This document shows positions 1 through 44,151 of a stretch of DNA of 44,151 nucleotides, in pieces. The stretch is from NCBI GenBank assembly GCA_026710865.1, contig JAPOQG010000221.1:1-44151 (forward strand), written 5' to 3'. The position numbers and the translations under genes are program-made. The notes beneath the pieces were generated by a model. The model had not been told where the DNA came from, made no database searches, and saw nothing but the letters and a program-made list of their open reading frames with translations. Within the stretch, counting starts at the first letter, position 1. Every line of letters starts with the position of its first letter. Source of the stretch: Acidimicrobiaceae bacterium. GTDB taxonomy: Bacteria; Actinomycetota; Acidimicrobiia; Acidimicrobiales; Aldehydirespiratoraceae.

Positions 1-1082
1 AGCACGACGACGGAGCGCAGCACCTCGCCCCGCTCCATCTTGTGGAAGGCCTCCTCCACGTCGCCGAGGTCGATCGTCTCCGACACGAAGCCGTCGAGGT
101 CGAGCCGGCCCTGGAGGTACAGGTCGATCAGCATGGGGAAGTCCCGGCTCGGCAGGCAGTCGCCGTACCAGCTCGACTTCAGCGCCCCGCCCCGGCCGAA
201 CACCTCGATGAAGGGCAACTCGATGGTCATGTCCGGTCGGGGCACGCCCACCAGCACCACCGTGCCGGCGAGGTCGCGGGCCTCGAAGGCCTGCCGGTAT
301 GTCTGGGGCAGTCCCACTGCCTCGATGGCCACGTCCACGCCGTTGCCGCCGGTGAGGGCCTGGATCGCCTCCACCGGGTCGGCCTCAGACGAGTTGATGG
401 TGTGGGTGGCGCCGAAGCCCCGAGCCCACTCCAGCTTGCGGTCATCGATGTCCACCGCGATGATCGTGTGGGCCCCGGCCAGCTTGGAGCCGGCGATGGC
501 GGCGTCGCCCACTCCCCCGCAGCCGAAGACGGCCACGCTGTCGCCCCGACCGACTCCGCCGGTGTTGATGGCGGCGCCGATGCCGGCCATCACCCCGCAG
601 CCCAGCAGGCCTGCGGCGGTGGCCGGAGCGGACGAGTCGACCTTGGTGCACTGCCCCGCGGCGACGATGGTCTTCTCGACGAACGCGCCGATGCCCAGCG
701 CGGGCGAGAGTTCGGTCCCGTCGGCCAGCGTCATCTTCTGGGACGCGTTGTGGGTGCTGAAGCAGATCTGGGGCCGGCCCCGCAGGCACGAGCGGCACTG
801 ACCGCAAACCGCCCGCCAGTTGAGGATCACGTAGTCGCCGGGCTCCACCTCGGTCACGCCGTCGCCGACCGACTCGACCACCCCTGCGGCCTCGTGTCCC
901 AGCAGGAAGGGGAACTCGTCGTTGATCCCGCCCTCGCGGTAGTGCAGGTCGGTGTGGCAGACGCCGCAAGCCTGGACGGCCACCACCGCCTCGCCGGGAC
1001 CCGGGTCGGGGATCACGACGTCGGTGATCGTGACCGGCTCGCCCACCGCCATCGACACCACTCCTTGCACGGTCTGGCGCAT
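1..1082 (-). CDS. mscR: S-(hydroxymethyl)mycothiol dehydrogenase-type zinc alcohol dehydrogenase, 3' end outside the window
   Basis: Reading the minus strand from the ATG at 1082 gives about 360 codons of a class III-type zinc alcohol dehydrogenase. Visible are the catalytic zinc ligand motif ACGVCHTD, the GHEAAG motif, the structural zinc cysteines in [15 protein letters not shown], and a Rossmann glycine motif [10 protein letters not shown]. The stretch [11 protein letters not shown] and the ending SSWYGDCLP...VLRSVVV match my memory of the mycothiol-dependent formaldehyde dehydrogenase family, which oxidises the formaldehyde-mycothiol adduct in the cytoplasm. The family is about 361 residues, so only the last codon or two lie beyond base 1. 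The start follows AGGAGG by eight bases and a promoter lies just upstream. The ORF track shows only other-frame shadows here. Substrate assignment rests on family resemblance; a general zinc alcohol dehydrogenase is the alternative. Confidence 0.9.
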
Positions 1083-1121
1083 GTCCTCGTCCTCCTGGTA
1101 GTCCGGCCGGCTGGTCTGGGC

Positions 1122-1149
1122 ACACTACCGCGCCCGGCCCGGCCATCAA
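1122..1149 (-). promoter_or_regulatory. Promoter of the mycothiol dehydrogenase gene
   Basis: On the minus strand TTGATG is followed after 16 bases by TAGTGT. The predicted transcription start is about 33 bases before the ATG, leaving room for the AGGAGG ribosome site. It is one of the few leadered promoters in the window. Confidence 0.55.
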
Positions 1150-1180
1150 GTGGCGAGGCCCGGAGGTCACGGAGCATGGT

Positions 1181-1341
1181 CACCCCGGCTGATCGTCCCG
1201 CAGGCGGGGGCATAGAGCAACTGGACCGCCGGCCCGGACAAGCACCCCCGCTGATCGTCCCGCAGGCAGGGGCATAGAGCAACTGGACCGCCGGCCCGGA
1301 CAAGCACCCCCGCTGATCGTCCCGCAGGCAGGGGCATAGAG
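1181..1341. repeat. Tandem repeat of 62 bp, about 2.6 copies, ending in the DUF2277 promoter
   Basis: Copies begin at 1181, 1243 and 1305, each opening with CACCCC(C/G)GCTGATCGTCCC and containing CATAGAG. The third copy stops where the gene begins. Only there is the box completed to TAGAGT; the upstream copies read TAGAGC. The array therefore looks like a tandem duplication of the gene's own promoter region. Confidence 0.9.
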
Positions 1342-1342
1342 T
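1337..1342 (+). promoter_or_regulatory. Leaderless-type -10 box for DUF2277
   Basis: TAGAGT ends seven bases before the ATG at 1350, so transcription probably starts at or next to the A of the start codon. No purine-rich ribosome site is present. Confidence 0.5.
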
Positions 1343-1349
1343 CGTGGCC

Positions 1350-1625
1350 ATGTGCCGCAACATCACGACCCTGCGAGGTCTGGCCCCGCCCGCCTCGACA
1401 GAGGAGGTCGAAGCCGCCGCCCGCCAGTACGTCCGCAAGGTCAGCGGGGTCCAGAAGACCTCCGCGGCCACCGAGGCCGCCTTCGAGCAGGCCGTCGCGC
1501 TGGTAGCCGACGCCACCGCCGACCTACTGGCTGCCCTGCCGCCCCGCCGGACACCGCCCCGCAACGAGCCACCGCTGCGGCGACGGGCCGCCGCGGCCGC
1601 CGCGGCCGTCGGCACCACCGCCTGA
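1350..1625 (+). CDS. DUF2277 family protein
   Basis: The 91-residue product starts MCRNITTLRGLAPPAS, the signature opening of the DUF2277 family (MCRNI.TL...PPAT), followed by the conserved QYVRKVSG and a helical segment. The last 25 residues are alanine/arginine-rich and low complexity. I chose the ATG at 1350 over the track's GTG at 1344 because the family begins with MCRNI. The function of the family is not known to me. It is followed after seven bases by pcm on the same strand. Confidence 0.85.
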   Translation: MCRNITTLRGLAPPASTEEVEAAARQYVRKVSGVQKTSAATEAAFEQAVALVADATADLLAALPPRRTPPRNEPPLRRRAAAAAAAVGTTA

Positions 1626-1632
1626 GACGTTC

Positions 1633-2322
1633 ATGGCCGGCTCGACGGGGCAGCTGGCGGACCTCGTGGCCCAGGCCCGGCGGTACGGCGTGCGCGACGA
1701 GGCCGTGCTCGCCGCCATCGGGACGGTGCCGCGGCAGAGCTTCGTGCCCCGCCGGCTCGCCTCGGCCGCCTTCGACGACGGTCCACTGCCGATCGGCGAG
1801 GGCCAGACCATCAGCCAGCCCGCGATGGTGGCCATGATGGCCGAGGCCGCCCAGTTGCGCCCCGACGACCGGGTGCTGGAGGTCGGGGCCGGCTCCGGCT
1901 ACGGCGCGCTGGTGCTGCGGGCCCTGGCCGGCCGGGTGGTGACCATCGAGCGCAGGCCCGGCCTGGCCGGCAAGGCCCGGGCCGCGCTGGCGGGCCAGGG
2001 CTTAGGGGACGTGGAGGTGGTGGTGGGCGACGGCACGCTGGGCTGGCCCACCGAGGCGCCCTATGACGCCATCGTCGTGACCGCGGCCGGCCCGGAGCCG
2101 CCCCCGCCCCTGCTGGAGCAGCTCGCGCCGGGAGGACGCCTGGTGATGCCCGTGGGCGAGCAGCACAACACCCAGTTCCTGATGCGCTACACCCGCACCG
2201 CCACCACGCACGTCCAAGACGATGGCGATCCCGCTCCCGAGGAGGAGTACCGGTCCGAGCGGCTGACGGCGGTGCGCTTCGTCCCGCTCATCGGCGCCCA
2301 CGGCTTCGGGCCCCGCCGATGA
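1633..2322 (+). CDS. pcm: Protein-L-isoaspartate O-methyltransferase
   Basis: The 229-residue protein methylates isoaspartyl residues in damaged proteins with S-adenosylmethionine so that they can revert to aspartate. The family-specific motif GEGQTISQPAMVAMM lies near residues 55-69. SAM motif I, VLEVGAGSGYGALVL, follows near 78-92, then an acidic VTIERRPG and the C-terminal VRFVPLIGAHGF. Length matches the family. It lies seven bases after DUF2277 and is probably co-transcribed. Its TGA overlaps the ATG of the next small ORF (ATGA). Confidence 0.93.
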   Translation: MAGSTGQLADLVAQARRYGVRDEAVLAAIGTVPRQSFVPRRLASAAFDDGPLPIGEGQTISQPAMVAMMAEAAQLRPDDRVLEVGAGSGYGALVLRALAGRVVTIERRPGLAGKARAALAGQGLGDVEVVVGDGTLGWPTEAPYDAIVVTAAGPEPPPPLLEQLAPGGRLVMPVGEQHNTQFLMRYTRTATTHVQDDGDPAPEEEYRSERLTAVRFVPLIGAHGFGPRR

Positions 2323-2462
2323 CGCTGACCCGTCACCGAATCATCGACGCAGCCACACCGGGGGTGCCCCGCGACCACGACCGGTTCAACGTCAATGGGC
2401 CGTCGGTGCTGCCCGCGCCCGCCTGGATGCCGGACCCTCCGGGCCGGTACGCAGACTTCTAG
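2319..2462 (+). pseudogene. Small ORF coupled to pcm, possible N-terminal remnant of a glycosidase-like gene
   Basis: Forty-seven codons run from an ATG that overlaps the pcm stop (ATGA) to a TAG. The track omits it because it is short. The segment FNVNGPSVLPAPAWMPDPPG resembles, from memory, the opening of a family of glycoside-hydrolase-like proteins (..NGPS.I..PDW...PLGRYYLYFAHH); the reading then stops at the expected YLYFAHH position. It could be a decayed N-terminus or a genuine coupled small protein. Confidence 0.4.
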
Positions 2463-2466
2463 TCCG

Positions 2467-3192
2467 GTGTCGGAGACTCGCTCGACCGCGGGCGGCGCGG
2501 CGCGATCCGCCACGGCCCGCCAGGTGGTGCGCCGACTCCCGCAGTTGATCGCGGGGTTGTGGATCTTCGGGATGGGTCTGGCTCTCGTGGTGCTCGGCGG
2601 GCAGGGTCAGGGTCCCTGGATCGTGTTCGACGAGGGCGTCTCGCTGCACACGCCGCTGACCATCGGCACGGTTGCGATTCTTGTCGGCGTGGTGCTGGTG
2701 GCCGGGTTGGCGCTGGCTCGCGAACCGGTGGGGTTCGGCACTCTGGCGAACGCGGTGGTGGTGGGGGTCTCGACCGACGTGACCCTGGCGATCTTCGACC
2801 AGCCCGGCTCAGTTATTGGGCAGGTGGCCCTGACGCTGGTCAGCCCGTTGCTGGTAGCGCTGGGCTCGGGCCTGTACCTCGGCGTCATGCTGGGTCCGGG
2901 ACCACGCGACGGCGTCATGACGGCCATGCACCGCCGCGGCGTCCCCATCTGGCTGGCCCGCTTCATCATCGAAGCCGTGCCGTTCACAATCGGCGCGATC
3001 CTGGGCGGCACGGTGGGCTGGGGGACGGTCTACTGGCTGGTGGTCATCGGCCCTGCGGTGAACCTGGCGATGAAGTTCCGCTCCTGGCCCATGGTGCCCT
3101 CGCGCTGGATCGACGTGTTCAACGCCCTGGAGACGGACCGGCACCCCGTACCCCGCACCAACCGCCGGCACCCAGGCTTCCGGCGCCACTGA
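2467..3192 (+). CDS. YczE/YitT-type integral membrane protein
   Basis: About 241 residues with five hydrophobic segments (LIAGLWIFGMGLALVVLGG, IGTVAILVGVVLVAGLAL, LANAVVVGVSTDVTLAIF, VALTLVSPLLVALGSGLYLGV, IEAVPFTIGAILGGTVG). The hallmark is GLYLGVMLGPGPRDGVMTAMHRR followed by GGTVGWGTV and IGPAVNLAMKF, as in the YczE membrane family. The transported substrate or role is not known. The start is uncertain: the GTG at 2467 is used because it follows the preceding small ORF's stop directly, but later GTG codons are possible. Repeat elements follow the stop. Confidence 0.7.
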   Translation: MSETRSTAGGAARSATARQVVRRLPQLIAGLWIFGMGLALVVLGGQGQGPWIVFDEGVSLHTPLTIGTVAILVGVVLVAGLALAREPVGFGTLANAVVVGVSTDVTLAIFDQPGSVIGQVALTLVSPLLVALGSGLYLGVMLGPGPRDGVMTAMHRRGVPIWLARFIIEAVPFTIGAILGGTVGWGTVYWLVVIGPAVNLAMKFRSWPMVPSRWIDVFNALETDRHPVPRTNRRHPGFRRH

Positions 3193-3228
3193 GGCCGTAC
3201 GGGCCTCGGCAATCCGCCCCCTATCCAG

Positions 3229-3345
3229 AACTGGCAGCACAATGCACGCCATCCGTGCAAAACACTGCCAATTCCCCGGGCCAGCCACCCCCCATCCAGA
3301 ACTGGCAGCACAATGCACGCCATCCGTGCAAAACACTGCCAATTC
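3229..3345. repeat. Two direct copies of the 46-nt hairpin element, 71 bp apart
   Basis: Copies at 3229-3274 and 3300-3345 read AACTGGCAGC...ACTGCCAATTC with an inner palindrome TGCACGCCATCCGTGCA. Each folds as an outer stem GGCAG/CTGCC and an inner stem GCACG/CGTGC around CCATC. The array follows the stop of the YczE-like gene and precedes the ltaE promoter. Related copies occur at 9526, 16324 and 26059. Confidence 0.92.
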
Positions 3346-3395
3346 CTGAAGTGGGTGGGGCACGGACGGGCTGCGGTCTGCCAGCGGAGCGGGTC

Positions 3396-3401
3396 TAGCC
3401 T
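3396..3401 (+). promoter_or_regulatory. Leaderless-type -10 box for ltaE
   Basis: TAGCCT is followed by exactly six bases and then the GTG start at 3408; no ribosome site is visible. Confidence 0.5.
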
Positions 3402-3407
3402 GAGCTT

Positions 3408-4421
3408 GTGATCGATCTTCGCTCCGACACTGTCACCCAGCCCACGGCGGCCATGCGGGCGGCCATGGCGGCAGCCACCGTGGGCGACGACGTGTACGGC
3501 GAGGATCCCACCGTCAACGAACTCCAGGATGTCACGGCCTCCCTGCTGGGCAAGGAGGCCGCGCTGTTCGTGACCAGCGGCACCCAGGGCAACCTCTGCG
3601 GGCTGCTCGCCCACTGCGGGCGCGGCGACGAGTACATCGTCGGCGACCGCGCCCACACCTACATGTACGAGGGCGGCGGCGCGGCGGTGCTCGGCTCCAT
3701 CCAGCCCCAACCGGTTCCCAGGGGCGACGACGGCATGATCGACCTGGCAGCGGCCGAGGAGGCCGTCAAGTCGCCCGACCACCACTTCGCCCGCACCAGG
3801 CTGCTGTGCCTGGAGAACACCGCCGACGGCAACGTGCTGACGCTCGAGCAGATGGAGGCGTCGGCCGAGTTGGCTGCCCGCCACGGCCTGGCCCACCACC
3901 TCGACGGGGCCCGGCTGCCGAATGCTGCGGTGGCGCTGGAAGTGTCGCCGGCCGAGGTGGCTGCGCCGTTCGATTCGGTGTCGGTGTGCCTCTCGAAGGG
4001 TCTGGGCACACCGATGGGCTCAGTGCTGGCCGGACCGGTGGACCTGATCGACGAAGCCCACAAATGGCGCAAGATGCTCGGCGGGGGGCTGCGCCAGGCC
4101 GGGATCGTGGCCGCGGCAGGACTGTACGCGCTAGAGCACCACATCGATCGACTGGCCGACGACCACGCCAACGCATCCCGCCTGGCCGACGGTCTGGCCG
4201 CCATCGACGGCGTCAAGATCGACTCCTGCGCAACCAACATGGTGTTCATCCGCGTCGACGACGAGGGGCGCGGCGACGGCCTGGACCTGCGGACAGGACT
4301 CGCCGACCGCGGCATCCTCACCCGCTGGGACGGCTCCCGGGCCCGGCTGGTCACCCACCTCGACGTGACCGCCGATGACATGGAGACGGCCATCGACGCC
4401 TTCGCCGAACTTCTGTCCTGA
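3408..4421 (+). CDS. ltaE: Low-specificity threonine aldolase
   Basis: The 337-residue PLP enzyme (fold type I) cleaves threonine or allo-threonine to glycine and acetaldehyde. The opening [12 protein letters not shown] is the standard family start, followed by [14 protein letters not shown] and [12 protein letters not shown]. The [11 protein letters not shown] motif contains the PLP-binding aspartate. The Schiff-base lysine is in [13 protein letters not shown] (K197), and [11 protein letters not shown] follows. Length and domain order are normal. The GTG start is supported by the upstream TAGCCT box. It appears to be a single-gene unit. Confidence 0.93.
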
Positions 4422-4443
4422 GGATCGGCGAGAACCCGACCGA

Positions 4444-4487
4444 ATCTGCACGAGTTTTCCTCATATATGGCGGGTTTCCCTACAGAT
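4444..4487. promoter_or_regulatory. Intergenic element ATCTG...GTTTTCC...ATATG...GGTTTC...ACAGAT, copy 1
   Basis: A 44-nt AT-richer element lies 22 bases after the ltaE stop. It shares ATCTG, GTTTTCC, ATATG, GGTTTC and ACAGAT in the same order with a 47-nt element at 39252-39298. Both sit between the end of one gene and the promoter of another, so a terminator or operator role is possible. Confidence 0.5.
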
Positions 4488-4500
4488 CTTGACCGAGCCG

Positions 4501-4666
4501 GCCCGAGCGGCCCGCGATGAGTACGGTGAGACCATGACCCTGGCCGTGGGGCGCCGGTGGGCGCCTTCGCGGCCCGAGCGGACCGCGATGAGTACGGTGA
4601 GGCCATGACAAGGTGGTCGTGGGGCGCCGGTGGGCGCCTTCGCGGCCTGAGTACGGTGGCGCCATG
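4501..4666 (+). repeat. Triplicated leaderless promoter-plus-start unit upstream of the guanine deaminase gene
   Basis: Three tandem units each contain GAGTACGGTG. The boxes TACGGT lie at 4522, 4593 and 4652, and each is followed by exactly six bases and an ATG (4534, 4605, 4664). The first two ATGs open mini-ORFs of 24 and 20 codons. The stop of each overlaps the next ATG as ATGA, and the last ATG is the real gene start. The first mini-ORF begins MTLAV, as does the enzyme, so the unit is a copy of the gene's own promoter and first codons. Confidence 0.88.
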
Positions 4667-6007
4667 ACCTTGGCTGTTGCTGGCACGCTGATGCAGACAC
4701 CGGCACCGGACCAGTTCACCGTCACCGATGCGGTCGTCGAGGTGGACGCCACCGGGGCCATCGTCGCCGTCCACGACCGTTCCACGCCTGAGGGAGCGGC
4801 TGCCGGACGGGCCGCGCTGGACGCCGCTGCCGAACGGGTGGAACTGGCGCCGGGCACGTTCCTGATGCCCGGCATGGTGGATCTTCATGTGCATGCGCCC
4901 CAGTGGCCCCAGCTCGGCACCGGCCTCGATCTGCCCTTGGAGCGGTGGCTGTTCGAGTACACCTTCCCACTGGAGGCCCGCTACGCCGACACCGGCTTCG
5001 CGGCGGCGGTGTGGGACGACCTGGTCCCGACCCTGCTCGCCCACGGTACGACCACCGCCGTCTATCACTCGTCGAACCATCTGGAGGCCACGACCGCGCT
5101 GGCCCGAACCTGCGCCCGCCACGGGCAACGGGCGCTCGTGGGCCGGGTCGCCATGGACCATCCGTCAGGAACCCCTGAGTGGTATCGCGATGCGACCGCG
5201 TCGGAGGGCGTGGACGCGTCGGCCGCGTCCATCGAAGCGGTGGAAGCGCTCGCGAGTCCGCTCGTGGAGCCGATCATCACTCCCCGCTTCGCGCCGGCCT
5301 GCACCGACGCACTCCTGGAGGGGCTCGGCGAACTGGCCGAGTCCACCGGCGCACGGACGCAGACCCACTGCGCCGAGTCGGACTGGCACTGCGGCTACGC
5401 CCTCGACCGGTTCGGCACCACCGATCCGGCCGCGCTCGACCGCTTCGGCCTGGTACGGCCCCGCACAGTGCTGGCCCACGCCGACCACCTCACCACCGAC
5501 GACATGGCCCTCGTGTCGGGTCAGCGGGCGGGCGTGGCCCACTGCCCGCTGTCCAACGCGTACTTCGCCAACGCGGTGTTCCGCGTGCGGCGGGCGCTGG
5601 CCGCCAACGTCCGCGTGGGCCTGGGCACCGACATCGCCGGAGGGGCCCGTCCCGGACTGCTGGCAATGTGCCAGGACGCGGTGACCGTCTCCCGCATGCT
5701 CGAGGACGGCGTCGACCCGGCCCTCGGCGCGGCGGAGCGGGGCGTGCCGGCGTCGCGGATCGACACCGCGACCGCCTTCTGGCTGGCGACCGCGGGCGGC
5801 GCGGCGGTAGTCGACCTGCCGGTGGGGCTGATCGAGCCGGGCCGCCGCTTCGACGCCATCGCGGTGCGCGCCGACCGGCCCGGCGGAACCATCCGGCTGT
5901 GGGACGGCTTCGACGACGAGGCCCGCATCTTCGAGAAGGTCGTCCGCCTGGCCGCCGACGACGACATCAGCCACGTCTGGGTGGACGGAGCGAGCGTCAA
6001 ACCATAG
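4664..6007 (+). CDS. guaD: Guanine deaminase-like amidohydrolase
   Basis: A 447-residue metal-dependent amidohydrolase. After a short beta-sandwich N-terminus comes PGMVDLHVHAPQWPQ with the HxH metal ligands (H75, H77). Then follow LERWLFEYTFPLEARYAD and LLAHGTTTAVYHSSNH, as in guanine deaminases. Further ligands are in THCAES (His/Glu) and VLAHADHL, then VAHCPLSNAYF and GLGTDIAGGARPG with the catalytic aspartate. The family converts guanine to xanthine in purine salvage; related ring deaminases cannot be excluded. The start at 4664 is chosen from the third promoter box and the MTLAV repeat; the track's GTG at 4613 lies inside the repeat array. Confidence 0.85.
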   Translation: MTLAVAGTLMQTPAPDQFTVTDAVVEVDATGAIVAVHDRSTPEGAAAGRAALDAAAERVELAPGTFLMPGMVDLHVHAPQWPQLGTGLDLPLERWLFEYTFPLEARYADTGFAAAVWDDLVPTLLAHGTTTAVYHSSNHLEATTALARTCARHGQRALVGRVAMDHPSGTPEWYRDATASEGVDASAASIEAVEALASPLVEPIITPRFAPACTDALLEGLGELAESTGARTQTHCAESDWHCGYALDRFGTTDPAALDRFGLVRPRTVLAHADHLTTDDMALVSGQRAGVAHCPLSNAYFANAVFRVRRALAANVRVGLGTDIAGGARPGLLAMCQDAVTVSRMLEDGVDPALGAAERGVPASRIDTATAFWLATAGGAAVVDLPVGLIEPGRRFDAIAVRADRPGGTIRLWDGFDDEARIFEKVVRLAADDDISHVWVDGASVKP

Positions 6008-6191
6008 CCACGCCCGGCATCCGCCAGCGCCGACGGCCGAGCTCGAATGGGGTGCGAGTTCCTCGCGATGCGGCGCTGTGCTTCTCGCTCACCTCCACCG
6101 CGCTCATAGGTCGCTCGGGCACCGGCCCTCGCAGCGCACCTTGCGCCGTGGTCTGGCGACTCGTGCCAATCCGCTCGACCGCGGACGGCAC

Positions 6192-6197
6192 TAGCTT
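6192..6197 (+). promoter_or_regulatory. Leaderless-type -10 box for the haloalkane dehalogenase-like gene
   Basis: TAGCTT is followed by six bases and then the ATG at 6204. The rest of the 196-base gap upstream holds nothing I recognise. Confidence 0.5.
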
Positions 6198-6203
6198 CGA
6201 GCC

Positions 6204-7145
6204 ATGACCGAGATCCTGACCACCCCCGATGGAACCGCGTTCGTCCGCACGCCGGACGAGCGCTTCGCCGCCATCGCCGACTACCCCTACGAGCCCCGGT
6301 ACGCAACCGTGGACGGGCTGCGCATGGCCTACATCACGGCCGGGCCCGACGACTCCGGCGGCGGCGCGGCCACGATCCTACTGCTGCACGGCGAGCCGAC
6401 CTGGGGCTACCTGTACCGCAAGATGATCCCGGTGCTGGCCAATGCCGGCCACCGGGTGATGGTCCCCGACCTGATCGGCTTCGGCCGCTCCGACAAGCCC
6501 GTCGAGCGCTCCGCCTACACCTACGCGGGCCACGTGGGCTGGATGAGCGACTTCCTGGACGCGACCGCGGCCGAGCGCGGCTCGGGGCCGCTGCACCTTT
6601 TCGGCCAGGACTGGGGCGGGCTCATCGGCCTGCGCCTCGCGGCCGAGAACCCCGACCTGATCGACCGGCTGATCCTGGCCAACACCGCGCTCCCGGTGGG
6701 CGAGTCCCCCGGGGCCGGCTTCGACTTCTGGCGCCAGTTCAGCCAGGACGTGCCGTTCCTGGACTGCGGCCGGCTGGTCGCCAACGCCACCGCCACCATG
6801 CTGAGCGAGGCCGCCGTCGAGGCCTACCGGGCGCCGTTCCCCGCTGAGACGCACTTGGCGGGGGCCCGCCAGTTCCCGCTTCTGGTGCCGGTGACGCCAG
6901 ACGACCCGGCCGTTGGTGCCAACCGGGCCGCCTGGGAGGTCCTCAGCCAGTGGACCAAGCCGGTGCTCACCCTGTGGGCGCCCGGCGACCCGGTGCTGGG
7001 AGGACTGCAGCCCTTCATGGTCGAGCGCATCCCGGGTGCGGCCGGCCAGCCTCACGCCCAGTTCGAGCCGGCCGGCCACTTCATCCAGGAGGACCAGGGT
7101 CCAGCTCTGGCCGAAGCAATCAACGCCTGGCTCGCCGAGGGCTGA
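6204..7145 (+). CDS. Haloalkane dehalogenase-like alpha/beta hydrolase (HLD-I type)
   Basis: The 313-residue cytosolic hydrolase has the complete haloalkane dehalogenase signature. The oxyanion strand is HGEPTW (62-67), with the halide-binding tryptophan positions. The nucleophile elbow GQDWGG contains D136 followed by W137. The catalytic acid is in APGDPVLG (D262) and the base in GHFIQED (H292). The C-terminal placement of the acid after strand 7 fits subfamily HLD-I. The family hydrolyses carbon-halogen bonds to alcohols, but the natural substrate here is unknown; epoxide hydrolases are a related alternative. It appears monocistronic behind a leaderless-type promoter. Confidence 0.85.
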   Translation: MTEILTTPDGTAFVRTPDERFAAIADYPYEPRYATVDGLRMAYITAGPDDSGGGAATILLLHGEPTWGYLYRKMIPVLANAGHRVMVPDLIGFGRSDKPVERSAYTYAGHVGWMSDFLDATAAERGSGPLHLFGQDWGGLIGLRLAAENPDLIDRLILANTALPVGESPGAGFDFWRQFSQDVPFLDCGRLVANATATMLSEAAVEAYRAPFPAETHLAGARQFPLLVPVTPDDPAVGANRAAWEVLSQWTKPVLTLWAPGDPVLGGLQPFMVERIPGAAGQPHAQFEPAGHFIQEDQGPALAEAINAWLAEG

Positions 7146-7229
7146 CCGGCAGGGTCCCGAAGCCCACAACCCTGCGAGGGAGTCCTGTGCCGGCTCCTCG
7201 CTGCCCTGTCCGATCAGCACTGGCGGGGC

Positions 7230-7262
7230 TTGATCATGCCGAGTTCATGCTAGAATCATGCC
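7230..7262 (+). promoter_or_regulatory. Promoter and possible operator of the vapBC-type operon
   Basis: TAGAAT at 7251 is followed by six bases and the ATG. The box lies among three CATGC direct repeats (in TCATGCC, TTCATGC and TCATGCC). Such repeats suit binding by the ribbon-helix-helix antitoxin for autoregulation; this is inference from position. Confidence 0.5.
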
Positions 7263-7496
7263 ATGGCCAACCTGCAAGTCAAGAACGTCCCGGAAGAGCT
7301 CCATGAACGTCTTCGGAGACATGCCCGCAGTCGCAACTGCTCGATGAGCGCAGCCGTGCTCGAGGCCATCGAACACGAGCTGGCCAGCTGGGAGTGGCGC
7401 GAGCGGCTTGCCAGCCACCCCACCACCGACCTCGGCATTGACGCGGCGACCCTCATCGCCGAGGAGCGCGATCTGCGCGAAGCGGAACTTGCGTGA
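7263..7496 (+). CDS. vapB: FitA/VapB-type ribbon-helix-helix antitoxin
   Basis: The 77-residue protein opens with LQVKNVPEELHERLRRHARSRNCSMSAAVLEAIEHEL. This is a ribbon-helix-helix DNA-binding domain of the FitA-like antitoxin class (N-terminal strand, two helices). An acidic tail follows that would wrap the toxin. It overlaps the PIN-domain gene by GTGA, the usual translational coupling of toxin-antitoxin pairs. It should neutralise the toxin and repress its own promoter. Confidence 0.85.
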   Translation: MANLQVKNVPEELHERLRRHARSRNCSMSAAVLEAIEHELASWEWRERLASHPTTDLGIDAATLIAEERDLREAELA

Positions 7497-7894
7497 GCCT
7501 CTACGTGGTCGATGCGTCGGTGGCGGTCGAGTACCTCCTGCGCACGCCCCTCGGGCTTTCGATCGCCGAGACCATCGAGGACGCCAGACTCGCGGCTCCC
7601 GACCTCATTGACGCCGAGGTCGTGTCGGGGCTTCGCCGTGCGGTTCACGCTGGGCGCCTCACCGACGAGCGAGCTGTCATGGCGATCGACGCTCTGACGC
7701 AGTGGCCCCTCAGGCGCATCGCGGGCCGAGCGCTGGCCCCCATGGCCTGGCCGCACCACCACAACATCACCGCGTACGACGCCTTCTATGTCGCGGCAGC
7801 GAGCGCGCTAGGAGCCCCGCTGCTCACCGCGGACGGCCGTCTCGCGAGAGCGCCGGGCCTCGGCATCACCATCCAGCACATCCGTATCTCCTGA
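7493..7894 (+). CDS. vapC: VapC-type PIN-domain ribonuclease toxin
   Basis: The 133-residue PIN-domain protein retains the acidic active-site set: D7 in YVVDASVAVEYL, E42 in DLIDAEVVSGL, D96 in ITAYDAFYVAAA and D114 in LLTADGRLA. VapC toxins cleave RNA, often tRNA or rRNA, using a metal bound by these acids. Its GTG start overlaps the antitoxin stop (GTGA). Length and motifs are intact, so it is predicted to be active. Confidence 0.88.
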   Translation: MSLYVVDASVAVEYLLRTPLGLSIAETIEDARLAAPDLIDAEVVSGLRRAVHAGRLTDERAVMAIDALTQWPLRRIAGRALAPMAWPHHHNITAYDAFYVAAASALGAPLLTADGRLARAPGLGITIQHIRIS

Positions 7895-7940
7895 TTCGTG
7901 CCGTCTAGGTTGACCACAGCCGACTGGATGAGAGGCAACA

Positions 7941-8720
7941 GTGCCGGAGATCATCGAGGTGGAGGCCTACCGGAGGGCGATCTCGGCCACGGAGGGGCGG
8001 ACGATCTCTCGCGTCCACGCTCCCGACGAGTGGTTCGCGAAGGGCGGCACCTCCACCGACGCTCTGCGCCTGGAGCTGACCGGGGCACGGGTCGACACGG
8101 TGCGACGCATCGGCAAGCTCGTGATCGTCGACACCGACGGGCCCCGGCTGGGACTGCGATTCGGAATGACCGGCAAGATCGTGGTGGACGGAGCCATGCC
8201 CATCGACCACCTGCTCTACGACAGCCCCCGCCACGAACCGGCCTGGGACCGGTTCGGGCTCCAGTTCGAGGGCGGGGGTGCCATGGTGCTGCGCGACCCC
8301 CGCCGGCTCGGCGGCGTGCAGCTCGACCCCGACGAGCAGGCACTGGGACCCGACGCGCTGTCCTTGACGCTGGGACAGCTGCGCAAGGCCCTGGCCGGCT
8401 CGACGGTGGCACTCAAGGCCCGGCTGCTGGACCAGCGCCGGGTGGCCGGACTCGGCAACCTGCTGGTCGACGAGGCGCTGTGGCGGGCCGGCCTGTCGCC
8501 CGTCCGGGAAGCCCGTTCCCTGGACGCCACCGAGGCGGCCCGGCTGCACCGCAACATCCGCCGCACGCTGAACGTTCTCGGCGAGCGGGGCGGATCCCAC
8601 ACCGGCGACCTCCAGCCGGGCCGGGTGCGGGGCGGCGGCTGCCCCCGGGACGGGGCGCCGCTGCGCCGCGACCAGGTCGGCGGCCGCACCACCTACTGGT
8701 GCCCCGCGCACCAAGGCTGA
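7941..8720 (+). CDS. mutM: Fpg/Nei (MutM-type) DNA glycosylase
   Basis: The 259-residue base-excision repair enzyme starts with PEIIEVEAYRR. Proline 2, after removal of the initiator residue, is the catalytic amine and glutamate 3 is conserved. A helix-two-turn-helix region contains LLDQRRVAGLGNLLVDEAL. The C-terminus has a zinc finger with CPRDGAP and TYWCPAHQG, as in Fpg/Nei proteins. The opening PEIIEVE rather than PELPEVE suggests an Fpg2/Nei-like branch, so substrate preference is open. The GTG start has AGAGG upstream and a TAGGTT box about 30 bases before. The last codons and stop are part of a 72-bp tandem repeat. Confidence 0.85.
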   Translation: MPEIIEVEAYRRAISATEGRTISRVHAPDEWFAKGGTSTDALRLELTGARVDTVRRIGKLVIVDTDGPRLGLRFGMTGKIVVDGAMPIDHLLYDSPRHEPAWDRFGLQFEGGGAMVLRDPRRLGGVQLDPDEQALGPDALSLTLGQLRKALAGSTVALKARLLDQRRVAGLGNLLVDEALWRAGLSPVREARSLDATEAARLHRNIRRTLNVLGERGGSHTGDLQPGRVRGGGCPRDGAPLRRDQVGGRTTYWCPAHQG

Positions 8721-8872
8721 CCCGACTGGGCCGTGCCGCGCGATCCCGACCTCGACTGGAACACCCACTGGTGCCCCGCGCACCAAGGCTGACCCGACTG
8801 GGCCGTGCCGCGCGATCCCGACCTCGACTGGAACACCCACTGGTGCCCCGCGCACCAAGGCTGACCCGACTC
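8695..8872. repeat. Tandem repeat of 72 bp (about 2.5 copies) duplicating the end of the glycosylase gene
   Basis: Copies start at 8695, 8767 and 8839. Each contains ACTGGTGCCCCGCGCACCA and the TGA that ends the gene, so the last codons (WCPAHQG-stop) are repeated twice after the real stop. The last copy breaks off before the engB promoter. Confidence 0.92.
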
Positions 8873-8902
8873 CTCCACCACGCTCGCCAGCAACCGCCGT
8901 CG

Positions 8903-8908
8903 TAGCCT
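8903..8908 (+). promoter_or_regulatory. Leaderless-type -10 box for engB
   Basis: TAGCCT followed by GATCGG and the ATG at 8915, the same six-base geometry as in ltaE. Confidence 0.5.
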
Positions 8909-8914
8909 GATCGG

Positions 8915-9508
8915 ATGGCTGGTCCGCTGGCGCTGCGCTTCGTGTCGTCGTTCCCCCACGCCCGCCAGATGCCGGCCACGGTCGCCGAGGTCGCCCTGGT
9001 GGGACGGTCCAACGTGGGCAAGTCGTCGCTCCTGAACGCCCTCGCCCACCGCAAGCAACTGGCCCGCACCTCCAAGACCCCCGGCGCCACCCGGCTGCTC
9101 AACGGGTTCGAGCTCGGCGCGGAGGGATCGGGGCTCTGGGTGGTTGACCTGCCCGGCTACGGCTACGCCAAAGCGTCCAAGGCTGAACAGTCCCGCTGGA
9201 GCTCCATGGCAGCGGGCTACCTCGCCCACCGCGAGCCGCTGCGGGGCGTCCTGCACCTCATCGACGGCGAGATCGGCCCGACCAGCCTCGACCTGCAGAC
9301 CGTCGAATGGCTCGACAGCCTCGACCTGCCCGTCAGCTATGTGGCCACCAAGGCCGACAAGGTGCGTCCCTCCCGTCGGGGCGCCCGCAAGGCCGAACTA
9401 GCGGCCAAGCTCGGCACCGACCGGGGCACCGTCCACTGGACCAGCGCCACCAAGGGCACCGGCATCGCTGAGCTGCGCACCCTCGTGCGGACGCTGTTGG
9501 AGGCATAG
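8915..9508 (+). CDS. engB: Ribosome biogenesis GTP-binding protein EngB/YsxC
   Basis: The 197-residue TRAFAC GTPase assists large ribosomal subunit assembly. The Walker A motif is GRSNVGKSSLLNAL (30-43), the G2 threonine lies in TSKTPGATRLL, G3 is DLPGYGYAKA, G4 is TKADKV and G5 lies around TSATKGTG. These and the length match EngB. A leaderless-type box precedes the ATG. Confidence 0.93.
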   Translation: MAGPLALRFVSSFPHARQMPATVAEVALVGRSNVGKSSLLNALAHRKQLARTSKTPGATRLLNGFELGAEGSGLWVVDLPGYGYAKASKAEQSRWSSMAAGYLAHREPLRGVLHLIDGEIGPTSLDLQTVEWLDSLDLPVSYVATKADKVRPSRRGARKAELAAKLGTDRGTVHWTSATKGTGIAELRTLVRTLLEA

Positions 9509-9525
9509 ACATCCTCCCGAGCCGG

Positions 9526-9640
9526 AACTGGCAGCACAACACGCGCCATCCGTGCAAAACGCTGCCAAATCCCGCAGACGGCGTCCTCCGAGCCGGAACT
9601 GGCAGCACAATGCACGCCAGAGGGCCGCACTGCCTCCAAT
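9526..9640. repeat. Hairpin element pair, the second copy truncated
   Basis: A full copy at 9526-9571 (AACTGGCAGC...GCTGCCAAATCC) has a slightly altered inner stem. A second begins 71 bp later at 9597 and matches to AATGCACGCC, then changes to AGAGGGCCGCACTGCC. The break falls between engB and the DUF4143 ATPase gene, which may have entered at the repeat. Confidence 0.85.
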
Positions 9641-9729
9641 CACCGCCCGCGGTCAACCCGGCCACAGCACAACAAGACCCGTTACCGGACGACAACCGAC
9701 AGATGAATGTCACAGTACGGTGCGAGTGT

Positions 9730-9773
9730 CCTTGCAATTCACGTACTGCGTGGTGGAATTTCAAGGATAGGAT
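9730..9773 (+). promoter_or_regulatory. Inverted-repeat operator and -10 box of the DUF4143 ATPase gene
   Basis: CCTTGCAATTC and GAATTTCAAGG form an inverted repeat (10 of 11 matching) with 15 bases between, and run directly into TAGGAT. Six bases later is the ATG at 9780. A smaller inverted repeat, CAGTACG/CGTACTG, overlaps it. The placement suggests binding by a dimeric regulator, perhaps the gene's own product. Confidence 0.55.
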
Positions 9774-9779
9774 GGCCAA

Positions 9780-10940
9780 ATGCCGCTGATCGACCGGCTG
9801 GTGGATGCCCAGAACCTGCTGAAGGCGATATCGCATTCTCCGGTGACGCTGCTCACCGGGCCCCGGCAGGTGGGGAAGTCCACCCTGGCCCGCCAGACAA
9901 TTGCCTCGCCGGCTCCGGCGTTCTATGACCTCGAGGACCATCGCGACCTCGCCCGGCTGGCCGAGCCGACGCTGGCGCTGCGCGACACCGGCGACACGAT
10001 CGTGATCGACGAGGCCCAGCGGATGCCCGGTCTGTTCCCGACGCTTCGAGTCCTCGTCGACGAGGACCGCCGACCGGGCCGCTTCGTCGTGCTCGGCAGC
10101 GCGTCGCCCGACCTCGTCGGCCTGGGCTCGGAGTCGTTGGCCGGTCGAGTGACTCTCGTCGAGTTGGGGGGCCTGCGGCTCTGCGACGTCGGCGCGCACC
10201 GTCTCGACGACCTCTGGCTGCGGGGCGGGCTGCCCGAGTCGTTCGTCGCCGCCACCGATGAGGCGTCGAACCGCTGGCGCGACGACTACATCTCGACCTT
10301 TCTCGAGCGCGACCTAGCCAATCTCGGCTTCCGATTCCCGGCCACGACGATGCGGAGATTCTGGACGATGCTGGCCCACTACCACGGGCAGACCTGGAAC
10401 GGCGCTCGAATCGCCCGGTCGATCGACGTCTCAGAAACCACCGTGAGGCGATACATCGACGCCCTCACCGATGCCCTGGTCGTGCGCCAGCTTCCGCCGT
10501 GGTTCGCCAACATCTCGAAGCGGCAGGTCAAGTCGCCCCGGGTCTACATCCGGGACTCGGGCCTGCTGCACCGGCTGCTCGGCATCACCACCATGCTCGA
10601 CCTCGAGCGCTCTCCCGCGCTCGGGGCCAGCTGGGAAGGAATGATCGTCGAGCAGCTCCTGACCAGGTTCGCCTCCGCCCATCCCACCTACTGGTCCACC
10701 CACGCCGGCGCCGAACTCGATCTGCGACTCGAGATCAACGGGCGAGTCCTCGGATTCGAGATCAAGCGCACTGCCCGGCCGGCGGTCTCCAAGTCGATGC
10801 ACAGCGCCCTGGCCGACCTTGACCTCGACCACCTGCTCCTCGTACACGCCGGCCCCCACCGATTCCCTTTCGCCGACCGCATCACCGCCATGAGCGCAAC
10901 CGAACTCCTGACCGGAGACGATCCGCTCGCTGCCCTCTAG
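9780..10940 (+). CDS. AAA ATPase with DUF4143 C-terminal domain
   Basis: The 386-residue protein has the AAA_14/DUF4143 layout. Walker A is [15 protein letters not shown] (27-35 core), Walker B is [11 protein letters not shown], and the DUF4143 half contains [16 protein letters not shown] and [15 protein letters not shown]-terminal nuclease-like segment reads [13 protein letters not shown]...[10 protein letters not shown] (E..D...FEIK), a PD-(D/E)xK-like arrangement. A winged-helix-like part ([25 protein letters not shown]) lies between. These ATPases are widespread and often mobile, and their role is not settled. It sits alone between a truncated repeat and two hairpins, with its own operator-like promoter. 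Confidence 0.85.
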
Positions 10941-10942
10941 TG

Positions 10943-10985
10943 TCCTGAGTCAGGAGTTCGTGGTGATGTAGGCGAGCTGGCCTAC
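10943..10985 (+). terminator. Two consecutive hairpins after the DUF4143 gene
   Basis: TCCTGAGTCAGGA is a 13-nt palindrome directly after the stop, followed by GTAGGC-GAGCTG-GCCTAC. No U-tract follows, so termination is an inference from position. The remaining 160 bases to the convergent aminotransferase gene show no gene. Confidence 0.4.
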
Positions 10986-11147
10986 GGCTGCCGTTCCGAT
11001 GCGCCGTCCCGGCCTTCCTCCCCCGAATTGGTGGCGATTGTGGGTATCCAGTGCCCCAATATGTCCCCAATCTCGCAGCAAGGGGCAAACCGGAGGTGAC
11101 CAGTCCGCAAAATGGTCGAATACGCGGCGAATCAGCCGCTCAAGACA

Positions 11148-12344
11148 CTAGGCGGAGGCGGCCAGGGAGGCGACCGCGGCGGGCAGGCCGTGGCCGTGGG
11201 GCAGCCCCAGCACTGTCATGGCGGTCTCCAGGCCGCCGAGCGCGCCCAGCAGCATCGGCTCGTTGAGGTCGCCGAGATGGCCCATGCGGAATGCCCGTCC
11301 CTCCATCTCGGTCATCATCCCCGACCCGACGCTGACCCTGAAGCGGTCCCGAGCCATGTCGATCAGCGGCCCGGCGGCGATGTCACCGGTGCGCACGCAG
11401 GTGATCGCCGCGGTGCGGTGCTTGGGCTCGGCGATGTTGATCTCCCACGGGCCGCCGCACGCCCACCCGTCCACCGCGGCATGGACCGCGGCGGCCCAGC
11501 GGCGGTGGCGGGCGATCGAGGCGTCGATCCCGCCGTTCTCGGCGAGCATGTCGAGGGCGGCCCTCAGGGCGAACATGTGCTGTATGGGCGGGGTGCCGCC
11601 GAAGCGCTTGTAGATGTGGCCCTCCTCGAAGCGGGGCTCCCACGCCAGATGGAACCTCGGGGTGGCCGCTGACCGGTTGCGCTCCAGAGCACGCTCACTC
11701 AGCGCGCAGAACGACAGCCCCGGCGGCATCATCAGACCCTTCTGGGAGGCCGCCACCACCACATCGATCCCCCAGTCGCGCATCCGCAGCGGCTCGATGC
11801 CCAGCGAGCACACCCCGTCCACCACGAACAGCGCCGGATGGCCGGCCGCGTCGATGGCGGCCCTCATCGCGGCCAAGTCGGCGACCGCCCCGGTCGACGT
11901 CTCGGTGTGGACGATGCACACGCTGCGGATCCGGTGGCCGGTGTCGGCGGCCAGGATGTCGGCGATCTCGGCCGGGTCGGTCGGACGCCGCATGTGGGGC
12001 TCGGTCGACACCACCTCGTAGCCGAGGTCGCGGGCCATCATCGCCCAGCGTCGCCCGAACAGCCCGCAGTCGGGAATGAGCACAGTGTCGCCGGGGTCGA
12101 GCGTGTTGGTGAGCGACGACTCCCAGGCGCCGTGGCCCACCGTGGTCAGCACCACGATCTCGTCGGCCCCGCCGAACACGTCGGGCAGCTCGGCCCACAC
12201 ACTGTCGGCCAGCGCGATGAAGTCGGGATCGGCGAAGTCGATGGCCGGACGGCGGAATGCTTCCAGCACCCGGTCGGGGATGTTGGTGGGACCGGGATTC
12301 TGGACGAAGTACCGGCCTCCCGCACCGCGCGGCCATGCAGTCAC
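11148..12344 (-). CDS. Alanine-glyoxylate/serine-glyoxylate type aminotransferase (class V)
   Basis: A 398-residue fold-type I PLP enzyme. It opens NPGPTNIPDRVLEAF, typical of alanine/serine-glyoxylate aminotransferases, then VLTTVGHGAWESSLTN. The PLP aspartate region is LFVVDGVCSLGIEPLRMRDWGIDVVVAASQKGLMMPPGL; the lysine in SQKG forms the Schiff base. The amino donor could be alanine, serine or another amine such as in pyridoxamine-pyruvate transaminase. The GTG start follows GGAGG by seven bases. It lies 36 bases downstream of the nitronate monooxygenase-like gene on the same strand, and the two may be co-transcribed. Confidence 0.8.
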   Translation of the reverse strand: MTAWPRGAGGRYFVQNPGPTNIPDRVLEAFRRPAIDFADPDFIALADSVWAELPDVFGGADEIVVLTTVGHGAWESSLTNTLDPGDTVLIPDCGLFGRRWAMMARDLGYEVVSTEPHMRRPTDPAEIADILAADTGHRIRSVCIVHTETSTGAVADLAAMRAAIDAAGHPALFVVDGVCSLGIEPLRMRDWGIDVVVAASQKGLMMPPGLSFCALSERALERNRSAATPRFHLAWEPRFEEGHIYKRFGGTPPIQHMFALRAALDMLAENGGIDASIARHRRWAAAVHAAVDGWACGGPWEINIAEPKHRTAAITCVRTGDIAAGPLIDMARDRFRVSVGSGMMTEMEGRAFRMGHLGDLNEPMLLGALGGLETAMTVLGLPHGHGLPAAVASLAASA

Positions 12345-12380
12345 TGTCTAACCTCCGAGCGATGACGTGGGCTGCGGTGC

Positions 12381-13526
12381 TCAGTCCTCCAGCCGGCCGG
12401 CGAGGGACTCCACCGAGTCGATGAACTCCTCGATGATCTCATACACCACCTGCGCGCTGGTCTTGGTCTGGTTCATGGTGCCCACGATCTGGCCGACGAA
12501 ATAGTTGGCCAGCTTCTCAGCCCCCGAGCCGGCGTGGTGCGAGGCCCGCTGGATGCGGCGCTGGGCGGCTCGGGTCAGCACCGGCTGCAGAGGCATCGGC
12601 AGCGGGTCGGGCGTGTCGTCCCGTTCCCACTCCTCGGTCCAGGCCGACTTGAGCATGCGGGCCGGCTTGCCGGTGAGGGATCGGGACCGCATCGTGTCCG
12701 ACGATGTTGCGGCCAGCATCTTGTCCTTGACCACCGGGTGGGTCTCGGCCTCGGCGGTGGTCAGCCACACCGACCCGCACCACACGCCCTCGGCCCCCAG
12801 GGCCATGGCGGCGGCCATCTGGCGGCCCCGGCCGACGCCGCCCGCGCCGAGCACCGGGATGTCCACCGCATCGACGACCTCGGGGATGAGCACCATCGAG
12901 CCGACCTCGCCGGTGTGGCCTCCCGCCTCGTAACCCTGGGCGATGATGATGTCGGCACCGGCCGCGGCGTGGCGCTCGGCGTGCACCGCCCGGCCCGCCA
13001 GCGCGCCCACCAGCCTGCCGGCGCCCTTGGCCGCGTCGATCATCTGCGGCGGCGGAGGCCCGAGGGCGTTGGCCACGAACGCGGCCCGGTGGGACAGGGC
13101 GATCTCGAGCTGGGCGCCGGCGGTGTCGGCCGAGAACGGTGCGGCGTCCCCGAGGCTGCCGAAGGAGGTGAGCGAGTCCGAGCCGCCCTCGTCGGGCAGC
13201 GGCGGAACGTCGTAGCGGGCCAGGATCTCGTCCACGAACTCGATGTGGGTGGCCGGGATGAGGCGGCGCACATCGTCGAGCGTGTAGCCGCCGCCGGTGC
13301 CGCCAGCCTGCTTGGCCGCCATGATGACATCCACGCCGTAGGGCTTGTCGCCGACCTCGGCCTCGATCCAGTCCAGGTCGATCTCGAGCGACTCAGGAGA
13401 GTGGGCCACCGCGCCCAGCACCCCCATCCCCCCTGCCTTGGACACTGCGGCCACCACGTCGCGGCAGTGGCTGAAGGCCAGGACCGGGAACTCGATGCCC
13501 AGCATGTCGGTGATGCGCGTCTTCAC
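12381..13526 (-). CDS. Nitronate monooxygenase (2-nitropropane dioxygenase family)
   Basis: A 381-residue FMN-dependent TIM-barrel protein. KTRITDMLGIEFPVLAF and SKAGGMGVLGA open the barrel, ADIIIAQGYEAGGHTGEVGS carries the flavin-region motif (AQG.EAGGH), and VDIPVLGAGGVGRGRQMAAAMALGAEGVWCGS binds the phosphate. Members oxidise alkyl nitronates; some act on other substrates. The track ORF begins further upstream, but the family start and a TAGGCT box seven bases before the GTG at 13526 favour this start. Confidence 0.85.
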   Translation of the reverse strand: MKTRITDMLGIEFPVLAFSHCRDVVAAVSKAGGMGVLGAVAHSPESLEIDLDWIEAEVGDKPYGVDVIMAAKQAGGTGGGYTLDDVRRLIPATHIEFVDEILARYDVPPLPDEGGSDSLTSFGSLGDAAPFSADTAGAQLEIALSHRAAFVANALGPPPPQMIDAAKGAGRLVGALAGRAVHAERHAAAGADIIIAQGYEAGGHTGEVGSMVLIPEVVDAVDIPVLGAGGVGRGRQMAAAMALGAEGVWCGSVWLTTAEAETHPVVKDKMLAATSSDTMRSRSLTGKPARMLKSAWTEEWERDDTPDPLPMPLQPVLTRAAQRRIQRASHHAGSGAEKLANYFVGQIVGTMNQTKTSAQVVYEIIEEFIDSVESLAGRLED

Positions 13527-13657
13527 GGCCTGGAGCCTACTTTCACCAGACGGCTCAGGGGCCGAGCGAACAGGCGGAACGACGCGGCCCGTACGCCGCG
13601 AGGCGGCGGCCCGAGCGGCCCGTGAGCGCAGCGAACAGCGGGATCGGCGCCAGCGCA

Positions 13658-13910
13658 ACGCGAAGGGCTCGCACCTGTCCGCGCGCCTGGCACCTGCGGC
13701 TGCGGGCCCGCGCCGCCCCGCAGTCGGCGCACGCGATGGGCTCGCGCCTGTCCGCGCGCGCCCAGACCGGCCACGTCAACGCCCGCACCGACGTCGACGG
13801 CAACGCGAAGGGCACTCACCTGTCCGCGCGCGCCCCCAGACGGGCCACGTCAACGCCCGCACCGACGCCGACGGCGACGCGAAGGGCACTCACCTGTCCG
13901 CGCCCGTCCT
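13658..13910. repeat. Tandem array with 72-74 bp period, four copies
   Basis: Copies of ACGCGAAGGGCACTCACCTGTCCGCGC start at 13658, 13731, 13803 and 13877. The intervening GGCCACGTCAACGCCCGCACCGACG is shared by the central copies and the first is the most diverged. It fills the gap between the nitronate monooxygenase promoter and the acyl-CoA dehydrogenase 3' end; no gene is seen here. Confidence 0.85.
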
Positions 13911-13931
13911 TGCTGCCGGGCCAGGCCCCCG

Positions 13932-13978
13932 AACTGGCAGCGCGGGACGCTGGATCCGGTGCCGGCCGCTGCCAATCC
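13932..13978. repeat. Single hairpin element with the common outer stem and a third inner sequence
   Basis: AACTGGCAGC and GCTGCCAATCC flank 26 bases unlike those of the other families. Total length is 47 nt, the same size as the other elements. It starts 12 bases from the end of the acyl-CoA dehydrogenase gene. Confidence 0.7.
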
Positions 13979-13989
13979 GGCCGCGGGTC

Positions 13990-15222
13990 TCAGGCCCGGC
14001 GCGCCCGCGTCTCGCTCCATGTGAGGCCGGCCTCCACGTTGGGCTCGCGGGGCAGGCCCAGAACGTGCTCGGCCACGATGTTGCGCTGCACCGCGAAGGT
14101 GCCGCCCCCCAGCGTGAGCGCCGGCGAGAACAGCAGGCCGTAGTGCCAGATCGGGTCGACATCGGGGAAGTGGCCGCCGCCCCGGGGGAAGTTGACCTCG
14201 GTGGCGCCGGACTGCATCGACTTCGGGATCGCTCCGGCCGGCCCGGATCCGGTGAGCATCCCGGCCGCGCCCGCGGTGGCTGCGGCCAACTCCATGACCC
14301 GCCGGCCGTGGTCGTCGGACATGATCTTCTGGATCGACGCCTCCGGACCGGGGGTGCGCCCGGCCAGGCGGGCGCTGAGGGTGCGCAACTGGTTGAGGCG
14401 CAGCACCTCGGCCTCGCAGTACATCGAGGCCAAGCGGTCCCGCAGCACCGGGTCGGACACCCCGCCGCTGCCCCTCACGAGCTCGATCAGTTTCTGGGCG
14501 GTCGGCCCGAGGCTCCACAGCACCCCGCCCGAGGACAGCCCGACCCGCTCGTTGGCCAGCGTCACCTTGGCCAGTCGCCAGCCGTCGCCCTCGGCGCCCA
14601 CCCGCAGGCTCGCCGGCAGCCGGACGTCGTCGAAGAACACATGGTTGAACGAGTGGGCCGTGGTCATGTCCACGATGGGCTGCATGGTCACGCCGGGAGC
14701 GTCCATGGGGCAGATGAAGTAGGAGATGCCCTTGTGCTTGGGCACGTCGGGGTCGGTGCGGGCGATGAGGATCCCGAACTTGCTGTGATGGGCGCCGCTG
14801 GACCAGATCTTGGAGCCGTTCACCACGTAGGTGTCGCCGTCGCGCACCGCCCGGGTGGACAGCGAGGCCAGGTCGGATCCGGAGTCGGGCTCGCTGAAGA
14901 GCTGGCACCAGTACTCCTCGCCGCTGAAGATCGGCCACAGGTAGCGGTCCTTCTGCTCGTCGGTGCCGGCCACGAGGATGGTGGGCGCGGCCCAGCCGAT
15001 GCCGATCAGGTTCTCGGGACGCTTCACGCCCGCGGCGTTCAACTCCTCGTCGATCAGGAGCTGGTGCAGGCCGTCGGCCTCCAGCCCCCACGGCCGCGGC
15101 CAGTGGGGCACCACGTACCCGGCCTCGGCCAGCTGGCGGCCGGTGGGATTGGGGTGGTCGGCCAGCCAGCGTCGTACCGCGACCCGGCGAGGGTCGTCGT
15201 CAGCAGGAAGGTCGAAGTCCAC
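13990..15222 (-). CDS. Acyl-CoA dehydrogenase family protein
   Basis: A 410-residue FAD flavoprotein. It has the substrate/FAD loop CQLFSEPDSGSDLASLSTRA, YVVNGSKIWSSGAHHSKFGILIAR in the beta domain, VFFDDVRLPASL, and a C-terminal helical domain. The domain order is that of acyl-CoA dehydrogenases, which introduce an alpha-beta double bond into acyl-CoA thioesters. The exact acyl chain is unknown; steroid or branched substrates are common in actinobacteria. The GTG at 15222 is chosen over the track's start because the homologous part begins DFDLP. Confidence 0.85.
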   Translation of the reverse strand: MDFDLPADDDPRRVAVRRWLADHPNPTGRQLAEAGYVVPHWPRPWGLEADGLHQLLIDEELNAAGVKRPENLIGIGWAAPTILVAGTDEQKDRYLWPIFSGEEYWCQLFSEPDSGSDLASLSTRAVRDGDTYVVNGSKIWSSGAHHSKFGILIARTDPDVPKHKGISYFICPMDAPGVTMQPIVDMTTAHSFNHVFFDDVRLPASLRVGAEGDGWRLAKVTLANERVGLSSGGVLWSLGPTAQKLIELVRGSGGVSDPVLRDRLASMYCEAEVLRLNQLRTLSARLAGRTPGPEASIQKIMSDDHGRRVMELAAATAGAAGMLTGSGPAGAIPKSMQSGATEVNFPRGGGHFPDVDPIWHYGLLFSPALTLGGGTFAVQRNIVAEHVLGLPREPNVEAGLTWSETRARRA

Positions 15223-15263
15223 CGGCCTCACTCTCGCCCCAACGACGCCGGCTCGCAACCGCG

Positions 15264-15432
15264 TGCAATCCCCCCGCGCGCCGACCTACGAGCCCGCCGC
15301 CAACCCGCCACCACCCCATCAGCACACACTCACACCGCCCGTGCAACCCCCCATGAAGTCGACCCACGAACCCGCCGCCAACCCGCCACCACCCCATCGA
15401 CACACACTCACACCGCCTGTGCAATCCCCCCG
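15264..15432. repeat. Tandem repeat of 78 bp, about 2.2 copies, upstream of the acyl-CoA dehydrogenase
   Basis: TGCAA(T/C)CCCCC recurs at 15264, 15342 and 15420, and CCCGCCGCCAACCCGCCACC in the first two units. The array fills most of the divergent gap of 313 bases between the acyl-CoA dehydrogenase and the small gene at 15536. Nothing else is recognised in this gap apart from a possible CATACT promoter box at 15523. Confidence 0.88.
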
Positions 15433-15535
15433 AGCGGACCGATGTCCTAGCGGCCGGCGCCGCCCATAGGTCAGGCCCGACGAGCCTCCGCATCATCCGC
15501 GCCCGGCGGTCCGCCTCGATGGCATACTCAGTCAC

Positions 15536-15799
15536 ATGGTTCCCGATCCCGTGCTGGACCGGCTCGAGGCCTCCTTCGAGCGCCGGCGGGCCCGGATGCT
15601 CAGAACCCATGAGGGCAAGTGGGCCTTGATGATCTACCGCCGCGTCGGCGAGCCGACCGAGTTCTTCGACACCGCTCACGACGCGGTGACCGCCGGCTAC
15701 CGGAAGGCGGCCGGCCAGAGGTTCCTCGTCAAACAAGTACTCAAGGAGGACAGGGTCATTCAGATGCCCTACAGGGTCGTGGTGGCCGACCATCGCTGA
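15536..15799 (+). CDS. Small conserved hypothetical protein (DUF5678-like)
   Basis: The 87-residue product has a central WALMIYRRVGEPTEFFDTAHDAVTAGYRKAAGQRFLVKQVL. From memory this resembles DUF5678-type proteins (..GK.VLI.GEEVVG.FDT..EA...GYRRFG..PFLVKQI). Such proteins are often encoded next to a retropepsin-like aspartic protease, and a degenerate one follows here. A CATACT box lies seven bases before the ATG. No molecular function is known to me. Confidence 0.6.
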   Translation: MVPDPVLDRLEASFERRRARMLRTHEGKWALMIYRRVGEPTEFFDTAHDAVTAGYRKAAGQRFLVKQVLKEDRVIQMPYRVVVADHR

Positions 15800-15810
15800 C
15801 CGGCCCGATC

Positions 15811-16262
15811 ATGCCCGAATCGAGGGCAGAATCGGTTCGCAGTCCGGAGGACTGGTCGAAGTCAAGCTTGAGGTGCAGCGGGACGAACTGGAGCGGCGCC
15901 GTCTTGAGACCATCGCGGTTCCGCTGCCGCTGTACGGGCGGGGCGTGATCGACACGGCCGCCGAGAAGTCCGGTGTCAGCGTGGCAACGGCACAGGCGAT
16001 GCTCATCGACCCGATCGGGATGAACCGCGTCAGTACGCCGGGCGGTCCCATGCACCGGCCCGTCTACGCGATCACTCTCACGGTCGGCCCGAACCTGGAT
16101 CGTCCTCCGGACCCGCTGGACCTAGAGGTCGTCGAGGTCGACATTGAAGGCGCGGCGATGCTGATCGGGCGCGACGTACTGGGGCTGGGAGAACTGGCGT
16201 GGCGCGGCGCCCGCCGCGAGTTCGAGCTCCACCTTCCAAGGAGTGGCCAGCCAGGCGGCTAG
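15811..16262 (+). pseudogene. Retropepsin-like aspartic protease, frameshifted and with altered active site
   Basis: The ATG at 15811 leads out of frame within a few codons. Reading the +1 frame from the same place gives RIEGRIGSQSGGLVEVKLEV and continues without a stop through YGRGVIDTAAEKSGV, MNRVSTPGGPMHRPVYAITL and AAMLIGRDVLGLGELAW. This is the retropepsin-like layout (DTGA..., ...IGRDVL). A single inserted base would restore an ATG-started gene. The catalytic DTG reads DTA, losing the conserved glycine. The track's GTG start at 15873 would give a 129-residue truncated protein. Degeneration is the simplest reading; a sequencing error could explain the frameshift but not DTA. Confidence 0.6.
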
Positions 16263-16323
16263 AGCCGGAGATCCGGCCACCGCGGAGCGCTTCGCCGAAC
16301 TGGTCGCCTGAGCCCGCTGGCGG

Positions 16324-16441
16324 AACTGGCAGCAGAACGCACGCCATCCGTGCAAAACGCTGCCAATTCTGTAGGCGACCCGCCTCCCCAGCCGGAACTG
16401 GCAGCAGAACGCACGCCATCCGTGCAAAACGCTGCCAATTC
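16324..16441. repeat. Two direct copies of the 46-nt hairpin element, 72 bp apart
   Basis: Copies at 16324-16369 and 16396-16441 read AACTGGCAGCAGAACGCACG-CCATC-CGTGCAAAACGCTGCCAATTC. These have the best outer stem of the family (GGCAGC/GCTGCC). They separate the convergent retropepsin remnant and the IMP dehydrogenase-like gene. Confidence 0.93.
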
Positions 16442-16456
16442 GGGACGGGGCTGCGG

Positions 16457-17518
16457 CTAGCGGGAGCCGAGGGTGGCGTGGGGCAGGCTCTCGACCACGC
16501 CCTGAGGGGTGACGGCCATGAACTCGGCCAGCTCGGCGAACTCCGCGAGCGTGCCGGCGTCGGTGTAGCTCATAGCGCTGCGCAGGCCGGCCATCAGCTG
16601 GTGCACCAGCTTGGAGACCTCGCCCTTGTAGGGCACGGTGCCCTCGACCCCCTCAGGGGCCCGGTAGGACAGGTACTCCTCGTCGAGATCCTCGCCGCCG
16701 CGGTCGGCCCGGGCCTGGACCGCCTCGAAGCTGGCCATACCCCGGATGCGCTTCTGCAGCCCCTTGGGGCCCTGCTCAACCTCGCCGGGGCTCTCCTTGG
16801 TGCCGGCCAGCATGCTGCCGACCATCACGGTGGACGCACCCGCGGCCAGAGCCTTGGCGATGTCGCCGGAGGTGCGGATGCCGCCGTCGGCTATGACGGG
16901 CACGCCGATCGGGGCCACATCGGCTATAGCGGTGAGCTGGGGCACGCCGACACCGGCGACGGTGCGGGTAGTGCAGACCCCGCCCGGTCCGACTCCCACC
17001 TTCACCGCGTCGGCCCCGGCATCGGCCAGGTCGGCGGCGCCGTCGAACGTGGCGACGTTTCCGGCCACCACGTCGATGTCGGCGAAATGGTCCTTGAGGG
17101 AGCGCACCCCGTCGATGGCGTGGTCCGAGTGGCCGTGGGCGATGTCAAGCACCAGCGCGTCGGCGCCGGCGGCCACCAGAGCCTTGGCCCGCTCCAGCAT
17201 GTCGCGGTCCGTGCCCACCGCGGCCCCGACGACCAGGCCGGCGCCGGCCTCCTTGACCATGTTGATCTGCTCGGCCTGGGCGTCGATCGGCATGAACCGG
17301 TGGACGATGCCGATCCCTCCGAGACGGGCCATGGCCACAGCCATCTCGTGCTCGCAGACAGTGTCCATGTTGGCGGCCACGACCGGGATTCCCAGCTCGA
17401 TGCGACGCGACAGACGCGTGCACACCGACACGTCCTGGCGGGATCTGATCGACGACCGCCTGGGGACGATCAGGACGTCGTCGAAGGTGAGCCCCGTGCG
17501 GATCTGTCCCAGTCCCAT
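16457..17518 (-). CDS. guaB: IMP dehydrogenase/GMP reductase family protein without CBS domains
   Basis: A 353-residue TIM-barrel enzyme. It opens [15 protein letters not shown], binds nucleotide phosphate through [12 protein letters not shown] and [15 protein letters not shown], and has the catalytic cysteine loop [20 protein letters not shown] (C182). The flap-like end [13 protein letters not shown] is that of IMP dehydrogenase rather than GMP reductase. Standard IMPDH (about 490 residues) carries two CBS regulatory domains between the barrel halves; here the barrel is uninterrupted. IMPDH makes XMP from IMP. GMP reductase-like chemistry remains possible. A TAGGTT box lies nine bases before the ATG. 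Confidence 0.8.
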
Positions 17519-17601
17519 GACGCTGTCAACCTACAGGACGCGGCAGGCCGGCAAGGCGCGCACCGGGCGAGGCAGGACGGGCGAGGCAGGGCGCGGCCGG
17601 C

Positions 17602-17892
17602 TCAGTCGACGGAGATCTGGGCCATCAGGCTGGCCCGCTGCTCGTCGAAGGTCTCGAGGTCGAGTTGGCCGTCGTCATAGCGGCGGTGCAGATCCTCCAC
17701 CTTGGCCATGATCTCGTCGTTGCTGAGCGTCGGCGCCTGGGACGGGGCATCGCCGTCGCCGTCCTCTTGACGGCCGTGCTCCAAGTCGTACAGTTCGCCC
17801 CGGCCCAGGCGCTTCTGGCGCTTGGCCTCGGCCCGGGCCTTCTTGGCCATGTCACGCTGGCGCTTGGCGAAGCTGGATCGTCCGGTTGCCAT
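17602..17892 (-). CDS. Small basic hypothetical protein with SHOCT-like C-terminus
   Basis: The 96-residue product starts [28 protein letters not shown], a lysine/arginine-rich helix seen in small conserved actinobacterial and proteobacterial proteins. It ends [33 protein letters not shown], resembling the SHOCT oligomerisation motif. Nucleic-acid binding is plausible from charge, but no function is known to me. It lies 83 bases upstream of the guaB-like gene on the same strand. Confidence 0.7.
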
Positions 17893-18035
17893 TGAGATCA
17901 GCCTCCGTAGATCGCTGGCGGCCCTCCGGGAGGCGGGGGCCGCGGAACGAGCGTAACGAGTGAGCGGCGAATTCCATCCCCGGTCCCGCGGCCGACCGGC
18001 GACAAGGCGTCCTCAACTCGGCGCAGCCGCCGCGG

Positions 18036-18300
18036 CGTTGACCGGCGACTGGGCCGCCGCCAACAGCGTCGAGCTGTGCTACACCCCGACCTGCAGCTCT
18101 TGGGCCAACCCCATCGAGGCGCACTTCGGGCCACTGCGGGAGTTCGTGCTCAACAACTCCGACCACCGCAACCACACCGTGCTCACCCGCCGGCTGCACG
18201 CCCACCTGCGATGGCGCAACGCCAACGCCCGCGACCCCGACCTGCTCGCCGCGCAACGCCGAGAACGCGCCCGCACCAGAGCCCAACGAGACCGCCTATC
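18036..18300 (+). pseudogene. C-terminal remnant of an IS630-type transposase
   Basis: The frame encodes LTGDWAAANSVELCYTPTCSSWANPIEAHFGPLREF and then HTVLTRRLHAHLRWRNANARDPDLLAAQRRERAR. This is the end of an IS630-family DDE transposase, including the last catalytic glutamate in NPIEAHF. Nothing of the first two-thirds, with the two catalytic aspartates, is found upstream, and no terminal repeats are seen. The remnant ends exactly where the convergent ATPase gene ends. Confidence 0.75.
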
Positions 18301-19624
18301 TTGGCTTCGGGAGCACCGAGCGGTGTGGCCCGCTGTGCCCTTCGGGGAGCACGCAGGGCTTCTTGGCGCGGGGCATGGGCACGCCGCATGTCGCTGGCGG
18401 TTGCAGCGGCGCGAGCAGAGAACCCGACGGGGTGTCCTCGGTCGGAATCTGCGCGCTCAGCCGCAGCGATTCCTGCGACGACATGGCCTCCAACGCCTGC
18501 TCCTGTGTCGCGCGGTAACGCACGGCGACACTTGTGAACGCCAGATCTCCTAGAGGCGACTCAGTGACGACACCCTCGTCGAGAAGCCTGCCCTTGTAGG
18601 TGTGGACATGGGCGGAGGGCTTGCCCAGCCGGTCCCCTATCGACACCAGCGACGAGTTGGCCGTATCGGGCAGCATCGCGAACAGGAACCGCTTGTCCGC
18701 CGCCGAGAGCCTCGACCAGACTGGAGTGATCACCTTGTCTGCCACGTCGTCCTCCATCAGCGGGACGGCTGCGTCAACATGCGCTGCGGTGATTGGTCCC
18801 GGAGGACCGCCGCACGCTCTCCACAAATGCGCCCCGATCGACTGGACGGCGTACGCGAGCCCGCGGGTAGCCGATGCCGCACGCACGAGTTCTGGCCCGT
18901 CGATTTGCACATGGGCGTCTGCGAGGGGTCCCTCGATGGCAGCCATGGCATCGTCCAGGCTCAAATGCCCGACGGTGTTGTGGTCACAGCGTCGGAAGAA
19001 AGTGAACCCAGGCTGCTTCAACAAGGTGTGCTTCATCTGAGCCAGTCCGGTCCCGATGAAGGCGAGCCGCTTCTTGTTGCGTTCAGTCACACGCTGCAGC
19101 GAAGACGACAGGCTGCTGGCCTCGTCTTCGGGAAGATTGTGGAACTCGTCTACTGTCACCAGCACCCCGGCCCCGCCCTCAGCGACCGCCGCGTCGACCA
19201 ATCCCTCCAACATGCGTCGCAGGGATCGCTTCCGGGCCGGCTGGTTCGTCCAGTTCACGCCAAGCACCTGCGCGATGTTGAGTCCCGTGAGTCGCCGCTT
19301 GGCATCTGGGGAGATGTCGTCGATGTGTTCCAGGCACCCCTCCTCGATCATGGACAGGACACTGTCCTCAGATCGCGGGTTCACGTTGGCGTCCACGCTG
19401 ATAACACGCCATCCGGCGGACTCGGCCTCATGCTCGATCTCGTTCAACAGTGTCGTCTTGCCGGCCCCCCGAGGACCCATCATCAGCCGGACGAAGGAGT
19501 CATGGGACGGCCCTGCGGCCAGCGCCGCAGCCGCTGACGACAGGAGGGGCTCGCGTCCCGCCAGAACCGGAGGGCGCTGCCCGAACCCAGGAGTGAAGGG
19601 ATGATCGATGCTCCCCAGCCTAGC
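18296..19624 (-). CDS. AAA (Orc1-like/AAA_16) ATPase with C-terminal winged helix and Cys tail
   Basis: The track starts this ORF at MMGPRGAGKTTLL, only a few residues before Walker A. The same frame stays open upstream to about 19624 and reads HPFTPGFGQRPPVLAGREPLLSSAAAAL, the usual N-terminal box of AAA_16 ATPases, so the protein must start earlier. No ATG, GTG or TTG lies in that extension, so the start is unresolved (CTG or ATC would be unusual). Walker B is VLVTVDEFHNL and a sensor is FIGTGLAQM. A winged-helix segment IGDRLGKPSAHVHTYKGRLLDEGVV and a tail TCGVPMPRAKKPCVLPEGHSG with a Cys/His pattern follow. Role unknown; such ATPases are common in accessory DNA. Confidence 0.72.
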   Translation of the reverse strand, partial: ARLGSIDHPFTPGFGQRPPVLAGREPLLSSAAAALAAGPSHDSFVRLMMGPRGAGKTTLLNEIEHEAESAGWRVISVDANVNPRSEDSVLSMIEEGCLEHIDDISPDAKRRLTGLNIAQVLGVNWTNQPARKRSLRRMLEGLVDAAVAEGGAGVLVTVDEFHNLPEDEASSLSSSLQRVTERNKKRLAFIGTGLAQMKHTLLKQPGFTFFRRCDHNTVGHLSLDDAMAAIEGPLADAHVQIDGPELVRAASATRGLAYAVQSIGAHLWRACGGPPGPITAAHVDAAVPLMEDDVADKVITPVWSRLSAADKRFLFAMLPDTANSSLVSIGDRLGKPSAHVHTYKGRLLDEGVVTESPLGDLAFTSVAVRYRATQEQALEAMSSQESLRLSAQIPTEDTPSGSLLAPLQPPATCGVPMPRAKKPCVLPEGHSGPHRSVLPKPR

Positions 19625-20154
19625 CTATTGCGCGTCTATTGCGCGAATTTAGCATTTTTTGCAGGGGCGATCGAGCCCAACGACTGTGGCGGATCAGCCA
19701 TCACCATCGACAAACGCCCCAGGCCGCCTGCACCACCACCGCAAGGGCCGCCAGACCCGCGGCCGCCACCAGCAGCCACTCCAGCGTGGCCAGGCCCGCC
19801 TCGCCGCGAGCATCGGTCGACCTGGCCGCGCCGCAGTATCACGATGCCCGCCTCGTCTGTCCAGCGAATCGGCTCCGAGCATATGGTTCACGTAGTGTTC
19901 ACTGGTTGGTCGTTTGGCTTGGTGCATGATTTGGCCAGGGGCTACACTGACTTCGTGGATCTTGATCCGGGGGAACGGTCATAGACGGCATGGCACTGGC
20001 TCGCTATGCGGTTGAGGACTGCTCGGTGTTGGCGCGACTCGGTCTCCGACGGTGCGCTGCCGGCCCGCTTGATGAGCCGGCCCGCGCGGCGCGCAAGACC
20101 TGAGCCGACGAGCCTTCTCCGGGACCGAGCGGGCAGGCGGCAGTTCGTGAGGAC
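19625..20154. other. Intergenic region with decayed fragments and a leader-like mini-ORF
   Basis: Besides the pilin-like remnant at 19701-19838, TTGGTG-N18-TACACT ends at 19948. Six bases later a GTG opens a nine-codon ORF (MDLDPGERS, 19955-19984). A 37-codon ORF from 19990 begins MALARYAVED, which weakly recalls IS481-type transposase starts. The large surface-protein gene begins at 20155, so this promoter would leave a leader of about 200 bases. Confidence 0.4.
19701..19838 (-). pseudogene. Fragment of a pilin-like (class III signal) protein
   Basis: Between two stops the minus strand encodes RGEAGLATLEWLLVAAAGLAALAVVVQAAWG. The pattern GxATLEWLLV followed by a hydrophobic helix is that of Flp/TadE-type prepilin-like proteins of actinobacteria. 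There is no start codon and the frame ends soon after the helix, so only a remnant is left. Confidence 0.4.
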
Positions 20155-23100
20155 ATGGGTTGGAGCGCCGAGGGGGGGGGGCTGGTCTTGGCCGCTACTG
20201 TGGCCGTGCTGGTGGCAGCGGGCGCGTCGACGGCCTCGGCGCAGTCGTCCCCGCCTCAGATCAGCACGGCTGCTTCCTTGTCGGTGCCGGAGGGAGTCAC
20301 CGCGGTAGCGACGCTGGCGGCGGTCGACAGCGACACCGCTGCGGTCGATCTGACCTGGTCGCTGGCGGGCGGCGCTGACCAGAGCCTCTTCGCGTTGACC
20401 GCGGCCGGGGTGTTGTCGTTCGGTTCGACGAGGGATTTCGAGGATCCCGGCGACTCGGACACCGACGGGGTCTACGAGGTCACGGTGAGCGTGAGCGACG
20501 GGACCGACTCCGACACGAAGACGCTGGAGGTGACGGTTGCCAACGTCATCGAGTTGACGAGCGTCTCGGGGCAGTCCGCGGTCAGCCACCCCGAGAACTG
20601 GCCGGGTCGCGTTGCGACCTATTCGGCGTCGTCGGCCGCGGACGCGCACGGAATCTCGTGGCGGCTGTCGGGAGACGACGCGTCGCGGTTCAGCATAGAA
20701 GACCCCGGCGGAGCGCTCCGGTTCAGCTTGGCGGCGCCCAGCGGTCGCCTGTTCTCACCGCCGCCGGACTACGAGACCCCTGCCGACGACGACACCGACG
20801 GCGTCTACGAGGTGACGGTGCATGCCGAGGCCGACGGCGGCGCGCAGTCGCTCAGCGTGCAGGTCACCGTCAGCGACAAGCCCGAGCCGGGCACGCTGAC
20901 GCTGTCGCCGACGCGGCCGGGCCTCGGCGACACCCTGACTGCGGCGCTGGAGGATCCTGACGGGGTCACCGGCGCCGCCACCTACAAGTGGGAGCGCTCG
21001 GTGGGCCGCGGCGGCTGGGAGACGCTGGCCGGCACCGCGTCCACCCACACGGCCGCCGTGGCCGACGCCGGGCGCTTCCTGCGGGTCACAGCCACCTACA
21101 CGGACGGTCACGCCGGCGGCAACAGCGCGACGGCCGAGACCAAACAGGTCGTCACTGCGGAACTGCTGAGCGCGCTGTCGGTGTCGACCGCCGCCTCCGC
21201 CTCTCCGAGCCGCGCGCTGAAGCCCTCCTTCGATCCGGCGGTCCTGCACTACAGCATCGGCTGCGCCGCCGGCGGCGACACCATGGCCATCACCCCGACA
21301 GCGGCAGCGGGCGTGCGGCTCTCCGTCGACGGCACTCAGGTCGCCGGCGGCGCAACCCATGAGGTCGCCGTCCGCGACCACAGCGAGGTCCGCATCACGC
21401 TGGCAAGCTCGAGCGGCGCCGCCACCGACTACTTCGTGCGATGCACGCTGAACGCCCTGCTCGAGGCCTCCGTCGAGACCGCATCGGGCGCAGCCGGCGT
21501 CATCGAGGACCTGATCCTGTTGGGGGAGTGCGGCCGGGTGGCCATCATCGACCCGAACGGCGCCACCAGGTGGTACTGGAGCGGCAATAGGAACTGCGGG
21601 TACTTCCGCGTGTTCTGGGTCCCCTCCGTCGGTGAGTACCGGTACATCTATGCCGCGGCGGACTCGGACGGCCGGATCCACTGGACCGTCCTCGACGACA
21701 GCCTCGAGGAGGTGCACGACGTCGCGATGGTGTCGCCGGTGAAGACCACCGACTATCACGACGCTGCGATCCTCGACGACGGCAACTACCTGCTCATCGC
21801 CTACGAGCCGACCACGCGCGACCTCAGCCACCTGACATTCACCGACACCGACAGCGACGATCCCTTCGGTACCGAAGAGGAGGTCAGGGACTCCGTCATA
21901 CAGATCCGCACCCCGCCCGCGCAGGACGGGACGGGCGGCGTGTCGCAGTTCCTGTGGAACTCCTATGACGCGATCCCGTTGGAGGACTGCAAGCCTAAAT
22001 TCGTCAGCTTTCGAGGCGGGGACTATGCGCACGTCAACACGGTGCAGTTCATCGACGGCGACATCGTGGCGTCATTCCGGGGCTGCAATCAGGTGCTGCG
22101 AATCGATCCCGACTCGGCGGAGCCCCACAAGGTCGTGTGGCGCCTGGGCCTCTCCAACTTGAGCGACGAGCAGTGGGAGGCTGCGGGCAAGGGCCCGGCG
22201 CCGCTGAGGTTCATCGGCGATCGCGAGGGGCAGTTCTGCGGCCAGCACGGGTCTGCGCTGCTGCCCGGCGAGCGCCTCCTGCTGTTCGACAACGGCGTGG
22301 AGTGCATGCCCGACGCCTGGACCGACGAACTGCTCGTGGAGAGGACCGGCGCCTACAGCCGCGCCGTGGAGTACGCGCTGGACCACGACAACGGCGAGGC
22401 GGTCTTCGTGCGGGACCACTCCCTGGGAGGCACACGCTCACGGGTCGGGCAGTTCAGGGGTCACGTCGAAGCGCTCGACAACGGGGACTGGCTGGTCAGC
22501 TGGGGCGGCTGGATACCCAACTTCGGCGGCAACTGGCCGCAATCGTCGGCGCCCAACAAGTCCGTCACCCAGGTCGATCCCGACACCGGCCTGGAGAAGT
22601 TCTCGATCAGCAGCCGGACCGGCGGGTCGCCCTCGCCGCGGCCCCTGCCGCTGTCGCCGGCGGTGCTGGCGGCCGCGGCGCCGCCGCTGGAGGCCACCAT
22701 CGTCGCCGGCGCCGGCACCTCGGTCGGTCACAGCGGCGCCTCGGACCGGCCCACCGTGACAGTGGCGTTCAACCGGCCGGTGGCGGACTTCACCGAGACC
22801 GCCTCCGTGTCGGTCGCCGGAGCGTCGGTCGAGTCGATCGAGCCGCGGCTCGAGGCCGGCTCGCGGGCGCACGCCTACAAGTTCACCCTGGCGCCCGACA
22901 GCGACACAGCCGATGTCTCCTTCAGCCTTCTCGCCGACCAGGCCTGCGACAGCAGCCCCGCCGGGGTGTGCGCGCCCGACGGCGCCAAGCTGACCGTCGT
23001 TCCCGCCGCGGCCCACACCATCGCGCGTCCCAACCGCGCGCCCGAATTCCCCTCCGGCAGCGTCTCCCGCAGCATCGCGGAGAACACCCCGGCGGCGACC

Positions 23101-24285
23101 GGCATCGGCGCGGCCGTCGCGGCCACAGACGCCGACAGCGACACGCTGACGTACTCGATGTCGGGCACCGACGCCGACGCGTTCGCACTCGACACATCCA
23201 CGGGGCAGCTGTCCACTCGCGACCCGCTGGACCACGAGGCCAAGGCCACCTACACCCTCACACTGTCGGTCACCGACAACAAGGCAGTCGACAGCAGTCT
23301 CGACGCCAGCATCGACGACACCGCCACCGTCACCGTCACCGTCACCGACGTCGACGAAGGCCCCTTCGCGTCCGACGACACGGCCACCACCGCGAGGAAC
23401 GTCCCCGTAGTGATCGACGTCCTCGCCAACGACCACGACCCCGAGAACGACCCCTTGACCTTGACACTGCTCCAGGCCCCCGACCACGGCACGGCGGTCG
23501 TCAACGGCGACAACACCGTCACCTACACCCCCGACCTCAACTTCCACGGCAGCGACACCTTCACCTATCAGGCATCCACAGCCGACGACTCCGCGCAGGC
23601 CAGCGTCTCGATCACAATCAGACCGCCTCCGCCGCCACCTCCGCCTCCACCGCCGCCGCCTCCGCCTCCACCGCCTCCACCGCCTCCTCCGCCACCTCCG
23701 CCGGAGGATCCCCCGCCGCGGGATCCGGTCGAGGAGTTCTCCGATCTCGACCGGGGCGGGGAGCACACGGCCGCGCTCGTCGACCTGGCCGCGCAGGGAG
23801 TAATGGCCCGCACCGGCTGCGGCAGCGGCCGCCTGTGCCCCCGGGAGCCCATAATGCGCTGGGAGGTGGCAGTGTGGCTCGTACGGGTAATCGACGGCCA
23901 AGACCCCTTCCCCACCGCCGTCAGGTCCCGCTTCGACGACGTGAGCGATGTGTGGTGGGCCGGCCACGTCGAGCGGGTCGCAGATCTCGGCATCACCGTC
24001 GGATGCACCGGACAGCCGCCCCGATACTGCCCCGACGAACCCACGAGCCGCGCTCAGATGGCCTCCTTCCTGGTGCGGGCCTTCGACTTGGCCGACGCGC
24101 CGCCAACCGGCTTCAACGACACCGTTGGCAGCGTCCACGAGTCCGACATCGACGCCCTGTTCGCCGCGGGCATCACCGCGGGCTGCTCCACCGACCCGCT
24201 CAGGTTCTGCTCCCAGCAGCCCACCAGCCGGGCCCAGATGGCCAGATTCGTCATCCGAGCCCTGGCACACGAGGAATCCGGCTAG
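20155..24285 (+). CDS. Large secreted surface protein: cadherin-like repeats, arylsulfotransferase-like propeller, SLH anchors
   Basis: The 1376-residue protein starts with a signal peptide (LVLAATVAVLVAAGASTASA-QS). Two cadherin-like repeats (about 40-245, with DTDGVYEVTVSVSDG) are followed by an Ig-like domain (about 245-335) and a cadherin-like beta-sandwich (about 335-440). Residues about 450-815 resemble the ASST/arylsulfotransferase beta-propeller (VAIIDPNGATRWYW, DYHDAAILDDGNYLLIAY, YAHVNTVQFIDGDIVASF, KVVWRLG). Then come a Big-like domain, another cadherin repeat (SRSIAENTPAATGIGAAVAATDADSDTLTYS), a VLANDHDPENDPLTL Big_9-type domain, a run of about 28 prolines (near 1157-1185), and three SLH-like repeats. 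Each SLH repeat carries a cysteine pair (GCGSGRLCP, GCTGQPPRYCP, GCSTDPLRFCS). It is probably exported and held at the cell wall. A G10 run (20172-20181) lies in the signal peptide. Confidence 0.85.
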   Translation: MGWSAEGGGLVLAATVAVLVAAGASTASAQSSPPQISTAASLSVPEGVTAVATLAAVDSDTAAVDLTWSLAGGADQSLFALTAAGVLSFGSTRDFEDPGDSDTDGVYEVTVSVSDGTDSDTKTLEVTVANVIELTSVSGQSAVSHPENWPGRVATYSASSAADAHGISWRLSGDDASRFSIEDPGGALRFSLAAPSGRLFSPPPDYETPADDDTDGVYEVTVHAEADGGAQSLSVQVTVSDKPEPGTLTLSPTRPGLGDTLTAALEDPDGVTGAATYKWERSVGRGGWETLAGTASTHTAAVADAGRFLRVTATYTDGHAGGNSATAETKQVVTAELLSALSVSTAASASPSRALKPSFDPAVLHYSIGCAAGGDTMAITPTAAAGVRLSVDGTQVAGGATHEVAVRDHSEVRITLASSSGAATDYFVRCTLNALLEASVETASGAAGVIEDLILLGECGRVAIIDPNGATRWYWSGNRNCGYFRVFWVPSVGEYRYIYAAADSDGRIHWTVLDDSLEEVHDVAMVSPVKTTDYHDAAILDDGNYLLIAYEPTTRDLSHLTFTDTDSDDPFGTEEEVRDSVIQIRTPPAQDGTGGVSQFLWNSYDAIPLEDCKPKFVSFRGGDYAHVNTVQFIDGDIVASFRGCNQVLRIDPDSAEPHKVVWRLGLSNLSDEQWEAAGKGPAPLRFIGDREGQFCGQHGSALLPGERLLLFDNGVECMPDAWTDELLVERTGAYSRAVEYALDHDNGEAVFVRDHSLGGTRSRVGQFRGHVEALDNGDWLVSWGGWIPNFGGNWPQSSAPNKSVTQVDPDTGLEKFSISSRTGGSPSPRPLPLSPAVLAAAAPPLEATIVAGAGTSVGHSGASDRPTVTVAFNRPVADFTETASVSVAGASVESIEPRLEAGSRAHAYKFTLAPDSDTADVSFSLLADQACDSSPAGVCAPDGAKLTVVPAAAHTIARPNRAPEFPSGSVSRSIAENTPAATGIGAAVAATDADSDTLTYSMSGTDADAFALDTSTGQLSTRDPLDHEAKATYTLTLSVTDNKAVDSSLDASIDDTATVTVTVTDVDEGPFASDDTATTARNVPVVIDVLANDHDPENDPLTLTLLQAPDHGTAVVNGDNTVTYTPDLNFHGSDTFTYQASTADDSAQASVSITIRPPPPPPPPPPPPPPPPPPPPPPPPPPPEDPPPRDPVEEFSDLDRGGEHTAALVDLAAQGVMARTGCGSGRLCPREPIMRWEVAVWLVRVIDGQDPFPTAVRSRFDDVSDVWWAGHVERVADLGITVGCTGQPPRYCPDEPTSRAQMASFLVRAFDLADAPPTGFNDTVGSVHESDIDALFAAGITAGCSTDPLRFCSQQPTSRAQMARFVIRALAHEESG

Positions 24286-24776
24286 GAACCGCCCACGCCT
24301 CCAGACGGCCGGTGCCAAGCTCCTGAAATGCCGTCGGTCTCGGCCCGGGCAGCGACCGCGGCCCGCAGTTCCGGGTCGATGCGCACGGGCACCACTTCAG
24401 CCGGACCCGAGCCCATGGCGGGCCGGCCTCGGCGGCGCATGCGCAGCGCTGTGATGTCGTAGTCGCTGGTCCTCGGCGACGGCGCCGAGACCGGCCTCCG
24501 CGAGGATGCGGCCGGACGCGGTCCTCCTTGTAGTCACGGCGAATCGCCTCGGGTTGCCAGGAGCGCGTGGAACCTCGGGGCAGCGGCTCTGTACCGTTGT
24601 GTGCTACAGCAACCAGCGGGCTCTCTTCACCACACCCTCAGCGGATCTGTACCGACGCCACAGCTGGCAGATCTTCCGCGTGCCGTTGAAGACCTGGGCA
24701 TAGTCCCCGACGACCGCCTCCACACCGCCGACAGCCTCGATATACGATCGCGCCCGCGAGCACGGGAGCCAGCCCA
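24286..24776. other. Intergenic region with an antitoxin remnant and the P450 promoter
   Basis: Apart from the ribbon-helix-helix remnant, the stretch holds a minus-strand open frame (24604-24846) ending FNGTRKICQLWRRYRSAEGV that I do not recognise. A TATACG box lies about 25 bases before the P450 start, with GGGAG as a possible ribosome site. No intact gene is seen. Confidence 0.4.
24310..24480 (-). pseudogene. Remnant of a ribbon-helix-helix antitoxin gene
   Basis: The minus strand encodes SDYDITALRMRRRGRPAMGSGPAEVVPVRIDPELRAAVAARAETDGIS. This is the usual layout of an Arc/CopG-type antitoxin (RRGRPP.G.GP.EVVPVRLDPEL...). The reading then leaves the family before the expected TSEVIREAL helix, and no toxin gene follows. 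No clear start codon is placed. Confidence 0.45.
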
Positions 24777-26009
24777 ATGAACCAAGCGGTCGCCGACGAC
24801 AGCCCGCCCGACATCTACTCGCCGGACGTCTATGTGGACGGCCCACCGCACGACGCCTTCTCGAGGCTGCGCCGTGAGCGGCCCGTGTGCTGGCAGGACG
24901 TGCCGGGTCAAGCCGGCTACTGGGCGGTGCTGCGCCACGCCGATGTGGTCCATGTGGCCCGCCATCCCGAGCTGTTCTCGGCCTCGGAGGGCGGGGTGGT
25001 GATCGAGGACCTCGAACCGGCGAGCCTCGAAGCCATGCGCGACATGCTCCTGGCCATGGACCCTCCCCGCCACACCGCCTATCGCAAGCCGGTCTCGCCG
25101 GAGTTCAAGGCCCGGGTCATCGGGCGGTTGGAGGAGCGCATCCGGGCCATCACCGCCGGCATCCTGGACCCGGTCCACGCCCGGGTCGCCTCGCCGGCCG
25201 GGGTGGAGGTGGAGTTCGCCCACGACGTGTGCGCCCAGCTGCCCAGCGCGGTGGTGGGCGAACTGCTGGGTCTCCCCCGCGAGGACTGGGCCACGATCCA
25301 TGCCCTGGCCGAGCGCAACTCCGGCGGCCAGGACCCCGACATAGCCGATCCGTCGGAGCGAGGCTCCTCCAGCGTGGAGATGGCCATGTACGCGATGGGC
25401 TTCGCCGCTCGCCGGCGCACGATGCCGCTGCAAGAGGACCTCACCGACGTGCTGCTCGGCAGCCCCTTCGACGGCCGCATGATGACCGACGTGGACTTCG
25501 GCCGCTTCTTCGTGCAGCTGGTCACCGCCGGCAACGACACCACCCGCACCATGCTGTCCAGCGGGCTGCTCGCCCTGCTGCAGCACCCCGAACAGCTGGC
25601 CGAGGTGCGCCGGCGGCCGGAGTCGATACCGGGCATGGTCGAGGAGGTGCTGCGCTGGGCCAACCCGCTGCACTACTTCCGGCGCACCGCGGTGACCGAC
25701 ACCGAGATCTCCGGTCAGCCGATCGCGGCGGGCGACAAGGTGGCGATGGTCTACACCTCGGCCAACCGCGACGAGGCCGTGTTCGACGACCCCCAGTCGT
25801 TCGACATGACCCGCAGTCCCAACCCGCACCTGTCGTTCGGGATCGGCGCCCACTTCTGCCTGGGGGTGCACCTGGCCCGGCTCGAGGGCCGGGTGTTCTT
25901 CGAGGAGCTGCTGGCCCGCTTCGGAACAGTCGAGCTGGCGGGTGAGCCGATGCGCCAGCGCTCCAACCTGAACAACGCGCTGAAGTCGCTGCCCGTGAGC
26001 CTCGCCTGA
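24777..26009 (+). CDS. Cytochrome P450
   Basis: A 410-residue soluble bacterial P450. The I-helix oxygen-activation motif is VTAGNDTTR, the ExxR motif is EEVLR, and the heme loop is LSFGIGAHFCLGVHLARLE with the axial cysteine at 361. The segment NPLHYFRRTAVTDTEISGQPI...TSANRDEAVFDDPQSFDMTRSPNPH resembles actinobacterial steroid or terpene hydroxylases (CYP125/124/142 neighbourhood), but substrate is inference. No ferredoxin or reductase gene adjoins it. Three hairpin elements follow its stop. Confidence 0.92.
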   Translation: MNQAVADDSPPDIYSPDVYVDGPPHDAFSRLRRERPVCWQDVPGQAGYWAVLRHADVVHVARHPELFSASEGGVVIEDLEPASLEAMRDMLLAMDPPRHTAYRKPVSPEFKARVIGRLEERIRAITAGILDPVHARVASPAGVEVEFAHDVCAQLPSAVVGELLGLPREDWATIHALAERNSGGQDPDIADPSERGSSSVEMAMYAMGFAARRRTMPLQEDLTDVLLGSPFDGRMMTDVDFGRFFVQLVTAGNDTTRTMLSSGLLALLQHPEQLAEVRRRPESIPGMVEEVLRWANPLHYFRRTAVTDTEISGQPIAAGDKVAMVYTSANRDEAVFDDPQSFDMTRSPNPHLSFGIGAHFCLGVHLARLEGRVFFEELLARFGTVELAGEPMRQRSNLNNALKSLPVSLA

Positions 26010-26058
26010 GCGCCGCCCTCAAATCCGCTGCCACCCCTGGGCGCCCCTCCCGAACCGG

Positions 26059-26245
26059 AACTGGCAGCAAAACGCACGCCACCCGTGCAAAACGCTGCCA
26101 AACCCCTCGGCGGCCCCCTCCCGAACCGGAACTGGCAGCAAACGCACGCCACCCGTGCAAAACGCTGCCAAATCCCTCGGTGGCCCCCTTCCCGAACCGG
26201 AACTGGCAGCAGAACGCACGCCATCCGTGCAAAACGCTGCCAAAC
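26059..26245. repeat. Three direct copies of the 46-nt hairpin element, 71 bp apart
   Basis: Copies begin at 26059, 26130 and 26201, reading AACTGGCAGCAAAACGCACG-CCACC-CGTGCAAAACGCTGCCAAA. The second lacks one A. The 25-27 bases between copies are similar within this locus (CCTCGG(C/T)GGCCCCC..CCGAACCGG) but unlike those at other loci. The array separates the convergent P450 and SDR genes. Confidence 0.93.
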
Positions 26246-26258
26246 CCCCTCGTCGGGG

Positions 26259-27056
26259 TCAGTCGGCGAGGCTGATGCCTCCGCCGACGGGCACGGTGGC
26301 GCCGGTGAGGTAGGACCCGGCCCGCGAGGCCAGATAGACCGCGGCGCCGGCCATGTCGTCGGGCTGGCCGATACGACCCAACGGCACATGGCCCGCGAGG
26401 GCGGCCCGGGCGTCGGGGTCGTCGAGGATGAACGCCATCATCTTCGAGTCGAACGGGCCCGGGGCGATGGCATTGACGGTGATGTGGTCGCGGGCGAGCC
26501 GCTTGGCGAGATGGCGGGTGAGGTGGATGATCCCCGCCTTCGACGCCGAGTAGGAGTAGGTCTCCATGTCGGGCACCTTCAGCCCGTCGACCGATGCGAC
26601 GTTGATCACGCGGGCCGGCGCCTCGGAACGGGCGGCGGACCGCAGAAGCCCCAGGAGCCCCTGGGTGAGGAGGAACGGTCCCCGCAGGTTGGTGTCGATC
26701 ACCTTGTTCCAGCCGTCCAGGGGGAACTCGTCCAGCCGAGCGCCCCAACTGGCCCCGGCGTTGTTGACGAGGATGTCCAGCGAGTCCAGCCGCTCGCTCA
26801 CCGCTGCTGCCAGCGCCTGGCAGCCCTCCGGCGTGGACAGGTCGGCCTGCACGGCCTCGCACGGACCCTGAGCCGACAGCTCCCCGGCAGCCGCGGCGAG
26901 CTGTTCGGCCTTGCGGGCCGAGATGATGACCCTGCAGCCCGCGTCGAGCAGGCCGCCGGCGATCATGCGGCCGATGCCCCTGCTGCCGCCGGTGACCACC
27001 GCGGTCTTGCCGTCCAGCCCGAACAGTTCGGTCAATCGGTCGATGTCCATCGGCAT
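26259..27056 (-). CDS. Short-chain dehydrogenase/reductase
   Basis: A 265-residue classical SDR. The nucleotide-binding motif is TGGSRGIG (22-29), with VNNAGASWGA, the catalytic serine in NVASVDG (S155) and Y169-SASK173. VNAIAPGPFDSKM follows. It is an NAD(P)H-dependent oxidoreductase of FabG/RhlG type, and the substrate is unknown. The ATG at 27056 follows GGAGG by ten bases; the track's longer start adds 17 unlikely residues. It converges on the P450 gene; a shared pathway cannot be inferred. Confidence 0.88.
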   Translation of the reverse strand: MPMDIDRLTELFGLDGKTAVVTGGSRGIGRMIAGGLLDAGCRVIISARKAEQLAAAAGELSAQGPCEAVQADLSTPEGCQALAAAVSERLDSLDILVNNAGASWGARLDEFPLDGWNKVIDTNLRGPFLLTQGLLGLLRSAARSEAPARVINVASVDGLKVPDMETYSYSASKAGIIHLTRHLAKRLARDHITVNAIAPGPFDSKMMAFILDDPDARAALAGHVPLGRIGQPDDMAGAAVYLASRAGSYLTGATVPVGGGISLAD

Positions 27057-27238
27057 GGTCGGCGATCCTCCGGGTCGGGCTCGGGCGCGCGGCAGAGCCG
27101 CCATCATTGCAGGCGCGAGCGATTCCCAGACACTCTGGGCGTGGACGGCGTGATCGCGGGCCGCCCCGCGGAGGCCGCGGCCGCCCTGGCCGACACGATG
27201 GGCGAGAGCTAGCCCGCGGAAACGGCCCCGATCCGAAC

Positions 27239-28009
27239 CTACGCCTCCACAACGCGGGTGCCGGCCAGATAGTCGTGCCAGCCCCGTCGATCACGGCTCC
27301 ATATCGCCGACAGGCGGACCACGAGCCACAACGCCGGCGCCAGCAACTGAGTGACTTGCCCCAGCCCCAGCCCAAGCTCTGTGCCTGTTCCCGACGCCTC
27401 TTGAAGGCCCACCAGGATCAGAATCGAGAGGACCTGTCCGATCCAGAAGGCGGCCACGGGAAGGAACCAGCGGCCGATGGCCCGGCCCCACCCGGGCGGA
27501 CTGTCGCTGTCGAGGCGCACCACCTTGATGGCCGCGACCCTCTTGCCGATCGTCTGCCCCCTGACGGCGACCATCGCAACCTCGTAGACCGGGATCGCCA
27601 GCAGTATCGCCCCCGCAGCCATCAACCCACCGACGGCCGAGGCCGGCAACGGCCCGCTGTCACCCCAGATGCTGAACGACTCGGTGAGCCACTCCCACAG
27701 CGAGAGCACGACGACCACAGCAGCGACAATGGCTGCGGCGGCCTTCAGGGCAGTGTCGAGCACCCTGGCCGCAACCCGGCTGCCGAAGGACGCCAACTCA
27801 GCGGGGACAGCCGCCTGGGGCACGGGCGGCGCATCGAGCGCGGCGCTCGCGCCGTGAGCCGGGCGCGGCGCAGGCAACGGCTCGGGGGCGGAGGGCGGAG
27901 GCGGCAGCGGGCCCGGCGGAGGAGGGAGCGAAGGCTCCGGCGGGAGGGGAGCAGGGGGGAGAGGTTCCTGTGGAGGAGGCGGGGGATCCCCTGTGCCACT
28001 GCCGGCCAT
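27239..28009 (-). CDS. RDD family membrane protein with proline-rich N-terminus
   Basis: A 256-residue protein. The first 70 residues are proline-rich (PPPPPQEPLPPAPLPPEP), followed by an RDD domain: FGSRVAARVLDTALKAAAAIVAAVVVVLSLW, a second hydrophobic segment, VRGQTIGKRVAAIKVVRLDS, and two further helices. RDD proteins are integral membrane proteins, some linked to ion transport; the role here is unknown. A TAGATT box lies eight bases before the ATG, so transcription is nearly leaderless. Confidence 0.82.
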   Translation of the reverse strand: MAGSGTGDPPPPPQEPLPPAPLPPEPSLPPPPGPLPPPPSAPEPLPAPRPAHGASAALDAPPVPQAAVPAELASFGSRVAARVLDTALKAAAAIVAAVVVVLSLWEWLTESFSIWGDSGPLPASAVGGLMAAGAILLAIPVYEVAMVAVRGQTIGKRVAAIKVVRLDSDSPPGWGRAIGRWFLPVAAFWIGQVLSILILVGLQEASGTGTELGLGLGQVTQLLAPALWLVVRLSAIWSRDRRGWHDYLAGTRVVEA

Positions 28010-28131
28010 GGAGGGTCAATCTAGTCACGGCCGTCATCCTTGCGACCAGCGGAGTCAGGCAGGACGCCACCCGCACTGCCGCGATGACGCGCCGTCGTCC
28101 TTGCGACGAGCGGGGCCAGGGCTCCTGATCG

Positions 28132-28178
28132 AACTTCCGGCGGTTGTGGGGAATAGTTCCCCTTAACCGCCGGAAGTT
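28132..28178. terminator. Long near-perfect hairpin after rlmB
   Basis: AACTTCCGGCGGTT pairs perfectly with AACCGCCGGAAGTT, and inside it GGGGAA pairs with TTCCCC around a TAG loop, giving about 20 base pairs. It lies 24 bases after the rlmB stop on the minus strand. No U-tract is present. Imperfect direct repeats CCGTC(A/G)TCCTTGCGAC lie between it and the RDD gene. Confidence 0.6.
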
Positions 28179-28201
28179 GGTCGGCGAAGCCTGCCTGCTG
28201 G

Positions 28202-29083
28202 TCAGCGGCGGCGGGCCATCTCGAAGCAGGCCACCGCGGCCGCGGCCGCCACGTTGAGCGATCCCAGCGCCCCGTGCACCGGGATCGACGCCAGCACGTC
28301 GCAGCGCTGGGCGACGAGACGCGACAGGCCCCTACCCTCGGAGCCGAGGACCAGGGCCACCGCCTCGCCGGCCAGCTCGAGTTCGTGGAGGGGCCGGGGC
28401 CCTGCCGCGTCGAGCCCGACCGTCCACACGTCGTGGCTGCTCAGGGTTCGCAGCGCGGACGGAATGCCGGGCACGACCGCGAACCTCAGATGCTCCACCG
28501 CCCCCGCGGCCGCCTTGGCCACCGTCGGCGTGATCCGGGCGGAGCGGTGGCGGGGCAGCACCACCCCGGTGACCCCCGCGCACTCGGCGGTGCGGAGGAC
28601 GGCGCCGAAATTGCCCGGATCGGTGATCCCGTCGAGCGCCAGCAGGAACGGCGCACCCACACCCCGGGCATCGCGGCCGGCGGAGTCCGCGCCGCGTTGC
28701 TCGACCAGGTCGGCCAAGTCGGTCTCGGGAAGCGGATCAGCCAGAGCGACAACGCCCTGGGGCGCCTCGGTCCGGGCGGTGGAGTCCAGTTCGGTGCGGC
28801 TGACCTCGCGGACCGCGGCCCGCTGCTCGCGGGCCAACTCGACGATGTGCTCGACGATGGGGGCCGGATCCAGGCCCCGGGCCAGCATCACTGTACGGGT
28901 CCTTCGCCGGCCGGCCAGAAGCAGCTCGCGAACCGCTTGACGCCCCTCCACCTGCGTGCCGCCCAGACCGCCTCGCTCTCGTTCCGCGGACTTGGCGGCA
29001 CGCGGCCGGGGGCCCGGCCCGCCTGAACTCGACCGTGGCTTCGGCCCGGGTCTCGGGCGGCGCGACCGGTTAGGACGGCCCAC
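28202..29083 (-). CDS. rlmB: 23S rRNA 2'-O-ribose methyltransferase, TrmH/SpoU family
   Basis: The 293-residue protein has a basic N-terminal tail and the substrate-binding domain starting VEGRQAVRELLLAGRRRTRTVM. The SPOUT catalytic domain has motif 1 LDGITDPGNFGAVLRTAECAGVTGVV, motif 2 ALVLGSEGRGLSRLV and motif 3 SIPVHGALGSLNVAAAAAV. It methylates a ribose in 23S rRNA (G2251 in E. coli numbering for RlmB); other TrmH-family targets are possible. The GTG start at 29083 is from the track. Placement after ispD-ispF is common in actinobacteria. Confidence 0.9.
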   Translation of the reverse strand: MGRPNRSRRPRPGPKPRSSSGGPGPRPRAAKSAERERGGLGGTQVEGRQAVRELLLAGRRRTRTVMLARGLDPAPIVEHIVELAREQRAAVREVSRTELDSTARTEAPQGVVALADPLPETDLADLVEQRGADSAGRDARGVGAPFLLALDGITDPGNFGAVLRTAECAGVTGVVLPRHRSARITPTVAKAAAGAVEHLRFAVVPGIPSALRTLSSHDVWTVGLDAAGPRPLHELELAGEAVALVLGSEGRGLSRLVAQRCDVLASIPVHGALGSLNVAAAAAVACFEMARRR

Positions 29084-29130
29084 CGCAGCCCGTGCCTTCT
29101 CTGCGGCCGCTCACTGCCACATTCCGCCAA

Positions 29131-29262
29131 TCACCGCGGCCGCCACCAGCACAGTCCCCAATCACCGCAGCCGCTCACCCGCAACCGCCCACCACTCACC
29201 GCAGCCGCCCACCACTCACCGCAGCCGCTCACCAGCACAGTCCACCACTCACCGCAGCCGCT
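29131..29262. repeat. Short tandem repeats copying the end of ispF
   Basis: TCACCGC(A/G)GCCGC recurs at 29131, 29162, 29196, 29216 and 29249. On the minus strand this is GCGGCTGCGGTGA, the last ispF codons and stop. Further copies follow the stop with spacings of 20 to 34 bases. Confidence 0.8.
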
Positions 29263-29761
29263 CACCCGCGCCGACGCCATCCGAACTCTCGCTGCGCCGG
29301 GCCACCAGGGCGACCGCCCACGCGGCCACGCCCTCGCCGCGGCCGAGGGCGCCCACGCCCTCGCTGCGTCGGGCCGTGACGTTGATCGGCGCGCCGGCTG
29401 CGGCACTGAGCCGGTCCTGCATGGCGTCGCGGTGGGGAGCGATCCGGGGAGCGTCGATCACGACGCTGCACGACACGTTGACGGGATCCCATCCGGCGTC
29501 GCGCACCGCATGAGCGGCCAGTCGAAGCAGCTCGATGCTGTCGGCTCCAGCCCAGGCCGGGTCGGTGTCGCTGAAGAGCTGCCCGATGTCTCCGAGCCCG
29601 GCGGCCGCCAACAACGCCTCGATGCAGGCGTGAGCGACGACGTCGGCGTCGGAATGTCCGTCGAGGCCCCGCTGACCCTCGAACCGGACACCGCCGAGAA
29701 CCAGCGACCGGTCCGGATCGTCGCTGTAGCGGTGGATGTCGAAGCCCTGGCCCACGCGCAT
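29249..29761 (-). CDS. ispF: 2-C-methyl-D-erythritol 2,4-cyclodiphosphate synthase
   Basis: The 170-residue enzyme of the MEP isoprenoid pathway begins MRVGQGFDIHRYSDDPDRSLVLGGVRF with the zinc ligands D and H of FDIHR. GLDGHSDADVVAHACIEALLAAAGLGDIGQLFSDTDP follows, then a typical C-terminus with INVTARRSEGVGALGRGEGVAAWAV. The last residues are repeat-derived. The ATG at 29761 follows the ispD stop by seven bases, so the pair is one operon. Confidence 0.95.
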   Translation of the reverse strand: MRVGQGFDIHRYSDDPDRSLVLGGVRFEGQRGLDGHSDADVVAHACIEALLAAAGLGDIGQLFSDTDPAWAGADSIELLRLAAHAVRDAGWDPVNVSCSVVIDAPRIAPHRDAMQDRLSAAAGAPINVTARRSEGVGALGRGEGVAAWAVALVARRSESSDGVGAGERLR

Positions 29762-29768
29762 GCCATGG

Positions 29769-30533
29769 TCAGCCACGGTCGCCTCCGGCACGGCCGCAAC
29801 CGGCACGGCCGCCTCCGACACGGTCGCAACCGTCGCCGGCGCTCAACAGCACCTCGGCCACGGCAAGGTCGTGGGGTTCGGTGATCTTGAGGTTGAGGCT
29901 GTCGCCCGCAACCATCGTCACCGTCGCGCCGGCCGCCTCAACCAGGGTGGCGTCGTCGGTGGCGTCTGCTCCTGCGGCGTGCGCAGCCCGCAGCACATCG
30001 GCCCGGAAGGCCTGCGGCGTCTGCACGGCCACGAACTCGCTGCGGTCGGCGACACCGCCGCTGCGGCGCCGGATCGTGTCGGTCAGGTCGATCACGGGAA
30101 CGGCTGCGTCGGCGCCGTCTCGCACGGCCTGGATCACCCGCCTGAACACGCCGTCGCCGGCGAGCGGCCGGGCTCCGTCGTGAACCAGCACGATCCCGGC
30201 GTCGCCGGGAACACGGCTCAGACCGCATCTGACCGAGTCGGAGCGCAGCACCCCGCCGGCCACCACCACCACCTCGCCGCCGCATCCAGAGGGGACCGGA
30301 GACGGCGACCAGGCGTCGTCGCCGACGGTCCGGGCCTCCGGGAGTACGACCACCACCCCCTGGCAAGCGCGGGCGACCCCGTGCACAGCCCAGTCGATCA
30401 CGCACCGACCACCGAGCGGCTGGAACTGCTTGGCGCCCCCGAAACGGTTGCCCTCGCCGGCCGCCACCACAATCGCCCAGACACCGGTCCCCGCCGCGTC
30501 GTTTGGCTCATGATCAGTTGTGCTCACCGCCAC
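29769..30533 (-). CDS. ispD: 2-C-methyl-D-erythritol 4-phosphate cytidylyltransferase
   Basis: The 254-residue MEP-pathway enzyme couples CTP to methylerythritol phosphate. The nucleotide-binding loop is IVVAAGEGNRFGGAKQFQPLGG. VLVHDGARPL, FVAVQTPQAFRADVL and TDDATLVEAAGATVTMVAGD are the family motifs. The C-terminus ends in a glycine/arginine-rich tail encoded by short repeats (GGC ACG GCC type), probably dispensable. The start is GTG at 30533 or the GTG two codons later. The promoter region is shared divergently with the Crp-like gene. Confidence 0.94.
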   Translation of the reverse strand: MAVSTTDHEPNDAAGTGVWAIVVAAGEGNRFGGAKQFQPLGGRCVIDWAVHGVARACQGVVVVLPEARTVGDDAWSPSPVPSGCGGEVVVVAGGVLRSDSVRCGLSRVPGDAGIVLVHDGARPLAGDGVFRRVIQAVRDGADAAVPVIDLTDTIRRRSGGVADRSEFVAVQTPQAFRADVLRAAHAAGADATDDATLVEAAGATVTMVAGDSLNLKITEPHDLAVAEVLLSAGDGCDRVGGGRAGCGRAGGDRG

Positions 30534-30550
30534 TAGTGTGGGCCGTTGCC

Positions 30551-31261
30551 ATGTCCGACACCACCCCCGCCATTTTCGAGGCTGCCATCGCGGCCTCTCC
30601 CGCCTCGCTGCGGGAGGCTCTGCGAGAGACGATTCTCTTCGCTGAGCTCGACGACGGGCAGCTGGATCACATCGCGGCCGCGGGCGTGGTGCAGTCGTTT
30701 CAGCGGGGCGTCGTCCTGTTCGAGGAGGGAGCCGAGCCCGGCGAGTGCTACCTGGTGCTGTCGGGACGGGTCGCTATCGCCCAAGAGTCCGGCGACGGGC
30801 GAAAGTCGCTGCTGGCGGTGCTCGGTCCCGGCGAGCTGTTCGGCGAGATGGGCTTCCTAGACGGGTCGAACCGCTCAGCTCAGGCTCGGGCCCTGGAGGA
30901 GTCGAGGGTCCTGATGGTCCCCTACGAGGAGTTGCGGCACCTGTACGAGAACACACCCTCGGCGCTGTGGAGCGCGGTCCAGCTCCTGGCCAGAAGGTTG
31001 CGGACCATGGACCAGGCACTGTCGGACACGGTGTTCCTCGATGTGATGGGCCGCACTGCCAAGCGCCTGCTCGACATGGCCGGCGACAGCGACGAGTTCG
31101 AGATGCCCCTCACCCAGGAGGAGTTGGCCGCGATGGTGGGCGCCAGCCGGGAGCGGGTCAACAAGGCCATCCACGCCTTCGTCAAGCTCGGCTGGATCAC
31201 CCACGACCACCGCAACTACAAGATCACCAACCGCCGCAACCTGGAGATCCGCGCCCGCTGA
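30551..31261 (+). CDS. Crp/Fnr family transcriptional regulator
   Basis: A 236-residue regulator. The cyclic-nucleotide-binding beta-roll spans about 28-140 (VVQSFQRGVVLFEEGAEPGECYLVLSGRVAIAQES, GPGELFGEMGFLDGSNRSAQARALEES). A long dimer helix follows, then a C-terminal winged HTH (PLTQEELAAMVGASRERVNKAIHAFVKLGWI). The phosphate-binding cassette is close to cAMP-binding members, but the ligand is not proven. The ATG at 30551 is preceded by TAGTGT, 11 bases away, within the palindrome CACTAGTG that also lies in front of ispD. Its targets are unknown. Confidence 0.88.
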   Translation: MSDTTPAIFEAAIAASPASLREALRETILFAELDDGQLDHIAAAGVVQSFQRGVVLFEEGAEPGECYLVLSGRVAIAQESGDGRKSLLAVLGPGELFGEMGFLDGSNRSAQARALEESRVLMVPYEELRHLYENTPSALWSAVQLLARRLRTMDQALSDTVFLDVMGRTAKRLLDMAGDSDEFEMPLTQEELAAMVGASRERVNKAIHAFVKLGWITHDHRNYKITNRRNLEIRAR

Positions 31262-31304
31262 CCGCAACACGAACATCGCCAGCTGACAGCCCGGAGGCAT
31301 TCCG

Positions 31305-33188
31305 ATGACCGATGCGAGCCAAGCCTCTCAACCAGAACTGTGGCCCGACGGCGGAGTCGGCGACCGGCATGCAGAGCAGGCTCAACACGCGGCCCAACCT
31401 GCCGTCGACATGGCGCCTCGCGGCGTCGACGACTCCAGCGACAAGCAAGCAGCGCTGTCCCGGATGGACCGTGCCGATGATCATGAGGCGAACCTCGACA
31501 GCGGGACCGAGGGCGGGCAAGTAGTGAGGGCTCAGGATCCTGAGCGCTCATCGCAGGTGGTTGCCGGCGTCAGACCCCGCGCCGTCGACGACACTGGACA
31601 TGAGCGCGCTGCGCGGGCACGGGGCTCAATGCTCTGGGCGGCCTACGGGGACGCACTCGGCTTCGTCAGCGAACTTGTGGACCGCAGGGGACTCGAACGG
31701 CGGACTCGGGGCGCGCCGCTCGATCACCTCATGGAGTGGAAGAGACGGATCGGCGGCAGGCGGGGCGTCGACGTGTCGCTTCCCGCCGGGTGCTGGTCCG
31801 ACGACACTCAGCTACGAATGGCCGTCAGCCGTTCGATCGGCGGCCACGGCTTCGACGTCGAGACGTTCGGCCGCGTCGAACTGCCCGTCTGGCTCTCGTA
31901 CGCGCTCGGCGGCGGCCGGGCCTCCAAGGCTGCGGCCAAGAACCTCGGGAAGCCATCGACCCTGTGGTACGCCAACACCTTCGCCGGCTGGGCGAAGGCT
32001 GGCGGCAACGGTGCGGCCATGCGCATCCACCCCCACGTCTGGGCCTCGCCGGACCTGGACGGAGGCTACATGCTCGATGTGATCGCGGACAGCGTCTGCA
32101 CCCACGGACACCCCCGGGCCATCGTCGGCGCCTGCTTCCATGCGGCAACCCTTGCCCACTGCCTAGGTACCGGCACGATTCCCGACTCCGACACATGCGT
32201 GGACATCGCCGACCATGTCGGCAACGCGCTCCATCTGATCAAGGATCACCCGACTCTGGGGCCGACATGGAGCGGCCTATGGGAGCGAGAGACCGGAGAA
32301 CGGCTCAGTGATGCTTGGCATCTCACCGTCGATGAACTGCGCGGCGCCATCAAGAACGCCGTAGACGGCGTAGAGGCCACCGACAGCCTCGACGCCACCT
32401 ACGCGGGGATCGTCAGCCGTCTAGGCCTGAGCGCCCGAGAGCAACAGGGCAGCGGGATCCTCACAACCGTCGCTGCCGCGGTGCTGGCAGCAACTGCGTC
32501 CAAAGCGCACGAGGGTGTGGTATCCGCGGCAAACGCCATCGGCACCGACACGGACACGATCGCCAGCATGGCCGGAGCCTTGCTAGGCGCCTGCGACGAA
32601 GCTGGGGACCCTCCTGAGCAACCCCTCGACAGCCCCTACCTCGAGAGCGAAGCCGATCGTCTAGTCGCGGTCTCAAGGGGAGAGCAAGCCGACGACCACT
32701 CCTACCCCGACCTCCTCACTTGGTCTGCACCCGCGACCCAGGCAGATGCCCTGGTGAGCGACAACGGCGACCTAGCGGTCGAAGGTCTTGGACCTGCAAA
32801 GCGGCTGCAAGAAGAAGCCATCTACACGGCCCGCCGGGACTTCGCCTGGGAATGGGTACGAACCAACTTCGGCCAGACGCTGCTGATCAAGCGCCGGCCC
32901 GAGGTCAGGCGGAGAGCCTCCCACAATGACCCGGCGCCACCAGCTGCTCCCGCGCGTAGGCCTCACTCCCGACGAGCACCGGAACATCGAAGTCGGGAGG
33001 ATGCAACCCCTGAGGCTCGCCGTCCCGAATCCGGCCGTCGAACGTTAGATCGGGCCGTCCTCGACGCGAGGAAGAAGATCTCCGATGATGCGGCCCTGGG
33101 ATCAATCGTGCGAGATGTCGCCCGCGAGGGATCACTCGGCGACCTTCTCAATTTCTTGAGGATCATTCGCGACGACTTGCGCCGTTAA
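31305..33188 (+). CDS. ADP-ribosylglycohydrolase family protein with long terminal extensions
   Basis: The 627-residue protein has a polar N-terminal extension (about 1-105). The ADP-ribosylglycohydrolase fold contains SMLWAAYGDALGFVSEL, CWSDDTQLRMAVSRS (metal-binding SDDT), GGNGAAMRIHP, CTHGHPRAIVGA and the second metal site ANAIGTDTDTIASMAGALLGA. After the domain (about 105-430) come some 200 residues rich in charged residues ending in AREGSLGDLLNFLRIIRDDLRR, with no recognised domain. Members remove ADP-ribose from proteins, nucleic acids or small molecules. GGAGG lies seven bases before the ATG. No partner ADP-ribosyltransferase is visible nearby. Confidence 0.85.
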   Translation: MTDASQASQPELWPDGGVGDRHAEQAQHAAQPAVDMAPRGVDDSSDKQAALSRMDRADDHEANLDSGTEGGQVVRAQDPERSSQVVAGVRPRAVDDTGHERAARARGSMLWAAYGDALGFVSELVDRRGLERRTRGAPLDHLMEWKRRIGGRRGVDVSLPAGCWSDDTQLRMAVSRSIGGHGFDVETFGRVELPVWLSYALGGGRASKAAAKNLGKPSTLWYANTFAGWAKAGGNGAAMRIHPHVWASPDLDGGYMLDVIADSVCTHGHPRAIVGACFHAATLAHCLGTGTIPDSDTCVDIADHVGNALHLIKDHPTLGPTWSGLWERETGERLSDAWHLTVDELRGAIKNAVDGVEATDSLDATYAGIVSRLGLSAREQQGSGILTTVAAAVLAATASKAHEGVVSAANAIGTDTDTIASMAGALLGACDEAGDPPEQPLDSPYLESEADRLVAVSRGEQADDHSYPDLLTWSAPATQADALVSDNGDLAVEGLGPAKRLQEEAIYTARRDFAWEWVRTNFGQTLLIKRRPEVRRRASHNDPAPPAAPARRPHSRRAPEHRSREDATPEARRPESGRRTLDRAVLDARKKISDDAALGSIVRDVAREGSLGDLLNFLRIIRDDLRR

Positions 33189-33898
33189 GCAATCAAATCA
33201 GGCAGAACCTTTCCCGGCAGAACCTTCCCGCAGGGCCACACGGGCTGGATGACCGAGTCTCCCTTGTCGGCGCGCCGTGGACGCCCGGCGGCGAAGCTCG
33301 CCTACAAAACTATGTGACAGCCAACCTCATGTCAATACGCTTCTGACCATTCATACATGAGAGGAACCGGATCACCGCTACATCATCACCCACCGGCTCC
33401 CGGCGGGCGACACGATGATCTACTCAACGGCCACCCGTAAACCGCTGGCAGCACCTCGGCGCCGGGACCACCCGCTTCGTCCACGTCTCCGCCTCCGGCT
33501 AGCCCCCGGCAGGCCGTGACCTGCCGGCGGTGGTTGGCCACCTGACCGCGCCCGTTCCGCACGGCGCGTGCAACCGTGGAAGTGCTGCCGATGGTCAACC
33601 GGTGATCGTTGGGCAGACGCCGAGCCTCTCGCACGGACGCTGTGTCCACATTGCTGAGGCTCCGCGGCGCAGTGCTTGAACCCGACGCATCAACACACGC
33701 GAGTCGCCGTCATGCACTGAATGACTTGCGCCCTCACGACTAGTCGACTGTGAAGGGACCGGTCGTCAAGATATAGGCACGACCGCGATGCCGTCGGGGG
33801 CTCGGTGTCGAGGACCAGGCTGGCGAGCCGTTACGGGTGCACATCCGCCAGCGTGCGCGGAGACCGGGCTGCGGGCTTGCGGCGGGCTGTTTGCCGCT
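33189..33898. other. Long intergenic region, no intact gene recognised
   Basis: AT-richer than its surroundings. It contains a direct repeat GGCAGAACCTT(T)CCC just after the ADP-ribosylglycohydrolase stop and a strong minus-strand promoter (see next entry). A broken plus-strand reading near 33370-33500 (YIITHRLPAGDTMIYS, then out of frame RWQHLGAGTTRFVHVSASG and a stop) looks like the decayed end of an unknown gene. Confidence 0.4.
33307..33335 (-). promoter_or_regulatory. Near-consensus minus-strand promoter without an obvious gene
   Basis: On the minus strand TTGACA is followed by 17 bases and TAGTTT. Transcription would start near 33300 and run toward, and antisense to, the 3' end of the ADP-ribosylglycohydrolase gene. 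No convincing ORF follows. Confidence 0.5.
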
Positions 33899-34249
33899 TC
33901 ATGGCGAGGTCCCTGTCACCGAGCGAACGATGTCGATCACCACCGTGACTAGCACCAGGCCGGACACAGCCAGAAAGGCGATGTTGATGGCCTGTAACCG
34001 CGCCGCGACCGCCGGGTCCGCGTCGTCGGTCGTGTCCTTCGGCAGGCGGATACCCCTCCACGGCGGTGTCCAGGGCACGGCGTCCGGCCACATGTAAGAG
34101 AAAATCCGCGAAGACAGCAGGCTGAACGGCATGAACAGCATGAAGCTGTAAAGGAGGTTGGCCCCCAGGACTGCTACAGCGGTCCAATAGGCTGCGATCG
34201 CGGCCCCATGTGCAACTAGGAACGTGACGATGGCATGCCGTCGTGTCAT
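33899..34249 (-). CDS. Small membrane protein downstream of the secreted YPVVADP protein
   Basis: From the ATG at 34249 (the track starts earlier, in the preceding gene) the 116-residue product begins MTRRHAIVTFLVAHGAAIAAYWTAV. It has two adjacent hydrophobic segments, a polar middle (WPDAVPWTPPWRGIRLPKDTTDDADPAV) and a C-terminal membrane helix (INIAFLAVSGLVLVTVVIDIV). The start is 13 bases after the stop of the secreted protein gene, so the two form an operon. I do not recognise a family; an immunity or anchoring partner is one idea, not shown. Confidence 0.65.
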   Translation of the reverse strand: MTRRHAIVTFLVAHGAAIAAYWTAVAVLGANLLYSFMLFMPFSLLSSRIFSYMWPDAVPWTPPWRGIRLPKDTTDDADPAVAARLQAINIAFLAVSGLVLVTVVIDIVRSVTGTSP

Positions 34250-34262
34250 GGCCCCGGCAACT

Positions 34263-35213
34263 CTATGTGCAACGGCTGCCGCTGTGCGCAGACATGGCCA
34301 AGGTGGTCTTGATCTTGAGGCACTGGCCCAGCGCTTTGACACTGCAAGCGAAGAGCGCCACGACCACCAACATCCCGGCAATCACGTTCCCGATCATGGT
34401 CAACGCCCAAAATGGAGCGCCTGCCATCATGTAGATCAGCGAGTTGTACGCGGCGTAGCAGATCATCCCCGTCTCGGCTACATCGAAGTAGATCGTGCCG
34501 GTAACCCACCCCCAGACGAACTCGGGGTCGGCGACGACCGGGTAGAGGGCCTCGTCGGCAGTAGCAACTGACTGAACGATGGTTCGGCCCTCAACCGTGT
34601 ACGAAGTCTCCACGACGGTGCCGTCGGCGGCGCGCGCCCACGGCGCTTTGAACGCCCCTATCGTGAACCCGTCGGCGTCGACGACATCGATCGATCCGTC
34701 GTCGTCGAGTTCGAGCGTCGCGCCGCCGGGCAGCGATACGTCGAATCTCAACTGATGCAGGCTCGTCACCGCCGCCAACTCGGCGGACACGGCAAACCCT
34801 GTTGAGTCGGTCTGGATCGTCAGGTCCACGCCGCCGGTGATGTCGTCTATGGTCGTGGTGCCGTCGGCGTTGCTCTTGCGCTCTCTGCCCGTCAGGCCGA
34901 CCATGTCGACGGCGACGGACAACCCTGCGAGGGTGCTAGAGACGGCCCGGGTACCGGTGCCGACGTTTGTTACGGGCCCGACGGTGGTCAAAGGCGACAG
35001 ATCAGGCGTCTCGGCCGGCGCCGATTCGTCGACGGTGCCGATGTCTTGGTCCATGGGCCCCGGGAGCAGGCCGTCGTCTGCGGCGGCAGGCGCCAAGCCT
35101 GTAGCCGCGACTGCGACCACGACGGCGACCAAGAAAATGATCTTGCCCTTGTATCTCAACCTGAGTCGACTTCGCTTGCCAGCCCGCAGGCCGTGCTTCG
35201 CTTGCTGTGCCAT
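34263..35213 (-). CDS. Secreted or membrane-anchored hypothetical protein with YPVVADP motif
   Basis: A 316-residue protein with a basic, then hydrophobic N-terminus (KGKIIFLVAVVVAVAATGLAPAAA-DDG), a likely signal peptide. A beta-rich middle (LTIQTDSTGFAVSAELAAV, LRFDVSLPGGATLELDDDGSI) leads to ALYPVVADPEFVWGW, a motif I have seen in secreted actinobacterial proteins of unknown role. A hydrophobic C-terminal stretch with cysteines follows (MICYAAYNSLIYMMAG, IGNVIAGMLVVVALFACSV). The start has a textbook AAGGAGG four bases upstream, unusual in this window. It is divergent from an HTH regulator gene across a palindrome. Function unknown; export of an effector is a possibility. Confidence 0.7.
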   Translation of the reverse strand: MAQQAKHGLRAGKRSRLRLRYKGKIIFLVAVVVAVAATGLAPAAADDGLLPGPMDQDIGTVDESAPAETPDLSPLTTVGPVTNVGTGTRAVSSTLAGLSVAVDMVGLTGRERKSNADGTTTIDDITGGVDLTIQTDSTGFAVSAELAAVTSLHQLRFDVSLPGGATLELDDDGSIDVVDADGFTIGAFKAPWARAADGTVVETSYTVEGRTIVQSVATADEALYPVVADPEFVWGWVTGTIYFDVAETGMICYAAYNSLIYMMAGAPFWALTMIGNVIAGMLVVVALFACSVKALGQCLKIKTTLAMSAHSGSRCT

Positions 35214-35300
35214 ATGTCCTCCTTCGCGTGCGCCGAAGCCACTGTGACTCCGCTTGGTTGGCGTTGTGCGTGTGCACGTCCAGCGTGGGCGGCGTTGTGT

Positions 35301-35350
35301 GGGACATGTGTGTCAAGTTGTGAAGCGAATGTCCCAGATTGCTGGGACAT
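35301..35350. promoter_or_regulatory. Palindromic operator between the secreted-protein gene and the HTH gene
   Basis: ATGTCCCAG-ATTG-CTGGGACAT (35329-35350) is a perfect inverted repeat with nine-base arms. A further half site, GGGACATGTGTG, lies at 35301 and is repeated at 35344. A minus-strand TTGACA lies at 35311-35316. The palindrome overlaps one candidate start (35349) of the HTH protein, fitting autoregulation. Confidence 0.6.
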
Positions 35351-36119
35351 GTGTGCCAACGTTGGCGAACTCCACCGGTGGATGCGACAGATCGGCCGAT
35401 ATGTTTCGGGTCCTGTGGCTGTTGCAGCGTCGAGCGGCGACGAGTTGACGAGGGCGCATCTGGCCTGCGGGCGCATCGTCGGCGGGGCGCGCGCCATCAC
35501 GGACGCCCACCGCTTCGGGGTGCCGGAGGGGCCTCACTACAGGCTGTGGGAAGCGGAGTACCACTCCGAGGCTGTGCGCGTCTATGGCGAGTCGCTGCCT
35601 GCTCCTTACCAGCGCGACATCGCCTCGTTGTTCCACCACAGCGCCGACACGATGGCCACACAGGCCATCCAGGCGGAGTTGGCCGAGGACTGGGTGATCG
35701 TCGCTGGCTACATGCGAAACGCGAGTGCCGCGATCATGGGCTGGCTCTCATCTGAGCGGGCTGGGGCGGCTACGCCGGACGTGGGTGAGTCGCCTGTGAT
35801 CGATGACCGCACCCCGATGGTGATCCGCTTCGACCGCTTGGCCGCGCTGGCCTCCCGCGAGGGAGCCTGCCGCCTTGAACGAGCCGCCGACGCGGTGCAG
35901 CGACATATGGGCGCACCGTCGATGCAGGCGCTCGACGACGCTCAGCAGCGGCTGCTCGAGGGGGTCGCGTCGGGTGCCGCGATCGTCGATCTGGCCGACG
36001 AGTTCGGCTACTCGCGAAGCTCCATGTACCGGGAGTTGTCCAAGCTGTGGAAGGCTCTCGGAGTGTCCGACCGAGGCGAGGCGATGCGCAAGGCCGCGGC
36101 CGAAGGCCTCCTCGACTGA
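35349..36119 (+). CDS. LuxR-type HTH regulator, divergent from the secreted-protein operon
   Basis: From the ATG at 35349 the product has 256 residues. The N-terminal two-thirds are a helical domain I do not recognise (GGARAITDAHRFGVPEGPHYRLWEAEYHSEAVRVYGESLPAPYQ). The C-terminus is a LuxR-like helix-turn-helix (IVDLADEFGYSRSSMYRELSKLWKALGVSDRGEAMRKAAAEGLL). The start is uncertain: 35214, 35349 and 35382 are all in frame. I prefer 35349 because upstream residues are Cys-rich and unlike a protein N-terminus; 35382 is nearly as likely. It probably controls the divergent operon. Confidence 0.65.
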   Translation: MCANVGELHRWMRQIGRYVSGPVAVAASSGDELTRAHLACGRIVGGARAITDAHRFGVPEGPHYRLWEAEYHSEAVRVYGESLPAPYQRDIASLFHHSADTMATQAIQAELAEDWVIVAGYMRNASAAIMGWLSSERAGAATPDVGESPVIDDRTPMVIRFDRLAALASREGACRLERAADAVQRHMGAPSMQALDDAQQRLLEGVASGAAIVDLADEFGYSRSSMYRELSKLWKALGVSDRGEAMRKAAAEGLLD

Positions 36120-36127
36120 TGGCCCGG

Positions 36128-36300
36128 CAGGCGCCAAGGCTTGAGCGCAGGCTTCAGCCACCGGTCGCTGATGAACAATGTGTCGACGAAGAGGGGCTCG
36201 ATAGAGGCGATCGTGGTGGCGTCGACCATTGCCAGCGTGTTCTTGCGGACCTCGCCGCCGACCACGATGACATCTCGGCGGGTCAGGGCTTGAGCGCGGT
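36128..36300 (-). pseudogene. Fragment of a DeoR-family repressor
   Basis: The minus strand encodes RRDVIVVGGEVRKNTLAMVDATTIASIEPLFVDTLFISDRWLKPALK, which matches the effector domain of DeoR-type sugar repressors (VIV.GG.VR...L..VG..A...L.....D..F...). The N-terminal HTH is not found in frame and the domain stops early. The rest of the 600-base gap (36120-36719) shows nothing else I recognise. Confidence 0.5.
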
Positions 36301-36719
36301 CAGCGGCAGACCGCGGTCTTGTCGTCGGTCTGGTAGCCGGGGCCCGAGGGCGGTCACGACGAAGAGGCGGGCGGGATCGCCGCGCCGGGTCGTGTCCACC
36401 CGGGAGCGGGCGGAGGGCAGCGACTGCATGGCCTTGGCTACGCCTCCAATTTTCGGAGAGATCACACACTCCATGATTCGAGAACTCTGAACTCCACGCC
36501 CGGTCGGAGCCTGGCAGTTCCGAACCTTGCCGGTCCGGCCGGGGGTCAGGGCTCGATCAGGCCCGTCGGCCGCGGCCCGTCATCACGGGCGTCTGCTAGT
36601 GTTCTGAGCCCTCAGGCCAATCAGCAACGAGGATGTGCGTCTAGTCGCATGGATGGCGGTGCAGCCCCAGCGGTCCTAAGTGGCAAGCAGCATGGCAGCG
36701 AGTGAGCCCTGTTCGCTGC

Positions 36720-38822
36720 CTACGAAGCCATACCGTTCGCTATCTGCTGGAGCGTCCGAGGCGGATCCGAGTCGTCCAGCAGAACCCAGTAGTCCCAACC
36801 GTCGGAGCGCTCATCGCCGTCGGCTCGTGCCGCTCGCAGCGGCGAGTCGTAGACGCGCCCGTCTAGCTCGATGAGGGCATCGGGCGTGATCTCGGCGATT
36901 GTGTTATCACGCTCCGGATTGGCAGGAATGAGCATGTTTCCCGCCTTGAGCACTCCGCTGGCGACCAGTTCACTGAGCGAGGGGGGCGTGGTCGCTTCCG
37001 GCTCGGCAGCGGCGCGGCTCGCTGTGATGGTGCTCGGCTTGTAGTGGGGGTCGGACAACCGTCGGAAGCCCTCTTCTGTGACTCGCGCCATGGTGTGTCG
37101 GCGCTTGTCGAGGAACTCTTCGTACTTCATGGATTCCCAACCGTCCGGCAGCGCGTGCCAGAACTGCTGGTTGATGAGCACCTCGCCGGTGAGTTTGCGG
37201 GCTGCGGCCAGTTCGGGCCAGTAGTCGCTTGGTGGCCGATCCCCGATGATCTTGTTGGTCGCTGAGTCCGTTGGGGCATAGTTGGCTACCTGATTGATGC
37301 TCCTCGTCGTCGTGATCTCCTCTCTCTTCAGGTGCGCCCTCGGGAACAAGTGATGCGTCTCCACGCCCGTGGCCGTGCCCGCGGAGGGGTCCATCCAGTC
37401 CCTCACCTTCTCGTTGATGGCGAACAGGTCTGCGTCGAGGACGTTGAGGGCGGCGACGTACGCCTTGTACGCGGGTGCTCCAGTAGTCGACGTGATGAAG
37501 TCGTCGGGCAGCCGTATCTCCCAGAAGTCTGGAGTGAGCACCGTTGCTATCACGCCGTCGACTATCGCGATGAAGTCTTGCGGGTTGGTTGACTTGCTGT
37601 CGTTGAAGCGAGCGAGGTCTTCCTCCATGGTGCTCTCGGGCGAGTTCGTGTAGCGGCCCGTGGTCTGTGCCATGAAGAACCACCTCGCCATGAGGCTGCT
37701 CAACGTCGCCTTGTCCACATTGAATCTTGTCGAGCCGATCAGCCACAGGGCGTAGGTGTAGATCACGGTGTTGTTGGACGTGATCATCTTCTTTGACCGA
37801 AAGCCGGCCTTCGCCAACACATGGAGGAAGCCGTCCCAGTGCGATGGCTTCAACACCTCGCTCTGCGCCGCCTTCAGGCGATCAAGCTCCCTGTCGCGCT
37901 GCTCCTCGTCGATACGCCTAGTCCGCTGGTCGCGTCCGCGCAGAGCGCTGTAGGCGTTCCGAAGGCGGGCGCGGCCCTGGCCGACCGCTACAACCGCTCT
38001 GAGCATTCTCCCCGGCTCCGGCTCGATGTAGTGGTTCTTCGGCGTCCACGAGACTTGCTCGCCGTCCTGCGCGGACGCAGTCTCGACAGTGAGCCTGGCG
38101 TGGCGCGAGAAGCGCTCCAGCGCTTCGCGGCCCTCGTCCCAGAAGACACTGAACCAGGTCAGGATGAAGTCCGCCTGGGTCAGGTTGACCCCCTCGGAGT
38201 TGATCCTCACGAACACGTCGGCGACCTGTTCCCGCTCGGCGTCGGGCTGAATCTCGACCACCGTGAACAGGTAGTCCCTGATGCCATGGAGTCGAACGAA
38301 TACGGCTTCGAGCTCCTCCTCGTCAGCCTCGCTGAGTTCATGCTCCTCTTGGTATCGGCCGATGAACGCCTTTCTTGCCTGGAACGGGCTCTTGAACACG
38401 GCGGAGATGTCTGGGATCCAGTCGCGGCTCTTCTTCAGCGCGGCGCTCTGCACCTCGAACTGCTCGGTGAACGGGTTGAACGCGATCTTGATGGCCGCAC
38501 TTCGGTAGTCGTCATCGACGACCGGCTCGCCTGTCATGACGGCGTACAGGCTCGTCAGGCGCTGCTGTCCGTCGACGATCTTGGCCGTCGCAGTCTTGGT
38601 CTTCACTTCCGAGCCGATCGTTCGACCGTCATCGCCAGCGGAGTTCCAGAACATCAATTCTCCAACCGGGTAGCCGCGATAGATCGAGTCCACCAGGTCG
38701 CGCACCTTGACCTTCTCCCACACGAAGGGCCGCTGGATGTCCGGCAGGCGCAAAGCGCCAGACTGCACCGCCGCAACAAGATCCTGCACCGTCCAGGGCA
38801 CGGGCTTGAACATGTCGCTCAT
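36720..38822 (-). CDS. DUF262 (GmrSD-like) nuclease-type protein with C-terminal HNH motif
   Basis: The 700-residue protein starts MSDMFKPVPWTVQDLVAAVQSGALRLPDIQRPFVWEKVKVRDLVDSIYRGYPVGELMFW, a DUF262 ParB-like domain with KIVDGQQRLTSLYAV (the DGQQR motif, about 100-115). ADVFVRINSEGVNLTQADFILTW follows. Near residue 490 comes an HNH-like ETHHLFPRAHL...NYAPTDSATNKIIGDRPPSDYW. This layout occurs in GmrSD-type modification-dependent restriction enzymes and other defence proteins. The last 100 residues are variable. The ATG at 38822 overlaps the stop of a small lipoprotein-like ORF (ATGA). The track's ORF start at 39077 is too early. A defence role is inference. Confidence 0.82.
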   Translation of the reverse strand: MSDMFKPVPWTVQDLVAAVQSGALRLPDIQRPFVWEKVKVRDLVDSIYRGYPVGELMFWNSAGDDGRTIGSEVKTKTATAKIVDGQQRLTSLYAVMTGEPVVDDDYRSAAIKIAFNPFTEQFEVQSAALKKSRDWIPDISAVFKSPFQARKAFIGRYQEEHELSEADEEELEAVFVRLHGIRDYLFTVVEIQPDAEREQVADVFVRINSEGVNLTQADFILTWFSVFWDEGREALERFSRHARLTVETASAQDGEQVSWTPKNHYIEPEPGRMLRAVVAVGQGRARLRNAYSALRGRDQRTRRIDEEQRDRELDRLKAAQSEVLKPSHWDGFLHVLAKAGFRSKKMITSNNTVIYTYALWLIGSTRFNVDKATLSSLMARWFFMAQTTGRYTNSPESTMEEDLARFNDSKSTNPQDFIAIVDGVIATVLTPDFWEIRLPDDFITSTTGAPAYKAYVAALNVLDADLFAINEKVRDWMDPSAGTATGVETHHLFPRAHLKREEITTTRSINQVANYAPTDSATNKIIGDRPPSDYWPELAAARKLTGEVLINQQFWHALPDGWESMKYEEFLDKRRHTMARVTEEGFRRLSDPHYKPSTITASRAAAEPEATTPPSLSELVASGVLKAGNMLIPANPERDNTIAEITPDALIELDGRVYDSPLRAARADGDERSDGWDYWVLLDDSDPPRTLQQIANGMAS

Positions 38823-39016
38823 CGCGGAGCCTCTGGTGTCATCGCTTGTGGCACAGGTTCGGGATTGCGCCAGATGGAGCCGGCTGCCCTTCGGTGGGTT
38901 CGTGTGCTCATGGCATCCAGATCGGGCGCGGCATCGGGATCGGCGCTGCATGCCGACGCGACGAGAATGACGGCTGCGAGGGCTGCGAGGACGGCACTCG
39001 ACTTGGTCCGGCGCAC
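38819..39016 (-). CDS. Small lipoprotein-like ORF coupled to the DUF262 gene
   Basis: From a GTG at 39016 the 65-residue product reads VRRTKSSAVLAALAAVILVASAC-SADPDAAPDL, a clean lipoprotein signal with lipobox VASAC, then a short tail without known domain. Its TGA overlaps the ATG of the DUF262 gene (ATGA), arguing for real translation. An earlier start at 39184 would add a Cys-containing stretch (QCRGCQVMFRW) but place the signal peptide internally. Function unknown. Confidence 0.5.
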   Translation of the reverse strand: MRRTKSSAVLAALAAVILVASACSADPDAAPDLDAMSTRTHRRAAGSIWRNPEPVPQAMTPEAPR

Positions 39017-39251
39017 AGCAGCCGAGCCCTTGTCGGAGCGGCCATGCGCAGGTCTTGCGCGGTTGCGGCGGCCACAACGGATGGTGCGCTGAGAACCGTT
39101 CAAGTCAGGCTCCTTGACTGTGACGACATGCCACCTGAACATTACTTGGCAGCCGCGACACTGGACGTCACTAGCGGCAGACATGCCTCTACACGCCTCG
39201 GCCCGGCGGCGGGTGCCCACTGCGCCACAGGGGACGCGTGAGGGCGTGGCG

Positions 39252-39298
39252 ATCTGTGTGCAGTTTTCCGTCCATATGACAGGTTTCTGCACACAGAT
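39252..39298. promoter_or_regulatory. Inverted repeat ATCTGTGTGCAG...CTGCACACAGAT, copy 2 of the intergenic element
   Basis: Two perfectly complementary 12-base arms flank 23 bases. The 47-nt element aligns with 4444-4487 (shared ATCTG, GTTTTCC, ATATG, GGTTTC, ACAGAT). It lies 100 bases after the meaB stop and upstream of the lipoprotein/DUF262 pair. No further gene is seen in 39017-39399. Confidence 0.6.
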
Positions 39299-39399
39299 GG
39301 CAGCACGGCTACCTCGCGGCTGGCACAATGGCTGGAGGGGCCGCTATGCCGCGCGACTTGGCCGCATGCCAATACACCATGAGCTAGCGACTCGGAACA

Positions 39400-40356
39400 C
39401 TAGGCCGATAGGAGTTGGTCGACGGCGGCTTCGGGGGTGATCTCGCCTCGCTCCACGGCCTGCTCTAGGTCGGCCCGGCGGTCGGCAACGCCGGGACGTG
39501 ACTCGAACTGCTCGAGCAGGCCGCGCTCTAGCAGCACCTGCATCCAGGCCAGGCGGCCCCGGGCCCGGCGGCGAGCCAGGCCGCCGGACGCTTCGAGCAG
39601 GCGGCGGTGCTCGGCGATGCACTCCCACAGCTCGTCCACTCCCGCTCCGGTCGCCGCCGAGACCGTCATCACTGGGGTCGGCCCGTCCTCGCTCGTCGGG
39701 GCCAGCAGGGGCAGGGCCCGGCGGAGCTCGGCCGCGGCCAGGCGGGCCGCCTGCTCGTTGGCGCCGTCGGCCTTGTTGACCGCGAGCACGTCCGCCAGTT
39801 CCAGCAGGCCCCGCTTGACCGCCTGCAGCTCGTCGCCCGCGCCGGCCAGCGTCAGCACACAGAGGCAGTCGACCGACGCATGCACGGCCGCCTCGGACTG
39901 GCCGACGCCGACGGTCTCCACCAGCACCACGTCGTAGCCGGCCGCCTCCAGGACCGTGATCGCGTTGGGGGTCGTGCTGGTGACACCGCCGAGCGTTCCG
40001 GCCGAAGGCGAGGGTCGGATGAAGGCGCGGTCGTCGGCGGCCAGCCGGGCCATGCGGGTCTTGTCGCCCAGGATCGACCCGCCCGTGATCGTGCTCGAGG
40101 GGTCGACCGCCAGCACGCCGACCCGGTGGCCGGCGCCTGTCAGCCGGGCGCCCAGGGTGTCGATCAGCGTCGACTTGCCCGAACCGGGCACGCCGCTGAT
40201 ACCCACCCGGTGGGCTCCCCCGGCATGCGGCAGCAGCGCCGAGAGCAGCTCCTGGGCGAGACGGCGGTCGTCGGGCCGGGTCGACTCCACCAGGGTGATG
40301 GCCCGCCCCAACGCCGTGCGGTCACCCGCCAGCACGCCGGCGACCAACTCGTCCAT
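39400..40356 (-). CDS. meaB: Methylmalonyl-CoA mutase-associated GTPase MeaB
   Basis: The 318-residue G3E-family GTPase protects and reloads the B12-dependent mutase. It has VGISGVPGSGKSTLIDTLG (Walker A, 55-63), VLAVDPSSTITGGSILGDKTRM, FIRPSPSAGTLGGVTSTT, DVVLVETVGVGQSE and VLAVNKADG. The C-terminal helices (ERGLLEQFESRPGVADR) are the dimerisation arm. The ATG lies two bases after the mutase stop, so the two genes are co-transcribed and function together. Confidence 0.95.
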   Translation of the reverse strand: MDELVAGVLAGDRTALGRAITLVESTRPDDRRLAQELLSALLPHAGGAHRVGISGVPGSGKSTLIDTLGARLTGAGHRVGVLAVDPSSTITGGSILGDKTRMARLAADDRAFIRPSPSAGTLGGVTSTTPNAITVLEAAGYDVVLVETVGVGQSEAAVHASVDCLCVLTLAGAGDELQAVKRGLLELADVLAVNKADGANEQAARLAAAELRRALPLLAPTSEDGPTPVMTVSAATGAGVDELWECIAEHRRLLEASGGLARRRARGRLAWMQVLLERGLLEQFESRPGVADRRADLEQAVERGEITPEAAVDQLLSA

Positions 40357-40358
40357 GC

Positions 40359-42521
40359 CTAGAGGTGCTCCAGCAGTCCGGCGGCAGCCTCGGATATCAC
40401 AGTCCCGGGCTGGTACACAGCCAGCGCGCCCGCCGCCAGCAATTCGTCGACGTCGGCATCGGGGACGACCCCGCCGACGACTATGGCAATGTCGCTGCGT
40501 CCGAGCCGCTCCAGCGCGTCGCGCAACTCCGGCACCAGAGTCATGTGTCCCGCGGCCAGCGAGGACACCCCGACCACATGCACATCAGCCTCGACGGCCT
40601 GGCGGGCCACTTCTGCCGGCGTGGCGAACAGCGGACCCACGTCCACGTCGAAGCCGAGATCGGCGAAGGCGGTGGCGATCACCTTCTGGCCCCGGTCGTG
40701 GCCGTCCTGGCCGACCTTGGCCACCAGGATGCGGGGCCGCCGCCCGCGCCGGGCCGCGAACTCGTCCACCCGGCCCCGGACGTCATCGACCCCGCCGGCC
40801 TCGATGCCGTCGCCCGAATCCGGGCCGCGGGCCTCGTTGCGGTACACGCCCTGCACCGCTCTGATCTCGGCCACATGACGACCGTAGACGGTTTCGAGCG
40901 CGTCGCTGATCTCTCCGACGGTCGCGTGGGCCCGGGCGGCGTCGATCGACAGTTCCAGCAGGTTCCCCTCGCCGGTGCGGGCGGCCGCCGTCAGGGCGTC
41001 CAGGGCGGCCCGGAGAGAGGCCTCGTCCCGCTCCGCCCGCAGCTGCTCCAGCCGTGCGATCTGGCGGCGGCGGACCTCGGCGTTGTCGATGCGGCGGACC
41101 TCCACCGGTGCGCCCGCTCCGTCGGAGACCCGGTGGCGGTTCACGCCGATCACGGCCTGGCGGCCCGAGTCGATGCGGGCCTGGGTGCGAGCCGCGGCCT
41201 CCTCGATGCGGAGCTTGGGCAGGCCGGTAGAGATGGCCGCGGCCATCCCGCCCAGCTCCTCGACCTCGCAGATGTGGGTCCAGGCCCGCTCGGCCAGCAG
41301 CTTGGTGAGCCGCTCCACGTGGTAGCTGCCGCCCCAGGGGTCCACGGTGCGGGTGACGCCCGACTCGTGCTGGAGGAACAGCTGGGTGTTGCGGGCGATG
41401 CGGGCCGAGAAGTCGGTGGGCAGGGCCAGCGCCTCGTCGAAGGCGTTGGTGTGCAGCGACTGGGTGTGGCCCTGGACCGCGGCCATGGCCTCGACGCAGG
41501 TGCGGACCACGTTGTTGTAGGGATCCTGGGCGGTGAGGCTCCAGCCGCTGGTCTGGCAGTGGGTCCGCAGGCACAGCGAGCGGGGATCGCTGGGCTTGAA
41601 CCGGCTCATGAGCCGGGCCCACAGCAGGCGGGCGGCCCGCAGCTTGGCCACCTCCATGAAGAAGTTCATGCCCACACACCAGAAGAAGCTGAGCCGGGGC
41701 GCGAACTCGTCGATGCCCAGCCCCGCGGCCAGGCCTGCCCGGGCGTACTCCACGCCGTCGGCGAGGGTGTAGGCCAGCTCGATGTCGAGGGTGGCTCCGG
41801 CCTCCTGCATGTGGTAGCCCGACACCGAGACCGAGTTGAACCTCCGCATCCGCTCGGCGGTGAAGGCGATGATGTCGGCCACGATCCGCATCGACGGCGC
41901 CGGCGGGTAGATGAACGTGTTGCGGACCATGAACTCCTTGAGCACGTCGTTCTGGATGGTTCCGGCGAGCTGCTCGGGCCTCACGCCCTGCTCCTCGGCG
42001 GCCACCACGTAGAGCGCCAGCACCGGCAGCACCGCGCCGTTCATGGTCATCGACACCGTCATCTGATCCAGCGGGATCCCGTCGAACAGGATCCGCATGT
42101 CGAGGATCGAGTCGATGGCCACCCCGGCCATGCCCACGTCGCCCGCCACCCTCGGATTGTCGGAGTCGTAGCCCCTATGGGTGGGCAGGTCGAAAGCCAC
42201 CGACAGGCCCCGCTGGCCCGCGGCCAGGTTGCGGCGGTAGAAGGCGTTGGACTCCTCGGCGGTCGAGAATCCCGCGTACTGGCGGATCGTCCAGGGCCGG
42301 GTCACGTACATGGTGGGATAGGGGCCGCGCACGAACGGGGGCAGGCCCGGGTAGCTGCTGACGAAGTCGGCGCCCTCGAGGTCGGCCGGACCGGCCAGCG
42401 GCACCACGTCGATGCCCTCGGGGGTCTCGAACACCGGACCGTCCGGGAGTGATGGGGCCGGGCGGGCAACAGCGTCGCCGTCGCGAAGCTCGACCCGCGA
42501 GAAGTCTGGGATCGTGGTCAC
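40359..42521 (-). CDS. mutB: Methylmalonyl-CoA mutase, large (catalytic) subunit type
   Basis: The 720-residue protein has the substrate-binding TIM barrel ([44 protein letters not shown]) with [27 protein letters not shown]-terminal B12 domain carries the cobalamin-binding DxHxxG motif in [14 protein letters not shown], with [10 protein letters not shown] and [10 protein letters not shown]. The enzyme isomerises methylmalonyl-CoA and succinyl-CoA. Human-type and bacterial single-chain mutases have this length; no small subunit is seen here. The GTG at 42521 lies ten bases after a TAGACT box. Confidence 0.95.
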
Positions 42522-42536
42522 GGCCCGGCCGAGTCT

Positions 42537-42654
42537 ACCTGGCAGCCCACAGAGCCAAGAACGGCCTCTCCCGCTGCCAATCCCCCAACCCGCACGCGTC
42601 CCGCACGAACTGGCAGCCCACAGAGCCAAGAACGGCCTCTCCCGCTGCGAATCC
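42537..42654. repeat. Two direct copies of a second hairpin family with the shared outer stem, 71 bp apart
   Basis: Copies begin at 42537 and 42608: (A)CTGGCAGCCCACAGAGCC-AAGAAC-GGCCTCTCCCGCTGCCAAT. The outer stem GGCAGC/GCTGCC is shared with the other family, while the inner stem is AGAGCC/GGCCTCT. The first copy reaches the -10 box of the mutase gene; the second ends at the stop of the next gene. Confidence 0.9.
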
Positions 42655-42659
42655 CCCGA

Positions 42660-43001
42660 TCAGGCCAGCAGGTCGGTCAGGTCCATCACTATGAGGACGG
42701 TCAGCAGCACGATGATCCCGCCGTTCAGGGCGGTGATCGCCCATCGCCAGCGGTGACCGGCCCGCTGGAAGCGCCGGATGCTCAGCAGGTTGAACACGAT
42801 GGCCACCGCGCCGATGGCGAGGCCCAGACCCGAGCCCACCCCCGAGGCGATGCCCGCTGCGGGCAGCAGCCACGGGAACAGAACGTAGGCCAGGAAGCAG
42901 CGGAATCCCGACACGACCACCGAGGCGCTGAAGACCCGCTCGGCCGGGCGCTCGGCGGGACCGTTGGGACGGGAGACGGCTGGATCGGCGGCCGCGGTCA
43001 T
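42660..43001 (-). CDS. Small conserved actinobacterial membrane protein
   Basis: From the ATG at 43001 the 113-residue product has three hydrophobic segments (CFLAYVLFPWLLPAAGIASGVG, LGLAIGAVAIVFNLLSI, ITALNGGIIVLLTVLIVMDL). The polar loop IRRFQRAGHRWRW lies between the last two. The track starts earlier inside repeats. I do not know its function. Confidence 0.65.
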   Translation of the reverse strand: MTAAADPAVSRPNGPAERPAERVFSASVVVSGFRCFLAYVLFPWLLPAAGIASGVGSGLGLAIGAVAIVFNLLSIRRFQRAGHRWRWAITALNGGIIVLLTVLIVMDLTDLLA

Positions 43002-43077
43002 CGCCCTAGCGTGCCATGCGCCGAGCACGGCGCCACCGCGCCGCGCCCGACTTCGTCGATCGGTCGCCGAGAGCACC

Positions 43078-43206
43078 GAGAACCCGCCCGCCCCGGCAAC
43101 GCCGAGAACCCCGGCAACGCCGAGAACCCGCCCGCGCCGGCAACGCCGAGAACCCCGAGAGCGCCGAGAACCCGCCCGCGCCGGCAACGCCGAGAACCCG
43201 GGCGCG
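43078..43206. repeat. Composite tandem repeat, 26 + 18 bp alternating (44-bp period)
   Basis: GAGAACCC recurs at 43078, 43104, 43122, 43148, 43166 and 43192, giving spacings of 26, 18, 26, 18, 26. The long unit is GAGAACCCGCCCGCGCCGGCAACGCC. It fills the gap between the isochorismatase-fold gene and the small membrane protein gene. Confidence 0.9.
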
Positions 43207-43221
43207 CCTACGGGCGCCGGG

Positions 43222-43830
43222 CTAACCCAGTGCGGCCAAGACGGCGTCGGTGTCGGTGACGGTGGAGACGTTCTGCAGGGCGTAGTCGACCGCCACCCGG
43301 TGCCACTCGCCGTCGAAGGAGCCGGATGCGTCCTCCGGGAAGACGACGTAGTAACCGAGGTCGGCGCCGGTGCGGGCCGTGTGCGACATGGCCATGTTGG
43401 TGAGCACCCCGCTGAGGATCAGCGTGTCGCGGCCGAAGCCCTTGAGCATGGTGTCGAGCCGGGTGTCGTGGAAGGCGCTCATGCGCATCTTCTCGATGAT
43501 GAAGTCGCCTTCCTTGGGAGCCGTGGCCGGCGACGGCTCCGCTCCCCATGTGCCGCGGTCGAGGCTGCCAGAGGACGCCACCGCCTCGAACAGGCCGGCG
43601 TTCACCTTGAAGCCGGGCGAGCCCGGTTCCACGATGAACCACACGTGCAGCACCGGGATGCCGAGCCCGCGGCACCGGTCCGCGAGGCGGTTGATGTTGG
43701 CTTCGAGATTCTGCTCCGCGTGGTGGGCGCGGGACTCCGGCGTCGAGAACGCACCGCCCTCGGTGAGGGACGCGTTCTGCATGTCCTGGATGATCAGGGC
43801 ACAGCGTCCAGGGTCCAGTTCCAATGCCAT
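43222..43830 (-). CDS. Isochorismatase-fold hydrolase lacking the usual catalytic cysteine
   Basis: The 202-residue protein has the family aspartate in CALIIQDMQNAS and the lysine in FIIEKMRMSAFHDT. In the place of the cysteine it reads SGVLTNMAMSHTARTGADLGYYVVFPEDA, where cysteine hydrolases have TNxCV. Only two cysteines exist and neither is at that site. True isochorismatases (EntB type) do not use cysteine, so activity on a vinyl ether is possible; an inactive or repurposed protein is the alternative. AAGGAGG precedes the ATG by four bases. It is 94 bases downstream of an SMP-30-like gene on the same strand, perhaps one catabolic operon. Confidence 0.82.
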   Translation of the reverse strand: MALELDPGRCALIIQDMQNASLTEGGAFSTPESRAHHAEQNLEANINRLADRCRGLGIPVLHVWFIVEPGSPGFKVNAGLFEAVASSGSLDRGTWGAEPSPATAPKEGDFIIEKMRMSAFHDTRLDTMLKGFGRDTLILSGVLTNMAMSHTARTGADLGYYVVFPEDASGSFDGEWHRVAVDYALQNVSTVTDTDAVLAALG

Positions 43831-43924
43831 GGGGCCTCCTTCGAGGTTCGAGGGTGGACTCGGGAAGTTCGGGTGGCGGATGTTCGGGTGGTGGATGCGG
43901 GCGCGGCTCGGCGTGTGGGCGCCC

Positions 43925-44151
43925 TCAGGCCCCCATGAAAGCCTCGCGGTGGGGGCCGACGATGGTCGGCAGCGCCCGCACGGTGGTGGACGAAGCGAAG
44001 AACAGGGTGTGGAAGTCGCGTCCTCCCCAGTGCAGGTTGGCCACCACCTCGTCGATCTCGACGGTGCCCAGGTGGTTGGCGTCGGCGTCGAACACCCACA
44101 CGCCGCCGGGGCCCGTCACCCAGATGTTGCCCTGCTCGTCGCACTTCATGC
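43925..44151 (-). CDS. SMP-30/gluconolactonase-like protein, C-terminal part
   Basis: The last 75 residues of a six-bladed beta-propeller protein are visible: MKCDEQGNIWVTGPGGVWVFDADANHLGTVEI and VVANLHWGGRDFHTLFFASSTTV. The DEQGNIWVTGPGGVWVFD blade and the NLHWGG..LF.ASST ending are typical of SMP-30/gluconolactonase-type lactonases. The rest lies beyond 44151. Substrate unknown. Confidence 0.85.
   Translation of the reverse strand, partial: MKCDEQGNIWVTGPGGVWVFDADANHLGTVEIDEVVANLHWGGRDFHTLFFASSTTVRALPTIVGPHREAFMGA

Follow-up and report, generated by a model that had tools for sequence, protein, structure and literature searches.

A promoter and start codon block copied twice in tandem upstream of a guanine deaminase gene in an uncultured acidimicrobiial actinobacterium

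Why should a single gene for a purine-breakdown enzyme be preceded by three near-identical start signals? In an uncultured actinobacterium of the class Acidimicrobiia, a block comprising a promoter and a start codon has been copied twice in tandem ahead of a guanine deaminase gene, and the locus raises the questions of where the copies came from, whether each of them could act as a promoter and what they might do to the expression of the enzyme. All positions below refer to the window, i.e., the whole stretch of 44,151 nucleotides that was analysed.

Architecture of the array

The array is made of three imperfect tandem TGAGTACGGT-N6-ATG units (in fuller form TGAGTACGGT-N6-ATGAC), with ATGs at 4534, 4605 and 4664 that are spaced by 71 and then 59 nt. 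The features of the locus are as follows.

3408-4421, plus strand: upstream gene for a low-specificity threonine aldolase-like protein; in most relatives, too, the promoter follows its 3' end
4499-4569, plus strand: unit 1 (71 nt), with promoter, start codon, copied first gene codons and hairpin block (from direct repeats)
4522-4527, plus strand: -10-like box 1, TACGGT, 6 nt before ATG 4534 (from sequence and the genome-wide spacing signal)
4534-4608, plus strand: mini-ORF 1, 24 codons, ending in ATGA with ATG 4605 (from translation)
4541-4573, plus strand: inverted repeat between starts 1 and 2, core GGCGCC-GGTG-GGCGCC, outer arms GGCCG/CGGCC (from sequence and predicted RNA fold)
4570-4642, plus strand: unit 2 (73 nt; from direct repeats)
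4593-4598, plus strand: -10-like box 2, TACGGT, 6 nt before ATG 4605 (from sequence and the genome-wide spacing signal)
4605-4667, plus strand: mini-ORF 2, 20 codons, ending in ATGA with ATG 4664 (from translation)
4614-4646, plus strand: the same inverted repeat again, lying between starts 2 and 3 (from sequence and predicted RNA fold)
4643-4681, plus strand: unit 3, 5'-truncated, with native promoter and the gene's first codons (from direct repeats; orthologous to the single promoter of relatives)
4652-4657, plus strand: -10-like box 3, TACGGT, 6 nt before ATG 4664, ancestral (kept in 11 of 12 same-genus loci)
4664-6007, plus strand: guanine deaminase gene, 447 aa (from profile match; start fixed by relatives)

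The original prediction had described three TACGGT boxes each six bases before an ATG, the first two ATGs opening 24- and 20-codon ORFs that end in ATGA, with the last overlap being the enzyme's own start; the box coordinates agree with a spacing of exactly six bases, and translation returns both ORFs and their overlaps. Two direct-repeat pairs, 4499-4538/4570-4609 (40 nt) and 4541-4578/4614-4651 (38 nt), each have 95% identity, and a 30-nt direct-repeat family is present in three copies. The array is a tandem duplication, far beyond chance, and not a coincidence of motifs. Units 1 and 2 differ mainly in mini-ORF codons 3-6, which include a 2-nt indel, while unit 3 lacks 14 nt of unit 2 (CGAGCGGACCGCGA) between CGGCC and TGAG. 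Copies 1 and 2 retain the -10 box, the 6-nt spacing and the ATGAC start. Tandem Repeats Finder at a score of 40 did not list this imperfect repeat.

The array is known from one metagenome-assembled genome (MAG), the one genome found for its species, and since this is a draft of 424 contigs and tandem repeats are error-prone, we considered whether it might be an assembly artefact. Such an origin is very unlikely, because misassembly of a single unit would not produce the differences between units, which affect several positions and include indels, and because the array is short (about 180 nt).

The downstream gene product is guanine deaminase-like, its best NCBIfam match being TIGR02967 with 347 bits, slightly under the curated cut-off of 375. 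An in-frame GTG at 4613 was ruled out as its start, as the alignment of relatives begins at MTLAVAG, at 4664.

A leaderless promoter signal and the ancestry of the copies

In actinobacteria, the -10 box TANNNT has its centre 7-12 bp from the start site, a -35 element is lacking, and many genes are leaderless (PMC3898074; PMC3160421). Genome statistics were taken from 1.13 of the 4.33 Mb (about a quarter of the genome), with ORFs of at least 150 codons used for the TANNNT spacing count. TANNNT preceded starts 55, 53, 37 and 26 times at spacings of 6, 7, 8 and 9, respectively, and about 10 times at spacings elsewhere, while the control motif ATNNNA was flat across spacings in the same 1.13 Mb. 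The same TANNNT peak was seen in a sample of 488 predicted genes and in a second genome of the genus. TANNNT at a distance of six bases ahead of the start codon is a leaderless signal throughout this genome, which gives good grounds for reading TACGGT as a leaderless -10 box; the GAG before the box also fits the SRN extension of the published actinobacterial pattern (PMC3898074; PMC3160421). Further duplicated promoter-start units of comparable identity were absent from the 1.13 Mb sample, and the weaker pairs in it were chance-like.

Acidimicrobiia genomes were used as a source of the orthologous gene together with the flank upstream of it, which gave a set of 12 loci with an intact start region in MAGs of the same genus. 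Exactly one TACGGT-N6-(A/G)TG stands at the gene start in 11 of these 12, with GTG replacing ATG at the same distance from the box in five of those 11. In these relatives the box lies mostly within an invariant GAGTACGGTGGCGCC, and the flank before it varies freely. The array itself occurs in none of the 12 orthologous loci, its sequence is absent from the 15 other genomes among the 16 of the genus that we examined, and it is found at one locus in its own genome and nowhere else there. Compared between species, the copy number is one unit in 11 same-genus loci and three here. A single TACGGT in 11 of the 12 relatives, together with the absence of the array, identifies copy 3 with its box, on sequence comparison, as the native, ancestral promoter, and copies 1 and 2 as duplications seen only in this genome.

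The proposal that the repeat supplies three leaderless promoters can be divided accordingly by copy. Its identification of TACGGT as a leaderless -10 agrees with the TANNNT peak and with the fixed spacing of box 3 in 11 of the 12 loci, and from this conservation we infer that box 3 is in use, whereas the use of boxes 1 and 2 is presumed from their own sequence only. The discriminators of copies 1 and 2 are GAGACC and GAGGCC, with GGCGCC replaced, an alteration that may make them weaker promoters than copy 3. The ancestral gene start ATGACNCTGGCCGTGG is still present in unit 1 while the gene itself now reads ATGACCTTGGCTGTTGC, which suggests that the duplication is probably not very recent.

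In one relative, at L043 (2970-3003), the conserved TACGGT promoter has been lost. The guanine deaminase start there follows the upstream stop after no more than a short gap, an arrangement suggesting that the gene is expressed as part of an operon.

Overlapping mini-ORFs and predicted hairpins

The mini-ORFs at 4534-4608 and 4605-4667 encode MTLAVGRRWAPSRPERTAMSTVRP and MTRWSWGAGGRLRGLSTVAP, respectively, each followed by a stop, and both are out of frame with the enzyme. Due to the 2-nt indel, the block common to units 1 and 2 is read in different frames, so that the two peptides are unrelated beyond their ends. Both ATGA overlaps were obtained by chance in 10.5% of shuffles in which the unit phase was randomised and the interior shuffled. 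The chain follows in part from the gene's first four bases (RTGA) and from unit lengths that are 2 mod 3: all 12 same-genus loci share an RTGAC gene start, at which any suitably phased open frame will end, and in nine of the 11 conserved promoters such a frame is opened, with no repeat at all, by an RTG that lies six codons upstream (RTG AGT ACG GTG GCG CCA TGA or a close variant). The idea of a chain of translationally coupled leaders thus keeps its overlaps but is weakened by this chance frequency, by the RTGA frame in single-copy relatives and by peptides that are not conserved between copies. By analogy with coupled mycobacterial small ORFs (PMC4633059), it would be the coupling, if anything, that is kept, and not the peptide.

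Across the genome, leaderless-type small ORFs had an RTGA end at a long ORF in 10 of 71 cases (14%) as opposed to 6.4% for ordinary small ORFs, and the corresponding values in G009, another genome of the genus, were six of 25 (24%) and 6.7%. This excess over ordinary small ORFs is two- to three-fold (p 0.024 and 0.005 in the two genomes, pooled p 0.0005). Against small ORFs that have TANNNT at other spacings, it does not reach significance. An apparently strong genome-wide RTGA coupling (13 at offset 0 vs 0-3 at other offsets) was discarded as an inflated count, since any TGA stop that follows an A or G necessarily includes RTG.

The blocks between the starts carry the two inverted repeats, and their conservation between units is as high as that of the promoter. 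The exact 22-mer of the hairpin core occurs in just two places in the genome, both in the array as the two inverted-repeat copies. A derivation of the hairpin block 4549-4587 from the end of the upstream gene or from the gene body gave matches no better than shuffles. The 71-nt unit has a predicted fold of -39.7 kcal/mol (z -2.1), the transcript from box 1 has a z of -1.9, and the predicted unpaired fraction of the enzyme start is 0.23 in the longer transcripts vs 0.37 in the box 3 transcript. With its start more paired in this way, translation of the enzyme from the long transcripts would depend on coupling.

These predictions bear on the possibility that the array is an attenuating leader, in which boxes 1 and 2 fire and two strong hairpins plus decoy ORFs lower or condition enzyme expression. 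Strong predicted folding of 4541-4573 and 4614-4646 and an enzyme start that is mostly paired in long transcripts speak for it, and on this modelling boxes 1 and 2 might have an attenuating role or no effect at all. The predicted structure is, however, just mildly beyond shuffles for GC-rich DNA, the T-run of a classical terminator is missing, the window matched no Rfam family at gathering threshold, and neither conservation nor a regulatory codon run was seen in the mini-ORF peptides. On balance we regard an attenuating leader as quite unlikely.

Origin of the array and comparison with known repeats

With moderate confidence, we favour a lineage-specific tandem duplication, occurring twice, of a conserved leaderless promoter-plus-start module, in which all boxes presumably fire and box 3 would be dominant. 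Firing of all three boxes would be in keeping with an actinobacterial RNA polymerase that often needs little beyond TANNNT. Transcripts from box 3 would begin at the enzyme AUG as ordinary leaderless mRNAs, whereas those from boxes 1 and 2 would begin at a mini-ORF AUG, with one or two short ORFs being translated and the ribosome reaching the enzyme only via termination-reinitiation at ATGA. Box 3 would then account for the bulk of the enzyme. The contribution of boxes 1 and 2 would be modest and of either sign, and the net effect of the extra copies on the enzyme level could be up, down or nil. The event itself is most simply seen as a tandem duplication that arose by chance, this genome being rich in repeats, and that was tolerated since the promoter closest to the gene remained intact and the unit phase preserved the coupling of the frames.

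Tandem arrays are found at 10.8 per 100 kb in the sample of this genome compared with 3.5 in 400 kb of G009, where arrays of 50-90-bp period were absent. Five arrays of 62-78-bp period lie in the window (1181-1341, 8690-8871, 13731-13903, 15262-15431 and 26026-26256), amounting to half of all 60-79-bp-period arrays in the 695 kb of genome that was scanned. The ORF at 7941-8720, by eye formamidopyrimidine-DNA glycosylase-like, has its 3' end within the array at 8690-8871.

We also observed a dispersed intergenic doublet, consisting of two near-identical 47-bp imperfect palindromes (GAAYTGGCAG...CTGCCARTTC) that flank a spacer of near-constant length (24 bp, sometimes 25) and unrelated sequence at near chance identity. 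The palindromes are on average 96% identical within a doublet and 85% between loci. The doublet is located at 3229-3349, 9526-9643, 16324-16441 and 26059-26246 in the window and occurs across the genus, in loci L200, L217, L240, L244, L167, L172, L174, L033, L034, L037, L039 and L041; it was absent from 0.38 Mb of more distant Acidimicrobiia loci. In the relative L041 the gap before guanine deaminase (about 2750-3000) holds this dispersed palindrome with a 45-nt exact repeat, whose lag of 71 equals the distance in nt between units 1 and 2 of the array.

Each ingredient of the array is already known from mycobacteria, and the combination is closest to promoter tandem repeats plus RTGA-coupled leaderless small ORFs. 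In M. tuberculosis, dop has a 57-bp promoter repeat with a third copy in strain Erdman, cysG and lpdA have 54-58-bp repeats upstream of leaderless promoters that differ in copy number among isolates, and strains with a second lpdA copy form more biofilm (PMC12817950). The array described here is likewise a tandem repetition of a promoter block of 50-70 bp immediately ahead of a gene, in an actinobacterium whose promoters are of the TANNNT type. It departs from the M. tuberculosis repeats in that the start codon and first codons belong to the unit, so that an ORF is opened by every copy, and in that the copies have diverged.

An adaptive promoter tandem repeat, whose copy number often changes and tunes output while each unit fires and ATGA keeps the enzyme translated, would match the variable dop, lpdA and cysG repeats (PMC12817950), and the units here do retain the -10 box, spacing and start. 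The indels that separate units 1 and 2 and the truncation of the third argue against frequent recent expansion. The fifteen other genomes of the genus lack the array, and we consider this reading unlikely.

In mycobacteria, leaderless small ORFs are RTGA-coupled to the next gene, with the coupling kept and the peptide not (Shell et al. 2015, PMC4633059). Both mini-ORFs resemble these: a leaderless-type TANNNT box lies about six bases before the RTG of an ORF within 5-50 codons, its TGA lies over the next RTG and its peptide is unconserved. They differ in that two such putative ORFs stand in series, derived from the duplicated start of the downstream gene.

A likeness to MIRU elements, which had also been suggested, stands as architecture and fails as membership. 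MIRU ORFs are coupled at start codons with a -4 nt spacing (review, PMC12548453), and the unit here is likewise short, about 71 nt, begins and ends at ATGA and holds an ORF joined to the flanking start codon by a 4-nt overlap. MIRUs are dispersed, whereas this unit is confined to one locus in the genome, does not occur in the 15 other genomes of the genus and carries guanine deaminase's own promoter and first codons, being derived from local sequence. The single locus largely rules out a MIRU or other dispersed repeat, and insertion of a MIRU-type mobile repeat that targets RTGA start codons is extremely improbable. A unit with a start codon, each copy of which builds a coupled leader, was not found described in a small search of the literature.

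More speculatively, the array could be a self-compatible expression repeat, in which ATGA phasing would let the number of units rise or fall with the enzyme still coupled, and copy number would set output; this is decidedly doubtful, though a second lineage may share the layout. In L042 (Candidatus Aldehydirespirator, 2860-3001), the start region before the orthologous gene is repeated, using a different 38-nt repeat at a lag of 74, and several six-codon ORFs follow one another through ATGA overlaps, with the final one running up to the gene's probable ATG (2980). TANNNT at the right distance was absent from this start region. The locus may represent the same layout in a second lineage, or it may be a coincidence.

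Under the favoured tandem duplication, the meaning of the array depends on whether the extra units fire. If they are neutral, the locus would illustrate how easily duplicated starts create small ORFs of regulatory appearance. If they do fire, both promoter tandem repeats and coupled leaderless ORFs would be found beyond the mycobacteria, in Acidimicrobiia, and the locus would serve as a natural experiment in three steps on the combined effect of leaderless promoters and RTGA coupling, with the same -10 box and start preceded by zero, one or two coupled leaders and a single-unit ancestor.
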